NCBI GenBank assembly: GCA_902536575.1
Contig: CACAYA010000006.1
Coordinates: 1 to 54,426 of the forward strand
Direction: 5' to 3'
Length of the DNA stretch: 54,426 nucleotides
From: an uncultured Pelagibacteraceae bacterium
GTDB lineage: Bacteria > Pseudomonadota > Alphaproteobacteria > Pelagibacterales > Pelagibacteraceae
The first letter of the stretch is position 1. Each line of letters begins with the position of its first letter. Of this stretch, positions 1 through 54,426 are shown piece after piece. Under the pieces are notes generated by a model, which was given only the letters and a program-made list of their open reading frames with translations, searched no databases and was not told the DNA's origin. A program made the position numbers and the translations under genes.

Positions 1-1337
1 AATTTTTTCATTTTGTTTATTGCTATTTCGCAACTATCTAACCGACTAGGTTGTCCAGAACCAATACCAACTGTAGTCTCATTAGAAGCAAGAACAATCG
101 CGTTAGACTTAACGTTCCGGCAAATATTAAAAGCAAAAATTAGATTTTTCATTTCTCTTGAAGTTGGTTTTCGTTTTGACATAATTTTAAAATCTTTGGT
201 GGTAAATTTTTTAAGATCCTCTGATTGAATTAGAATCTCATTACCAATTGACGTATGTTTTAAATCACTACTAATTTTATAATTTGAACTATTTATTAGT
301 CTTAAATTTTTCTTTTTCTTTAATATTTTTAAAGCACTAGAGTCAAAGTTATTAGCTATAATTACCTCAAGAAATATTTTACTTAATTCAAGAGCTAAAA
401 GTCTTGTTATTTTAAAATTACAAGAAACTATACCTCCAAAAGCACTTATTGGGTCACACGCAAATGCAGACTTATAACTCTCAAGATGGTCCTTTTTGAT
501 AGAGACACCGCAAGGATTTGCATGTTTAACAATTACTGTTCCAGTATTTTTTGGAAGTGATTTTGAAATTGTTAATGCTGCAAAAATATCATTATAATTA
601 TTATAACTAAGCTGCTTTCCATGGATTTGTTTGATATCCATTATTGAATTTTTTGAATAAATTCCACTTTCTTGGTGAGGATTTTCACCATACCTAAGTG
701 TTTCAATTAAGTTTCCATGCAAAACCCTCTTTTTTGGAAAATTTGTATGAGTTATTTTATTAAAATAATCTGAAATTATAGAGTCATAATAAGCCGTTTC
801 CGTAAAAGCAATTCTCGATTGCTTTTCTCTAAAATATAAGGATGTTGATCCTTTATATTTATTTAGTTCGTCTATTAATTCAGCGTATTGTTCAGTAGAT
901 GTAATTACTGCTACATCTTTGTAATTTTTTGCTGCAGATCTAACCATGGTGGGACCACCTATATCGATATTTTCAATTATTTTACTGTGATTGGTGCTAT
1001 TTTTTAATACTTCTTCGAATGGATAAAAATTAGCTATAATTAAATCTATATTTTCAAAATTATTATCTCTTAAATCCTTTAAGTGCAATTTATTTTCTCT
1101 TTTATTTAATATTCCAGCATGAATTTTTGGATGAAGAGTTTTTACCCTTCCATCTAAAATTTCAGGTGAATTTGTAAAGTTTGATACTTCAATACAATTA
1201 AATTTCAATTTTTTAATTTCTTTATAAGTGCCACCAGAACTTATAATTTTTATTTTATTTTTTTTTAGTACATTTAAAATGGGTTTTAGGTTTTTTTTAT
1301 TCGAGACAGAAATAAGAGCTGTTTTTATTTTTTTCAT
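1..1337 (-). CDS. purH: Bifunctional AICAR transformylase / IMP cyclohydrolase PurH, 3' end cut by window edge
   Basis: Catalyses the last two steps of de novo IMP synthesis in the cytoplasm. It is not in the ORF track because it runs off the left edge. Read from the ATG at 1337 it gives MKKIKTALISVSNK, then the N-terminal cyclohydrolase (MGS-like) domain with SSGGT and VKTLHPKIHAGIL. The transformylase domain follows with RYGENPHQ and VKHANPCG. About 445 residues are present against a usual length near 510-530, so the last 70 or so residues lie outside the window. This is the window cut and not a pseudogene. The start shares one base with the stop of the heparinase-like gene upstream (TAATG), so the two are probably co-transcribed. 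The identification is secure from these motifs. Confidence 0.95.
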   Translation of the reverse strand, partial: MKKIKTALISVSNKKNLKPILNVLKKNKIKIISSGGTYKEIKKLKFNCIEVSNFTNSPEILDGRVKTLHPKIHAGILNKRENKLHLKDLRDNNFENIDLIIANFYPFEEVLKNSTNHSKIIENIDIGGPTMVRSAAKNYKDVAVITSTEQYAELIDELNKYKGSTSLYFREKQSRIAFTETAYYDSIISDYFNKITHTNFPKKRVLHGNLIETLRYGENPHQESGIYSKNSIMDIKQIHGKQLSYNNYNDIFAALTISKSLPKNTGTVIVKHANPCGVSIKKDHLESYKSAFACDPISAFGGIVSCNFKITRLLALELSKIFLEVIIANNFDSSALKILKKKKNLRLINSSNYKISSDLKHTSIGNEILIQSEDLKKFTTKDFKIMSKRKPTSREMKNLIFAFNICRNVKSNAIVLASNETTVGIGSGQPSRLDSCEIAINKMKK

Positions 1338-2962
1338 TATAATTTAAGTATTTCCCATTTTATAATTTGCTCATTTTTTTTATTCATTCCAGAAATAAAA
1401 ATGTTCTGATTATCTTTGTATGAATTTTTATTACCGAAATATAGGCTATTATCAATGTTTATATCCAAGTCATCACAATTGAATTTCCAACCTTCATCTT
1501 CTAGCTCAATAAGTATAGATTTATTGTCCTGAGTTTTCATAACTTTAGCACTTGGATTTAGATGAAATCTAATATCAAATTTAATCTCTTTATTGGGATT
1601 TTTTCTTAAAATTTTATCATGCCCTACAAACTTGTTTTGCTCTGGATAAAACTCAACTTCCCTTTCATGAATTGTGCCAAACCTTTTTAAATATCCGTCA
1701 TGTGATCCTATAATTTTCCAGTAATTTTTTTCAAACACAACATTCTTTCTCGAAACTTTAAGTCCTCGCTTAAGCAGAATGTTGTTCTTAACTTTTTTGG
1801 AGGAGCATGAAGAAAAATCTTCTATGATCAAGGTACTATGAAGAGCAGTGCTTCTGCAGAGTTTGTTTAATTTATGCTTTTTGTTTGAGAAATATCCAGA
1901 ATTAGTTATTAATTTTTTCTGATTTGAGAATATTTCTAAGGATAGAGCTCCGTATTGATAGTCTTTAGAAAAATCCTTGCTTGGACTGGAACCAACATCC
2001 ATAGTTAAAACCATTTTTTTATTTTTTAAAATGACATATCCACCAAGCTCATTCACATTAGTTTTAAAAGTATAACCAAATCTTTTTAAGTACTGATCGA
2101 AGTTATCATTTTCTGAATGATAATTGCCGTTAAAAAAAACGTCAGCACCAACATTTTTCCATATAAATGCATAACTTGATCCTAAATAAAATATTGTTTC
2201 ATCTATATATTCTGGAATGACATTTTGAGATTCCTTGAACCACTCCCTTATAATAATGAAGTATTTAAGGTAAAAGACTAACTGATTAATATTTCTTGAT
2301 TTTGTAAAGCCCTGACTATCAATTGAAGATTTAATTATATTTTTTAAAATACTCAAACCATTTTCAAGATAGTTTTTTTCATTTTTGTAAGCTAACCCAG
2401 TTAAAATTATTGCAGAACAACCAATTAATTTATTTTCAAATTCATTTGAAGATTTAATTTCACTTAGCAAATGGTTAGTTTGCTTTTGTATCATATGATT
2501 GAACATTAAACGATATTCTTTATCGCTATCTTGATAGGTAAGCTGGTGGTTTGATAACCAGGCAATTATTCTTTTAGAAGTTAAATCAAATTCCCAACTA
2601 TCTTTATTGTATTTACCATTCTCTTTTGTCCAGTTTTTAATGACTGACCGTGTAGTTTCTTTCGAAGATTTTAAATCTAAACTAAAAAACCAAAAAAAAT
2701 TATTTAATTTTTCATAATCTTTTGTACTTATTTTATTTTGCCAAATAGACTCAATTGCAAAATCTTCAATTCGGTATTTCTTATTTTGATATTTTATAAT
2801 TGAAGACAGAAGGTGAGGACTTGGCTTATACTCCAAACTATTCTCAAAAGTTTTTGATATTTTTTTTTCGTAAAAATTGGAATTTTGATAAATTTTTTTA
2901 AAATTATTTTTTAAATCAAAATAAAATTGGCTAAAAATACTTAAGGAATTTGCATTAATCAT
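1337..2962 (-). CDS. Heparinase II/III-family protein
   Basis: 541 residues. The N-terminal half is a helical region with repeated Trp-rich stretches (IWQNKIS, FFWFFSLDL), as in the alpha/alpha toroid of heparinase II/III-like lyases. The C-terminal half is beta-rich and carries the family stretch around LCRSTALHSTLIIED (near residue 370). Members sit directly upstream of purH in many alphaproteobacteria, which is the arrangement here. The true substrate is unknown; the family name comes from polysaccharide lyases, and a cell-envelope glycan role is only a guess. No signal peptide is evident at the given start. The stop overlaps the purH start by one base, and rpe ends 4 bases upstream. Confidence 0.8.
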   Translation of the reverse strand: MINANSLSIFSQFYFDLKNNFKKIYQNSNFYEKKISKTFENSLEYKPSPHLLSSIIKYQNKKYRIEDFAIESIWQNKISTKDYEKLNNFFWFFSLDLKSSKETTRSVIKNWTKENGKYNKDSWEFDLTSKRIIAWLSNHQLTYQDSDKEYRLMFNHMIQKQTNHLLSEIKSSNEFENKLIGCSAIILTGLAYKNEKNYLENGLSILKNIIKSSIDSQGFTKSRNINQLVFYLKYFIIIREWFKESQNVIPEYIDETIFYLGSSYAFIWKNVGADVFFNGNYHSENDNFDQYLKRFGYTFKTNVNELGGYVILKNKKMVLTMDVGSSPSKDFSKDYQYGALSLEIFSNQKKLITNSGYFSNKKHKLNKLCRSTALHSTLIIEDFSSCSSKKVKNNILLKRGLKVSRKNVVFEKNYWKIIGSHDGYLKRFGTIHEREVEFYPEQNKFVGHDKILRKNPNKEIKFDIRFHLNPSAKVMKTQDNKSILIELEDEGWKFNCDDLDINIDNSLYFGNKNSYKDNQNIFISGMNKKNEQIIKWEILKL

Positions 2963-2966
2963 TAAC

Positions 2967-3626
2967 TTATTTAAGTTTTAATAAATTAATATTTTTTTTT
3001 ATATCTCCACCATTACTTTTAAAAATAGTTGTCCCAGAAACAAGAATATTTGCTCCAGCATCAATAGCAATTTTACAATTTTCAAAATTTATTCCGCCAT
3101 CGATTTCAATATCAAAGCTCAAATTTTTTTCTTGTTGAATTTTCTTAAGTTGTTTTATTTTATTTAAAACCTCTGGCATAAATTTTTGACCTCCAAAACC
3201 CGGATTAACACTCATGATTAAAACTAGATCTATATGAGCTAAAAATTCAGTAATTAATTCAATTTTCGACTCTGGATTAAGAGAAACTCCAACCTTTTTT
3301 TTTAAATCTTTAATCGTGTTAATTGATTCCCTCAAGTTTTGAGTAGCTTCAGGGTGAATAGTAATTATATCTGCACCTGCATTGGCATATGCTTCTATAT
3401 ATTGATGTACTGGCGAAATCATCAAGTGTACATCAAACTTTAAAGAAGAGTGTTTTCGTAAAGCTTTAATAACTGGGGGACCGATAGTTAAATTTGGAAC
3501 AAAATGACCATCCATGACATCCACATGGATCATGTCTGCTCCACCATTTTCTAATCTCTTAATTTCAGCACCTAATTGACTAAAATCAGCAGATAAAATT
3601 GACGGTGAAATTTGTATATTTTTCAT
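2967..3626 (-). CDS. rpe: Ribulose-phosphate 3-epimerase
   Basis: Interconverts D-ribulose 5-phosphate and D-xylulose 5-phosphate in the pentose phosphate pathway. The 219 residues match the usual length of this TIM-barrel family. Visible motifs are ISPSILSADF at the N-terminus, HVDVMDGHFVPN (metal-binding His and catalytic Asp), MSVNPGFGGQKF, and EIDGGIN near the C-terminus with the second catalytic Asp. It lies 4 bases upstream of the heparinase-like gene and 28 bases downstream of the YggT-like gene, all on the minus strand, so it probably belongs to the same transcript leading to purH. Confidence 0.96.
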   Translation of the reverse strand: MKNIQISPSILSADFSQLGAEIKRLENGGADMIHVDVMDGHFVPNLTIGPPVIKALRKHSSLKFDVHLMISPVHQYIEAYANAGADIITIHPEATQNLRESINTIKDLKKKVGVSLNPESKIELITEFLAHIDLVLIMSVNPGFGGQKFMPEVLNKIKQLKKIQQEKNLSFDIEIDGGINFENCKIAIDAGANILVSGTTIFKSNGGDIKKNINLLKLK

Positions 3627-3654
3627 TGATAACTAGATTTACTAGTATCAATTT

Positions 3655-4011
3655 TTAAAATTTAATTGAATTAAAAAATTGATAAATTTGTCTCGATATT
3701 TCACTTTCGAGAGGAAATGATAGCATACCCATAACAGAATAGCCCAAGATCCAAGGCATTAAATAAAATCTAATCATGTAAAAAAACCAAGCCACATATA
3801 AGGGTACTAGAGGACCTATAATAAATGAAGGGGTAATTGGTTTAAATAATCTGATTAAAGGATTTGTATATTTAACAAATACTCTCATAAAAAAGAATTG
3901 AGAGTCTTCTCTTTGAAAAATGTTCATTGCAACTCGACCAATTAATGTCCACATGATTATCCCAAACAAATAATCAATAAAATATATAAACGGATGAAAG
4001 TTGGCTGACAT
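3655..4011 (-). CDS. YggT-like integral membrane protein
   Basis: 118 residues with three likely membrane segments (residues about 8-28, 62-85 and 86-105). The stretch FVKYTNPLIRLFKPITP resembles the YggT-family motif in which a short amphipathic loop ends in an NP-x-L segment before the second hydrophobic hairpin. A second, more typical YggT protein is at 13251. Function is not established for the family; links to osmotic tolerance and K+ uptake have been suggested in other bacteria. The assignment is tentative because the protein diverges at both ends. It is separated from the symporter genes upstream by a terminator. Confidence 0.6.
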   Translation of the reverse strand: MSANFHPFIYFIDYLFGIIMWTLIGRVAMNIFQREDSQFFFMRVFVKYTNPLIRLFKPITPSFIIGPLVPLYVAWFFYMIRFYLMPWILGYSVMGMLSFPLESEISRQIYQFFNSIKF

Positions 4012-4044
4012 TTGAGATTTATATTTGAAAATGAAAAGAAAGAA

Positions 4045-4068
4045 AAGGGGCGAAATTAATCGCCCCTT
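4045..4068 (-). terminator. Rho-independent terminator of the symporter operon
   Basis: A perfect 9-bp inverted repeat, aaggggcga / tcgcccctt, with a 6-base loop. Read on the minus strand it is followed by TTTTCTTTCTTTTC, a U-rich tail. It lies 12 bases past the stop of the 603-residue symporter gene, so it ends that transcript and insulates the YggT-rpe-purH genes. It is one of very few GC-rich hairpins in the window. Confidence 0.85.
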
Positions 4069-4079
4069 ATAAAGTTTAT

Positions 4080-5891
4080 TTACTGTTTTCCAAGAATGGT
4101 TTTACCACTTGGTACACGTACTTCATCAACCATTTTCTGAGTTGCTTTGTCTGGCTCTTGAGTCATTAAACTCACAACCACCATTGCAATTAAACTAACA
4201 GCTGATCCGAAGATACCAAATGTTAATTGAGTAATTCCTAGGAATCCGCTTCCACCAGTTCGTACCCAAACTAAGTACCAAGTACCAGCAGCTAGACCTC
4301 CTAACATACCAGCAATAGCACCTTGTCTGTTAGCTCTCTTCCACCATACACCAAGTACAAGTGGGAAGAACAATCCAGACATCGCAAAGTCAAATGCCCA
4401 GATAACTGAACCTAAGATACCTTGAATCTCCATTGCTGCAATAGTTGCTCCAGCAAAACCAATTACTACAAGTAATACCCTTGCAACAACTAGTCGTTTT
4501 GCAGTTTCCGCTTTTGGATCAATGATCTTATAGTAAACATCATGTGATATAGCGTTTGCAATTGCTAGAATCAAACCATCAGCTGTTGACATGGCAGCTG
4601 CCATACCTCCAGCAGCAACCAGACCTGAGATTACGTAAGGTAATCCAGCTATCTCTGGTGTTGCTAACACAACGGCTTTACCACCCATGAAGAACTCGTT
4701 TAATTCAACAGTTCCATTTCCGTTAAAGTCGCTGATAAACATTAAGTTTGCTTGGTTCCAGTTTTGATACCAATCTATCGCTTGAACTTCTGCAATTGAT
4801 TTACCGATAATACCAGTTGATAATGTCGGATCGATCAATGACAACTTAGATAGTGTAGCTAACATTGGAGCAGAAGAATAAAGTAGGAAGATAAAGAATA
4901 GTGACCAACCTACTGATTTTCTAGCTGCTTTAACACTTGGAGTAGTAAAGTATCTCATCATCACGTGAGGTAATGATGCTGTTCCCATCATCATCGCCAA
5001 TGCTAATGAAATAAATGCCCAAGGAGTTGCGTTAACTGCAGAGTGAGCTTTAGTTATTCCTGCTAGGCCTTTAGGTACCGTTGCTAGATCAGCAGCAGAG
5101 TTTTTGACAAAACCAAACTGTGATTCTAACTCACCAATTCTAGCTACTTCATCAGCTAACATAAAGTGTGGAAAGAAACCTGCACCCATTTTGTTACTGA
5201 TCCAGAATACTGGAAGTAAGTAAGCTATAATTAGAACGATATATTGTGCAACCTGTGTCCAAGTTACCCCTCTCATACCACCTAACATTGAACATAATAA
5301 AATACTTATTAGTCCAATATAAACTGCGTATTGGAATGGGATATCAAGTGCAACAGATGCAATAGTACCTGTAGCGTTAATTTGTGCTGTTACATAAGTA
5401 AATGAAGCAACGGTTAAAACCACTACTGCACTAAATCTTGCTAGATTACCACCGTATCTTGTACCTATAAAATCTGGAACTGTATAACAGCCAAACTTTC
5501 TTAAGTATGGTGCTAATAAAGATGCAACTAACACGTAACCACCAGTCCAACCTACAAGTAGAGCCATATAACCGTAACCTTTAAAATAAATACCTCCAGC
5601 CATTGCAACGAATGAAGCACCAGACATCCAGTCTGCTGCCGTGGCCATTCCGTTGAATACTGTTGGTACTTGTCTTCCAGCTACGTAATACGCATCTGCT
5701 TGGGCTGTTCGTGACAGGTAGCCGATCAATGCATAGATGAACACGGTAAATGCTACAAAACCAATACCGATTGCTTTCGCAGTCATACCCATCTGTTCTG
5801 CAATTGCCATAATAATTATGAATCCTATGAACCCTCCGGTATAGATTCCATAAATCTTAGGCAAGTTGTCTATAAAATTACCCTTTTTCAT
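4080..5891 (-). CDS. Sodium:solute symporter large subunit (acetate permease-like, VC_2705 type)
   Basis: 603 residues with about 13 hydrophobic segments, belonging to the SSS (solute:sodium symporter) superfamily. Typical stretches are the early YYVAGRQVP followed by MATAADWMSGASF, the sodium-site-rich helix around TVASFTYVTAQI, and GGMAAAMSTADGL. Pairing with a DUF4212 small subunit (overlapping start) is diagnostic of the VC_2705 subfamily, which resembles the acetate permease ActP. Acetyl-CoA synthetase lies nearby at 6906, which supports uptake of acetate or another short monocarboxylate; the substrate is inferred. A loop at residues 388-399 reads DFNGNGTVELNE, a complete EF-hand-type calcium loop. 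Transcription ends at the hairpin at 4045-4068. Confidence 0.9.
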   Translation of the reverse strand: MKKGNFIDNLPKIYGIYTGGFIGFIIIMAIAEQMGMTAKAIGIGFVAFTVFIYALIGYLSRTAQADAYYVAGRQVPTVFNGMATAADWMSGASFVAMAGGIYFKGYGYMALLVGWTGGYVLVASLLAPYLRKFGCYTVPDFIGTRYGGNLARFSAVVVLTVASFTYVTAQINATGTIASVALDIPFQYAVYIGLISILLCSMLGGMRGVTWTQVAQYIVLIIAYLLPVFWISNKMGAGFFPHFMLADEVARIGELESQFGFVKNSAADLATVPKGLAGITKAHSAVNATPWAFISLALAMMMGTASLPHVMMRYFTTPSVKAARKSVGWSLFFIFLLYSSAPMLATLSKLSLIDPTLSTGIIGKSIAEVQAIDWYQNWNQANLMFISDFNGNGTVELNEFFMGGKAVVLATPEIAGLPYVISGLVAAGGMAAAMSTADGLILAIANAISHDVYYKIIDPKAETAKRLVVARVLLVVIGFAGATIAAMEIQGILGSVIWAFDFAMSGLFFPLVLGVWWKRANRQGAIAGMLGGLAAGTWYLVWVRTGGSGFLGITQLTFGIFGSAVSLIAMVVVSLMTQEPDKATQKMVDEVRVPSGKTILGKQ

Positions 5892-6151
5892 TATCCATCC
5901 TCTCTTTCGCTGAAGCCAAACTCTTCATCGATTTTTTCTTGTCTATTCGCAAACCAGAAAATAAGGATTACGAATGCTCCAAGAGATCCCTGACATGTAA
6001 ACCAATATGTCCACGGATAACCGAAAGGTCCTGTGACCTCGTTCATTTCAGCTCCAAAAAGGAAGATGCCAATTGAGAATACAAACCAGATTGCTAACGT
6101 TATCATCAGCAAACCTCTAGATTTCTCCCAATGTTTTTCTTGATTTGACAT
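5891..6151 (-). CDS. DUF4212 small subunit of sodium/substrate symporter
   Basis: 86 residues with two membrane helices (about 14-34 and 49-69). The conserved GPFGYPWTYWFTCQGS between and into the second helix is typical of DUF4212 proteins, which are encoded next to VC_2705-type symporters and regarded as their small subunit. Its last base is the first base of the large-subunit start codon (TAATG overlap), implying translational coupling. The start sits behind AGAGAGGT (gagaggtaaaaATG on the minus strand), a good ribosome binding site. Confidence 0.9.
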   Translation of the reverse strand: MSNQEKHWEKSRGLLMITLAIWFVFSIGIFLFGAEMNEVTGPFGYPWTYWFTCQGSLGAFVILIFWFANRQEKIDEEFGFSEREDG

Positions 6152-6264
6152 TTTTACCTCTCTATTTAGTTATAACTGGCAAAACCATAACCATTATAAG
6201 GCTTTTGAAAAGACCTAAATTTAACAATAATAGGTACTTATTTACTTACTTTTTTAAGGTATAA

Positions 6265-6909
6265 ATGCCACATATAGCTCTAATTATGGCAAAATACAAG
6301 TTAACTTGGAAAGATCTAACAACAACGGATTTTAAGACATATTTGTTCGCAATGTTTAAAGCGTTCATTCCAAAAAAAAAAATTAGAAATTTAGATGAAC
6401 TTGAGGTCTTCATTCAAACTAAATCTGCATGGGTTACGCAAGTAACTTTATATAATTATTTAAAAACTCGGATGGGAACAAGGTATGTTCTTCATTTTGA
6501 TAATGATGAATTCATGGGATCCGTTAATCTTGCTAAATGGAATATTTATTCTGTAGCACTTCAGGATTTATCACTTTTTACTTTCTCTTATTTGAGAGTT
6601 AATTTTAATTTTCAAGATACTAATAAAGCAAAAGAAATTTTTAATAAAATATTAGATGATGAAATTTCGAATAAAATGCCTTTAGATATTGTTGACAAGT
6701 CTAGAATAGATTTTGAAAACAGATTGCAAAATATTAACTGGGATACTTATTATACAGATCTACCGTTTAATCCAAGTGCACTTTCATTATATAAATGGGC
6801 ACCAATTGCTGAAGAGTTAAAAACTTTAGATCGTAAAATTGTTTTAAATTCTATGATATTGAAGTGGGATGTTATTAAACAAGAATTTCAAAACTTAATT
6901 CAGTTTTAA
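6265..6909 (+). CDS. Conserved hypothetical protein, unknown function
   Basis: I do not recognise this 214-residue protein. It has no signal peptide and no clear membrane helix, and looks like a soluble alpha/beta protein with several aromatic-rich strands ([20 protein letters not shown]). The start at 6265 has AAGG about 5 bases upstream; a second ATG at 6286 (MAKYKLTW) is possible. It is divergent from the symporter genes (113 bp between starts) and its stop codon overlaps the acs stop on the other strand through a shared TTAA. The position between an acetate-type symporter and acs suggests, weakly, a link to the same pathway. Confidence 0.75.
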
Positions 6910-8990
6910 ATATTTTTTCTATTATCAACCAAACTATCAACAACGCTTGGATCTGCTAGAGTAGTTGTATCGCCTAATTCACCATGCTCATTGGCAGCAA
7001 TTTTTCTTAAAATTCTTCTCATTATTTTTCCAGATCTTGTCTTTGGAAGACCAGGTGCAAAATGAATATGGTCTGGACGTGCGTGAGCACCCACTTGTTT
7101 TTTTACCCAAAGTTTTAGATCTCTCTCTAATTCGCCTGTTTCAATTTCACCTGCATTTAAAGTGACATAACAATATAAACCATTTCCTTTAATATCATGA
7201 GGATAACCAACCACTGCTGCTTCTGCAACTTTAGGATGAGCAACAAATGCACTTTCAATTTCGGCAGTACCTAAATTATGTCCTGATACAATTATTACAT
7301 CATCAACTCTTCCCGTGATCCAGTAATATCCATCTTTATCTCTTCTACAGCCATCACCAGTAAAATATTTTCCATTAAACTGAGAAAAATATGTGTCGAT
7401 AAATCTTTGATGGTCTCCATATACAGTTCTCATTTGACCTGGCCATGATTGAGCAATACAAAGTCTTCCTTCACCAGCTCCTTTTATCTCTTCACCATTT
7501 TTATCAACAATGACAGGCTTAATCCCATAGAAAGGTTTTGTCGCTGAACCAGGTTTTAATGGAATAGCTCCAGTTTGAGGGGCTATCAATATTCCTCCGG
7601 TCTCTGTTTGCCACCAAGTATCTACAATTGGACACTTGGAGTTTCCAACTGTTTTGTAATACCACATCCAAGCCTCAGGATTAATAGGTTCACCAACAGT
7701 TCCAAGTAATTTTAGAGATTTTCTTGAGGTTTTTTTAACTGGTTTATCGCCTTCACGCATTAAAGCTCTAATTGCTGTAGGAGCAGTATAGAAAATGTTT
7801 ACTTTGTATTTGTCAACGATCTGCCACCATCTTGAAGTGTCAGGATAGTTTGGAATACCTTCAAACATTATTGTTGTAGCACCATTAGCAAGTGGTCCAT
7901 AAATAATATAACTATGTCCAGTCACCCATCCAATATCAGCAGTGCACCAATAAATATCTTTTGGTTTATAATTAAAAATATATTGATGCGTCATTGATGC
8001 GTAAACCATATACCCGCCAGTAGTATGAAGAACTCCTTTTGGTTTACCAGTTGAACCTGAAGTATACAAAATAAATAAAGGATCCTCAGCATTCATTTCC
8101 TCTGGTTCACAATGACTTGGAACATCTTTAATTAGATCATGATACCAAACATCTCTTTCGTTATTCCAATTGATGTAGTTTCCAGTTCTTTTAACAACGA
8201 TACATTTTTTTACGTTCGGACAACTTGTTAGTGCCTCATCTGTTGTGTACTTCAATGGAATAGTTTTTCCACCTCTGACACCTTCATCAGCAGTAATTAT
8301 AAATTCAGATTCGCAATCATTCACTCTACCCGAAATCGATTCTGCAGAGAAACCACCAAATATTATTGAATGAACTGCTCCAATTCTAACACATGCTAAC
8401 ATTAAAATTGCAAGCTCTGGGATCATTGTTAAGTAAATTGTAACTCGATCACCCTTTTTAATTCCAAGTTTTTTTAAACCATTTGCTGCTTTTGAAACTT
8501 TTTGATGTAATTGTTTATAAGTTATTTTTTGACTATCTTTTGGATCATCGCCAACCCAAATAATCGCAGTTTTATCTTTTTTATCTTTTAAATGTCTATC
8601 GATACAGTTTGTAGAAGCATTTAAAGTTCCATCTTGGTACCATTTAATTTTTACTTCTTTGTCGCTATATTTAACGTCTTTGATTTTTTTATAAGGTTTT
8701 ATCCAAGTAATTCTTTTTCCTTCTTTCCTCCAAAAATCATCGTTACCTTTTATAGATTGAGAGTATTTTTGTTGGTACTTACTTTTATTCGCCAAACTTG
8801 CTTTTACCCACTCTGTTTTAGTTTTTATAACTATTTCAGGTGGAGAAGAACTATTCTCTTTTTTACTTTTCTTTTTATTTTTCTTTCTTTTTTTAATCTT
8901 TTTTGAAACCTTTTTTACTTTAGTTTTTTTCTTAACTTTTTTAGAAGATTTTTTTTTTATTTTAGATATTTTTTTCTTCTTTTTAGGCAT
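6906..8990 (-). CDS. acs: Acetyl-CoA synthetase with lysine-rich N-terminal extension
   Basis: Activates acetate to acetyl-CoA through acetyl-AMP. The adenylate-forming domain shows [17 protein letters not shown] (phosphate-binding loop), WWQTETGG, and [18 protein letters not shown] with the hinge. The C-terminal [14 protein letters not shown] holds the Lys that is reversibly acetylated in characterised homologues. The canonical enzyme seems to begin near residue 60; before it lies a 44-residue stretch with 28 lysines ([14 protein letters not shown]...) and then SSSPPE. No other ATG occurs before the core, so the extension is either real or the true start is a non-ATG codon. The gene is last in tsaD-EVE-acs, 15 bases after the EVE gene. 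Confidence 0.95.
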
Positions 8991-9005
8991 GTGAAATTTT
9001 ATTTT

Positions 9006-9419
9006 TTAAATTCTACTCATGTTATTTATGATTTTCCAGCTTTTATAATCTATTGGCATCACGGATAATCTACTCTGTTTAATTAACGCTAAATTCCTCA
9101 ATTCCTTGCGTTTTTTTATATCTTCCAAAGTAACTGGTCTATCTAATTTTTTTTTAAACTTAACTGTAACAGCTACAAAGCGCCCACTTTTATCAGTTTT
9201 GTCTATGTAATGCTCTTTAATGACCTCTAAAATACCCACAATTTCTTTACCAATATTTGAGTGATAAAAAAAACAAAGATCACCTTTTTTCATAGTCTTT
9301 AAATTTTTTGCAGCCTCATAATTTCTTACCCCATCCCACGGTGCACCTTTGGCACCTGACCTTATTTGTTGATCAATAGACCATACATTTGGTTCAGATT
9401 TCATTAACCAATATTGCAT
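9006..9419 (-). CDS. EVE-domain protein
   Basis: 137 residues, essentially one EVE (PUA-like) domain from the first residue: YWLMKSEP at the N-terminus, WDGVRNYEAAKNL, KKGDLCFFYHSN, and a C-terminal LRNLALIKQSRLSVMPI. EVE domains bind modified bases in nucleic acids in characterised families; the free-standing bacterial form has no firmly assigned substrate. The start overlaps the tsaD stop by one base, an arrangement seen in other alphaproteobacteria. With tsaD (tRNA t6A synthesis) upstream, an RNA-related role is plausible but inferred. Confidence 0.9.
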   Translation of the reverse strand: MQYWLMKSEPNVWSIDQQIRSGAKGAPWDGVRNYEAAKNLKTMKKGDLCFFYHSNIGKEIVGILEVIKEHYIDKTDKSGRFVAVTVKFKKKLDRPVTLEDIKKRKELRNLALIKQSRLSVMPIDYKSWKIINNMSRI

Positions 9420-10492
9420 TATAATTGAACTCCAGCTCCTTTTAAAAAAGCAGCATCTTCATCCAACGGCCATCTAGGTTTTGCTGGGTGATCCAACTCA
9501 CTAAACTGTTTTAACTTAAATTTTTCTAAACCAACCATAGCTATCATTGCAGCATTATCTCCACAAAGATCTATTGGTGGAAAAATGCTTTGGTAATTTT
9601 CTGCTTTGCATAAACTGATCAGCATATTTCTAATATTTTTGTTAGCTGCCACTCCTCCAGCAACTACAAAACTTTTTTTATTTGGGTTATTTTGTTTTTC
9701 GAAATATGTAAAAGCAATTTTAGTTTTCTTATATAAAATTTCTTCAATCGTTCTTTGAAATGATGCAGCAAGATCAAATTTTTCTTGATCAGTTTTAATG
9801 TTTTTAGTTATTTTTAATACTGCAGTTTTAAGTCCTGCAAAAGATAAGTTACAACCACCTTTATTAAAAATAGGTTTTGGTAAATCATATTTATTAGGAT
9901 CACCTTTTTTTGCTAAAATCTCTATTTTTGGACCACCTGGAAATTCTATACCTAAAAGTTTTGCAGTTTTATCAAATGCTTCTCCCAAGGCGTCATCAAT
10001 TGTTGTTCCTAATCTTTTATATTTACCTAAACCTTGAACATTTAAAAATTGTGAATGTCCCCCCGATATTAACAAAAGCAGGTAGGGATAATTTAAATTT
10101 GAATTTAGTTTAGGACTTAAGGCGTGACCTTCTAGATGATTAACCGCTATGAAAGGTTTATCTATAGAAGCGGCAAAAGTTTTTCCAAAACTTAAACCAA
10201 CTGATAGACAAACAATTAAGCCAGGTCCTGCGGTGGAAGCTACAGCGTTAATTTCATCAATTTTCTTTCCACTCTCATCAATAGCTTTTTGAACAATCCA
10301 ATCGATTTTCTCAATATGGGATCGTGCTGCTAATTCTGGAACCACTCCTCCATATTCTTTATGGACTTCAACTTGACTTGAAACAATATTTGATAAGACT
10401 ACTGGATTTCCCTGTTCATTTTCAGTTATTATTGCTGCAGCCGTCTCATCACAGCTCGTTTCTATTCCGAGAATTAAGGGTTTTTTGCTCAT
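9419..10492 (-). CDS. tsaD: tRNA N6-threonylcarbamoyladenosine transferase TsaD
   Basis: Transfers the threonylcarbamoyl group from TC-AMP to A37 of ANN-decoding tRNAs, in the TsaBDE complex. The 357 residues start with LILGIETSCDETAAAI, the family N-terminus. They contain HLEGHALSP (metal-binding HxxxH), LISGGHSQF, GEAFDKTAKLLG, VVAGGVAANKNIR and a C-terminal CGDNAAMIA. Complete and typical in length. It is divergent from hemC with 56 bp between starts, an arrangement common in alphaproteobacteria. Confidence 0.97.
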   Translation of the reverse strand: MSKKPLILGIETSCDETAAAIITENEQGNPVVLSNIVSSQVEVHKEYGGVVPELAARSHIEKIDWIVQKAIDESGKKIDEINAVASTAGPGLIVCLSVGLSFGKTFAASIDKPFIAVNHLEGHALSPKLNSNLNYPYLLLLISGGHSQFLNVQGLGKYKRLGTTIDDALGEAFDKTAKLLGIEFPGGPKIEILAKKGDPNKYDLPKPIFNKGGCNLSFAGLKTAVLKITKNIKTDQEKFDLAASFQRTIEEILYKKTKIAFTYFEKQNNPNKKSFVVAGGVAANKNIRNMLISLCKAENYQSIFPPIDLCGDNAAMIAMVGLEKFKLKQFSELDHPAKPRWPLDEDAAFLKGAGVQL

Positions 10493-10548
10493 TCAAATAG
10501 TTTTTAATAATTGTACAATCTCAATACAAGTAAGAAATAAATAAATTT

Positions 10549-11466
10549 ATGAATAGAAAAATTATCATTGGATCTAGAGGAAGCAAGTTGGCGATGCTTT
10601 ATGCTGAAAAAGCTAAAGATAAAATTGTTAAAACAACTGATTTTAGTGATCAAGATGTAATTATAAAAAAAATTACAACAAAAGGGGATGAGATTCAGGA
10701 TATAAGACTGTCAGAAGTTGGAGGTAAAGGATTATTTTCAAGCAATTTAGAAAAAGAGCTTCAAGATAAAAATATTGATATCGCAGTTCACGCACTTAAA
10801 GACATGCCAACTATTGAAACAAAAGGTCTTAAAACTGATTCATTTTTAGAAAGGAATGATGCAAGAGAAATTCTTATTACAATGAATAAACAAAAATTAA
10901 GTGAACTAAAAAAAAATTCTATAATTGGAACTTCATCCTTTAGAAGAGAATATCAAATTAAAAAAATTAGGTCTGATCTTGAATGTAAACTTATTAGGGG
11001 CAATGTCGATACAAGAATTAAAAAATTAAAAGATGGAGTTTATGATGCAATAATATTATCTTATGCAGGAATTAAATTTTTGAAATTTGACGATGAAATT
11101 TCAGAAATTTTTTCCCCTGAAAAAGTAATTCCAAGTGCTGGGCAAGGTATAATTGCACTTCAATGTAGAGAAAGTGAAAAAGATATAATCTCAGTGCTAA
11201 AAAAAATAAATCATAATGAAACATTTATGAGAGCACATACCGAGAGAAATATTTTAAAAGTTTTGGAAGGTGATTGTGAAACTGCAGTTGGGGCTCACTC
11301 TATAATAGAAGGTAATAAAATTACCGTTGAAGCTGAATTATTTTCTTTAGATGGTTCAAAAAGATATTATGAAAAAAAAACTGGTAAAGTGGAAGACTTT
11401 AGTCAAATTGGTAAAGAAGTTGGTCAAACTTTAAAAACAAAATCTAATAATTCTTATAAAAGATAA
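10549..11466 (+). CDS. hemC: Hydroxymethylbilane synthase (porphobilinogen deaminase)
   Basis: Polymerises four porphobilinogens into hydroxymethylbilane in the haem pathway. 305 residues with IGSRGSKLAMLYA, HALKDMPT, GTSSFRREYQIK, IRGNVDTRI and PSAGQGIIALQCR. LEGDCETAVGAH carries the Cys that holds the dipyrromethane cofactor. All the expected blocks are present. hemD follows after 1 base, so the two are co-transcribed and probably coupled. Confidence 0.97.
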   Translation: MNRKIIIGSRGSKLAMLYAEKAKDKIVKTTDFSDQDVIIKKITTKGDEIQDIRLSEVGGKGLFSSNLEKELQDKNIDIAVHALKDMPTIETKGLKTDSFLERNDAREILITMNKQKLSELKKNSIIGTSSFRREYQIKKIRSDLECKLIRGNVDTRIKKLKDGVYDAIILSYAGIKFLKFDDEISEIFSPEKVIPSAGQGIIALQCRESEKDIISVLKKINHNETFMRAHTERNILKVLEGDCETAVGAHSIIEGNKITVEAELFSLDGSKRYYEKKTGKVEDFSQIGKEVGQTLKTKSNNSYKR

Positions 11467-11467
11467 T

Positions 11468-12166
11468 ATGCATATTTTATTAACAAGACCTTTAGAAGAT
11501 TGCTCTGAAATGATTGTTAAATTTAAATCTTTAGGCCATCAAGTTTCTCATATTCCTTTATTAAATGTTGAGGAAGTAATTCATGATAAAACAAACTTTG
11601 CAGACTTTAACGGAGTTATTTTCACTAGTGCTAATGCTGTAAAATTTTTAAATCATGATGAAATTAATAAGACAATCAAATGTTTTTGTGTAGGAGAGGC
11701 AACTGAAAAAATAGCAAGAAGTTTTGGTTTTCAAAATACAATTGCAGCAGAAGGGAATGTTTCAAATTTAAAAGAATTAATTTTACAAAATCACAGTTCT
11801 TTGGATGGACATTTACTTTATGTGAGTGGAGAAACAATATCAGTCGATCTTGACCAGCAATTAACAAAAGAAGGTTACAGTATCAAGAGAATTGTAAATT
11901 ATAGGGTCAACCATAATCAGAATTTTAATGAAGACTTCGTTAAAAAGTTAAAGAAAAATATGCCTGATATGGTCTATGTTTACTCTCAGAACACCGGATC
12001 AAGCTTTTTAAACTTTATCAAAATTTATCAATTAGAAAGTCTTTGGATGGATACAAATTTAATGTGTATTGGTGAAAAAACCTCATCAATATTGAATGAA
12101 ATTAAGTGGAAAAAGATATTTCTTTTTAATCCTGGTGAAGAGGAGTTTTTGTTATATAAAATTTAG
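11468..12166 (+). CDS. hemD: Uroporphyrinogen-III synthase
   Basis: Closes hydroxymethylbilane with inversion of ring D to give uroporphyrinogen III. Sequence conservation in this family is low, but the features fit: N-terminal ILLTRPLEDC, then FTSANAVKF in the first lobe and CIGEKTSSIL in the C-terminal lobe, at a length of 232 residues against a usual 230-260. Position directly after hemC is decisive. The gene is followed 2 bases later by an MscS-type channel. Confidence 0.9.
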   Translation: MHILLTRPLEDCSEMIVKFKSLGHQVSHIPLLNVEEVIHDKTNFADFNGVIFTSANAVKFLNHDEINKTIKCFCVGEATEKIARSFGFQNTIAAEGNVSNLKELILQNHSSLDGHLLYVSGETISVDLDQQLTKEGYSIKRIVNYRVNHNQNFNEDFVKKLKKNMPDMVYVYSQNTGSSFLNFIKIYQLESLWMDTNLMCIGEKTSSILNEIKWKKIFLFNPGEEEFLLYKI

Positions 12167-12168
12167 CA

Positions 12169-13254
12169 ATGGATATAATTAATAATTTTTCTGATACATT
12201 TTTATCAGTTTGGAATAAGGGAATTCTAGGAGTTGATATTTTTCAAATTTTAATTGGAATTGGTATATTTTTAATTTTTCTGGTTTTTAGAGGTTTGATC
12301 AGTAAATTAGTTATTAGAAAATTAGAAATTATTTCTAAAAGAACTACAAATAAGTTGGATGATACCTTTGTCCGCTCTTTAGAAGGACCTGCAAGGTTTT
12401 TACCAATTGTTTTAGGTTTTTTTATAGCAAGTTATTATATGACTTTTTCTGCTGAAGGTAGAGACGTTGTAGATACTATTAACAGAACTTTAATAACAAT
12501 TTTAATATTTTGGGTAATCCATCAAATAATTGAACCAGTATCTTATATATTAAGTGGACTAGATAAACTTTTAACAAGGGAGCTTATTGGATGGATAATA
12601 AAGTCATTAAAAGTATTAATTTTTATACTTGGTTTAGCTGCAGTCCTTGAGTTATGGGGAATTAAAATTGGCCCAATTATTGCAGGCCTTGGTTTATTTG
12701 GTGTTGCAGTGGCTTTAGGTGCACAAGATTTATTTAAAAATCTAATCTCAGGAATTTTAGTATTAGTTGAAAAAAGATTTAAAATTGGAGATTGGATTGC
12801 AGTTGAAGGAATTATAGAAGGGATAGTTGAAAAAATTGGTTTTAGATCAACAACGATTAGAAAGTTTGATAAGTCTCTAGCAATTATTCCAAACTTTCAG
12901 TTTGCAGAAAATGCAGTTATAAATGTTAGCGAAACTTCAAATTGGAGAGTGAGGTGGATTATAACACTTCAATATGATTCTACCATTGATCAATTAAAAA
13001 AAGTAAGAGACGAAATAGAAGAATATATTAATAAAAGTGAAGACTTTAACCAAGCAACGGGAGTCGCTGTTAGAATAGAAAAATTTTCAGATAGTTCTAT
13101 TGATCTACTAGTGAGATGTTTTACAAACTCTAATAGTTGGAGTAATTCTTTAGAAGTTAAAGAGAGATTAGCAATAGAAATCAAACAGATAGTTGAGAAA
13201 AATGGAGCTTCTTTTGCTTTCCCAAGTCAGTCGATTTATGTTGAAAAAAAATGA
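12169..13254 (+). CDS. MscS-family mechanosensitive ion channel
   Basis: 361 residues: about four hydrophobic segments in the first 190 residues, then the pore-lining helix GLGLFGVAVALGAQDLFKNLISG. The MscS beta-domain motif DWIAVEGIIEGIVEKIGFRST follows, then IPNFQFAENAVIN and a mixed alpha/beta C-terminal domain. These channels release solutes on osmotic downshift. Start is 2 bases after hemD stop, and the next gene (YggT) overlaps its end by 4 bases (ATGA). Confidence 0.93.
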   Translation: MDIINNFSDTFLSVWNKGILGVDIFQILIGIGIFLIFLVFRGLISKLVIRKLEIISKRTTNKLDDTFVRSLEGPARFLPIVLGFFIASYYMTFSAEGRDVVDTINRTLITILIFWVIHQIIEPVSYILSGLDKLLTRELIGWIIKSLKVLIFILGLAAVLELWGIKIGPIIAGLGLFGVAVALGAQDLFKNLISGILVLVEKRFKIGDWIAVEGIIEGIVEKIGFRSTTIRKFDKSLAIIPNFQFAENAVINVSETSNWRVRWIITLQYDSTIDQLKKVRDEIEEYINKSEDFNQATGVAVRIEKFSDSSIDLLVRCFTNSNSWSNSLEVKERLAIEIKQIVEKNGASFAFPSQSIYVEKK

Positions 13255-13541
13255 TAGCAATTTTTTATTTAGTTTTACAAATTTTAAAACTTTATTCGTA
13301 TGTTGTAATTGCCAATGTAATTTTAAGTTGGTTAATTGCTTTTAATGTTTTAAATACTCAAAACAGATTTGTTTATTCTATTTTAGAGTTAAGCTATAGA
13401 CTCACAGACCCAATTTTAAATAAAATCAGACGTTTTATACCTAATTTAGGATCTTTAGATATATCCCCTATAATTCTTCTACTATTGATTTGGTTTATTG
13501 AAATGTGTATGAAACTCTACATCGCGCCAATGATTTTTTAG
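13251..13541 (+). CDS. YggT family membrane protein
   Basis: 96 residues with two hydrophobic hairpins. Family landmarks are YVVIANVILSWLIAFNV, then the loop LELSYRLTDPILNKIRRFIPNLGSLDISPI, which is the YggT signature (D/NP-x-L ... P..G..D.SP). It is located between an MscS channel (4-base overlap) and folD (9 bases), all on one strand. Biochemical function is not established. A more divergent relative is at 3655-4011. Confidence 0.93.
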   Translation: MIAIFYLVLQILKLYSYVVIANVILSWLIAFNVLNTQNRFVYSILELSYRLTDPILNKIRRFIPNLGSLDISPIILLLLIWFIEMCMKLYIAPMIF

Positions 13542-13550
13542 AAAGATAAA

Positions 13551-14396
13551 ATGATTTTAATTAACGGTAAGAAAGCTGCTGCAGAATTAAGACAAGAGCT
13601 TAAGCATGAAGTTACAAGTTTAAAAGCTAAATATAATAAAGTGCCAGGTTTAACAGTTATCCTGATAGGAGATTTAACTCCAAGCCAAATTTATGTACGT
13701 AATAAAGAAAAATCAGCTAATGAGGTTGGCCTAAAATCTGAAGTTATTAAATATCCAGATTCAGTTGAGGAAAAAACAGTATTAGAAAAAATTGAAGAAT
13801 TAAATAAAGATGAAACAGTTTCTGGAATATTAGTTCAGCTACCGCTCCCAAAACATATTGATAAACAAAAAGTTATTGAAACTATTTTACCGTCAAAAGA
13901 TGTAGATGGTTTTCATCCAATGAATGTAGGAAATCTTTCCTCTGGATATGAAAGTTCAGTGCCATGTACTCCTTTAGGTTGCTATTTATTAATCAAAAAA
14001 GTTGAACCTAATTTAAATGGAAAAAAAGCAGTAATAGTCGGAAGATCAAATTTAAATGGAAAGCCAATGACGCAACTTCTTTTAAAAGAAAATTGCACAG
14101 TGACAATAACTCATTCAAAAACTAAAGACCTGAAAGCAGAATGTTTAGAGGCAGATATAATAGTAGCTGCAGTTGGAATCCCAGAACTTGTCAAAGGTGA
14201 CTGGGTTAAAAAAGATACGATAGTTATTGATGTAGGTATAAATAAAACTGATAAAGGTATTGTTGGAGATGTGGATTTTGATGAAGTTTCTAAAAATGCA
14301 AAAGCATTAACGCCGGTCCCAGGTGGTGTAGGCCCAATGACAATCGCTTGTTTATTGAAAAATACAATAGAGTGTTTCAAAAGATCGCAAATTTAG
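13551..14396 (+). CDS. folD: Methylenetetrahydrofolate dehydrogenase / cyclohydrolase
   Basis: Bifunctional enzyme interconverting 5,10-methylene-THF and 10-formyl-THF. 281 residues with YVRNKEKSANEVG (catalytic Lys in the YxxxK arrangement), VQLPLPKHID, KDVDGFHP, VIVGRSNLNGKPM (dinucleotide-binding loop) and TPVPGGVGPMT. Complete. Its 10-formyl-THF product feeds PurH, also in this window but in a separate operon. A short hairpin (atcgc/gcgat) spans the stop codon and is too weak to call a terminator. Confidence 0.97.
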   Translation: MILINGKKAAAELRQELKHEVTSLKAKYNKVPGLTVILIGDLTPSQIYVRNKEKSANEVGLKSEVIKYPDSVEEKTVLEKIEELNKDETVSGILVQLPLPKHIDKQKVIETILPSKDVDGFHPMNVGNLSSGYESSVPCTPLGCYLLIKKVEPNLNGKKAVIVGRSNLNGKPMTQLLLKENCTVTITHSKTKDLKAECLEADIIVAAVGIPELVKGDWVKKDTIVIDVGINKTDKGIVGDVDFDEVSKNAKALTPVPGGVGPMTIACLLKNTIECFKRSQI

Positions 14397-14433
14397 CGAT
14401 TAAATCTCACAATTTATTCTGTTACTCTAAGAT

Positions 14434-14637
14434 ATGAAAAAACCAAAGTATCCCTATAGGATTGCAATAATTTTTCTTTTACTAACTTTTCCAACAATTG
14501 GAGCCACTCAACTTGGTTGGTACCTTTACGATCAGCAAACAGGGTTTGATTATGGAATGATAGTAGGTACTTTTTCAGTAATCTATGCAGCTTACTTATT
14601 GTATGAAAAAAAATGGAGAGAGGAAGATGAAGATTAA
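14434..14637 (+). CDS. Small two-helix membrane protein, unknown
   Basis: 67 residues: basic N-terminus (MKKPKYPYR), a hydrophobic helix at about 9-29, a short loop and a second helix at about 40-57, ending in an acidic tail (KKWREEDED). I recognise no family. It starts 37 bases after folD and ends 3 bases before the SHOCT-domain gene, so the two small proteins may be made together. Confidence 0.7.
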   Translation: MKKPKYPYRIAIIFLLLTFPTIGATQLGWYLYDQQTGFDYGMIVGTFSVIYAAYLLYEKKWREEDED

Positions 14638-14640
14638 TTT

Positions 14641-14907
14641 ATGGAAAAAATAATTTTTTTTGGGTTAGTAATTCCCATCATGGCTTACGTTCTATATTTA
14701 GGTGGAATGGCAATTATGAATGGATTTAATGCTAAGGAAGCCAATAGAGCTGAAAAAGAAGAAGTTGAAGAAGAAACCAAGACAACCATATCAGCTGATA
14801 ACGGTTCACTGAGTGATGAATTAGCAAAATTAAATAGTTTGCGAGAAAGTGGAGTGCTTACCCAAGAGGAGTTTGAGAAAGCAAAAAATAAATTATTAAA
14901 TACCTAA
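14641..14907 (+). CDS. Membrane-anchored SHOCT-domain protein
   Basis: 88 residues: one N-terminal membrane helix (about residues 4-27), an acidic linker (EKEEVEEETK), and a C-terminal DELAKLNSLRESGVLTQEEFEKAKNKLL. The last stretch is a clear SHOCT (short C-terminal) domain. SHOCT domains are thought to mediate oligomerisation; no specific role can be given. It follows a two-helix membrane protein by 3 bases and precedes a TauD-like gene by 1 base. Confidence 0.85.
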   Translation: MEKIIFFGLVIPIMAYVLYLGGMAIMNGFNAKEANRAEKEEVEEETKTTISADNGSLSDELAKLNSLRESGVLTQEEFEKAKNKLLNT

Positions 14908-14908
14908 G

Positions 14909-15700
14909 ATGTTAAGAATTATTCCCAATAAAAATAATATTGGGGCTGAGATTGACACCGATCTTCAAAAACTTTCAAAAGAAAATTTCAAAATCATTAT
15001 GAATGCTCTAAATAAATATGGGATGATCTTTTTTAGAAGACAAAATCTTTCTTCTAAACATTATGTTGAGTTTGCTAAAAATTTTGGAAAACTCGCAGAT
15101 TATCCTAGATTAAAAGGATTAAACAAAAAATATCCTCAGATAACTGTTGTTCAAAGAAAAGAAAGTGATAAAGGACCAAGTTTTGGGGAGCAGTTTCATA
15201 CAGACTCTATTTATACAAAAAAACCACCAAGATTTACAATGTTGTTATCAAAACTAGTTCCAAGAAAAGGAAAAGCAAATACCGAATTTTGTTCGCAGTA
15301 CTATGCTTTTAAAGATTTAACAAAATCTATGAAAAGAAAGTTATCAAGCTTAAAGGGTGTCTATTCCTCGGAAGGACCAATTTCAATTACCACAAAAGAG
15401 AGAGTGAAAGAGAAAGGGAAGAAAATAAAAGAATTAAGATCTACCCATAAAATTATAAGAAAAATTAGTTCAAATTATGCAATTTACTCTAGCCCAGGTC
15501 ATCTAGTTGGATTTCACCCAAAAATAAAAAATACAATTAATTTAAAAAAAAAATTATTCAAACACCAAATTAAAAAAAAATTTCAACACTCATTAGAATG
15601 GGAAAAAAATCAATTAGCTATTTGGGATAACAGATCCATGTTGCATCAAGCAACACCTTTTAAAGGTAATAGAATTATGCACAGAATAACAATTCTTTAA
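14909..15700 (+). CDS. TauD/TfdA-family 2-oxoglutarate-dependent dioxygenase
   Basis: 263 residues of the Fe(II)/2-oxoglutarate dioxygenase fold. The iron facial triad is visible as QFHTDSIY (His and Asp) and SMLHQATPF (distal His), and the 2-oxoglutarate-binding Arg is in IMHRITIL at the C-terminus. TauD releases sulfite from taurine, but substrates in this family vary widely and nothing nearby fixes it here. The stop TAA lies in a TTAA shared with the stop of the convergent PQQ-type dehydrogenase gene. Confidence 0.85.
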   Translation: MLRIIPNKNNIGAEIDTDLQKLSKENFKIIMNALNKYGMIFFRRQNLSSKHYVEFAKNFGKLADYPRLKGLNKKYPQITVVQRKESDKGPSFGEQFHTDSIYTKKPPRFTMLLSKLVPRKGKANTEFCSQYYAFKDLTKSMKRKLSSLKGVYSSEGPISITTKERVKEKGKKIKELRSTHKIIRKISSNYAIYSSPGHLVGFHPKIKNTINLKKKLFKHQIKKKFQHSLEWEKNQLAIWDNRSMLHQATPFKGNRIMHRITIL

Positions 15701-16788
15701 TTTTTCTCCATTAACCATAAGTTATCACTTGCTAAAAAATAAATTTTACCATTTTTAGGATGTACTTGAATGTCTCTTAGTCTTCCAATCTTGTCTTTAA
15801 AAACTACATTCTCTTTAACATTAGATAGATCAGAAAAATCAATTGCTCTTAATGATTTATCTTTTAAAGAAGTTACTAAAGCGAGACCATTCCATTCTTT
15901 AAATTCGGAACCTTTATAAATTGTGATGGCGCTGGTTGCAATTGAAGGAACCCAATACTTAATAGCTTTTGTGAAGCCAGGTTTCCATTTTGGTCCAATT
16001 TTGCTTCCAGAATAATTTGTTCCACCCCAGCCTAAAATTTTCCATCCATAGTTTTCACCTTTTTTTGCCTGACCAAACCAGTCGCCTCCTTTAGCACCGT
16101 GATTACTCATATAAATTTTTCCATCATAAGGTGACAATGTTAACCCTTGAGGGTTTCTGATGCCTATTTGATAGATTTCTGGCAGCCAATCTGATTTTCC
16201 CTCAAACTTCGGATTATCTTTAGGTATACTTCCATCTAAGTGTATTCTTATAATACTACCCGGATGTTGAGTTGGATCTTGTGCAATCATACCTTGTCCT
16301 CTTTCACCAGCAGATGCAAATAAATAATTATCTTTAATAGCAAGTCTTGATCCAAAATGATAACCCGAGTCTATTGGTGGATTAGCTTGAAAGATATTTT
16401 TAAAATCTAATTCTTGTTTATTTAATTTCGCTTTTGCAATTGAAGTGCTAGTTTTCCAATTAATTCTATTTTCAGTATAAGAAATCCAAACAGTATTATT
16501 TTGATAAATAATATCTAGCAATCCTCCTTGACCATACTCTAAAAAATTCAAATTATGTTTTACTTCTAATATTTCTTTTGTAGCAATATTTATAATTTTT
16601 ATTTTTCCACTTTTTTCAGTAACTATAATTTCATCTTCACTGATAAAAGATGAGCCCCATGGATCTTTAAGTTTAGCAATTTTTTCAAAGTTTAAATTTG
16701 CAGAAAAACCATTTGACCATAGAAAAGTAAAAAAAATTATAGATAAGAAAAATCTAATCACTTTATGACAGTTTAGATCTACCGCCAT
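15697..16788 (-). CDS. PQQ-dependent sugar dehydrogenase (soluble aldose dehydrogenase, YliI-like)
   Basis: Beta-propeller of the GSDH/YliI family, about 355 residues. Landmarks are WGSSFISEDEIIVTEKSGKI at the start of the propeller, GSRLAIKDNYLFASAGERG, IYQIGIRNPQGLT and MSNHGAKGGDWFG (calcium/PQQ-site region). A Sec signal peptide (VIRFFLSIIFFTFLWSNGFSA) directs it to the periplasm. The ORF-track start at 16797 is a TTG. I place the start at the ATG at 16788; a GTG at 16761, one base after the upstream SDR stop codon, would give a cleaner signal peptide and is a serious alternative. No PQQ biosynthesis gene is in the window. Confidence 0.88.
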   Translation of the reverse strand: MAVDLNCHKVIRFFLSIIFFTFLWSNGFSANLNFEKIAKLKDPWGSSFISEDEIIVTEKSGKIKIINIATKEILEVKHNLNFLEYGQGGLLDIIYQNNTVWISYTENRINWKTSTSIAKAKLNKQELDFKNIFQANPPIDSGYHFGSRLAIKDNYLFASAGERGQGMIAQDPTQHPGSIIRIHLDGSIPKDNPKFEGKSDWLPEIYQIGIRNPQGLTLSPYDGKIYMSNHGAKGGDWFGQAKKGENYGWKILGWGGTNYSGSKIGPKWKPGFTKAIKYWVPSIATSAITIYKGSEFKEWNGLALVTSLKDKSLRAIDFSDLSNVKENVVFKDKIGRLRDIQVHPKNGKIYFLASDNLWLMEKN

Positions 16789-17473
16789 CAACAGCAATTA
16801 TCTGACCTGTAACCCACGAACTATCTTCAGTAATTAAAAATTTAGCTAATGAAGCTGAGTCTTTGCCTTCACCCAACCTTTTTAAAGGATGAGCCTTTGC
16901 GATACCTTCTGCTATTGCTGAATTTTTTAACATTGGTTCTGCAATTTTGGATTTTGTTAGACTTGGAGCAACACAGTTTACTCTAATGTGTGGAGCAAAT
17001 TCTGCAGCAAGAGAAACTGTTAAACCTTCAACGGCTGCTTTTGTAGATGCGATGATAGCATGGTTAGTAAAACCTCTTTGTGCAGCAACAGTTGAAAATA
17101 AAACAATTGAACCTTTATTTTTTTTTAAGCTTTCTTGATATCCTTTAATCACTTCAACTGCTGAATATAAATTTAACTTCATACATTTAGTGAAATCTTC
17201 TTCCTTTACCATTCGTAAAGGTTTTAAATCAATTGAACCAACACAGTAAGCAATCCCTTTTATTTCTGGTACATCAGCTTTGACTTTATCTATAAAGCCT
17301 TCTTCTAAAACATCAGCAACAGAAAATGAGCATCCCAACTTACCTGCAATAGCGCTTACTTCACTTTCGTTCCTTGCGACTAAATGAATGTCATTACCAG
17401 AATTTTTTAATTGTTCTGAGAGGTTAGAACCAATAGATCCTGTCGCACCAAAAATGAGATATTTTTCTGACAT
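16763..17473 (-). CDS. Short-chain dehydrogenase/reductase lacking the usual catalytic Tyr
   Basis: 236 residues of the SDR fold. The nucleotide-binding GATGSIGSNL, the LFSTVAAQRG segment with the catalytic-type Ser, the active-site Lys in IIASTKAAVEGL, IRVNCVAPSLT and the C-terminal GQIIAVDGGRS are all present. In classical SDRs the residue four before the Lys is Tyr (YxxxK); here it is Ile, so normal acid-base chemistry is doubtful. It is divergent from the photolyase-like gene with only 27 bp between start codons, and the next gene downstream overlaps its end. Substrate unknown. Confidence 0.9.
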   Translation of the reverse strand: MSEKYLIFGATGSIGSNLSEQLKNSGNDIHLVARNESEVSAIAGKLGCSFSVADVLEEGFIDKVKADVPEIKGIAYCVGSIDLKPLRMVKEEDFTKCMKLNLYSAVEVIKGYQESLKKNKGSIVLFSTVAAQRGFTNHAIIASTKAAVEGLTVSLAAEFAPHIRVNCVAPSLTKSKIAEPMLKNSAIAEGIAKAHPLKRLGEGKDSASLAKFLITEDSSWVTGQIIAVDGGRSKLS

Positions 17474-17500
17474 AAAAATTTTTATTAGTTATATTTAATC

Positions 17501-18994
17501 ATGAAGTTATTTTTTATACTTGGTAATCAGTTATTTCCAACAAAATACATCGACCGCTACAAAAAAGACCATACTTTCTTTATGGCAGAAGACAAAGGTT
17601 TATGCACTTATGAAAAACATCATAAACAAAAAATTCTATTGTTCCTATCCTCTATGCGGTCCTACGCAGACAGTCTTAAGAAAAATAAATTTAAATTAGA
17701 ATATTCAAAAATTGAAGATAAAGAATTTAGTGAAGATTATTTAAAAAAATTAAAAAAAATTATTACCCAAAAAAAAATTAAAGAAGTTTCTAGCTTTGAG
17801 ATAGAAGACAAACCCTTTGAACAAAAGATTTCCATGTTTTTTAAAAAGGAAAAGATTGATTGGAACATCATACAAACGCCAATGTTTTTAAATTCTCGTG
17901 AACAATTTAAAAAATATCTAGGAAACTCAAAAAAACCATTTATGGCAACCTTCTATAAAGAGGTAAGAAAAAAATCTGGAATATTAATGGGTTCTGATGG
18001 AAACCCTGTAGGTGGTAAGTGGAGTTTTGATGAAGACAATAGAAATAAATTACCCAAAGATATTTCAATACCTAAATTTCCTAAAATTAAAGAGACAAAT
18101 CATACAAAAAAATTAAAACCTATTATTGAAAAGTTATTCAAAGACCATTCGGGTAATACAGATCATTTTTGGTTTGCAACAGAATATGATGATGTTGTCA
18201 AACTTTTGAATTTTTTTATAAAAGAGAAATCAAATTTATTTGGTGACTACGAAGATGCTGTAGATCAAAAAGATAATATTCTTTTTCATAGTGCTCTAAG
18301 TCCTTATATCAATCTTGGCTTAATAACGCCCGAATTTATAATTCAAAAAGTTTTGGAGTTTCATAAAAAAAATAAAATCAGAATGAATTCTCTTGAGGGC
18401 TATATACGTCAGGTAATTGGTTGGAGAGAATTCATGCGAGGAATTTACCAAGGTTATTCAAAAGAAATGGAAACTGGAAATTTCTTTAAACAAAATAGAA
18501 AAATGAAAAATTCTTGGTATGAAGGAAATACAGGTCTTCCCCCATTAGATTATGCAATTAAGAATGCTGTTAATCATGGTTGGTCACATCACATAGAAAG
18601 ATTAATGATTTTATCCAACATTATGAACTTGTGCGAGATCAAACCTACAATTGTTTACAAGTGGTTTATGGAAATGTTTGTAGACTCATCTGATTGGGTA
18701 ATGGTTCCAAATGTTTATGGGATGGGACTATTTAGTGATGGAGGAATTTTTGCAACCAAACCTTATATATGTGGATCTGCTTATTTTATGAAAATGATGG
18801 ATTTTAAAAAAGGAGAGTGGTGCAACACGATGGACGGTCTTTATTGGAGATTTATAGATAGAAATCGAAAATTCTTTTTAAAAAATCCACGTTTATCTAT
18901 GATGGTTAGGATATTTGATAAAATGAAAGTAGATAGAAAAAAATTAATTTTATCTGATGCTGAAAAATTTATAAAACAAAATACCGCGCAGTGA
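17501..18994 (+). CDS. Cryptochrome/photolyase-family protein (deoxyribodipyrimidine photolyase-related)
   Basis: 497 residues. The N-terminal Rossmann-type domain begins [11 protein letters not shown], as in the photolyase-related group of COG3046. The FAD-binding helical domain carries [37 protein letters not shown], and [16 protein letters not shown] with [11 protein letters not shown]. Members with a 4Fe-4S cluster (bacterial 6-4 photolyases) have a CxxC pair before a third Cys ahead of LYW. Here that region is shortened to [17 protein letters not shown] and the CxxC pair is missing, so the cluster is probably absent. Likely a light-dependent DNA repair enzyme or flavin photoreceptor. It overlaps the DUF2256 gene (GTGA). 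Confidence 0.92.
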
Positions 18995-19122
18995 AAAAAG
19001 AAAATCTGCCGTCTAAAATTTGTTTAGTTTGTCAAAGACCATTTAAGTGGAGAAAAAAATGGAAGTTGAACTGGGAAAAAGTCAAATACTGTTCAAAAAG
19101 GTGTTCTAATAAAAAAATCTAA
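18991..19122 (+). CDS. DUF2256 zinc-ribbon-like small protein
   Basis: A 43-residue gene missed by the ORF track. The GTG start at 18991 overlaps the photolyase stop (GTGA). The protein shows two Cys pairs, [16 protein letters not shown] and [11 protein letters not shown], which is the DUF2256 pattern (C-x2-C-x-RPF-WRKKW ... YCS-x-RC) and probably binds one zinc. From memory, DUF2256 genes often lie beside photolyase-related genes; function is unknown. The next ATG begins 2 bases after its stop. The tight overlap and the full motif make it a real gene. Confidence 0.9.
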
Positions 19123-19124
19123 AC

Positions 19125-19658
19125 ATGAATTTGGAAAAATATAAGTGGAAAAGTAGAATTTTATTAGTAATTACGCCAAATTTTAAAGATCAATCATATC
19201 AAAAAGTAAAAAAAATATATCAAAGCAAGATTAAGGAATTCCACAAAAGATATGTAAAATTAATTTGCAAATCAAATAAAAACAAAACTTTTTCAATTAA
19301 TCTTATTGGTTTTGATGGAAAATCAAAAAAAATAATGAATGATTTAAAGCCCAAACTAGTTTTCAAAATAATTGACAAGATGCCATTAGGTAAAAAAATT
19401 AGACCAATTAACCTATCTTTATATTCTGATTATAATCCTAAAACTACAACGCATGGATTGGGATTTAAAAATAAAGAAAAGGCTTTATTCACAATTAATA
19501 CAATTAAAAATAGATCTATAAAGTATCAAGTAAATGTAGTTTCGACCATGCTGGGCAGAGCTAAAAATCATCCAAACAAAACTAAAGATATGGGTAGCGC
19601 TATAAAAGTATTTGACCATTGGTTGAAAAAATATAAGAGAAAAAAAAATGAAAAATAA
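19125..19658 (+). CDS. DUF4174-like domain fused to an unrecognised C-terminal domain
   Basis: 177 residues. Residues about 3-90 resemble DUF4174: YKWKSRILLVITPNF, a middle FSINLIGFDGKSKK and IIDKMPLGKK, matching the family pattern of a thioredoxin-like fold without active Cys. Residues about 97-170 (LYSDYNPKTTTHGLGFKNKE..., STMLGRAKNHPNKTKDM) form a second compact unit that I do not recognise. No signal peptide is visible, whereas many DUF4174 proteins are secreted. It lies 2 bases after DUF2256, in line with the photolyase-like gene. Confidence 0.75.
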   Translation: MNLEKYKWKSRILLVITPNFKDQSYQKVKKIYQSKIKEFHKRYVKLICKSNKNKTFSINLIGFDGKSKKIMNDLKPKLVFKIIDKMPLGKKIRPINLSLYSDYNPKTTTHGLGFKNKEKALFTINTIKNRSIKYQVNVVSTMLGRAKNHPNKTKDMGSAIKVFDHWLKKYKRKKNEK

Positions 19659-21090
19659 GATGTCTAATTTTTTAAATAAAATAATAATTTTAACAATTTT
19701 AATAATACCCAACATTGTTAATGCTGATTTTTTTGAGGATATAACTGATAAAATTTTAGATAATCCAAAAAGACTTAGTTATGGCATTTCTGTTGCCGAT
19801 ATAAATCAAAATGGAAAATATGAATTTATAGTTACAGGATTTGGTTATCCTAATTTAGCTTTATCATATGACAATGGAAATTTAATTAATATTGCTAATC
19901 AAAATGTATTTTCTGATGAATCTAGAAAAACTATTGGTGTTGCAGCCTGTGATGTTGATAGAGATGGTTATGAAGAAATATATTTTCTTAACACGGATAC
20001 ATATAGTGGAACAAAAAAATATTCAGACAGACTTATAGATTTAGAAGAAAATAAATTTTTAGACATGTTCGAAATTGAAAAAAATAAAGAGGATCTAAAT
20101 TTAACAGCAGGCAGATCTGTTGCTTGTGTGGATAGGAAAGGTAATGGCGAATATGGTCTCTATGTATCAAATTATGGTGGACCAACGAGGTTTTATGAGA
20201 TTGAAGATAAAAAGATTAAGGATAAATCAGTTAGTTTAAATTTAGATAAGGTTACAGGTGGAAGGGCAGTTGTTTCAGGGCACATTTTAACAGATAGATC
20301 TGATATTTTTGCAGCAAATGAAAGAGGTGCAAATTTTCTTTTGAAAAATAATAATGGGGTTTTTGAAGATGTAGCTTTTGATTATCGAGTAGATGATGTG
20401 ATCCAAAACGGAAGAGGAACTACACTATCAGACATACTTTATCGAGGAAGATTAGATATAATAAGTGGAAATTGGCAGGGTTATCACAGAGCTTACGCCT
20501 TAAAAGATAATCAATTTAAAGATATAGGTAATAGTAAATTTGATAAACCTTCAAGAATTCGAACCATTATATCTGCTGATTTTGATAACGACGGTTATGA
20601 TGAAGTCTTCATGAACAACATAGCTGAGCCTAACAAGTTATTTAGGATAATAGAGAATGGAGCTTTTGAGGAAATAATTCTGGAAACAGGCCTTGAACCT
20701 GATGGGTTTGGCACAGGAGCTGCAGTTGCTGACATTGATGGTGATGGTATTTTAGAATTACTAGTTTCTCGTGGTGAAAGCAAAGAACAGGCATTAACTT
20801 TATATAAAGCAAAAGTTGATAAACAGAGCAAATATTTGAGAATTAAACCTCTTAATAAATTTGGAGCTCCAGCGAGGGGTGCAACAGTCACATTATTTAC
20901 AAATCAAAGAAAACATTCAAAAACTATTGATGCTGGATCTGGTTATTTGTGTCAAATGGAGCCTGTGGCACATTATGGAATAAGAAAAAACGAAAAAAAT
21001 TTTAAAGTAGAAGTTAAATGGACTGATGGTACTAAAAATTTAATCAAAATAACTTCGTTAAATCAAACAGTTACTGTAAAACAAAAATGA
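19648..21090 (+). CDS. Secreted FG-GAP/VCBS repeat protein with ASPIC/UnbV C-terminal domain (CRTAC1-like)
   Basis: 480 residues with a Sec signal peptide (MSNFLNKIIILTILIIPNIVNA if initiated at the internal Met). A seven-bladed-type propeller follows, built of repeats such as VADINQNGKYEFIV, CDVDRDGYEEIYF, ADFDNDGYDEVFM and VADIDGDGILELLV, each with a DxDxDG calcium loop. The C-terminal part (APARGATVTLFTNQR, IDAGSGYLCQMEP, VKWTDGTKN) is an ASPIC/UnbV domain, as in CRTAC1-family proteins. It probably acts in the periplasm or outside the cell; the ligand is unknown. The start overlaps the preceding gene by 11 bases and its end overlaps the Cys-rich gene by 4. Confidence 0.88.
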   Translation: MKNKMSNFLNKIIILTILIIPNIVNADFFEDITDKILDNPKRLSYGISVADINQNGKYEFIVTGFGYPNLALSYDNGNLINIANQNVFSDESRKTIGVAACDVDRDGYEEIYFLNTDTYSGTKKYSDRLIDLEENKFLDMFEIEKNKEDLNLTAGRSVACVDRKGNGEYGLYVSNYGGPTRFYEIEDKKIKDKSVSLNLDKVTGGRAVVSGHILTDRSDIFAANERGANFLLKNNNGVFEDVAFDYRVDDVIQNGRGTTLSDILYRGRLDIISGNWQGYHRAYALKDNQFKDIGNSKFDKPSRIRTIISADFDNDGYDEVFMNNIAEPNKLFRIIENGAFEEIILETGLEPDGFGTGAAVADIDGDGILELLVSRGESKEQALTLYKAKVDKQSKYLRIKPLNKFGAPARGATVTLFTNQRKHSKTIDAGSGYLCQMEPVAHYGIRKNEKNFKVEVKWTDGTKNLIKITSLNQTVTVKQK

Positions 21091-21776
21091 AAAAAATCTT
21101 ATCTAAATTCATTTTAATTTTCTTTGTATTTTTTCAATTTGAATCATTTGCACAAGAAAAAAATTATCATAAAGAATTAATTACTGATTGGTCTAGAATA
21201 TTTCCAGATCAAAATAGAAATGCGGCTGGACCAAAGTTTTTTAAGTATATTATAGATAAAGAAATTACATATAAAGATTTTACAGAATTTAATAAATTAT
21301 ATTGTGCAGTTTCTGGATCATTAATTGACCCAAATAGCGAACCAGATTTTCTATACGCTAAAGAGAGCAAAACTGGCGAAAAAATTTGTGGTGACTACTA
21401 TAAGTGCTGCATTCCTTGCTCGTGCGATATAATGAAATATTCTGAAGTTGAAAAGATGACTCATAAGTTTTTGGATGGTTTAAAAGATTTTTATGTATTC
21501 ACTATCAAAAATCCTTGCAAGAAGAAAGATTTTCCTGACAGGGTAAATAAAGATTACTTTTGTGATGGAGAAAAAATCAATAATAATCAAGTTTATAATC
21601 TTAATGATCGAGTAGTAATAGGTTTATTTCATGAGGGAAGAAGCTGTAAAAAAGAGGAGATAGATTTTGTAAAAAGTCATCAAGTAACAGGAAGGTTTTG
21701 TGAATTAAGAAATAATACTCCTTTAGAAAATTTAAAAACTGGAATGGGTGATATATTTATAAAGCTTGCCAGATAA
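21087..21776 (+). CDS. Secreted cysteine-rich protein, unknown
   Basis: 229 residues with a signal peptide (KILSKFILIFFVFFQFESFAQ, cleavage near residue 22). The mature part has ten cysteines, with a dense KCCIPCSCDIM cluster near residues 107-113, suggesting disulfides or a metal site in the periplasm. I recognise no family. It is translationally coupled to the FG-GAP/ASPIC protein (ATGA overlap), so the two secreted proteins may work together. The window also encodes ccmG and ccmH, which are periplasmic thiol proteins, but no direct link is shown. Confidence 0.75.
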   Translation: MKKILSKFILIFFVFFQFESFAQEKNYHKELITDWSRIFPDQNRNAAGPKFFKYIIDKEITYKDFTEFNKLYCAVSGSLIDPNSEPDFLYAKESKTGEKICGDYYKCCIPCSCDIMKYSEVEKMTHKFLDGLKDFYVFTIKNPCKKKDFPDRVNKDYFCDGEKINNNQVYNLNDRVVIGLFHEGRSCKKEEIDFVKSHQVTGRFCELRNNTPLENLKTGMGDIFIKLAR

Positions 21777-21823
21777 TATTTTTTAATTTGTTCAGAGATC
21801 TTTTCTGAGCTAAGCTAAATTTA

Positions 21824-22543
21824 GTGAATATTATCGTATTACAACACATTAAGATAGAAGACCCCGGATATATCAAAGATTTAATGTTAGCTGATGGATT
21901 TAATCTAACCACTATTGAGTTAGATGAAGGTGAAAAAATACCTGAAGATTTAAATAAATTTGATGGAATGTTTTGCATGGGAGGTCCAATGGATACTTTT
22001 ATGGAAAAGCAATATCCATGGCTAGTTGAGGAAAAGAAAAAAATTAAAGAGTTTGTTGTAGATTTAAAAAAACCTTATTTAGGATTCTGTTTGGGCTGTC
22101 AGTTATTAGGAGAAGTAATAGGGGGGCAGGTAGTTAAATCAAATCCCGCTGAGATTGGCATGATGGATATCAACTTTACAAAAGAAAAGGAAGTTGACAA
22201 TTTGTTTTCAAAATTTCCTAACCAAATAAAAAGTCTTCAATGGCATTCCTATGAGGTGCAAGGCATTCAAAATCATAAGGATGTGACTTTATTAGCTTCA
22301 TCACCGGTTACAAAATTTCAAATTTTTAAATACCAAAACCACGCCTATGGAATTCAATTCCATATAGAAATAAAAAATACCACAGTCAATGAATGGGGAT
22401 GTGTCCCAGAATATAAAAAAGCTTTAGAGGATCAGCTTGGTAATGGTGCGTTAGAAAAATTTGACCAATCTGCAAAGGATAATATGAAAGATATGAATAA
22501 CTATTCTACAATCCTTTATAATAATTTTAAAAAACTTTTATGA
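21824..22543 (+). CDS. Type 1 (class I) glutamine amidotransferase-like protein
   Basis: 239 residues. The class I GATase fold is shown by FCMGGPMDTFMEK, the nucleophile elbow LGFCLGCQLLGEVIGG (catalytic Cys in GxCxG form) and the catalytic His-x-Glu in YGIQFHIEI. This is the stand-alone GMP-synthase-like group of unknown amide acceptor. The start is a GTG at 21824; the 47 bp before it hold only a weak hairpin. The stop overlaps the next gene (ATGA). Confidence 0.88.
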   Translation: MNIIVLQHIKIEDPGYIKDLMLADGFNLTTIELDEGEKIPEDLNKFDGMFCMGGPMDTFMEKQYPWLVEEKKKIKEFVVDLKKPYLGFCLGCQLLGEVIGGQVVKSNPAEIGMMDINFTKEKEVDNLFSKFPNQIKSLQWHSYEVQGIQNHKDVTLLASSPVTKFQIFKYQNHAYGIQFHIEIKNTTVNEWGCVPEYKKALEDQLGNGALEKFDQSAKDNMKDMNNYSTILYNNFKKLL

Positions 22544-22761
22544 ATAATAAAATATTTGAATGGGCTGGAGTTATAACTGCAATATTATATTCTTTGTTTG
22601 TAGCTTTAAATATCGGAATTGAATTTTTTGGTTTTTGCTTATTACTTTTTTCGGCAGTTTTAATAGGAATATGGGCCTATAGAGGTGGTCATAAAGGAAT
22701 TTTATTTCTACAATTTTTTTATGCAACAGCTGGTATTATCGGTATGGTACGTTGGTTTTAA
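22540..22761 (+). CDS. Small three-helix membrane protein, unknown
   Basis: 73 residues and almost entirely hydrophobic, with three predicted helices (about 8-27, 29-47 and 52-72) separated by short RGGHKG-type turns. It overlaps the amidotransferase gene by 4 bases. Its stop lies in a TTAA that also serves the convergent photolyase-like gene. I recognise no family with confidence. Confidence 0.7.
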   Translation: MNNKIFEWAGVITAILYSLFVALNIGIEFFGFCLLLFSAVLIGIWAYRGGHKGILFLQFFYATAGIIGMVRWF

Positions 22762-23897
22762 TTAAAGCTTGATATTATTTTTGGAATATAATTTTTAAAA
22801 TTAAAAAAACCTTTGTTGCAATATTGCCAGGAAAATCGATCAAGTTCCCTGTATAAAAAGTCTAATTTAATATTATTTGAATTTAAATAATTTAAGTTTT
22901 CACCCACAGCTGGATATAGTCCGTAACAATTTTCAATATTTTTAATTTCATTAATATCAATAACCTCACATTCGATAGAATTATCTTTCAATCTTTGTTG
23001 TTGGTCATCAATTAAAAGAGACTTAAATTTCACTGACTTCTCACTGAGCTTGATAGATCTATTTTCATTTTTAACAGCAACTATATATATTTTTTTAAAA
23101 TTATTTTCTTTGAAGTCAGTGATTTCAAATGAGAGATTATTCTCAAAAACTACAAGATTTTTTCCCTCAATATCCTGAGGATTGCTGAAATCTTGTCTAA
23201 TTATAGAGTAAGTTTTTTCTGAAATTTTTGGAGGAGCATTCTCGTTTAATTTGATGTTTTGAAATCTGTTATTGGTAAATTTTTTTATATTCCATTCACT
23301 TGCCAGGTAATGCTTACCTTGTGTTTGAATTCCAGCTACCCATCTCCAACCAAGTGTGTTAGATGCAGCATCTCCATCATACAGATGTTGCATAAAAAAC
23401 TCAGCACCAAGTTGCCATGGCAATTCTAAAGTGAAAATCCAAATACTCGCAAACCACATTCTACTATGGTTGTGAAGATAGTTATTTTCTTTGAGTTCAT
23501 TTACCCAGTAATTAAAGCATTCAATATTTGTTTTCCCTTCGATTGCATTTAAATAATCTCTGTTATCTTTAAAATCTTCACTTATTTTTTTTAGCTCTAT
23601 TAAATAATCATTCCATACATTTGGTCTTAGCTCGAGCCACCCTTTCCAATATGTACGCCAAAGAACTTCTTGAATAAACTTTTCATTTTTAGCGAAAGAA
23701 AATTTATCAAGAGATTTTTTTATTATTTCTTTTTCGTTTATTATCCCGTGTGTAATGTAAGGTGATAAGCACGAGACATTAGATCTATCCTCTGGACCAA
23801 AATCAAAATTTCTTAATTTAGAGTAATCTGTTAAATTATTTTCAATAAAATGATGTAGTTTTTCAATGGCTTTCGCCCTCGAAGCTTCAAATTTCAT
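22758..23897 (-). CDS. Photolyase FAD-binding-domain protein with C-terminal Rossmann-like region
   Basis: 379 residues. The protein begins directly with the photolyase helical FAD domain: LRNFDFGPEDRSNVSCLSPYITHG, FIQEVLWRTYWKGWLE, HNHSRMWFASIW and the hallmark DGDAASNTLGWRWVAG (about residues 174-189). The N-terminal antenna domain of ordinary photolyases is absent. Residues about 235-330 instead look like an alpha/beta unit (GKNLVVFENNLSFE, KKIYIVAVKNENRS, CEVIDINEI), so the domain order appears reversed. The C-terminal ELDRFSWQYCNKGFFNFK is probably family-specific. A repair or photoreceptor function is inferred. Confidence 0.88.
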   Translation of the reverse strand: MKFEASRAKAIEKLHHFIENNLTDYSKLRNFDFGPEDRSNVSCLSPYITHGIINEKEIIKKSLDKFSFAKNEKFIQEVLWRTYWKGWLELRPNVWNDYLIELKKISEDFKDNRDYLNAIEGKTNIECFNYWVNELKENNYLHNHSRMWFASIWIFTLELPWQLGAEFFMQHLYDGDAASNTLGWRWVAGIQTQGKHYLASEWNIKKFTNNRFQNIKLNENAPPKISEKTYSIIRQDFSNPQDIEGKNLVVFENNLSFEITDFKENNFKKIYIVAVKNENRSIKLSEKSVKFKSLLIDDQQQRLKDNSIECEVIDINEIKNIENCYGLYPAVGENLNYLNSNNIKLDFLYRELDRFSWQYCNKGFFNFKNYIPKIISSFN

Positions 23898-23904
23898 ATT
23901 AAAA

Positions 23905-24285
23905 CTACCTAGATTTTTTTTTCTTTAGACCTAGTTTGTCACTATGTCTTAATCTTAGAACAACTATTGCTCCAGCGATCAATAATATAGCAACTGCCTC
24001 ATAAACAAGAGCTGTAGGATCCATTTCTTTTCCCTGAAGAATAATAAATCGAGCAAGAGCTGTGATTGCAATAAGAAGTGGTAAGGTTATGCTTATAGAT
24101 TGTTGATTCCAAAAAACCCTTACCATCGCAAGAACTTCTAAATATAGAAACATTAAAAGCAAATCAGCTAGAGTAACTATTTGATTTGTAAACATATTTA
24201 ATATTTCAATGCCAACAGCAATAACAGTGCTGATTAAAATAATACACATTAACCCCAATTGTAGGTTTTTTGCTATTTTATCCAT
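23905..24285 (-). CDS. PsiE-family (phosphate-starvation-inducible E) membrane protein
   Basis: 126 residues with four hydrophobic helices. The stretch LYLEVLAMVRVFWNQQSISITLPLLIAITALARFII is the conserved PsiE core. The function of PsiE is not known; the Escherichia coli gene responds to phosphate limitation. It lies 7 bases upstream of the photolyase FAD-domain gene and overlaps the preceding membrane-protein gene by one base. Confidence 0.85.
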   Translation of the reverse strand: MDKIAKNLQLGLMCIILISTVIAVGIEILNMFTNQIVTLADLLLMFLYLEVLAMVRVFWNQQSISITLPLLIAITALARFIILQGKEMDPTALVYEAVAILLIAGAIVVLRLRHSDKLGLKKKKSR

Positions 24286-24743
24286 TATTTATCTTTACTA
24301 AATGGTAGCCATTTTTCAAATACTGATTTTGAAGAACCATCATACGGAATTGAGTAAGAATATGGGTTTGGACTAGTTAGAACCTCTATTCCTTTTGAAA
24401 AGACAAATATAAAAACTATAACAAAAACAATCACCATAATCTTAAAGGGGTCAAAATTTTTTGTCTTAAAAACGCTAGCGGAACTTTCTTCGGCTCTGTG
24501 AAAATGTTTAAATGTCATATACACTGCAAAAATCAAACCAATATGAGCTATAAAAAGACCTGCCCAACCAAATGCAAAAGTTGTATACGAAAAAACATAT
24601 AAACTAAAGACAGTGGTCCAAATAAAACTTAAAACTAAAAGAATTTGCAATCGCACTGTTTTAGGCAGAGCCCTCAAATCATTTTTACTATCATCAAATA
24701 AAATGTTTGCTGCCTCTATCATCCAATTTTTTAACGATTCCAT
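24285..24743 (-). CDS. Membrane protein, unknown
   Basis: 152 residues with a soluble acidic N-terminus (MESLKNWMIEAANILFDD) and then three hydrophobic helices (about 31-54, 57-77 and 102-118), ending in a short polar tail. I recognise no family. Its stop and the PsiE start overlap by one base (TAATG), so both are probably made as a membrane pair. Confidence 0.7.
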   Translation of the reverse strand: MESLKNWMIEAANILFDDSKNDLRALPKTVRLQILLVLSFIWTTVFSLYVFSYTTFAFGWAGLFIAHIGLIFAVYMTFKHFHRAEESSASVFKTKNFDPFKIMVIVFVIVFIFVFSKGIEVLTSPNPYSYSIPYDGSSKSVFEKWLPFSKDK

Positions 24744-24800
24744 AGTTCTAAGATATAGTTTTAAACAAATTTGACAAACAATAAATTGACCTAAGATTTA

Positions 24801-25988
24801 TTAAGAACGTAGTTTTTTCTTATGAAAATTAATAAATCTTTCAACATTTGTTTTATTAAAGGTTTTATTTTCTTCAAAAGAAACTTTTCTCATAGAGTAG
24901 GCTGCACTCTTAGTTTGTCTAGAAATTATCGTAACATTCCCTTTGTAAAGTTTGAGTTTAACCGAACCATTAACTTTATTTTTATTTAAATCTACAATTT
25001 TTTGAAGTTTAAATCTTTCTTTTGAATACCAGTAGCCATTGTAAATAAGCTCTGCATATCTTGGCATAATTTGATCTTTTTTATGCATTGTATCTTTATC
25101 GAGAGTTACAGACTCGATTGCACGATGGGCATGCATTAATAAGGTACCCCCAGGTGTTTCGTATACACCTCTAGACTTTATTCCAATAAATCTATTCTCA
25201 ACTAAATCAACTCTGCCAATTCCATTTTTACCTGCAAGTTGATTTAATTTTTCTAATAATTTTGCTGGGGTAATTCTTTTCCCATTGATACCAAATGGAT
25301 CTCCGTTTTTAAAATTGACAGTAACAAAAGATGCTTTATTTGGTGCCTTTTCTGGCGAAACTGATCTTTGAAAAATAAATTCTGGTGCAAAATTTTTGGG
25401 ATTTTCTAAAAGCTTACCTTCAGTAGAAGTGTGAAATAAATTATCGTCTACTGAAAAAGGAGATGCACCTTTTTTATCCTTTGGAATAGTTATGTGGTGT
25501 TTTTTTGCATAATTAATCAGATCAGTTCTTGATTTTAATTTCCAAATTCTCCAAGGAGCGATGATTTTTATTTTGGGGTCAAAGTAATGATAGCCTAATT
25601 CAAATCTTACTTGATCGTTTCCTTTACCTGTTGCACCATGGGATACAGCAAATGCCTTAAATTTTTTAGCAACTCTAATCTGATCTTTAGCTATGAGCGG
25701 TCTTGCTATGGATGTACCCAACAAGTAGACACCTTCATAAATAGCATGACCTCTGATCATTGGATAAACATAATCTTTTACAAAGATATCTTTTAAATCT
25801 TTAATAATTATTTTATTAACACCAAATTTTTTTGCATTAGAGATAATTTTTTTTCTATCAATCTCTTGCCCTACATCTGCGGTGTAACAAATTACTTCTG
25901 CGTCATAATTTTCTTGAAGCCATTTTAAAATTATAGAGGTATCAAGCCCTCCAGAGTATGCTAGAACAATTTTCTTTTTTGATTTCAT
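24801..25988 (-). CDS. argG: Argininosuccinate synthase
   Basis: Condenses citrulline and aspartate with ATP in arginine synthesis. 395 residues starting KKIVLAYSGGLDTSIILKWL (PP-loop SGGLDTS), then VSHGATGKGNDQVRFE, a middle EGKLLENP and IGRVDLVENRFIGIKSRGVYETPGG. Complete and typical in length. It follows the IalB-like gene by 4 bases on the same strand. Confidence 0.98.
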   Translation of the reverse strand: MKSKKKIVLAYSGGLDTSIILKWLQENYDAEVICYTADVGQEIDRKKIISNAKKFGVNKIIIKDLKDIFVKDYVYPMIRGHAIYEGVYLLGTSIARPLIAKDQIRVAKKFKAFAVSHGATGKGNDQVRFELGYHYFDPKIKIIAPWRIWKLKSRTDLINYAKKHHITIPKDKKGASPFSVDDNLFHTSTEGKLLENPKNFAPEFIFQRSVSPEKAPNKASFVTVNFKNGDPFGINGKRITPAKLLEKLNQLAGKNGIGRVDLVENRFIGIKSRGVYETPGGTLLMHAHRAIESVTLDKDTMHKKDQIMPRYAELIYNGYWYSKERFKLQKIVDLNKNKVNGSVKLKLYKGNVTIISRQTKSAAYSMRKVSFEENKTFNKTNVERFINFHKKKLRS

Positions 25989-25992
25989 TAAA

Positions 25993-26505
25993 TTAACTGC
26001 AAGCTTTTCGAGATGCGTTATAAGCTTTAGTAAATCCTAGCAATGAATAGTGATCAATTGTCTGAGAACCCTTTTGATTGTATCCTGTAATCATTATTCG
26101 AGAACCTTTTCTCATTTGCTTAATCATTTTTAGTTCAATCTTATTATCAGCAATCCATGCAAAGCCTTGTTCTTTAATGTCAAATTTAAACTTATTTTTT
26201 CCTGAAGCTGCAGTAACAGAGTTGCTTCTGTTAAATTCATAGCCTGGGGTGACACTCACTTCATTGGTAATGTTTTCGTTTGGTCTAAAGGCTACAAATA
26301 ATTTTGCATCTCTCTTGTTTGTTTTTGGAGCTTGCAAGATAGGTGAGGATTGTGCGAAACAAACTTTTCCACTTGCTTCAGAAACTACCATAGCTTCCCA
26401 GTCCTTATATTTGCCAATTTTCTTTACTTCTTGAGCTTGAAGCTGGCTAAAGCTAGCTAAAAACAAAATACTACAAAACGTTATAATTCTTTTAATTAAG
26501 GACAT
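25993..26505 (-). CDS. Invasion-associated locus B (IalB)-like secreted protein
   Basis: 170 residues with a signal peptide (LIKRIITFCSILFLASFSQLQAQ). The mature sequence follows the IalB pattern: YKDWEAMV early, VCFAQSSP, a central GYEFNRS and ELKMIKQMRKGSRIMITGYNQKG, ending HYSLLGFTKAYNASRKAC. The two Cys (VCFA and the C-terminal KAC) fit the family disulfide. The name comes from Bartonella, but most alphaproteobacteria have such proteins and a role in invasion is not implied. Its start overlaps the end of the aldo/keto reductase gene by 10 bases. Confidence 0.87.
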   Translation of the reverse strand: MSLIKRIITFCSILFLASFSQLQAQEVKKIGKYKDWEAMVVSEASGKVCFAQSSPILQAPKTNKRDAKLFVAFRPNENITNEVSVTPGYEFNRSNSVTAASGKNKFKFDIKEQGFAWIADNKIELKMIKQMRKGSRIMITGYNQKGSQTIDHYSLLGFTKAYNASRKACS

Positions 26506-27530
26506 GGATTAGGGTAAATTTTTTGAACATGGTTAATTTCTTTAATGACATCTTCTGATAGAATAACATTTACACTTTCTATATTTGTTTTCAACTGCTC
26601 CATTGTTGTTGCTCCAATAATCACACTAGTCATAAAGTCTTGTATTTCACAAAATTTGATAGACATTTGACTCATATCAAGATTATGTTTCTTGCTTATA
26701 TTATAATAAAGCTCTACCGCATCCTCAGTATTTGGCTTTCTATATCGTGTCCAAAAATCAAAATCTCTTTCCATTCGTGATCCTTTTGGAAATTTTTTAT
26801 TTCTATATTTTCCACTTAAATAACCACTTGCGAGGGGAGAATATGATAAGCATCCGATTTCCTCTCTTATTGACACTTCTGCTAATCCGACCTCGTAAGA
26901 TCTATTCAATAAACTATATGGATTTTGGATTGACATCATTCGTGGTAAATTTTTGTCCTTTGAGAGTTTAAGAAAACTCATTGTTCCCCAAGGGGTTTCG
27001 TTTGATAAACCAATGTATCTAATTTTACCTTGATCTATGTATTTATTTAATTCTTCCAACACATCTTCAAATTGGCTCCAATTATTTTCTTGATGAACAT
27101 AACCTAATCTTCCAAAGTTATTTACTTTTCTCTCTGGCCAATGAAGTTGATATAAATCAACATAGTCAGTTTTTAATCTTTTAAGACTATTATTTAAAGC
27201 ACTCTCTAGATTAGGACCTACAAAACTATTTTCTCCATTTCTTAAATAATCCCGAGCAGGTCCGGCAACTTTAGTTGCAAGAATTACCTCATCTCTTTTT
27301 TTAGTTTTCTCAAACCATTTTCCAATTATTTCTTCTGTGTCCCCATATGTCTCTTTTCTAGGTGGAACAGCATATAATTCTGCAGTATCCCAAAAATTGA
27401 CTCCCTGATCTAAAGCAAAGTCCATTTGCTCAAATGCTTCATTTTCGGTATTTTGTTCTCCCCAAGTCATAGTACCGAGACAAATTGTACTTACTTTTAA
27501 GTCCGTGTTTCCTAGATTTTTGTAATTCAT
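26496..27530 (-). CDS. Aldo/keto reductase (Tas-like)
   Basis: 344 residues with an (alpha/beta)8 fold typical of NADP(H)-dependent aldo/keto reductases. The N-terminal YKNLGNTDLKVSTICLGTMTWG, the catalytic Asp-Tyr in FWDTAELYAVPP, the catalytic Lys in EVILATKVAG, the His in DLYQLHWPER and the C-terminal VIIGATTMEQLKTNIE are all present. It most resembles the E. coli Tas group. Substrate unknown. It is divergent from the BI-1 gene (76 bp between starts). Confidence 0.93.
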   Translation of the reverse strand: MNYKNLGNTDLKVSTICLGTMTWGEQNTENEAFEQMDFALDQGVNFWDTAELYAVPPRKETYGDTEEIIGKWFEKTKKRDEVILATKVAGPARDYLRNGENSFVGPNLESALNNSLKRLKTDYVDLYQLHWPERKVNNFGRLGYVHQENNWSQFEDVLEELNKYIDQGKIRYIGLSNETPWGTMSFLKLSKDKNLPRMMSIQNPYSLLNRSYEVGLAEVSIREEIGCLSYSPLASGYLSGKYRNKKFPKGSRMERDFDFWTRYRKPNTEDAVELYYNISKKHNLDMSQMSIKFCEIQDFMTSVIIGATTMEQLKTNIESVNVILSEDVIKEINHVQKIYPNPCP

Positions 27531-27606
27531 TTGAAAATTATGTTAACGTTTTACTTTCCTTTTAAGGTATCTTGAATAATTAGTAAAAGGCTATTATATA
27601 ACATCC

Positions 27607-28368
27607 ATGGAATTTGATAAAAACGGAATACTAAACAGAGCTAAAGCAGCTCAACAATCAACTGTTGTAATGGATGAAGGCTTAAGAGCCTACATGCTAA
27701 AAGTTTACAACTACATGGCAACAGGAATTTTATTAACAGGAATAGTTGCACTGATAACGTTTAAAATGTCAGTTGTTACTAATGATGCTGGATCAATTAT
27801 GGGTCTAACCCAAATAGGTAATGCGATTTATATGTCAGGTTTAAAATGGCTTGTAATGCTTGCGCCATTAGGGATAGTTTTTTATATGAGTTTTGGAATT
27901 AATAAAATGAGTGCATCAAAAGCACAAACAACTTTTTGGGTTTTTGCAGGTTTGATGGGCTTATCTTTATCTTCGATTTTACTAGTTTACACAGGCATGA
28001 GTGTAACAAGAGTTTTCTTTATTTGTTCAGCAACTTTTGGAGCAATGAGTATTTATGGATATACTACTAAAAGAGATCTAACTAAATTAGGTTCTTTTTT
28101 AATGATGGGCTTAATTGGAATAATTATAGCATCAATAGTTAATATATTTATGAAATCATCAATGATGTATTTTGTTATTTCAATATTAGGGGTATTAATT
28201 TTTGTTGGCCTTACAGCTTATGATACCCAAAAAATTAAAAATATGTACGCAGCTAGTGATACAGGTGAAATTATCGGCAAAAAAGCTGTTATGGGCGCTC
28301 TTACTCTTTATCTAGACTTTATAAATCTATTTATAATGTTGTTAAGACTTTTTGGCCAAAGACGTTAA
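27607..28368 (+). CDS. Bax inhibitor-1/YccA family membrane protein
   Basis: 253 residues with seven hydrophobic segments after a soluble N-terminus of about 25 residues (KNGILNRAKAAQQ, then VMDEGLRAYMLKVYNYMATG). The C-terminal FVGLTAYDTQKIKNMY and ALTLYLDFINLFIMLLRLFG are the conserved BI-1 elements, including the Asp pair that gates the bacterial homologue. Monocistronic here: its stop is 5 bases from the stop of the convergent DUF2794 gene. Confidence 0.93.
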   Translation: MEFDKNGILNRAKAAQQSTVVMDEGLRAYMLKVYNYMATGILLTGIVALITFKMSVVTNDAGSIMGLTQIGNAIYMSGLKWLVMLAPLGIVFYMSFGINKMSASKAQTTFWVFAGLMGLSLSSILLVYTGMSVTRVFFICSATFGAMSIYGYTTKRDLTKLGSFLMMGLIGIIIASIVNIFMKSSMMYFVISILGVLIFVGLTAYDTQKIKNMYAASDTGEIIGKKAVMGALTLYLDFINLFIMLLRLFGQRR

Positions 28369-28373
28369 ATTAA

Positions 28374-28715
28374 TTATAACTTTTTCCAATTAGTATCTTT
28401 TAATAATAATCTTAGTTCAAAAGAGTTTCTTAAAATTTCACCATTTGTATCTGTAATCAAATATTTAAGATTTTTATTTTTTGGCTTAAAATTTTTACAA
28501 ATTTTATAAATAGCATTTTCAGCTGCATTTCTAAAAACACTAAAACTCACTTGTTTGCTAGAAATATTTAATCCATAGTCTTTCCAAGATCCTTCAGACA
28601 CCATCTTTGCATATAGATCTAAAATTATTTTAAGTTCATCTTTTTCAAAGAATTGCTTTTGCTCTATTTTATTTTGAGGGTTATTGATTATTAATTTTAG
28701 ATTACTGCGCATCAA
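28374..28715 (-). CDS. DUF2794 protein
   Basis: 113 residues with FFEKDELKIILDLYAKMVSEGSWKDYGLNISSKQVSFSVFRNAAENAIYKICK, the conserved DUF2794 core found across alphaproteobacteria. No function is known. The start overlaps the end of the yciB gene by 14 bases, indicating one transcript. Start choice between the first and second Met (28715 or 28712) is open. Confidence 0.85.
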   Translation of the reverse strand: MMRSNLKLIINNPQNKIEQKQFFEKDELKIILDLYAKMVSEGSWKDYGLNISSKQVSFSVFRNAAENAIYKICKNFKPKNKNLKYLITDTNGEILRNSFELRLLLKDTNWKKL

Positions 28716-29256
28716 TTTTATGTTTATTAATTAGTGGTATTTGAAATGCTGTAAAAATTACTGTTATTGGCAACATTCCCCATACTTTAAAGTTAACCCA
28801 GAATTCCTCAGATTGTGTCCTCCAAACAAACTCATTAAGTACGGCTAGCCCAAGAAAAAAGAACATCCATCTTTTATTTAGTATCTCCCATCCAATATCA
28901 GATAACGGCATGGATTTACCCATAATTTTTTTTAAAATAGGTTCTTTTGTAAAATATTTTCCAAAAAATAAAGCTAAGGCAAATAAAATATTTATTATAG
29001 TTGGTTTTACATAAATAAATATTGGATCATTAAAATAAATAGTTAGTCCGCCAAAGAATGTGATTAATATTCCACTAACCAATGGCATTGGGGGTATTTT
29101 TTTTTCAAAGAACCATACAACCGCCAAAGCAATTAAAGTTGCAACTATAAGTGGAGGTATTGCAACTGATAAATTTTTATCATTATTATAATAAAAGAAA
29201 AAAAATATTGCTAATGGCCCGAAATCGGTAATAAATTTCAAAAAAGATTTATTCAC
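28702..29256 (-). CDS. yciB: Inner-membrane septation protein YciB/IspZ family
   Basis: 184 residues with five hydrophobic helices: FITDFGPLAIFFFFYY at the N-terminus, the conserved FEKKIPPMPLVSGILITFFGGLTIYFNDPIFIYVKPTIIN, and WMFFFLGLAVLNEFVWR. All are typical of YciB (intracellular septation protein A). It is reported to affect envelope synthesis and cell division in other bacteria. It is divergent from hspQ with 87 bp between starts and overlaps DUF2794 at its 3' end. Confidence 0.92.
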   Translation of the reverse strand: MNKSFLKFITDFGPLAIFFFFYYNNDKNLSVAIPPLIVATLIALAVVWFFEKKIPPMPLVSGILITFFGGLTIYFNDPIFIYVKPTIINILFALALFFGKYFTKEPILKKIMGKSMPLSDIGWEILNKRWMFFFLGLAVLNEFVWRTQSEEFWVNFKVWGMLPITVIFTAFQIPLINKHKIDAQ

Positions 29257-29343
29257 TAAAGAGATATTAACATATTTGCCACATCACAAAACATTAATCT
29301 TTTTTGCATTGATTTTTATATTTAAATACCCATACTAAAGATA

Positions 29344-29664
29344 ATGCCAGTCCAAAAAGCTAAATTTTCAATTGGGGACATTGTTAAACATAAACACTTT
29401 GAATTTAGGGGTGTGATTTATGATGTTGATTTTGAATTTAACAATTCAGAGGAATGGTATCAATCGATCCCAAAAAATGTAAGACCAAGAAAAGATCAGC
29501 CATTTTACCACTTACTTGCTGAAAATGATGAAATCACTTATGAAGCATATGTTTCAGAGCAAAACTTGCTTATGGACGACTCTGATGAGCCAATAAAACA
29601 CCCTTTAATTGAAGAAATTTTTTCAGGAAAAAAGGGTTCAAGCTACTTTAAGCTTTCAAATTAA
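29344..29664 (+). CDS. hspQ: Heat shock protein HspQ
   Basis: 106 residues with the full family pattern: AKFSIGDIVKHKHFEFRGVIYDVDFEF, NVRPRKDQPFYHLLAEN and YEAYVSEQNLLMDDSDEPIKHP. HspQ binds hemimethylated origin DNA and stimulates Lon protease in enterobacteria; this is family knowledge and not shown here. It stands alone on the plus strand, followed by 181 bp with a large inverted repeat. Confidence 0.93.
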   Translation: MPVQKAKFSIGDIVKHKHFEFRGVIYDVDFEFNNSEEWYQSIPKNVRPRKDQPFYHLLAENDEITYEAYVSEQNLLMDDSDEPIKHPLIEEIFSGKKGSSYFKLSN

Positions 29665-29732
29665 GCATATCAATATTCCAACACATTTAGCTCAAATCTA
29701 GGCCATAAATATTCATTATATCTAATTTAGAT

Positions 29733-29797
29733 TCTGATCAAGGATGTAAAACGTTATATTTAGTCTTATTGTCTCCCCCTCGGCATCCTTGATCAGA
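29733..29797. ncRNA. Candidate structured RNA or long-stem hairpin between hspQ and ccmC
   Basis: A 14-bp perfect inverted repeat (core ctgatcaaggatg / catccttgatcag) closes a 37-base loop. The loop ends in the C-rich tctccccctcgg, which stands out in this AT-rich genome. On the plus strand the stem is followed by a weak U-rich run (ctttttc). It sits in the longest intergenic gap of the window. It may be the terminator of hspQ, a leader element of the ccm operon, or a small RNA with an exposed anti-Shine-Dalgarno-like loop. The repeat is certain; the role is not. No tRNA, SRP or tmRNA signature fits. Confidence 0.5.
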
Positions 29798-29845
29798 TAA
29801 CTTTTTCATAATAGAAATTCCACAATTAATTATTAAATAATAGTT

Positions 29846-30553
29846 ATGTTTAAGATCTTTGAACCAAATAAAATTTTTCAAATAACTTCTAAAGCTCCAA
29901 AGTATATTTTATTTTTATTTGTTATTGTTTTAACAGTTGGTTTGACAGAGGCATTAATTTTGTCTCCAGAGGATTATAAACAAAGCGACGCAGTAAGAAT
30001 TATGTATGTTCATGTTCCATCAGCATGGATCTCACTTGGAATTTTTTCGTCGATTACTTTTTTATCGATAAGTGGTTTTATTTTTAAGAATAAAAATTTT
30101 TTCTTAATAGCAAAAAGTTTAGCACCATCTGGATTTGTTTTTAATATTATTGCTTTAGTTACAGGTGCGATTTGGGGCAAACCTACATGGGGAACTTGGT
30201 GGGCATGGGACGCTCGGATTACATCAATGTTAATTTTAGCATTATTTTTTGCTATGTATTTAATAGCTTGGAGAATTTATGAGAAAGAAGAAAAAGTTTT
30301 TAAGATTACTACCTTTATAACTATTGTCGGTATTATAAATGTTCCAATTACTAAATACTCTGTTGATTGGTGGAATACACTTCACCAGCCAGCATCAATT
30401 AATATTTTAACAAAAAGCTCAATACATTCTTCAATGCTTTTCCCGTTATTATTAATGACTGCGGCATTTGCTCTATTTTCGTTGTTAATTTTCTTAATGA
30501 AATATAATACAGAACTGATAAAAATTAAAAATAAAGGTTTAGATAGATTATGA
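29846..30553 (+). CDS. ccmC: Haem exporter protein CcmC
   Basis: 235 residues with six hydrophobic helices. The WWD motif that presents haem, WGTWWAWDARITS, lies near residues 115-127, flanked by the conserved histidines in YVHVPSAW and in NTLHQPASI. CcmC loads haem onto CcmE in System I cytochrome c maturation. First gene of ccmCDEFGH here; ccmA and ccmB are not in the window. Confidence 0.96.
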   Translation: MFKIFEPNKIFQITSKAPKYILFLFVIVLTVGLTEALILSPEDYKQSDAVRIMYVHVPSAWISLGIFSSITFLSISGFIFKNKNFFLIAKSLAPSGFVFNIIALVTGAIWGKPTWGTWWAWDARITSMLILALFFAMYLIAWRIYEKEEKVFKITTFITIVGIINVPITKYSVDWWNTLHQPASINILTKSSIHSSMLFPLLLMTAAFALFSLLIFLMKYNTELIKIKNKGLDRL

Positions 30554-30777
30554 TTAATGAATTACTTTTTATGAATGGATATGCAGTGTACGTAATGTCT
30601 GCTTTTGGCTTTACTCTTTTGAGTTTTTTAGGTTTGTATATGATTACGAAGCTACAATTTGTTAAAGAGCAAAGTAAATTTGTTGCTAAATTTGGGTCTT
30701 TAAATCCTAAGAAAGCTAATTCTGCAAAATCACAAAGAATCAATAAAGAAATTTTAGCTAACGCCACAAATAACTAA
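30550..30777 (+). CDS. ccmD: Haem exporter protein CcmD
   Basis: 75 residues with one membrane helix (about 9-32, YAVYVMSAFGFTLLSFLGLYMI) and a basic C-terminal tail. The aromatic-start FMNGYAVYVMSAFG resembles the CcmD pattern. CcmD stabilises the CcmC-CcmE haem complex. Recognised mainly by size, topology and position: it overlaps ccmC by 4 bases and precedes ccmE by 10. It is longer than many CcmD proteins because of the C-terminal tail. Confidence 0.82.
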   Translation: MINELLFMNGYAVYVMSAFGFTLLSFLGLYMITKLQFVKEQSKFVAKFGSLNPKKANSAKSQRINKEILANATNN

Positions 30778-30787
30778 CTTTTGAACC

Positions 30788-31207
30788 ATGTATGGTCGCA
30801 AAGTTAAATTAAGATTTTTGTTTGTAACATTAATTTTAGTTACATTAATTTTAACAGTTTTTTTAATTTTAAAATCTTTAGAGGAAAATGTAGTTTTCTT
30901 TCAATCACCAACTGAAATTAAAACATTATCAGAATTAGATACAAATAAAATTAGAGTTGGTGGAATGGTTAAAAAAAATTCAATTAATGTAAATTCTGAT
31001 GAAGTTAACTTCATTATTACAGATTTTAAAAATGAAATAAATGTAAGTTATTCTGGTGCTGTCCCTAATCTCTTTGCTGAGGAAAAAGGGGTAGTTGCAG
31101 AAGGATTTTTAAAAGATAGAAATTTTTTTTCTGCCACTAAAATTTTAGCTAAGCATGATGAAAATTACATGCCACCAGAAGTAAAAGAAGCTTTGGAGGA
31201 GAAATAA
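30788..31207 (+). CDS. ccmE: Periplasmic haem chaperone CcmE
   Basis: 139 residues: an N-terminal membrane anchor ([21 protein letters not shown]), then an OB-fold with [27 protein letters not shown] and VAEGFLKD. The C-terminal [15 protein letters not shown] contains the His that binds haem covalently. All defining elements are present. ccmF starts one base after its stop. Confidence 0.96.
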
Positions 31208-31208
31208 A

Positions 31209-33083
31209 TTGATTTACAGTGTTGTTGGTCATTACTCACTTATCCTAGGTTTATGTGCCGGCTTAATTTTAATTTTTTTTTCAATTCAAAATTTTAAAAA
31301 CTCAAATCAATTAGACACTAAAATTTTATCGTTTTCGTTTTTACAATTTTTTTTTGTTTTAATTAGTTTTTTAGCTTTAATTATCTCTTTCGTTATTTCA
31401 GATTTTAGTAACGAAACTGTATTTAACAATTCACATACGACTAAACCGCTTTTTTATAAAATTAGTGGAACTTGGGGAAACCATGAGGGAAGCTTATTGC
31501 TATGGTTATTAGTTTTAACATTATTTATATTTATTTTTTTATTAAGAACTAAAAATCAACCTATTAGGTATAAAATTTTAACACTAGGTTTTCAGCAATT
31601 AATCATTATTGGTTTTTTCTTATTTCTCATTCAAACTTCAAACCCTTTTAATTATTTATTTCCAGCTCCAGATGAAGGCTTAGGATTAAATCCAATATTG
31701 CAGGATCCTGCATTAGCAATTCATCCACCAATTTTATATTTGGGGTATGTTGGCTCCTCTATAATTTTTTCATCTGCTTTAGCTGCAACGACTTTAAAAA
31801 TGGTTTCCTCAAGCTGGGCTATTCATATTAAAAAATGGGTTTTAATCTCCTGGATTTTTTTAACATTAGGTATTTTGCTTGGATCAATTTGGGCTTACTA
31901 TGAATTAGGTTGGGGAGGATTTTGGTTTTGGGATCCGGTAGAAAATGTATCCTTAATGCCTTGGCTAGCTTTGACAACTCTTTTACACTGTATTTTAGTA
32001 CTTGAGCGAAAAGAAATCTTAACCTCATGGGTGATTATATTATCTATTGCTACTTTCACTTTAAGTATGTGTGGAACTTTTTTAGTAAGATCTGGGATTC
32101 TAAATTCAGTTCACACATTTGCCAATGATCCAGAGAGGGGTTTATTTATTCTAATATTCTTATTTGCTTTAATCTTTTTGTCTTTATTTATTTTTTTCTT
32201 TTTTCATCAAACTAGCAAGAATAATTCGTCTAATTTTTTTTGGTTAAGTAAAGAAACTTCAATTTTAGTAAATAACTGGTTTATGATGTACTTTCTGTCA
32301 GTTGTATTAATTGGTACAGTTTATCCTATTTTTTTAGACGTAATATCCTCTCAGAAAATATCTGTGGGGCCGCCATTTTATCACAAATTGATTGCTCCAT
32401 TTTTAATTCCTTTTTTATTTGCGATGGCAATTGGGCCAAGATTAAAATGGATAAGATCTGATTTAAAAGATAAATTCTATCTAATTTCTTTATTAATTAT
32501 CTCTATTTTAATGTCTTTTTTTATCATCAAAAATTTTAATATAAATATTCTTATTAATTCCATCCTAATCTTCAGTGCTCTTTATTTATTTTTTATTACA
32601 TTGAGAGATTTTTTTATTAAGAAATACAAAAATTTTGCTCAAAACACTGCTCATTTTGGATTTAGTTTATTGATTTTAAGTATTCTATTTAACAATTTAT
32701 TTTCAAGTGAAATAATAACTAATTTAAAAGTAGGTGAAACCTATGATAATTCAAAAACAAAAATAGTTTTTGAAAGTATCAATCAAAAAAAAGAGAAAAA
32801 TTATAAATCTATAATTGCTAATTTTAATATTACTAATTCCGAAGGTATAAACAATAAATTATCACCAGAATTAAGAATATATAATCAGCCCAATATCACA
32901 ACTAGTGAGGCAGATATTAAAACTACATTAATGAAGGATAAATTTATTGTAATTAATCTTGTTCAAAACCAAGATTATTTCAACGTAAGATATCAAGTTA
33001 AACCTTTTATGTTGTGGATATGGCTATCAGTTGTCGTGATAAGCCTGGGTGGTTTAGTTAGTTTTTTACAAAAAAGAATATGA
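31209..33083 (+). CDS. ccmF: Cytochrome c-type biogenesis protein CcmF
   Basis: 624 residues with about 14-15 membrane helices. The haem-handling WWD-type motif (WGGFWFWDPVENVSLMPWL, near residues 235-253), the GTWGNHEGSLLLW segment and the CGTFLVRSGILNSVHTFA segment are all present. CcmF with CcmH attaches haem to apocytochrome thiols. The start is a TTG at 31209, one base after ccmE, and its end overlaps ccmG by 4 bases. Slightly shorter than typical (about 650), mostly in the C-terminal periplasmic part. Confidence 0.96.
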   Translation: MIYSVVGHYSLILGLCAGLILIFFSIQNFKNSNQLDTKILSFSFLQFFFVLISFLALIISFVISDFSNETVFNNSHTTKPLFYKISGTWGNHEGSLLLWLLVLTLFIFIFLLRTKNQPIRYKILTLGFQQLIIIGFFLFLIQTSNPFNYLFPAPDEGLGLNPILQDPALAIHPPILYLGYVGSSIIFSSALAATTLKMVSSSWAIHIKKWVLISWIFLTLGILLGSIWAYYELGWGGFWFWDPVENVSLMPWLALTTLLHCILVLERKEILTSWVIILSIATFTLSMCGTFLVRSGILNSVHTFANDPERGLFILIFLFALIFLSLFIFFFFHQTSKNNSSNFFWLSKETSILVNNWFMMYFLSVVLIGTVYPIFLDVISSQKISVGPPFYHKLIAPFLIPFLFAMAIGPRLKWIRSDLKDKFYLISLLIISILMSFFIIKNFNINILINSILIFSALYLFFITLRDFFIKKYKNFAQNTAHFGFSLLILSILFNNLFSSEIITNLKVGETYDNSKTKIVFESINQKKEKNYKSIIANFNITNSEGINNKLSPELRIYNQPNITTSEADIKTTLMKDKFIVINLVQNQDYFNVRYQVKPFMLWIWLSVVVISLGGLVSFLQKRI

Positions 33084-33598
33084 AAAAAAAATTAATTCCG
33101 TATTCAATAATATTTATATTTTTAATTATTTTTGTAGTTTTTTATAAAAGTTTAAAAGATACAAATATTTATACACCAGAGACGAAGATCAATAATGATA
33201 TCCCAATTTTCTCAGCTGATCTTCTGCTTTTAAACGAAAATTTAACTTCAAATAAAATTTTTGAATTAGATAAGTTTTATTTATTAAACTTTTGGGCTTC
33301 TTGGTGCGTTCCATGTAGAGATGAACACTCAATATTAATGAAATTAAGTAAAAATAATAAATTAACTATTATTGGCATGAATTATAAAGATAATAAAAAA
33401 AATGCTAAAAACTTTTTGTACGAATTAGGAAATCCTTATGAAAAAATTATTGTAGATAAAAATGGGACAAATTCAATCGAATGGGGAGCTTTTGGCGTAC
33501 CTGAAACTTTTATAATTTATAATAACAAAATAATTAAAAAATATATTGGACCTCTTAATCAGGAGTTAATGATAGAAATAAAAAAAATAATAAAATGA
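33080..33598 (+). CDS. ccmG: Thiol:disulfide interchange protein CcmG (DsbE)
   Basis: 172 residues: an N-terminal membrane anchor (KKLIPYSIIFIFLIIFVVFY) followed by a thioredoxin fold with LLNFWASWCVPCRDEHS. The CxxC active site and the cis-Pro loop in AFGVPETFI are both visible. It keeps apocytochrome thiols reduced for haem ligation. It overlaps ccmF at its start and ccmH at its end by 4 bases each, so the three are translationally coupled. Confidence 0.95.
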   Translation: MKKKLIPYSIIFIFLIIFVVFYKSLKDTNIYTPETKINNDIPIFSADLLLLNENLTSNKIFELDKFYLLNFWASWCVPCRDEHSILMKLSKNNKLTIIGMNYKDNKKNAKNFLYELGNPYEKIIVDKNGTNSIEWGAFGVPETFIIYNNKIIKKYIGPLNQELMIEIKKIIK

Positions 33599-33957
33599 AA
33601 ATATTTAAAAATTTCATAATTATTCTTATCTTACTGACTTTTAATAATCTTCATGCTAATGAAAATAACGAAAGAAATGAAATAACTAAAAATCTTAGAT
33701 GCTTGATTTGTCAAGGACAATCAGTTTATGACTCAGACTCTGATTTTGCTAATAGTATGAAAATTTTAGTAGATAAAAAATTAGACGAAGGCTTAACAAA
33801 GAAAGAAATATATATTTATTTTAAAGAAAAATATGGTGATTGGATTTTGTATGATCCTGGACTCAATAAAAATACCTATTTACTATGGTTATTGCCAATA
33901 TTTATATTTCTATTTGGAGGTGCAATAATTATTAAAAGTTTTATACTTAAGAAATAA
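33595..33957 (+). CDS. ccmH: Cytochrome c-type biogenesis protein CcmH
   Basis: 120 residues with a signal peptide (FKNFIIILILLTFNNLHA), the redox motif LRCLICQGQSVYDSDSDFA (LRCxxCQ) and EKYGDWILYDPG, and one C-terminal membrane helix. This is the short CcmH (Ccl2-type) form. The TPR-containing CcmI partner is not encoded next to it. Last gene of the ccm run; a PagL-like gene follows after 13 bases. Confidence 0.95.
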   Translation: MKIFKNFIIILILLTFNNLHANENNERNEITKNLRCLICQGQSVYDSDSDFANSMKILVDKKLDEGLTKKEIYIYFKEKYGDWILYDPGLNKNTYLLWLLPIFIFLFGGAIIIKSFILKK

Positions 33958-33970
33958 TTATTTATCAGCT

Positions 33971-34483
33971 ATGAATTTTAAAAATTTTTTAACAACATTA
34001 TTTTTGGTTCTTTTCGCTTTTTCAATAACAGCTGAAGAATTAGAAAGAAAAAGTCAAAATACTGAGTTTAGTGTATATACAGGTATGTTTGATTTTAGTG
34101 ACGATGGAAAAAAATCAACTTTGTTAGGGTTTCAGCATCAAAATGAGGATTTAAACAGGAATACATTTTTAGGAAATCTTTCACCCATAACTGGAGCTTT
34201 AATTACAGCAGATGCTGCAAGTTATCTGTATACTGGTGTTCAAGCCCAATATAAGTTAGGAGCGCTAAATATTACTCCAAGTTTTACCCCAGGTCTGTAC
34301 TTTGAGGGTGATGGTAAAGATCTAGGACACTTGATTGAATTTAAAAGTGAATTACAATTTTCACTAGATTTATCAAATACAAGTGAATTAGGTTTGTCCT
34401 ATAATCATATATCTAATGCTAGTTTAGGAGACAAAAATCCTGGGGCAAATAGTTATATGTTTAATTTCTTCAAAAACTTCTAA
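33971..34483 (+). CDS. PagL-like lipid A deacylase (acyloxyacyl hydrolase family)
   Basis: 170 residues with a signal peptide (NFLTTLFLVLFAFSITA) and alternating beta-strands ending in a C-terminal Phe, as in outer-membrane barrels. The catalytic region GLSYNHISNASLGDKNPGANS matches the PagL pattern (His-Ser pair in NHISNA followed by NPG/NDG). PagL removes the 3-O acyl chain of lipid A. The barrel is small but of normal size for the family. It may be co-transcribed with ccmH (13-base gap) and ends 8 bases before the hydroxy-acid oxidase gene. Confidence 0.8.
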   Translation: MNFKNFLTTLFLVLFAFSITAEELERKSQNTEFSVYTGMFDFSDDGKKSTLLGFQHQNEDLNRNTFLGNLSPITGALITADAASYLYTGVQAQYKLGALNITPSFTPGLYFEGDGKDLGHLIEFKSELQFSLDLSNTSELGLSYNHISNASLGDKNPGANSYMFNFFKNF

Positions 34484-34491
34484 TAGATCGT

Positions 34492-35643
34492 ATGAATTTA
34501 AAAGATTGTCATAATTTTGCAGATTTCAGGAAACTCGCACAAAAGAAACTACCGTCTCCGATCTTTCATTATATAGATGGTGCAGCGGATGACGAAATTA
34601 CCTATGCAAGGAATACAAGTGCGTTTGATGATGTTGATTTAGTTCCTAATGTTTTAAGAGGTGTTGAAAACGTTGATTTATCTACCACAATATTTGGAAA
34701 AAAATTAGATCTACCTTTTTATTTATCGCCCACTGCTTTACAAAGATTATTTCACTATGATGGTGAAAGAGCCGTAGGTAAGGCTGCTAAAAAATACAAC
34801 ACAATGTTTGGAGTATCAGCTTTAGCTACAGTAAGTGTGGAGGAAATTTCCTCATTGGTTGATACACCAAAAATGTTTCAGTTTTATTTTCATAAAGACA
34901 GAGGACTGAATGATTCATGTTTAGAGCGAGCAAAAGCAGCTAAATTTGATGTTATGGCTTTAACAGTTGATACAATAACTGGAGGAAATAGAGAAAGAGA
35001 TTTGAGAACTGGGTTTACGTCACCGCCTAAATTAACATTATCGAGTTTATTTAGTTTTGCTACAAAGCCAATGTGGGGAATAAATTATTTAACTAAAGGT
35101 AAGTTTGAATTACCTCATCTTCAAGATTTTGTAAAAGAGGGAACCAGTACCAACTCATCAATTGGAAACTATTTTTCTACAATGCTAGATCAATCTATGA
35201 ATTGGAAAGATGCTGAAGAACTTTGTTCTAAATGGGGCGGTCATTTTGCATTAAAAGGTGTAATGAGTGTTGAAGATGCCAAGAGAGCTGTAGATATTGG
35301 ATGTACAGGAATAATGGTTTCAAATCACGGTGGAAGACAACTAGATGGATCAAGATCCCCTTTTGATCAGCTTGCTGAAATTGTTGATGCTGTCGGTGAT
35401 AAGCTCGATGTAATCTGTGAAGGTGGAATTCATAGAGGAACGCATATGCTTAAAGCATTATCTTTAGGTGCAAAAGCATGTTCTGGTGGAAGACTATATT
35501 TATATGCCTTAGCAGCAGCTGGACAAGCAGGTGTTGAAAGAGCTTTAGAGAAGTATAAATCTGAATTAGTAAGAGATATGAAGTTAATGGGTTGTACTAA
35601 AATAAGTGATTTAAATAGAAGTAATTTACGATTTAGAACATAG
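34492..35643 (+). CDS. FMN-dependent alpha-hydroxy acid oxidase/dehydrogenase, copy 1 (LldD/glycolate oxidase family)
   Basis: 383 residues, TIM barrel of the L-lactate dehydrogenase/glycolate oxidase family. Landmarks are FHYIDGAADDE (substrate-binding Tyr), FYLSPTALQRLF, MFQFYFHKD, MALTVDTITGGNRERDLR, the FMN-contacting Lys in FALKGVMSVEDAK, and the catalytic His-Arg in VSNHGGRQLDGSRSP. Oxidises an L-2-hydroxy acid such as lactate or glycolate to the 2-oxo acid; which one cannot be read off. A close paralogue of the same length follows 5 bases after its stop. Confidence 0.93.
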   Translation: MNLKDCHNFADFRKLAQKKLPSPIFHYIDGAADDEITYARNTSAFDDVDLVPNVLRGVENVDLSTTIFGKKLDLPFYLSPTALQRLFHYDGERAVGKAAKKYNTMFGVSALATVSVEEISSLVDTPKMFQFYFHKDRGLNDSCLERAKAAKFDVMALTVDTITGGNRERDLRTGFTSPPKLTLSSLFSFATKPMWGINYLTKGKFELPHLQDFVKEGTSTNSSIGNYFSTMLDQSMNWKDAEELCSKWGGHFALKGVMSVEDAKRAVDIGCTGIMVSNHGGRQLDGSRSPFDQLAEIVDAVGDKLDVICEGGIHRGTHMLKALSLGAKACSGGRLYLYALAAAGQAGVERALEKYKSELVRDMKLMGCTKISDLNRSNLRFRT

Positions 35644-35648
35644 TAATC

Positions 35649-36800
35649 ATGAACATAAGTGATTGTTATAACTTTGAAGATTTTAGAAAATTAGCAAAAA
35701 AAAAATTACCAGCTCCTATTTTTCACTACATTGATGGCGGATCAGACGATGAGGTAACTCTAAACAGAAACACAAACGCTTTCAATGATTGTGATCTTGT
35801 TCCAAGCATATTAGCAAGTGTTGGAGAGCCTGATTTATCGACAACTGTATTTGGTAGAAAAATTGATATGCCTCTTTTTCTGTCACCGACAGCGATGCAA
35901 AGTTTGTACACACCTGAAGGAGATAAAGCTTCAGCAAGAGCTGCCGAGAAATTTGGAACAATGTATAGCATGTCTACTATGGCATCGTTTTCAATTGAAG
36001 AGATAGCTAATATTTCAAGTGGTCCAAAACTTTTTCAATTATATGTTCATAAAGATCAATCTATAACTGATGATTTAATTGATAGATGTAGAAGAGCAAA
36101 TTTTGACGGACTTTGTCTGACGGTGGACACTCTTGTTGCAGGAAACAGAGAAAGAGATCATAGAACTGGGTTTACCACACCCCCTAAATTTACGCTGGAA
36201 AGCTTATTAAGTTTTGCAATGCGTCCTGAATGGGTTTTTAAATATTTAACAAATAAAAAATTTGAGTTAGCTAATATCAAACACAAAACAGACAAGGGTA
36301 CAAACATCGCGAAGTCTGTAATAGATTATATCAATGAACAATATGATCCTAAAATGAATTGGAAAGATGCAGAATATTGTATCAAAAGATGGAACGGACC
36401 TTTTGCCCTGAAAGGAGTGATGTCGGTTGAAGACGCGAAAAAAGCAATTGATATAGGTTGCACAGCGATAATGATTTCTAATCATGGAGGAAGACAATTA
36501 GATGGTTCAAGATCTCCTTTTGATCAAGTGAAAGCAATTTCAGATGCAGTTGGTGATAAATTAGAAATAATACTTGATGGCGGTATTAGAAGAGGAACGC
36601 ATGTTCTCAAAGCCCTAGCTGCAGGGGCAACAGCATGTAGTTTTGGTAAAGCATTTCTTTTTAGTCTAGGAGCTGGAGGTCAAAAAGGAGTTGAAAGATT
36701 GTTGGATAATATGCAAAAAGAAATTAGAAGAAATATGATTTTAATGGGATGCAAAAAAATTGAAGACCTAGATGCGTCAAAAATAATTTACCGCAACTAA
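35649..36800 (+). CDS. FMN-dependent alpha-hydroxy acid oxidase/dehydrogenase, copy 2
   Basis: 383 residues, collinear with copy 1 without obvious gaps: FHYIDGGSDDE, FLSPTAMQSLY, LFQLYVHKD, LTVDTLVAGNRERDHR, FALKGVMSVEDAKKA and ISNHGGRQLDGSRSP. All FMN and catalytic residues are kept, so both copies look active. Differences cluster in the substrate-entry loop (LYTPEGDKASA against LFHYDGERAVG) and the mid-region near residue 200, which suggests different substrates. Almost certainly an old tandem duplication. The gene is followed by 105 bp before the aminotransferase. Confidence 0.93.
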   Translation: MNISDCYNFEDFRKLAKKKLPAPIFHYIDGGSDDEVTLNRNTNAFNDCDLVPSILASVGEPDLSTTVFGRKIDMPLFLSPTAMQSLYTPEGDKASARAAEKFGTMYSMSTMASFSIEEIANISSGPKLFQLYVHKDQSITDDLIDRCRRANFDGLCLTVDTLVAGNRERDHRTGFTTPPKFTLESLLSFAMRPEWVFKYLTNKKFELANIKHKTDKGTNIAKSVIDYINEQYDPKMNWKDAEYCIKRWNGPFALKGVMSVEDAKKAIDIGCTAIMISNHGGRQLDGSRSPFDQVKAISDAVGDKLEIILDGGIRRGTHVLKALAAGATACSFGKAFLFSLGAGGQKGVERLLDNMQKEIRRNMILMGCKKIEDLDASKIIYRN

Positions 36801-36905
36801 TCAATAAGTAATTATTAAGATTATCGCAAATACTTAAAACAAATTATTTAAAATTCATGAATAGACATTGGACTACTTTTCGTCTAGGTTTTCACTTTTA
36901 AAATT

Positions 36906-38072
36906 ATGAAACTTGCAAAAAACTTAGAAAATTTAGGAACCGAATCTGCTTTTAGTGTCTTAGCAGAAGCCAAAGCTTTAGAGGCGAAAGGTAATTCAAT
37001 GATTCATTTAGGTTTAGGTCAGCCAGACTTTAAAACGCCGAAGCACGTTGTTGAGGCTGCAAAAAAAGCATTAGATGATGGACATCACGGATATGTAATG
37101 TCTAACGGAATTCCAGAATGTAGAGAAGCTGTAACAAGATGGATTAAAAAACAATATGACGCTAACATTGATCCTGAAAGAATTTTAATTATGCCTGGTG
37201 GAAAGCCTACGATGAGCTATGCCATTCAATGTTTTGGAGAACCAGGAGCAGAAATAATTCATCCTACACCTGCGTTTCCGATTTATGAATCAATGATAAA
37301 TTATACAGGTTCTACACCTGTTCCATACGATCTTACTGAAGATAAAGATCTTAAATTTGATCCAGATAAAATATTATCTTTAATCACTGATAAAACTAGA
37401 TTGTTAATTTTAATTAACCCAAATAATCCAACAGGCAGTTTTGTTGAGAAACCAGTAGTAGATTATTTTGCAAAAGAATTAGAAAAACACCCACACGTTA
37501 CTATTTTAAGTGATGAAATTTATAGTAGACAAATTTTTGATTACAAAGAAATGCCATCTTTTTTTCATTATGAAGCATTAAAGGATAGGTTAATAGTTTT
37601 AGAAGGATGGAGCAAAGCTTACTCAATGACTGGTTGGAGACTAGGATGGAGTTATTGGCCTAAAGAAATGATACCACATGTAAATAAATTATTAATAAAT
37701 AGTGTGTCTTGTGTAAATGCAGCTGCACAATATGCGGGTATTGCTGCATTAGATGGTCCAGATGACTCAATCAAAGACATGCTTGATAAATTTACATTAA
37801 GAAGAAATCTAATCCATAAAGGGTTAAATGATTTGCCTGGAATTGAATGTAGTTTACCTGGTGGTGCTTTTTATGCTTTCCCAAAAGTAATAGGTACAGG
37901 TATGAATGGTTCTGAATTTTGTAAAAAAGCTATGCACGAAGCAGGAGTTGCAATTGTTCCAGGAACAGCTTTTGGCAAAACTTGCCAAGATTATGTAAGA
38001 TTTAGCTTTGCCGCATCTAGAGACAATATACAGCAAGCGTTAGAAAATATAGGTAAGATGCTTTCTAAATAA
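36906..38072 (+). CDS. Class I/II pyridoxal-phosphate aminotransferase
   Basis: 388 residues of fold-type I. Motifs are HLGLGQPDFKTP, HGYVMSNGIPECREAV, NPNNPTGSF, LSDEIYSRQIF (Asp for the pyridine nitrogen, Tyr), the PLP Lys in EGWSKAYSMTGWRLGW, and the carboxylate-binding Arg in YVRFSFAASRD. It resembles aspartate/alanine-type aminotransferases. Within a cluster of 2-hydroxy acid enzymes it could transaminate the 2-oxo acid products (for example glyoxylate or pyruvate), which is inference. The 105-bp leader contains an A/T-rich region and an insignificant 14-codon ORF. Confidence 0.92.
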   Translation: MKLAKNLENLGTESAFSVLAEAKALEAKGNSMIHLGLGQPDFKTPKHVVEAAKKALDDGHHGYVMSNGIPECREAVTRWIKKQYDANIDPERILIMPGGKPTMSYAIQCFGEPGAEIIHPTPAFPIYESMINYTGSTPVPYDLTEDKDLKFDPDKILSLITDKTRLLILINPNNPTGSFVEKPVVDYFAKELEKHPHVTILSDEIYSRQIFDYKEMPSFFHYEALKDRLIVLEGWSKAYSMTGWRLGWSYWPKEMIPHVNKLLINSVSCVNAAAQYAGIAALDGPDDSIKDMLDKFTLRRNLIHKGLNDLPGIECSLPGGAFYAFPKVIGTGMNGSEFCKKAMHEAGVAIVPGTAFGKTCQDYVRFSFAASRDNIQQALENIGKMLSK

Positions 38073-38116
38073 GCTGTATTTTTTTATTTTTTTTAATATT
38101 ATTAATACTTAGAATT

Positions 38117-39490
38117 ATGAACCAACAAGTTGAAACAGAATTAAAAAGTCTATTAAACAGTAGATATTCAACGTCAGAGTCTGCTCGTGGGAATTATGCG
38201 AGAGGAGAAGATACTTACGATCCAATTTTATCAAAAGCTGTAGTTTTTCCAGAAACTAATGAAGAGGTATCAAAAATACTAAAACTTTGTAATGAACATA
38301 AAGTTCCGGTAGTTCCATATGGAACAGGTACATCTTTAGAGGGCAATGTTGTAGGAAATGAAAATGGTATAACTATCTGCTTAGAGAAAATGAATAAAAT
38401 TTTAAGTGTAAATACTGAAGATTTTGATTGCAGGGTTCAGGCATGCGTAACAAGAGAACAGTTAAATGAACATTTAAGAGAAGACGGCGTTTTTTTTCCT
38501 ATAGATCCAGGAGCAAACGCTGCTTTAGGTGGTATGGCTTCAACTTCTGCTTCGGGAACAATGGCAGTAAAATATGGGACCATGAAAACAGTTATTTCTG
38601 GTCTAACCGTAGTATTGCCAAATGGAGACATTATAAACACAGGCGGTAGAACTAAAAAAACTTCAGCAGGGTATAATTTAACAAATTTATTTATTGGATC
38701 GGAAGGAACTCTTGGTATTATTACTGAAGTTCACTTAAGACTATCTCCAATACCAGAAAGTATTATGAGTGCGGTGTGTCATTTCCCTTCATTAGAGGAC
38801 GCAGTAATGACTGCACAACAGGTTATTCAGTATGGTGTTCCAATTGCAAGAATTGAAATGCTTAATGCAGATCAGATGGGAATTTCTATAAATTATTCTA
38901 AATTAAAAGACATTGAGGCAGTACCAACTTTATTTTTTGAATTTCATGGATCTGAGTCGTCGAATAAAGAGAATATCAACATAGTAGAAGAATTATCAAA
39001 AGAAAATAACGGAAGCTCATTTAAATGGGCAAAAGACTTAGAGGATAGAAACAAACTTTGGCAAGCAAGATGGGATGTATATTATTCTGTTAAAGCTTTG
39101 AACGATAATGGAAGAGTTTATTCAACTGACGTTTGTGTTCCAATTTCAAAAATAACTGAATGTGTAAAATTTGCAGAGGAAAAAGCAAAAGAATTCGGAG
39201 TTAGAGCACCAATGGTAGGACATATGGGGGATGGCAATTTCCATGTTGTATTACCTTACGATCCTACAAAAAAAGAAATGTACAACCAGCTTAGAGCATT
39301 TAATGGTACTTTAATTAGAAAAGCTTTAGAGCTTGAAGGAACAATTACAGGTGAACATGGAGTGGGACTTCACAAAAAAGAATATTTACTTGAACAGCAC
39401 CCTGACAGCATCCCAGTTATGAAATCAATTAAAAAAACATTAGATCCGAATAATATAATGAATCCTGGAAAAATTTTTGATTTAAACTAA
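38117..39490 (+). CDS. FAD-linked D-2-hydroxy acid dehydrogenase (D-lactate dehydrogenase/GlcD family)
   Basis: 457 residues. The FAD-binding (PCMH) domain shows VPVVPYGTGTSLEGNVVG, CVTREQLNEHLREDGVFFPIDPGANAALGGMASTSASG, TAGYNL-type stretch KKTSAGYNLTNLFIGSEGTLGIITE. The C-terminal domain has GHMGDGNFHVVLPYD and TGEHGVGLHKKEYL with the metal-binding His residues. The long match FFPIDPGANAALGGM points to the mitochondrial-type D-lactate dehydrogenase (LDHD) branch more than to GlcD of glycolate oxidase, and glcE/glcF are not adjacent. Confidence 0.92.
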   Translation: MNQQVETELKSLLNSRYSTSESARGNYARGEDTYDPILSKAVVFPETNEEVSKILKLCNEHKVPVVPYGTGTSLEGNVVGNENGITICLEKMNKILSVNTEDFDCRVQACVTREQLNEHLREDGVFFPIDPGANAALGGMASTSASGTMAVKYGTMKTVISGLTVVLPNGDIINTGGRTKKTSAGYNLTNLFIGSEGTLGIITEVHLRLSPIPESIMSAVCHFPSLEDAVMTAQQVIQYGVPIARIEMLNADQMGISINYSKLKDIEAVPTLFFEFHGSESSNKENINIVEELSKENNGSSFKWAKDLEDRNKLWQARWDVYYSVKALNDNGRVYSTDVCVPISKITECVKFAEEKAKEFGVRAPMVGHMGDGNFHVVLPYDPTKKEMYNQLRAFNGTLIRKALELEGTITGEHGVGLHKKEYLLEQHPDSIPVMKSIKKTLDPNNIMNPGKIFDLN

Positions 39491-39498
39491 TCTTCAAC

Positions 39499-40452
39499 AT
39501 GAAAAAAATCCTGATTACTAGAAGATTATTAAGATCTTGTGAGGATAAAGCAAAAGAAACATTTGAAGCAAATTTTAATCTAAACGACGAATTATATTCT
39601 CAAAAAAAATTAATTGAGTTAAGCAAAGATCAAGATGGAATACTATCATCTTTGACTGATAAATTAGACGCCGAAACAGTAAATCAACTTCCAGACTCTA
39701 TAAAAATTATTTCTAATTTTGCAGTTGGATTTGGAAACATAGACCTAGAAGCAGCAAAGAAGAGAGGTATTGCAGTTACGAATACTCCAGATGTTCTAAC
39801 AGATGCAACTGCTGAAATAGGAATGCTACTAATATTAGGTGCTTGTAGAAGAGCTGCCGAGGGTGTTGAAAGTGCTAAAGAAGGTGGCTGGAAGTGGTCT
39901 GCAGATTATTTAATCGGTAAGCAATTAACAGGTGCCAGACTTGGAATACTTGGGATGGGGAGAATTGGTCAAAAAATTGCAAAAGTTGCTAAATCTTTAG
40001 GAATGATAATTCATTATCACAACAGATCAAAGTTAAGTGAAGAAAAAGAAAACGGAGCAATTTACCACGACAATTTGAAAGACTTACTGTCAGTATCTGA
40101 TGTATTGTCTGTTTGTTGTCCAGCTTCAAAAGAAACAGTCGATATGATCAACAAAGATACAATTGAATATTTACCCAAAGGGGCAATTGTAACAAACGTA
40201 GCTAGAGGAGATATAATAGACGACGAAGCTTTGATAGATGCTCTTGACCGTAGAAAAGTTTATGCGGTTGGATTAGACGTTTATAAAAATGAACCAAATT
40301 TAAATCCTGGATATCTAAAACATAAAAGCGCATTTATACTTCCACATTTAGGTAGTGCGACGAAAGAAACTCGCACAGCAATGGCTAATTTAGCAATAGA
40401 TAATATTGATGAATTTTTTAAAACAGGTAACTGTAAAAATAAAGTTAATTAA
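39499..40452 (+). CDS. D-2-hydroxyacid dehydrogenase (glyoxylate/hydroxypyruvate reductase type)
   Basis: 317 residues, NAD(P)-dependent. The nucleotide loop LGILGMGRIGQKIAK lies near residue 150; the catalytic Arg is in NVARGDIIDDEAL, the Glu in GLDVYKNEPN, and the His in LPHLGSATKETR. ISNFAVGFGNIDLEAAKKRGI is typical of GhrB/GyaR-like reductases. It lies 8 bases after the FAD-linked D-hydroxy acid dehydrogenase gene, so the pair could interconvert D-2-hydroxy acids and 2-oxo acids with different electron carriers. Confidence 0.93.
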   Translation: MKKILITRRLLRSCEDKAKETFEANFNLNDELYSQKKLIELSKDQDGILSSLTDKLDAETVNQLPDSIKIISNFAVGFGNIDLEAAKKRGIAVTNTPDVLTDATAEIGMLLILGACRRAAEGVESAKEGGWKWSADYLIGKQLTGARLGILGMGRIGQKIAKVAKSLGMIIHYHNRSKLSEEKENGAIYHDNLKDLLSVSDVLSVCCPASKETVDMINKDTIEYLPKGAIVTNVARGDIIDDEALIDALDRRKVYAVGLDVYKNEPNLNPGYLKHKSAFILPHLGSATKETRTAMANLAIDNIDEFFKTGNCKNKVN

Positions 40453-40564
40453 CAATCTGCAGTTGTATTGATTAAATATATTATTAATTAAAATTATTCT
40501 AAGCTGCTAGACTTATTTTTTAATTCAATCTACAATTTAAAAAAAAAAATTAAAGAGGGATATA

Positions 40565-41626
40565 ATGAAAGCACAGGTGTTACACAAGTATGACCCGGAG
40601 ATGAAAGAAAAGGTTTGGGTCACAGGTGAAGAGTTACCAAATCCTAAAATAGAGAAAGCCAGCGATGTAATTGTTAAAATTGGAGCTGCAGGTGTTTGTA
40701 GAACTGATTTACATATCATTGAGGGTGTTTGGAAACACATTACAGACCAAAATAATGATCTATTACCAATGGTTATGGGACATGAAAATGCTGGTTGGAT
40801 AGAAGAAGTCGGTAAAGATGTTACAGGATTTAAAAAAGGGGATGCAGTTATATTACACCCTAAAGTTTCTGGCACAGGAGGAACATGTTTAGACTGCAGA
40901 AGAGGAAATGATATGCATGCGGAAGATCCTATTTTTGCAGGTTTGAATGTTAAACATGGAGGATATTCAGAATTACTTCAAACAAGTGTTAGAAATTTAA
41001 TAAAAATTCCTAAAGTTCTTGGTCCAATAGATGTAGCTCCTTTTTCTGACGCTGGTTTGACGGCGTACAGAGTAGTGAAAAAAGCTACAAGACATCTTCT
41101 GCCTGGAGAAACTTGTGTAATTATAGGCGCTGGTGGATTAGGGCATATAGCAATTCAATGTATGAAAGCGATGTGTGCTGCAAATATTATTGTAGTTGAA
41201 AAAGCTAAAGCACCTCTAGATCATGCAATGGAGCTTGGAGCAGACCATGGAGTTTTAATAGATGGTAATGAAATAGAGAAGGTAAAAGAGCTTACTAAAG
41301 GTAAAGGAGCAGAGGCTGTCATAGATTTTGTCGGTGAAAAAGGTTCAACACCAATGGGAATTAAAATGACCAAAGCAACTGGAACTTTTTATATTGTAGG
41401 CTACGGTGAAGAAATAAGAGTTTTGGCGATTGATATGATCGATCAAGAGAAGAGTATAGTTGGAAGTCTTGTTGGTACATGGGCTGAATTATACGAATTA
41501 ATGGAACTAGCTGATAAAGGTTTGGTTAAACTTTCTATGAAGGAATATAAACTTGAAGATGCTAACAAAGCTTTACATGACCTTAATGATGGAAAGATTA
41601 AAGGTCGTGCTGTTTTGGTTCCATAA
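40565..41626 (+). CDS. Zinc-type NAD(P)-dependent alcohol dehydrogenase with incomplete structural zinc site
   Basis: 353 residues of the medium-chain dehydrogenase family. The catalytic zinc ligands are GVCRTDLH (Cys) and VMGHENAGWIEEVG (His-Glu). The nucleotide loop is VIIGAGGLGHIAIQ. The lobe that normally binds a structural zinc through four Cys reads GGTCLDCRRGNDMHAED, so only two of four Cys remain. The gene has a good ribosome binding site (AGAGGGATATA). It directly precedes a GlpS/GlpT-type ABC transporter, which suggests oxidation of an imported polyol or alcohol. Confidence 0.9.
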   Translation: MKAQVLHKYDPEMKEKVWVTGEELPNPKIEKASDVIVKIGAAGVCRTDLHIIEGVWKHITDQNNDLLPMVMGHENAGWIEEVGKDVTGFKKGDAVILHPKVSGTGGTCLDCRRGNDMHAEDPIFAGLNVKHGGYSELLQTSVRNLIKIPKVLGPIDVAPFSDAGLTAYRVVKKATRHLLPGETCVIIGAGGLGHIAIQCMKAMCAANIIVVEKAKAPLDHAMELGADHGVLIDGNEIEKVKELTKGKGAEAVIDFVGEKGSTPMGIKMTKATGTFYIVGYGEEIRVLAIDMIDQEKSIVGSLVGTWAELYELMELADKGLVKLSMKEYKLEDANKALHDLNDGKIKGRAVLVP

Positions 41627-41651
41627 TTAACAACAAAAAGAGGGGAAAAAC

Positions 41652-43187
41652 ATGAAGACAATAAAAACCTACGTAGTAGCACTTATCTCTGCTTTGTTAG
41701 TATTAAGTCCTGTTGCGTATGCTGATAAGTGGAGCGATCAGTTTCCACATATCAAAGCTACTGGAGATATTCCAGGTGAGTGTTCTTATGATGCTATGTC
41801 TAAGAAAAATTACAAAGGTAAGACACTTAAAATAAATACACATGCTGTTCCAGTTATGGGAGAGCCAACAGCTTTACATGCTGAGCAATTTGCTAAACTT
41901 ACAGGAGCAAAAGTTGATGTAACACATACACCAGCTGGTGATTTGTATGCAAAAGCGATGGTTCCATTTCAAGCGGGTCAAGCTCCGTATGATATAGTTT
42001 TTGGATTTTCAAATTTTATTAATGATTGGAAAAGGTACTTAGAGCCAGTTCCAAAAAAATATGTTGAGATGAAACAAATGCAAGACGTTACTCCATCTCA
42101 CATTGGTATAGCATCTTGGGATGGTGTTATGTATCAGTTTCCAGTTGATGGTGACAGACATTATTTAAAATATAGAAAAGACGTGATTGACAATCCTGAG
42201 TATCAAAAAAAATATAAAGCTGATACTGGTAAAGAGTTAAGAGTTCCACAAACATGGAAAGAGTACGGAGAAATGGCTGCGTACTTTAATGGTTGGGACT
42301 GGGATGGAGATGGCGAGAAAGAATATGGATCTGCAGAAGTAATGAAAAAAGATGACTTGATGTATGCAGCTTTTTATTCAAGATCTGCCGCTTACTCAAA
42401 AAATCCTAAAACTCCAGGTGGCTTTTTCTTTGATTTAAAAACTATGAAACCATTGATTAACAATCCAGGTTTTGTGGAAGCTTTAACCGATTGGGTTGCA
42501 GCTACTAAATATGTTCCTCCAGGAGGAATTAACTTTGGTCTTGGTGATGAAATTGGATCATTTGGTGGAGGACAAACTTTGTTTAGTTTCTCATGGGATG
42601 ATGCATTTGTCGCTGCTATGCAACCTGACAGCCCAATTAACAACAAGGTTGGTGCTGCTCAATTACCAGGCGCAATGAAAGTTTGGAATAGATCAACAAA
42701 CTCTTGGGATGAAGGCTTTAACCAAGCACCTTTCTTCGTATGGGGATGGGCAGTTGGTGTTGCTAAGAAAAGCAAAGAAAAAGAAATGGCGTTTGATTAC
42801 TTATGTTTCTTTGCAAACGAAGCAAATCACCAAGCTGACATAGGTATTGGTCGTTTCGGAGTTAACCCATTTAGAAATGATGACTTTAAAGCAGATGTTT
42901 GGACTCAAATTGGTTGGGATAAAGATATTGCCCAATCATATGTTGATACCCTAGCTCAAATGGAAGATAGTAAGAATAGAGTTTTCCCTTTGAGAGTTCC
43001 AGGTACATTTGAGTTTAACGCTGCATTAGCTACAGCTGCAGCAAAAGCTTTAGCTGGACAGTTATCACCACAAGCTGCCTTAGACGAAGCTGCTAAGCAG
43101 TGGGAAGATATACTTAATAGAGTAGGAAAAGACAATGTAAGAGCGGCTTACTCTGTTGGTGTAGCAATGGAAGATAACAAGCTTTAA
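41652..43187 (+). CDS. ABC transporter substrate-binding protein (glycerol/polyol-type)
   Basis: 511 residues with a signal peptide (TIKTYVVALISALLVLSPVAYA) for the periplasm. Family-1-like extracellular binding protein, unusually long for the sugar group, as expected for the glycerol GlpV-like set. It includes a DxDxDG-type loop (NGWDWDGDGEKEYG) and FSFSWDDAFVAAM. A strong Shine-Dalgarno (AGAGGGGA) lies 6 bases before the ATG, and a 9-bp hairpin follows the stop; both fit high expression of the binding protein. Its permeases and two ATPases follow. The substrate is inferred from the ATPases only. Confidence 0.88.
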   Translation: MKTIKTYVVALISALLVLSPVAYADKWSDQFPHIKATGDIPGECSYDAMSKKNYKGKTLKINTHAVPVMGEPTALHAEQFAKLTGAKVDVTHTPAGDLYAKAMVPFQAGQAPYDIVFGFSNFINDWKRYLEPVPKKYVEMKQMQDVTPSHIGIASWDGVMYQFPVDGDRHYLKYRKDVIDNPEYQKKYKADTGKELRVPQTWKEYGEMAAYFNGWDWDGDGEKEYGSAEVMKKDDLMYAAFYSRSAAYSKNPKTPGGFFFDLKTMKPLINNPGFVEALTDWVAATKYVPPGGINFGLGDEIGSFGGGQTLFSFSWDDAFVAAMQPDSPINNKVGAAQLPGAMKVWNRSTNSWDEGFNQAPFFVWGWAVGVAKKSKEKEMAFDYLCFFANEANHQADIGIGRFGVNPFRNDDFKADVWTQIGWDKDIAQSYVDTLAQMEDSKNRVFPLRVPGTFEFNAALATAAAKALAGQLSPQAALDEAAKQWEDILNRVGKDNVRAAYSVGVAMEDNKL

Positions 43188-43194
43188 AAAAACT

Positions 43195-43221
43195 TTGTGG
43201 CCGTCATAACGGCGGCCACAA
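43195..43221 (+). promoter_or_regulatory. Post-binding-protein hairpin in the ABC operon
   Basis: A perfect 9-bp inverted repeat, ttgtggccg / cggccacaa, with a 9-base loop, starts 8 bases after the binding-protein stop and ends 26 bases before the first permease. No U-run follows on the plus strand (it continues acaaacaaatt), so it is not a classical terminator. It more likely protects the 3' end of the upstream message or causes partial termination. GC-rich hairpins are rare in this genome. Confidence 0.7.
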
Positions 43222-43246
43222 CAAACAAATTCCAAAAATTACAATT

Positions 43247-44113
43247 ATGAATTTTAAGCACAAGTATGTTTTTTTATTTCCTGGTTTATTTGTGCTTATA
43301 GGAATACTTATTTTTCCTATAATTTTTACTATTAGATTAAGTTTATCAGGCTGGAATAGTTATACGCCTGAAATGAATTTTATAGGAATTACAAATTATA
43401 TAAGACTTTTTACTGATGACCCAAGATTTTGGGAGTCTTTTTTTAGACTGAGTTTTTTATCAGTTACTACTGTTATTCTTCAATACATAATTGGTTTTGC
43501 ATTAGCACTTATAGTTTGGAGAGAAATTAAATTTAAAAGATTCTTTAGAGTTATTTTTCTAATTCCTATGATGACTACCCCTGTCATTATGACTGTAATT
43601 TGGAGAACGTTTTTTCATGAGTCCCTAGGTCCTGTGAATGATCTTTTGGGAAACTTAGGGGTAGAGCCTATATTATGGCTCAGTGATCCAGTTATTGCTA
43701 AATTCACAGTAATTATTGTTGAAGTTTGGCAGTGGACCCCATTTATGTTTTTATTGCTACTTGCAGGTCTATTATCTTTGCCCAAAGAGCCTTTTTTAGC
43801 TGCAGCCATAGATGGCGCAAGTCCTTTTAGAAAGTTTGTGTATGTTACTTTTCCACTAATGGCTCCAATCTCAATTGGGGCAATTATTATTAGATTAATT
43901 GAGGCCTCAAAGATAATGGATACAGTTTTTGTATTGACCTCTGGAGGACCAGGTACTGCAACAGAGACTTCGAGTTTTTATATTTATATTAAAGGCTTAA
44001 GGGAGTTTCAAATGGGTTACGCTGCAACTCTTTCTTTTACGTATTTAGTTATAATGATCATAAGTTTGACGATCATAGCAAAAGTTTTAACAAAATTAAT
44101 GATTAAAGAATAA
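43247..44113 (+). CDS. Sugar/polyol ABC transporter permease (MalF-like)
   Basis: 288 residues with six membrane helices. The N-terminal FLFPGLFVLIGILIFPIIFTIRLS is typical of MalF/UgpA-type permeases, and the cytoplasmic EAA loop reads LAAAIDGASPFRKFVYVTFPLMAP. It partners with the next permease, whose start overlaps its stop by one base (TAATG). It is the first gene after the hairpin that follows the binding-protein gene. Confidence 0.93.
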   Translation: MNFKHKYVFLFPGLFVLIGILIFPIIFTIRLSLSGWNSYTPEMNFIGITNYIRLFTDDPRFWESFFRLSFLSVTTVILQYIIGFALALIVWREIKFKRFFRVIFLIPMMTTPVIMTVIWRTFFHESLGPVNDLLGNLGVEPILWLSDPVIAKFTVIIVEVWQWTPFMFLLLLAGLLSLPKEPFLAAAIDGASPFRKFVYVTFPLMAPISIGAIIIRLIEASKIMDTVFVLTSGGPGTATETSSFYIYIKGLREFQMGYAATLSFTYLVIMIISLTIIAKVLTKLMIKE

Positions 44114-44961
44114 TGGAAAAACTCTATAAATTTTTAAAATATACTTTTATTATTTTCTGGACAGTTTTTATTGTTGCGCCTTTTCTGTGGGCTATTTCTA
44201 CTTCTTTTAAAGATTTCCAGTCAGTAAATAGTAAGGTTACTTATATTCCTTGGTTAGATTTTGAACCAACACTTGAAGGATGGCGTGTATTAGTTAAGTC
44301 ACCTGCAAGAGGTGGAGTGGATATTGTTGAACCTTACTTTAATAGTCTTTTTGTAACCTGCACTGCAAGTTTAATAAGTATAGTTTTAGGCACATTAGCA
44401 GCATATGCTCTTTCAAGATTTACTTTTAAAGCTGGTTTTGTAAGAAATAACGATATTACTTTCTTTTTTATATCGCAAAGAATAATGCCGCCTATTGTTT
44501 TATCGATACCCTTTTTTATATTTTTAAGTACGATAGGATTATTAGATAGTTTGATAGGACTTGTAGTAGTTTATATAGTTCTATTAATGCCTATAGCAGT
44601 TTGGATCATGGTAGATTTTTTTAACAGAGTTCCAAAAGAGTTAGATGAAACTGCATTGATAGACGGATGTAATCCTTACCAGGCATTCTATAAAGTTGTC
44701 CTGCCGAACTCTATACCAGGATTAATCGTTGCGGGTATGTTTTGTATTATATTTGGTTGGATAGATTTTTTCTTTGCATTTATTTTAACATTTACAGAAG
44801 TACAGTTATTACCTGTAAAGGTTGTAGCACTTAATTCTTCAATCACACCGTGGTGGAGCTTATCAGCGTCTGCCTTAATATCGGTTGCGCCTCTAATCAT
44901 TGTTGCTTTTGTTGTCGAGAGATATTTATCTAAAGGAAATTTATCTGGAGCATTAAAATAA
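44113..44961 (+). CDS. Sugar/polyol ABC transporter permease (MalG-like)
   Basis: 282 residues with six membrane helices. The N-terminal FIIFWTVFIVAPFLWAISTSFKD and the EAA loop ELDETALIDGCNPYQAFYKVVLPNSIPG are characteristic of MalG/UgpE-type permeases. One-base overlaps at both ends (with the first permease and the first ATPase) indicate tight coupling. It forms the transmembrane pore with the upstream permease. Confidence 0.93.
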   Translation: MEKLYKFLKYTFIIFWTVFIVAPFLWAISTSFKDFQSVNSKVTYIPWLDFEPTLEGWRVLVKSPARGGVDIVEPYFNSLFVTCTASLISIVLGTLAAYALSRFTFKAGFVRNNDITFFFISQRIMPPIVLSIPFFIFLSTIGLLDSLIGLVVVYIVLLMPIAVWIMVDFFNRVPKELDETALIDGCNPYQAFYKVVLPNSIPGLIVAGMFCIIFGWIDFFFAFILTFTEVQLLPVKVVALNSSITPWWSLSASALISVAPLIIVAFVVERYLSKGNLSGALK

Positions 44962-46040
44962 TGAATTTAATCGGAGAAAATATAACTTACAAACCAGACG
45001 ATCAGTTTCATTTAAACGATGTTTCATTTAATTTTAAAAAAGGAAATTTGTACACAATCTTAGGAAGAACTTTATCTGGAAAAACTACATTTTTAAAAAC
45101 AATCGCTGGTCTGCTAAACCCTGATAGTGGAAATTTATCATTTGAAGATAATGATTTTATCAAAATACCTGTGTGGGAAAGAAATGTAGCAATGGTTTAT
45201 CAACAATTTATTAATTATCCTCATCTAAATGTTTATGAGAATATAATTTTCCCGCTTAAACAAAGGAAAATAAGTGAAGATCAAATAAAGAAGGATGTAG
45301 AAGAAGCGCTTAAAACTGTAGGACTAGTCGGTTTCGAAAATAGGAAAATTCAAGAACTATCTGGAGGACAGCAACAAAGAGTTGCTTTAGCAAGATCTTT
45401 AGCAAAAAAAGCAAAAATATTATTACTGGATGAACCATTGGTTAATTTAGATTACAAATTAAGAGAACAATTAAGAGAAGAATTTAAAAGAATATTCACA
45501 CAAGGTTTATCTGAAGATACTATTTTAATCTACTCTACTACTGACCCACAAGAAGTCATGGAATTAAATGGTGAGGTGATAGTGTTAGACGAGGGTAAAG
45601 TTTTACAAAAAGGAGCTGCAAAAGAAATTTTTGAAAATCCTAGAACTTTAAAGGTGGCTGAAATTTCAAATGATCCGCCAATGAATATTTTGAAGGGAAC
45701 AAAAAATTCTGAAAAAATAAGTTTTGAAAATATTTTAATTAATTCTCCTTCCCATTTTAAAAATTTAAGTGATCAAGGTTATAATTTTGGGATTAGGGCC
45801 TCAGAAATAAAATTAGATGATCAAGGTGAAGAGTTTGAAATAGAACTTGCTGAAATTAGTGGCTCAGAAACTTTATTGCATTTAAAAAAGGGAGAGTCAA
45901 AAGTGATAGCTCTTATCGAAGAAGTTATGAATTTTAAAATTCACGAAAAAGTAAAAATTAAATTTAATGAAAATAAATTATATGCTTTTGATCAAAATGA
46001 AGAATTAGTTTCTTCACCTTATGGAGTATCTCATGGCTAA
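44961..46040 (+). CDS. ABC transporter ATP-binding protein, GlpS-like
   Basis: 359 residues. Walker A is the unusual GRTLSGKTTFLKTIAGLL, the Q-loop is MVYQQFINYPHLNVYENI, the signature is ELSGGQQQRVALARSLA (canonical) and Walker B is ILLLDEPLVNLD. A C-terminal TOBE-type regulatory domain follows. The TLSGKTT loop and YQQFINYP are hallmarks of GlpS, one of the two ATPases of the rhizobial glycerol transporter. The end overlaps the second ATPase by 20 bases. Confidence 0.9.
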   Translation: MNLIGENITYKPDDQFHLNDVSFNFKKGNLYTILGRTLSGKTTFLKTIAGLLNPDSGNLSFEDNDFIKIPVWERNVAMVYQQFINYPHLNVYENIIFPLKQRKISEDQIKKDVEEALKTVGLVGFENRKIQELSGGQQQRVALARSLAKKAKILLLDEPLVNLDYKLREQLREEFKRIFTQGLSEDTILIYSTTDPQEVMELNGEVIVLDEGKVLQKGAAKEIFENPRTLKVAEISNDPPMNILKGTKNSEKISFENILINSPSHFKNLSDQGYNFGIRASEIKLDDQGEEFEIELAEISGSETLLHLKKGESKVIALIEEVMNFKIHEKVKIKFNENKLYAFDQNEELVSSPYGVSHG

Positions 46041-47109
46041 AATTGAGTTGTCAAATATTTCTCATACTTATAATCCAAACGACACTAATCCAACTTATGC
46101 ACTTAATCCGTTTTCTATGACTTGGGAAAATGGAAAAAGATATGCAATTTTAGGGCCATCTGGTTGTGGAAAAACCACAATGCTAAATATCGTTTCAGGA
46201 TTAGTTAAACCATCGAAAGGAAAAATTTTATTTGATGAAAATGATGTTACAGACCTTATAACGGAAGAGAGAAATATAGCTCAAGTCTTCCAATTTCCAG
46301 TCATTTATAACACCATGACAGTCTACGATAATTTAGCTTTTCCATTAAGATGTAGAAATTTTACAGATCAAAAAATTAAAGAAAGAGTCAAATCAGTTTC
46401 AGATACTCTTAGATTGTCATCTTTTCTAAATTCGCCAGCAAGAAAACTAACTGCTGACCAAAAGCAACTCATATCTCTTGGAAGAGGATTAGTAAGAGAG
46501 GATGTTGCAGGTGTTTTGATGGATGAACCATTAACCGTAATTGATCCAGATTTAAAATTTAGATTAAGAAGAAATTTAAAAGAAATAAATGAACAATACA
46601 AAACTACATTAGTTTATGTCACTCACGACCAAAATGAGGCGATGACATTTGCTGACAATATCATTGTTATGGATCAAGGTGAAATAGTTCAAGTAGGACT
46701 TCCAAAAGACTTATTTGAAAAACCAAGAACCACATTTGTTGGATATTTTATTGGTTCCCCAGCTATGAATTTGTTTAATTCTCAAATTCTATCGGATAAT
46801 TCAATAAAGTTTAATAATGATACCATTAAAACAAAAACTGACTTGTCAAAAATTAAAGACAAGAATGTAAAGTTAGGAATACGATCAGAATTTATTAAAA
46901 TTGCAACTGATCAAAAAGAAAATATTGTTAGTGTTAAAGTAACAAGAGTTGAGGATTTTGGAAATTTTAAACTCATAACTGGTAAAGTTGGCGATTTAGA
47001 GATTAAGTCTAAAGTTGAGAGAGAAATTTCAATATCAACCGAGGAACTAAAACTTCATTTACCTGCAGAAAAATGTTGTATTTACTCTAACGAAATGCTT
47101 GTTAATTAA
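46021..47109 (+). CDS. ABC transporter ATP-binding protein with degenerate signature, GlpT-like
   Basis: 362 residues. Walker A is normal (GPSGCGKTTMLNIVSGLV), the Q-loop is VFQFPVIYNTMTVYDNLAFPLR, and Walker B is VLMDEPLTVIDPDLK with the H-loop VTHDQNEA. The signature LSGGQ is replaced by LTADQ (RKLTADQKQLISLGRG), as in rhizobial GlpT-type subunits. With the canonical first ATPase this makes an asymmetric dimer with one full catalytic site. Its start is at the first Met (MEYLMAK), but the second Met, preceded by TGGAGTATCTC, is equally possible. The convergent ggt gene ends 2 bases beyond. Confidence 0.9.
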   Translation: MEYLMAKIELSNISHTYNPNDTNPTYALNPFSMTWENGKRYAILGPSGCGKTTMLNIVSGLVKPSKGKILFDENDVTDLITEERNIAQVFQFPVIYNTMTVYDNLAFPLRCRNFTDQKIKERVKSVSDTLRLSSFLNSPARKLTADQKQLISLGRGLVREDVAGVLMDEPLTVIDPDLKFRLRRNLKEINEQYKTTLVYVTHDQNEAMTFADNIIVMDQGEIVQVGLPKDLFEKPRTTFVGYFIGSPAMNLFNSQILSDNSIKFNNDTIKTKTDLSKIKDKNVKLGIRSEFIKIATDQKENIVSVKVTRVEDFGNFKLITGKVGDLEIKSKVEREISISTEELKLHLPAEKCCIYSNEMLVN

Positions 47110-47111
47110 AA

Positions 47112-48689
47112 TTAATACCCAGATGCGTATCCATCTTTTCTAGGATCCGAACCTCCAATTAATTTACCTTTTTTTCTATCTATTTGGATTGCTTGACCTC
47201 CACCATGTGGATCATAAGTAAATTCTACTTTATGGCCAATAGTTTCAAGTTTACTTTTAATATCCTCGCTTATTTCTTTCTCGAGTTTGTAGATATTATT
47301 AAAATGAAATGCTCTAGGATATGAAATAGCTTCTTGAGGAGTCATATTAAAGTCAAAAATATTATTAAATACATGTACTTGTCCAACAGGTTGATATTGA
47401 CCACCCATTACTCCAAATGAAAGTACGGTTTTATTATCATTGTTTAAAGTTAAACCTGGGATAATAGTGTGTAATGGTCTTTTGCCACCCTCAATACAGT
47501 TTGGATGATCTCTTTCTACTCTAAAATTAGTTCCTCTATTGTGAAATAAGATACCTGACTTATTAGATGTAATCCCACTTCCAAATGAGTAACAAATAGA
47601 ATTTATAATGGAGACAGAATTTAAATCTTTGTCAACAACTGTTAAGTATACAGTTTCAGGATGATTTGGAATCTTTAGGTCATTGATTTTATAACACTTG
47701 TTTAAAGATATATTGTTAAATATTTCTTGAATACTTTGTTCACTTAAAATTTTTTCTAGATCAATATTTATAAAATTTGGGTCTGCTATATTCTCTTCTC
47801 TTATTTTATAACACAATTTTGTTACCTCAGCTTCAAGATGAAATCTTTCAACACTATCAGGATTAAATTTATTTATTTTTAATTTCTCTAACAACTTTAA
47901 CATTAATAACACTGTTACACCTGGTCCGTTAGGTGGGCATTGGTGAACAGTCATATCTTTTAAATTTGAGGATATAGTTTTAGATTTTAAAGTTTTTTGA
48001 ATTGAAAAATCTTCAATTGAATGTAGTCCTCCAATTTCATTTAAGCTCTTTACCATATCCTCAGCTATTGAACCTTGATAAAATTCTCTAATTCCATTTT
48101 TTTTAATTATTTTCAGAGTATTAGCTAAAGGAATATTTTTTCTAAGTTCATTATTTTTATAAACTTTTCCATTTTTTAAATATAAGTTTTTAGTAATTTT
48201 ATGATTATTTAATTTTTTAAATGACTTTTCCCAAGCTTCAGAAACTTTTTTAGTTACTTTATAACCATCCTCAGCATAATTAATTGAATTTAAAAATAAT
48301 TCTTCAAAGTCTAACTTGCCATGCTCGTCGTGAATAGTTTTCCAAGCATCAAGGGCCCCTGGAATAGTTATGGAATGAGGGGTTGTTAACTCTATTTTAT
48401 CAATGTCTTTACTTTCAAAAAATTCAAAGTTAGCTTTTTTAGGAGCAATACCTGATCCATTGTAGGAAATTGGATCTTTATTTTCCATTTTAACTATTGC
48501 AAAACAATCACCCCCAATACCAGTTGAATTTGGTTCTACGACTGATAAGCAAATTGATGCTGCAATTGCAGCATCTACCGCATTTCCACCTTTTTTTAGA
48601 ATATTAAGCGCTTCCTCCGTTGCGAGTGGGTGTGAAGTAGCGGCCATTGCATTTCCAGAAATAGAGTCTGAATTTTTGTTAGATTTCAT
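47112..48689 (-). CDS. ggt: Gamma-glutamyltransferase-family protein
   Basis: 525 residues of the Ntn-hydrolase GGT family. Near the N-terminus are NAMAATSHPLATEEALNILKKGGNAVDAAIAA and GIGGDCFAIV. The autoprocessing nucleophile is the Thr in HPETVYLTVVDKDLNSVSIINS, aligned with the TTHxSVVD of characterised enzymes. Downstream lie GMGGQYQPVGQ-like FGVMGGQYQPVGQV and a C-terminal GGSDPRKDG. No signal peptide is seen at this start, so a cytoplasmic location is likely. This group includes cephalosporin-acylase-like and oxamate-amidohydrolase-like enzymes, so the substrate may not be glutathione. It is divergent from the TRAP operon. Confidence 0.9.
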   Translation of the reverse strand: MKSNKNSDSISGNAMAATSHPLATEEALNILKKGGNAVDAAIAASICLSVVEPNSTGIGGDCFAIVKMENKDPISYNGSGIAPKKANFEFFESKDIDKIELTTPHSITIPGALDAWKTIHDEHGKLDFEELFLNSINYAEDGYKVTKKVSEAWEKSFKKLNNHKITKNLYLKNGKVYKNNELRKNIPLANTLKIIKKNGIREFYQGSIAEDMVKSLNEIGGLHSIEDFSIQKTLKSKTISSNLKDMTVHQCPPNGPGVTVLLMLKLLEKLKINKFNPDSVERFHLEAEVTKLCYKIREENIADPNFINIDLEKILSEQSIQEIFNNISLNKCYKINDLKIPNHPETVYLTVVDKDLNSVSIINSICYSFGSGITSNKSGILFHNRGTNFRVERDHPNCIEGGKRPLHTIIPGLTLNNDNKTVLSFGVMGGQYQPVGQVHVFNNIFDFNMTPQEAISYPRAFHFNNIYKLEKEISEDIKSKLETIGHKVEFTYDPHGGGQAIQIDRKKGKLIGGSDPRKDGYASGY

Positions 48690-48753
48690 TAATAAATTCT
48701 ACAGAATTAATTTAATTTAATACAAACAATTAAAATACAATCTGGAATTGAAT

Positions 48754-48778
48754 AAAACGTCATTAGGGGCAAAACGTC
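48754..48778. promoter_or_regulatory. Direct repeat aaaacgtc x2 upstream of the TRAP operon
   Basis: The octamer aaaacgtc occurs at 48754-48761 and again at 48771-48778, a 17-bp period, in the 163-bp region shared by ggt and the TRAP operon. Such repeats can be activator or repressor sites. Nothing identifies the protein, and no regulator gene is in the window. Confidence 0.35.
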
Positions 48779-48801
48779 CGACTTTTTAGAAAGACTCTAT
48801 T

Positions 48802-48818
48802 GTTAAACTATGTTTAAC
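48802..48818. promoter_or_regulatory. Dyad-symmetric operator candidate before the TRAP operon
   Basis: gttaaac-tat-gtttaac, a perfect 7-bp inverted repeat with a 3-base centre, ends 34 bases before the start of the TRAP binding-protein gene. This geometry suits a dimeric regulator or a small mRNA hairpin. The ribosome binding site (agaggagag) lies between it and the ATG. The assignment is inferential. Confidence 0.45.
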
Positions 48819-48852
48819 TTCGTGCAGTTAATTAACTAGAGGAGAGAACAAA

Positions 48853-50013
48853 ATGATTAAAAATAAAAAATCATTAAAAGGTGCTAAAACACCTTCAAGA
48901 CGAAAGTTCTTCAAAGCAGCAGCAGCAACTGGTGCAGCAGCAACAGCAGCTGTAGCAATGCCGAATCTTGCTTTGGGAGCTGGTCACATTACTCTAAAGA
49001 TGCAAGCTGCTTGGCCTTCAGGCGCTAACATCTTTTTTGAAATGGCGTCAGACTACGCAAAAATGGTTAGCGATATGTCAGACGGAAAACTAAAAATTGA
49101 CGTTCAACCAGTCGGTGCAGTTGTTAAAACTTCTGAAATCGGACAAGCGGTAAGTTCTGGAGTAGTAGATATGGGTCACTGGGTGACTGCATACTGGTAT
49201 GGAAAAAATCCAGCAGCTTCACTTTTTGGAACTGGTCCTTCATACGGTATGTCATCTCAAGAAGTTATGGCTTGGATGGAGTATGGTGGAGGAAGAAAGT
49301 TATATGAAGAAGCAGTAGCAAGTGTAGGATTTAATTACACAGGTTTCTTCCATATGCCTATGCCAGCTCAACCATTTGGTTGGTTTAAAAAGAACGTAAC
49401 AAAAGTATCTGATGTTAAAGGTATGAAGTACAGAACAGTTGGTCTAGCGACTAACGTTTTAACTGCTATGGGAATGGTCGTAAGACAATTGCCTGGTGGT
49501 GAAATCCAACCAGCTATGAAAACTGGTTTGATTGATGCTGCAGAGTTTAACAACCCAACATCAGACTCACAGTTTGGAATGCAAGATGTCTCTAAACATT
49601 ATCACTTAGGAAGTTTCCACCAATCTCAGGAAATGTTCGAAATTCCTATGAATACGAAGAGACTAAACAGCCTTTCACCTGCTCATCAAGCTATTTTGAG
49701 AAATGCTGCATATGCTGCAAACTCAGATAACTACTTCAAAGCTTTAGTTAGATATTCACAAGATTTAGCTAAATTGATGAATGAGCATAAGGTTAATGTT
49801 TACCAAACATCTGACGCTATCTTAGCTGAACAACTAAAAGGTTGGGATAAGGTCATTGGTGAGTTTTCTGGTAAAGATGCTTTCTTTAAGAAAGTAGTAG
49901 ACTCACAAAAAGCATACGCTAAGAGAACTATGAAGTATCTGTTGATGAATCAACCGAACTACAAATTAGCTTATGAAAATGAGTTTGGTCCAATTCAGAA
50001 AGTTAAAATCTAA
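48853..50013 (+). CDS. TRAP transporter substrate-binding protein (DctP family, TakP-like)
   Basis: 386 residues with a twin-arginine signal (PSRRKFFKAAAATGAAA, consensus SRRxF), cleaved near ALGAG. The mature DctP fold shows MQAAWPSGANIFFEMASDYAKMV, the carboxylate-binding Arg in GMKYRTVGLATN, and DAAEFNNPTSDSQFG. The PSGANIF and EFNNP features fit the group that includes the 2-oxo acid binder TakP and mannitol/chloroaromatic-type proteins, so a 2-oxo or similar carboxylate is likely. It has a strong RBS (AGAGGAGAG) and a terminator-like hairpin 17 bases after its stop. Confidence 0.92.
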   Translation: MIKNKKSLKGAKTPSRRKFFKAAAATGAAATAAVAMPNLALGAGHITLKMQAAWPSGANIFFEMASDYAKMVSDMSDGKLKIDVQPVGAVVKTSEIGQAVSSGVVDMGHWVTAYWYGKNPAASLFGTGPSYGMSSQEVMAWMEYGGGRKLYEEAVASVGFNYTGFFHMPMPAQPFGWFKKNVTKVSDVKGMKYRTVGLATNVLTAMGMVVRQLPGGEIQPAMKTGLIDAAEFNNPTSDSQFGMQDVSKHYHLGSFHQSQEMFEIPMNTKRLNSLSPAHQAILRNAAYAANSDNYFKALVRYSQDLAKLMNEHKVNVYQTSDAILAEQLKGWDKVIGEFSGKDAFFKKVVDSQKAYAKRTMKYLLMNQPNYKLAYENEFGPIQKVKI

Positions 50014-50030
50014 TTAACTTTTAGAAATTT

Positions 50031-50063
50031 AAAAAGGGGGTTTAAAATACCCCCTTTTTTTTT
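50031..50063 (+). terminator. Terminator/attenuator between TRAP binding-protein and permease genes
   Basis: A perfect 10-bp inverted repeat, aaaaaggggg / cccccttttt, with a 9-base loop and a T-run extending to 50063. It has the full form of an intrinsic terminator yet stands inside the operon, 17 bases after the binding-protein stop and 17 before the small permease start. Partial read-through would give more binding protein than membrane subunits. Confidence 0.88.
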
Positions 50064-50080
50064 ACATTAATTTAATATAT

Positions 50081-50674
50081 TTGTTGTTGATGGAATCTTT
50101 CATTAAATTTGCTGACACACTTAGTACCTCAATGGGTAAAGCATTTTCTTGGTGTATAGTAATTTTAATGGGCGGAACCGTTTATGAAGTTGTTATGGCT
50201 TATGTTTTCAATAAGCCAACTTTATGGAATTTTGATTTTAGCATGCAGATGTATGGTGCAATACTAATGATGTCAGGCGCATACTGTTTAGCAACCGAAG
50301 CTCATGTAAGAGGTGATGTCATTTATAGATTATTTAAAGAAAGAACTCAGGCTTGGATAGATTTAGTTCTATATTTTATTTTCTTTTTTCCTGGTGTAGT
50401 AGCTCTAGCGTTTTATGGTTATGAATACGCTGCAATGGCTTGGAAGATTAAAGAAACTAGTTGGAGCAGCCCTGCGCAAATTCAAATTTATATGGTTAAA
50501 TCCATGATACCTTGTGCTGGCGTCCTTTTAGTTATTCAAGGGGTAAGTGAAGTTTTCAGGTCAATTATTTGTATAAGAACAGGTCACTGGCCATCTAGAA
50601 TGGTTGTTGCAGAAGAAACAGAACAGATATTAATGAGGCAGTCAAAAGAGGAGGAACAAAAAGATGTTGTTTAG
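50081..50674 (+). CDS. TRAP transporter small permease subunit (DctQ family)
   Basis: 197 residues with four membrane helices. The conserved DctQ-type elements are KAFSWCIVILMGGTVYEVVMAYVF, GAYCLATEAHVRGDVIYRLF and WSSPAQIQIYMVKSMIPCAGVLLVIQGVSE. The end overlaps the large permease by 11 bases. An acidic/basic tail (RQSKEEEQKDVV) follows the last helix. Confidence 0.92.
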   Translation: MLLMESFIKFADTLSTSMGKAFSWCIVILMGGTVYEVVMAYVFNKPTLWNFDFSMQMYGAILMMSGAYCLATEAHVRGDVIYRLFKERTQAWIDLVLYFIFFFPGVVALAFYGYEYAAMAWKIKETSWSSPAQIQIYMVKSMIPCAGVLLVIQGVSEVFRSIICIRTGHWPSRMVVAEETEQILMRQSKEEEQKDVV

Positions 50675-52025
50675 TTTAACAAATCCAGAAGTTGCTATTT
50701 TAATGATGGGAATTTTTCTTTTTGCAGTTCTTTTAGGTTTTCCAATTGCCTTTACTTTAATGGCAATGGGAATTGGTTTTGGTTATTACGCTTATTACGA
50801 CGCTACCATGATGGAGCATATTTTTGATAATCGAATATTTCAACTGTTTGTTCAAAACACTTATACAGTAATGGATAACAACGTTCTCACAGCCGTACCT
50901 TTATTTTTATTTATGGGTTACTTAGTTGAGAGAGCAGGAATAGTAGCAAAATTATTTTTTGCAATAAGATTAGCTGCACACAGATTACCCGCATCAATGG
51001 CGGTAGCAGCCTTGATAACTTGTACATTATTTTCGACAGCAACAGGAATTATTGGAGCTGTTGTAACTTTAATGGGATTATTAGCTTGGCCTGCGATGGT
51101 TAAAGCAGGTTATGACAAAAAATTTGCGTCAGGTATTATTTGCTCTGGCGGTTGCTTAGGAATCTTAATTCCTCCAAGTATTATGTTAATTGTTTATTCA
51201 GTTATCGCGCAACTTTCCCCACTAAGACTTTTTGCAGCTGCTATTTTTCCAGGTTTATTATTGGCAGGGTTATATATTGGGTATGCAGTTTTTAGAGCTT
51301 GGTTAAACCCATCAATAGCACCCAGACCTCCTGAAGAGGATATTCCGCCAAGAGCTGAAATTTTAAAAGAAGTTTTAGTATCTTTCGTACCTTTGTTTGG
51401 ATTAATTATGTTAGTTCTTGGAACAATTTTGGCTGGGATTGCAACTCCTGCAGAGGCAGCAGCAGCAGGTGCATTTGGAGCTCTGGTATTATCGTGGTTT
51501 TATAAGACACTTAAATGGCAAAATTTTAAAGAGTCAGTATTTTTAACTGCTAAAACAACAGCTATGATTATGTGGTTATTTATTGGGTCTTGGACATTCT
51601 CATCTGTGTTCTCTTATTTAGGAGGTCACGAAGTTTTTGAGCATTTCTTTACTTCAATCAACATTTCAACTTGGCAGTTTTTAGTTATCACTCAAATCAT
51701 AATATTTCTTTTAGGATGGCCATTAGAGTGGACAGAGATTTTAATTATTTTTGTACCTATATTTTTACCTTTACTAGAAATTTTCGGAGTTAATCCGTAT
51801 TTCTTTGCAATGTTGATTGCTTTAAACTTGCAAACATCATTCCTGACTCCACCCATGGCGATGTCTGCCTATTATTTGAAAGGAGTTCAAAAAACAAATG
51901 TTGAACTTCTACAAATTTTTAGTGGAATAATGCCATTCTTAGGGATTGTTATTTTTGCAATGTTTCTAATGTACATGTTTCCTGCAATAGCATTATGGTT
52001 ACCGGAAACGTTATTTGCACAATAA
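50664..52025 (+). CDS. TRAP transporter large permease subunit (DctM family)
   Basis: 453 residues with about 12 membrane helices. Family marks are LLGFPIAFTLMAMGI, VPLFLFMGYLVERAG, the SGGCLGILIPPSIMLIVYSV element, GIATPAEAAAAGAFGALV and the C-terminal NLQTSFLTPPMAMSAYYLKGV. It is the Na+-coupled transport subunit working with the DctP and DctQ proteins upstream. The end overlaps the amidase gene by 11 bases. Confidence 0.95.
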   Translation: MLFSLTNPEVAILMMGIFLFAVLLGFPIAFTLMAMGIGFGYYAYYDATMMEHIFDNRIFQLFVQNTYTVMDNNVLTAVPLFLFMGYLVERAGIVAKLFFAIRLAAHRLPASMAVAALITCTLFSTATGIIGAVVTLMGLLAWPAMVKAGYDKKFASGIICSGGCLGILIPPSIMLIVYSVIAQLSPLRLFAAAIFPGLLLAGLYIGYAVFRAWLNPSIAPRPPEEDIPPRAEILKEVLVSFVPLFGLIMLVLGTILAGIATPAEAAAAGAFGALVLSWFYKTLKWQNFKESVFLTAKTTAMIMWLFIGSWTFSSVFSYLGGHEVFEHFFTSINISTWQFLVITQIIIFLLGWPLEWTEILIIFVPIFLPLLEIFGVNPYFFAMLIALNLQTSFLTPPMAMSAYYLKGVQKTNVELLQIFSGIMPFLGIVIFAMFLMYMFPAIALWLPETLFAQ

Positions 52026-53358
52026 AAAAATGTCAGACATATTTTCGTTAAAAGTTGAGGAGCTTGCCTCAAAGATCAAAGATGCCCAATTAACGTCCGT
52101 TGAGATTTGTGAAACATATCTGGAAAGAATTAAAAAGTTTGAAAAGGATGTGAAGGCTTGGGCTCATTTTGATAAAAAACTTTTACTTGAAAAAGCAGCT
52201 GAGGCAGATGAGCACAGAAGATCAGGCAAACCCCTGGGACCTTTGCATGGAATCCCAATAGCTCTTAAAGATATAATTGGTACAGTAGATATGCCAACTG
52301 AATGTGGAACTGTCATTAGAAAAGGAAAATCTTTTTCTCAAAATGCAGAAATAGTAGATTTACTTTTGTCAGCTGGGGCAATTGTGATGGGTAAAACCGC
52401 AACATCTGAGCTTGCTTTTCTTGGTCCACCTAAAACTACTAATCCACACGATCATACAAGAACGCCAGGAGGTTCATCTAGCGGATCTGCTGCATCAGTG
52501 GCTTCTTTTATGGCACCTTTATCAATCGGATCTCAAACTGGTGGATCGGTTATAAGACCAGCATCTTACTGTGGAGTTGTGGGTTATAAACCATCTTATG
52601 GATTAATTTCTAGAAATGGAGTTCTTAAAACATCTGACAAGTTGGACCAGATTGGGATCTTTGGAAGATCTGTAGAGGATGTTGCGCTACTTGCAAAAGT
52701 TCTTATTAAAAAAGATAATTATGATAGTGCCACAGTTCACTACTCATCTGAAAACATGTTGAATGAAACAAAAAAGGGACCATTGTTTGATCCAAAATTC
52801 ATTTTTTACAAAACTGATTATTGGAAAATTGTAGATAAAAAATCAAAAGAAGCATTTGAATATTTTATAAAATCTTTTAAAAAAAATATTGAAGTATTTG
52901 ATACACCTTCATATTTTAAAGATATTCATAAGTACCATCAAATAATTCATGAAACTGATTTAGCAAATAACTTTGCTCTTTATTATAAAAAATATAAAAA
53001 AAAATTGTCAAAGTATATGCAAGATGCGATAGCAAAAGGAAATAAACATTCTGCAAAAGATTATGTTGAAGCAATTGATTTTATGAAAAGAAGCTACGAG
53101 TCATATCAGGAAGTTTTTGAAGATTATCACGGAGTTCTGTCTCCATCTAGTCCAGGTGTAGCACCCAAAGGTTTAAAAAGTACAGGAACTGCTGAATTTA
53201 ATAAAGTTTGGTCTTATCTTGGAACACCTTGTATTTCTTTACCTTTACTTCAAGGCGAAGGAAATATGCCTTTAGGAGTGCAACTAATAGGCGCGAAATA
53301 TGATGATCACAGGTTTTTAGGTGTTGCTAATTGGTTAGAAAAGGAATGTAATAAATAA
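52015..53358 (+). CDS. Amidase (amidase-signature family)
   Basis: 447 residues. The Ser-cisSer-Lys triad is visible: the Lys in GIPIALKDIIG, the cis-Ser in GGSSSGSAASVA and the nucleophile Ser in GSQTGGSVIRPASYCGVVGYKPS. The amide substrate cannot be told from the sequence; relatives include GatA, allophanate hydrolase and biuret hydrolase, but no gatB/C is adjacent. Overlap with the TRAP large permease by 11 bases suggests it acts on an imported compound or a product of it. The start may be the second Met (MSDIFSLK, 52030). Confidence 0.9.
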   Translation: MHNKKMSDIFSLKVEELASKIKDAQLTSVEICETYLERIKKFEKDVKAWAHFDKKLLLEKAAEADEHRRSGKPLGPLHGIPIALKDIIGTVDMPTECGTVIRKGKSFSQNAEIVDLLLSAGAIVMGKTATSELAFLGPPKTTNPHDHTRTPGGSSSGSAASVASFMAPLSIGSQTGGSVIRPASYCGVVGYKPSYGLISRNGVLKTSDKLDQIGIFGRSVEDVALLAKVLIKKDNYDSATVHYSSENMLNETKKGPLFDPKFIFYKTDYWKIVDKKSKEAFEYFIKSFKKNIEVFDTPSYFKDIHKYHQIIHETDLANNFALYYKKYKKKLSKYMQDAIAKGNKHSAKDYVEAIDFMKRSYESYQEVFEDYHGVLSPSSPGVAPKGLKSTGTAEFNKVWSYLGTPCISLPLLQGEGNMPLGVQLIGAKYDDHRFLGVANWLEKECNK

Positions 53359-53359
53359 A

Positions 53360-53536
53360 ATGAGTAAATTTACAACATTTCTAGGGACTTTGCTTGCTGC
53401 TGCATTTTTAATTGGTCTTGCAACTACGTTAACAAGATCAACTATGATTGGTTTTTTTGATGTTCTTCCTGTTTATATTTTGATGGCTATAGCAATTTTC
53501 ATGATGGTCTACGAAGCTTTCTTCGACAAAAAATAA
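53360..53536 (+). CDS. Small two-helix membrane protein, unknown
   Basis: A 58-residue ORF too short for the track: ATG at 53360, one base after the amidase stop, ending TAA at 53534-53536. The protein (MSKFTTFLGTLLAAAFLIG..., ending FFDKK) has two hydrophobic helices (about 5-23 and 31-53). The close spacing, coherent reading frame and topology support a real gene; no family is recognised. The DMT permease follows 15 bases later. Confidence 0.65.
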   Translation: MSKFTTFLGTLLAAAFLIGLATTLTRSTMIGFFDVLPVYILMAIAIFMMVYEAFFDKK

Positions 53537-53551
53537 TTTTTAAGTATTAAA

Positions 53552-54426
53552 TTGTCTAAACAGAATAAAAATTTTTTAGCTTTCTCATTGCTTTTTATTC
53601 AACCAATTTTTATGTCTTCTAATTTAATAGTTGCTAGAGGTGGTATTGAATTTGTTCCCCCAATTTCTCTAGCATTTTGGAGATGGACTTTTGTTTTTAT
53701 AATCCTTTTACCTTTTACCTATATATCTTTAAAAAAAAATTATTTAATAATAAAAAAAGAATATAAAAAATTATTTTTCTTAGGTGCCATGGGATGCGGG
53801 GTATGTGGTGCTTTTCCATTTCTAGCTGCAGCAACAACAACAGTTACCAATATGGCTATTATTTACACTTCATCGCCTATTTTTATAATTTTAATTTCTG
53901 CAATTTTTTTTCAAGAAAAAATAAATTACCTTAAAATAATTGGATTGATTTCTTGTTTAATTGGTGTTTTTGCAATTATTATAAAGGGAGACTTAAACTT
54001 ATTAATAAATTTAAACTTTACTATTGGTGACTTATGGATGCTTGCTGCAGCTATAGGCTGGGCATTATATTCAATCTATCTTTTTTACTGGAAGTCTGAA
54101 TTATCGATTTTTCAGAGATTTACATTGGTCTCTCTTTTTGGTGCACTCAGTTTGTTGCCTTTTTATATTATTGAAGAGCTTTCAGTAGCTAGAACTACTT
54201 TTAATGAACAATTTTATATGTGGGTATTATTTGCGGCTATTTCTCCGGGTATAATTGCATTCACTTTATATACTCAAGCTCAAAAAAGTCTTGGAGCGTC
54301 ATTAACCGGATTTACACTTTATGTTTTTACGATTTATGGTGCAATTTATGGATATTTTATATTTGATGAAAAACTTGAATCATTTCATTATGTAGGTACA
54401 GCTTTGGTGTTTTTGGGTGTTTACCT
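53552..54426 (+). CDS. DMT-superfamily (EamA) transporter, cut by right window edge
   Basis: Open frame from a TTG at 53552 (MSKQNKNFLAFSLLFIQ) to the window end, about 291 residues so far, missed by the track because it has no stop here. Two five-helix EamA units are visible: the first with SSNLIVARGG, PISLAFWRWTFVF and MAIIYTSSPIFIILISAIFFQEKI, the second with GDLWMLAAAIGWALYSIYL and SLTGFTLYVFTIYGAIYGYFIFDEKL. Only a few C-terminal residues should be missing. An ATG at about 53612 would cut into helix 1, so the TTG is preferred. Substrate unknown. Confidence 0.88.
   Translation, partial: MSKQNKNFLAFSLLFIQPIFMSSNLIVARGGIEFVPPISLAFWRWTFVFIILLPFTYISLKKNYLIIKKEYKKLFFLGAMGCGVCGAFPFLAAATTTVTNMAIIYTSSPIFIILISAIFFQEKINYLKIIGLISCLIGVFAIIIKGDLNLLINLNFTIGDLWMLAAAIGWALYSIYLFYWKSELSIFQRFTLVSLFGALSLLPFYIIEELSVARTTFNEQFYMWVLFAAISPGIIAFTLYTQAQKSLGASLTGFTLYVFTIYGAIYGYFIFDEKLESFHYVGTALVFLGVY

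Follow-up and report, generated by a model that had tools for sequence, protein, structure and literature searches.

A hairpin located 3' of hspQ in this Pelagibacteraceae contig is almost certainly a real RNA under selection, and we propose that it encodes a SAR11-family small RNA that has not been described before, with an estimated length of roughly 60–65 nt. Because its fixed C-rich loop is complementary to ribosome-binding sites elsewhere in the genome, most closely to that of the light-driven pump proteorhodopsin, the small RNA probably switches translation of several genes; judged from sequence comparison, it is likely to act in trans, with an anti-Shine-Dalgarno loop that blocks those sites. 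SAR11 bacteria are among the most abundant in the ocean, have few transcription factors, and are thought to lean on post-transcriptional control. A family-wide RNA with a fixed anti-Shine-Dalgarno loop, in organisms in which Hfq was not found, constitutes a defined molecule for study.

Structure and conservation of the hairpin

The first-pass annotation of the window (the whole stretch of 54,426 nucleotides analyzed) had described a perfect 14-bp stem with a 37-nt loop at 29733–29797, and this description is exact; the loop, which it called C-rich, ends in TCTCCCCCTCGG (Table 1). The predicted fold has a free energy of −21.7 kcal/mol (z = −5.1 on the + strand), with none of 200 shuffles equally stable, and the hairpin is the sole perfect inverted repeat in the window with arms of at least 14 bp and a spacer of at most 60. 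Six Markov-1 copies of the window contained one such repeat in total, and none with at least 6 G+C per arm. The covariance model CM R1 matches the window at 29733–29798, with 58.9 bits on the + strand and 33.3 bits on the − strand. Rfam 15 gave no family match in the window at the gathering score and nothing relevant at relaxed thresholds, and in three other loci it gave chance-level matches only, elsewhere in those loci. Conservation is far stronger support for the hairpin than these single-genome statistics.

Table 1. Features of the hairpin locus and candidate target sites within the window
Feature	Position	Strand	Basis or remark
hspQ	29344..29664	+	constant upstream neighbor
Conserved upstream box AACACATTTAGCTCAAATCTAGGCCATAAA, taken as promoter region	29680..29709	+	alignment
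−35-like TAGGCC at end of upstream box	29699–29704	+	TTGACA-like in relatives
Weak −10-like element CTAATT (putative), 17-bp spacing	29722..29727	+	sequence; inferred
RNA hairpin, whole	29733..29797	+	repeat and fold; CM R1 match
5' arm of stem, TCTGATCAAGGATG	29733..29746	+	sequence; compensatory changes in relatives
37-nt loop	29747..29783	+	sequence; loop comparison
C-rich anti-Shine-Dalgarno core, UCUCCCCCUC in window	29772..29781	+	loop comparison
3' arm of stem, CATCCTTGATCAGA	29784..29797	+	sequence; compensatory changes in relatives
ccmC	29846..30553	+	downstream neighbor in most genera, replaced in g10, g12, g14
Candidate target AGAGGGA, before Zn-alcohol dehydrogenase gene (ATG 40565)	40554..40560	+	same operon as ABC gene
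Candidate target GAGGGG, ribosome-binding site of ABC sugar-binding-protein gene (ATG 41652)	41640..41645	+	

The initial proposal was made to depend on conservation of the stem in related genomes, and compensatory stem changes around a conserved loop were to be sought; the stem is conserved and both features were found. All 26 same-genus ccmC loci, cut out with their flanks and including the locus of the window, carry the hairpin at the same place. In the genus stem alignment (24 rows, 15 pairs, 345 cells), 99.1% of the cells are paired and compensatory changes on both sides occur in 9 of the 15 pairs. Covariation is 0.400 versus 0.252 ± 0.015 in shuffles, with 0 of 500 shuffles matching the covariation, the number of pair types or the percentage paired, and pairing falls to 34–44% in a control in which the partner is slid by 1–3 columns. 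Among the 397 genomes of the order, CM R1 has matches in 252; almost all of these belong to one genus, usually with a single + strand place each. The relatives that carry names are Candidatus Pelagibacter / Pelagibacteraceae. Many of the genomes lacking a match are drafts, yet some are well-completed, and in these the RNA may be missing or may have diverged. A match in G311 and weak matches in other genomes were discarded because their positions look coding. The genus-level sequence of the 3' half had no exact counterpart in viral contigs.

Conservation extends beyond the genus. Two weak model matches (G415 and G407) show the same loop inside stems of quite different sequence, and a cross-genus search anchored on hspQ, with genera labelled by codes (g1, g5 ... 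g18), placed the hairpin in 46 loci from 14 genera of one SAR11 family. The hairpin lies about 60–80 nt 3' of hspQ in the same-genus and the cross-genus loci, with a range of 62–83 nt in the cross-genus set. Stems range from 10 to 19 bp and vary in sequence between genera with pairing kept, as in the arms GCCTAATTGGGGATT/AATTCTCAATTAGGC, TTGTCCAGTTCGGAG/CTTCGAGCTGGACAA and TACCTAACTGAG/CTCAGTTAGGTA, and each of the 46 loci beats its shuffles (0/100 as good). Loops measure 19–37 nt in most relatives and 50 nt in one. In the loci read from family f2 (L162–L165 and L170), no such hairpin is present at hspQ and another gene lies directly 3' of it. One locus (L114, from G423) shows a tandem duplication of the hairpin 3' half after hspQ, with a second CAUCUCCCUC copy.

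The RNA is assigned to the + strand, since 44 cells of the genus alignment are G-U or U-G pairs on this strand that become A-C mismatches when read on the other. Model scores in the genomes are mostly 57–81 bits on the + strand and 20–34 bits on the − strand. The minus-strand loop sequence GAGGGGGAGA noted previously is present, but the ribosome-binding-like role suggested for it, and with it the minus-strand reading, is rejected on account of the G-U asymmetry.

Loop motif and relation to known RNAs

In sequence, the fixed loop core (A/U)CUCCCU(C) is close to the anti-Shine-Dalgarno tail (AUUACCUCCUUUCU) found in SAR11 16S rRNA; the tail reads GGAUUACCUCCUUUCU, to which the loop sequence AUUAUCUCCCUCU is similar. 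Among 36 distinct loops family-wide, CUCCCU is found in 35 and CUCCCUC in 31, with one full CUCCCU(C) motif per RNA and often a second short C-rich run. The sequence thus has what is looked for in a trans-acting anti-Shine-Dalgarno RNA: a conserved C-rich motif that is unpaired and complementary to ribosome-binding sites. A search for Hfq (PF17209) that was positive in controls (E. coli, Caulobacter and others) gave no match in any of 21 Pelagibacterales genomes.

Together, the conserved loop, the compensatory stem, the + strand assignment and the candidate targets argue for the idea preferred at the outset, a small RNA whose anti-Shine-Dalgarno loop is exposed. Transcription would start near the stem base from the RNA's own promoter, and the single long hairpin would expose the C-rich loop in single-stranded form. 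The loop is predicted to pair in trans with GAGGG-type ribosome-binding sites, and these would thereby be hidden and their translation lowered without Hfq. In several genera the proteorhodopsin mRNA stands out as the leading candidate target, with substrate-binding-protein and alcohol-dehydrogenase operons as weaker candidates.

The 'cuckoo' RNAs related to NfeR1 carry CCUCCUCCC loops, and the SAR11 RNA is, like NfeR1 and the cuckoo RNAs, alphaproteobacterial with an anti-Shine-Dalgarno motif borne in a loop. NfeR1 (alpha-r14) of Sinorhizobium meliloti is an anti-Shine-Dalgarno small RNA with substrate-binding-protein mRNAs as validated targets and, in contrast to AbcR1/2, has no described partnership with Hfq (PMC8844928). 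However, NfeR1 is 115 nt long with three identical motifs, whereas the SAR11 RNA consists of one hairpin of ~65 nt in which CUCCCUC occurs in full once, so that it lacks the several identical anti-Shine-Dalgarno motifs of the alpha-r14/NfeR1/cuckoo group; no sequence relation was found in Rfam. The anti-Shine-Dalgarno seeds of AbcR1/AbcR2 (alpha-r15) block ribosome-binding sites, many of them in ABC-transporter targets (PMC8844928), and the SAR11 RNA shares with them a motif suited to such sites. AbcR1/2 differ in binding Hfq, for which no gene was found in the order sample (21 genomes), and in lying in tandem beside lsrB with two motifs; the SAR11 RNA is single copy beside hspQ, followed by ccmC or another gene. 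The Pelagibacter candidate structured RNAs of Meyer et al. (2009) are likewise SAR11 intergenic elements from comparative genomics; in the main text of that paper no ccm, cytochrome or hspQ context is named, and the motif in its Figure 3A is a bulged hairpin beside rhtB (PMC2704228). The SAR11 literature searched describes riboswitches and candidate motifs, and no trans-acting RNA with named targets.

Transcription unit and alternative readings

A conserved box of ~30–40 nt (family consensus GCCa.aaaTt.AACA...TT..t.CAAA.cT..GaCAaA) precedes the hairpin. With CTAATT as the −10 element, transcription would start at ~29733–29734, near the stem base, although a consensus scan calls no promoter at the box in the window, where the −35/−10 match is poor. 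The box occurs once in the complete relative G012 (43.6 bits, next best 11.7), and a shared regulon site was rejected since that genome is without a second copy; the box is possibly a site for a dedicated activator.

On the 3' side of the hairpin in the window, a terminator scan found no terminator-like site. This result, together with the long loop (19–50 nt) and the lack of a conserved U-run, removes the terminator option of the first-pass annotation, and without an intrinsic terminator transcription may run on into the next gene. The hairpin could accordingly be part of a cis-acting 5' leader controlling the next gene (ccmC in most genera), or be cut from it. We regard this reading as unlikely, even though the next gene has the same orientation in every case, lies close by (about 32–94 nt away in most loci) and has no terminator ahead of it. 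In g10, g12 and g14 the gene 3' of the hairpin is a different one, which from a sequence impression we take to encode a secreted PagL/acyloxyacyl-hydrolase-like protein, and the RNA is of unchanged type. The element therefore follows hspQ and not ccm, and the ccm leader suggested earlier loses its footing, its association with ccmC not being constant. Moreover, a Shine-Dalgarno partner for the loop is not evident ahead of ccmC in the window, and the stretch immediately 5' of the ccmC ATG (29812–29841) holds a promoter-like match, albeit one at chance level. At L034 (G024), ccmC itself is apparently split by a frameshift or duplication, with two overlapping partial matches and internal stops.

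Less probable still is that the loop is a binding site for a protein, for instance of the cold-shock, KH or S1 type, with the RNA as a sponge or scaffold. A loop that varies except for one short, fixed pyrimidine motif would suit such a role, as would the failure to find Hfq in the 21 genomes, and the cold-shock proteins CspE/CspL have been proposed in SAR11 post-transcriptional control (PMC2864753); the motif, however, is a specific complement of ribosome-binding sites and is similar to the 16S tail. We consider it quite improbable that the hairpin belongs to the 3' end of the hspQ mRNA, as an end element or a processed 3' UTR fragment: linkage to hspQ is constant, but terminator features are absent, hspQ and the hairpin are separated by a conserved promoter-like box, and a terminator has no need of a fixed loop. 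A protein-binding DNA palindrome or a chance repeat is hardly conceivable, for despite a TGATCA palindrome inside the stem in one genus, both are contradicted by the compensatory stem replacement and the one-strand G-U pairs.

Candidate targets of the proposed trans-acting RNA

For a small RNA that blocks ribosome-binding sites in trans, proteorhodopsin and nutrient-uptake genes form a concrete target hypothesis. Among Pelagibacter proteorhodopsin leaders (80 loci, 79 readable), 76 of 79 have GAGGGAG as the ribosome-binding site. In an ortholog comparison of 892 pairs between the complete G012 and 71% of G068, GAGGGAG occurs no more than 22 nt ahead of the start in one gene per genome, proteorhodopsin in both, and is an unusual choice given that the common ribosome-binding word there is AAGGAG; with permuted heptamers, one conserved gene is not rare by itself (2/21). 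Proteorhodopsin is also second-best of the 892 pairs for pairing with the loop core, through AGAGGGAG (G012) and GAGAGGGAG (G068) before UUUUUUAUG, and its site pairs at −14.1 kcal/mol with the loop core versus −10.4 kcal/mol with the 16S tail. Conservation of this ribosome-binding site may stem from RNA control or from plain translation, which it cannot separate.

In other genera, sites were judged by comparing set-pattern matches with rhodopsin positions. Among the matches listed, AGGGAG is located at the proteorhodopsin start in g1, g7 (2/3), g9 (3/3), g11 (2/3) and g18, and in g8 for G076 but not G105. Among those same matches it is not at this position in g5, g6, g10, g12, g15 and g17, where the RNA is kept in the genomes read, nor in those genomes of f2 that are listed; the hspQ loci read from f2 also lack the hairpin. 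No rhodopsin was found in some genomes with the RNA. Since the RNA is retained in genomes without the site or without a rhodopsin, it needs other targets if it acts by pairing with ribosome-binding sites. Proteorhodopsin as a target is a reasonable but tentative proposal.

The ~40 nt before the proteorhodopsin ATG form a near-invariant leader, AAAAACUAACUAAAGAGGGAGUUUUUUAUGAAAAAACUU (loci L319–L398), for which two mutually exclusive hairpins sharing AGUUUUUU are predicted, one with the GAGGG ribosome-binding site in its loop and the other spanning the start codon. The two-hairpin leader is possibly a translational switch. The CUCCCUCU loop of the SAR11 family RNA might, without Hfq, kiss the GAGGG loop of the leader hairpin and so control proteorhodopsin translation, a model we put forward with reserve; a co-fold calculation, which has loop-loop pairing outside its model, showed no gain. 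If the model is true, an RNA would control a light-driven pump that ranks among the most abundant in the ocean.

The GAGGGG that the first-pass annotation had singled out before the ABC binding-protein gene is present, and its duplex with the loop is predicted at −19.1 kcal/mol with accessibility left out. In G012, AGAGGGAGATAA before the alcohol dehydrogenase is a 12-nt perfect complement of that genome's own loop. Further GAGGG[A/G] sites lie ahead of genes for an alcohol dehydrogenase, for a XRE-type regulator and for several substrate-binding proteins. Global enrichment of targets over shuffled loops was not significant, either at −9 kcal/mol (19 of 892 pairs vs 14.2 ± 5.8) or at −12 kcal/mol (4 of 892 vs 1.3 ± 1.2). 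When 80 genomes were searched for GAGGGAGAU ahead of an ATG, about half had matches, which were scattered, and no target was universal.

The loop of the window is itself atypical, with UUGUCUCCCCCUC at the place of the relatives' UUAUCUCCCUC; it has two more C (CUCCCCCUC) and is without the C-rich run that most relatives have on the 5' side, which may reflect drift or the tracking of different targets. Three relatives carry variant loops, CUCACUC in L158 (G437), AUAUCCCUC in L096 (G067) and a loop shortened to UUUACCCUC in L097 (G159), and these natural variants are useful tests of target co-variation.
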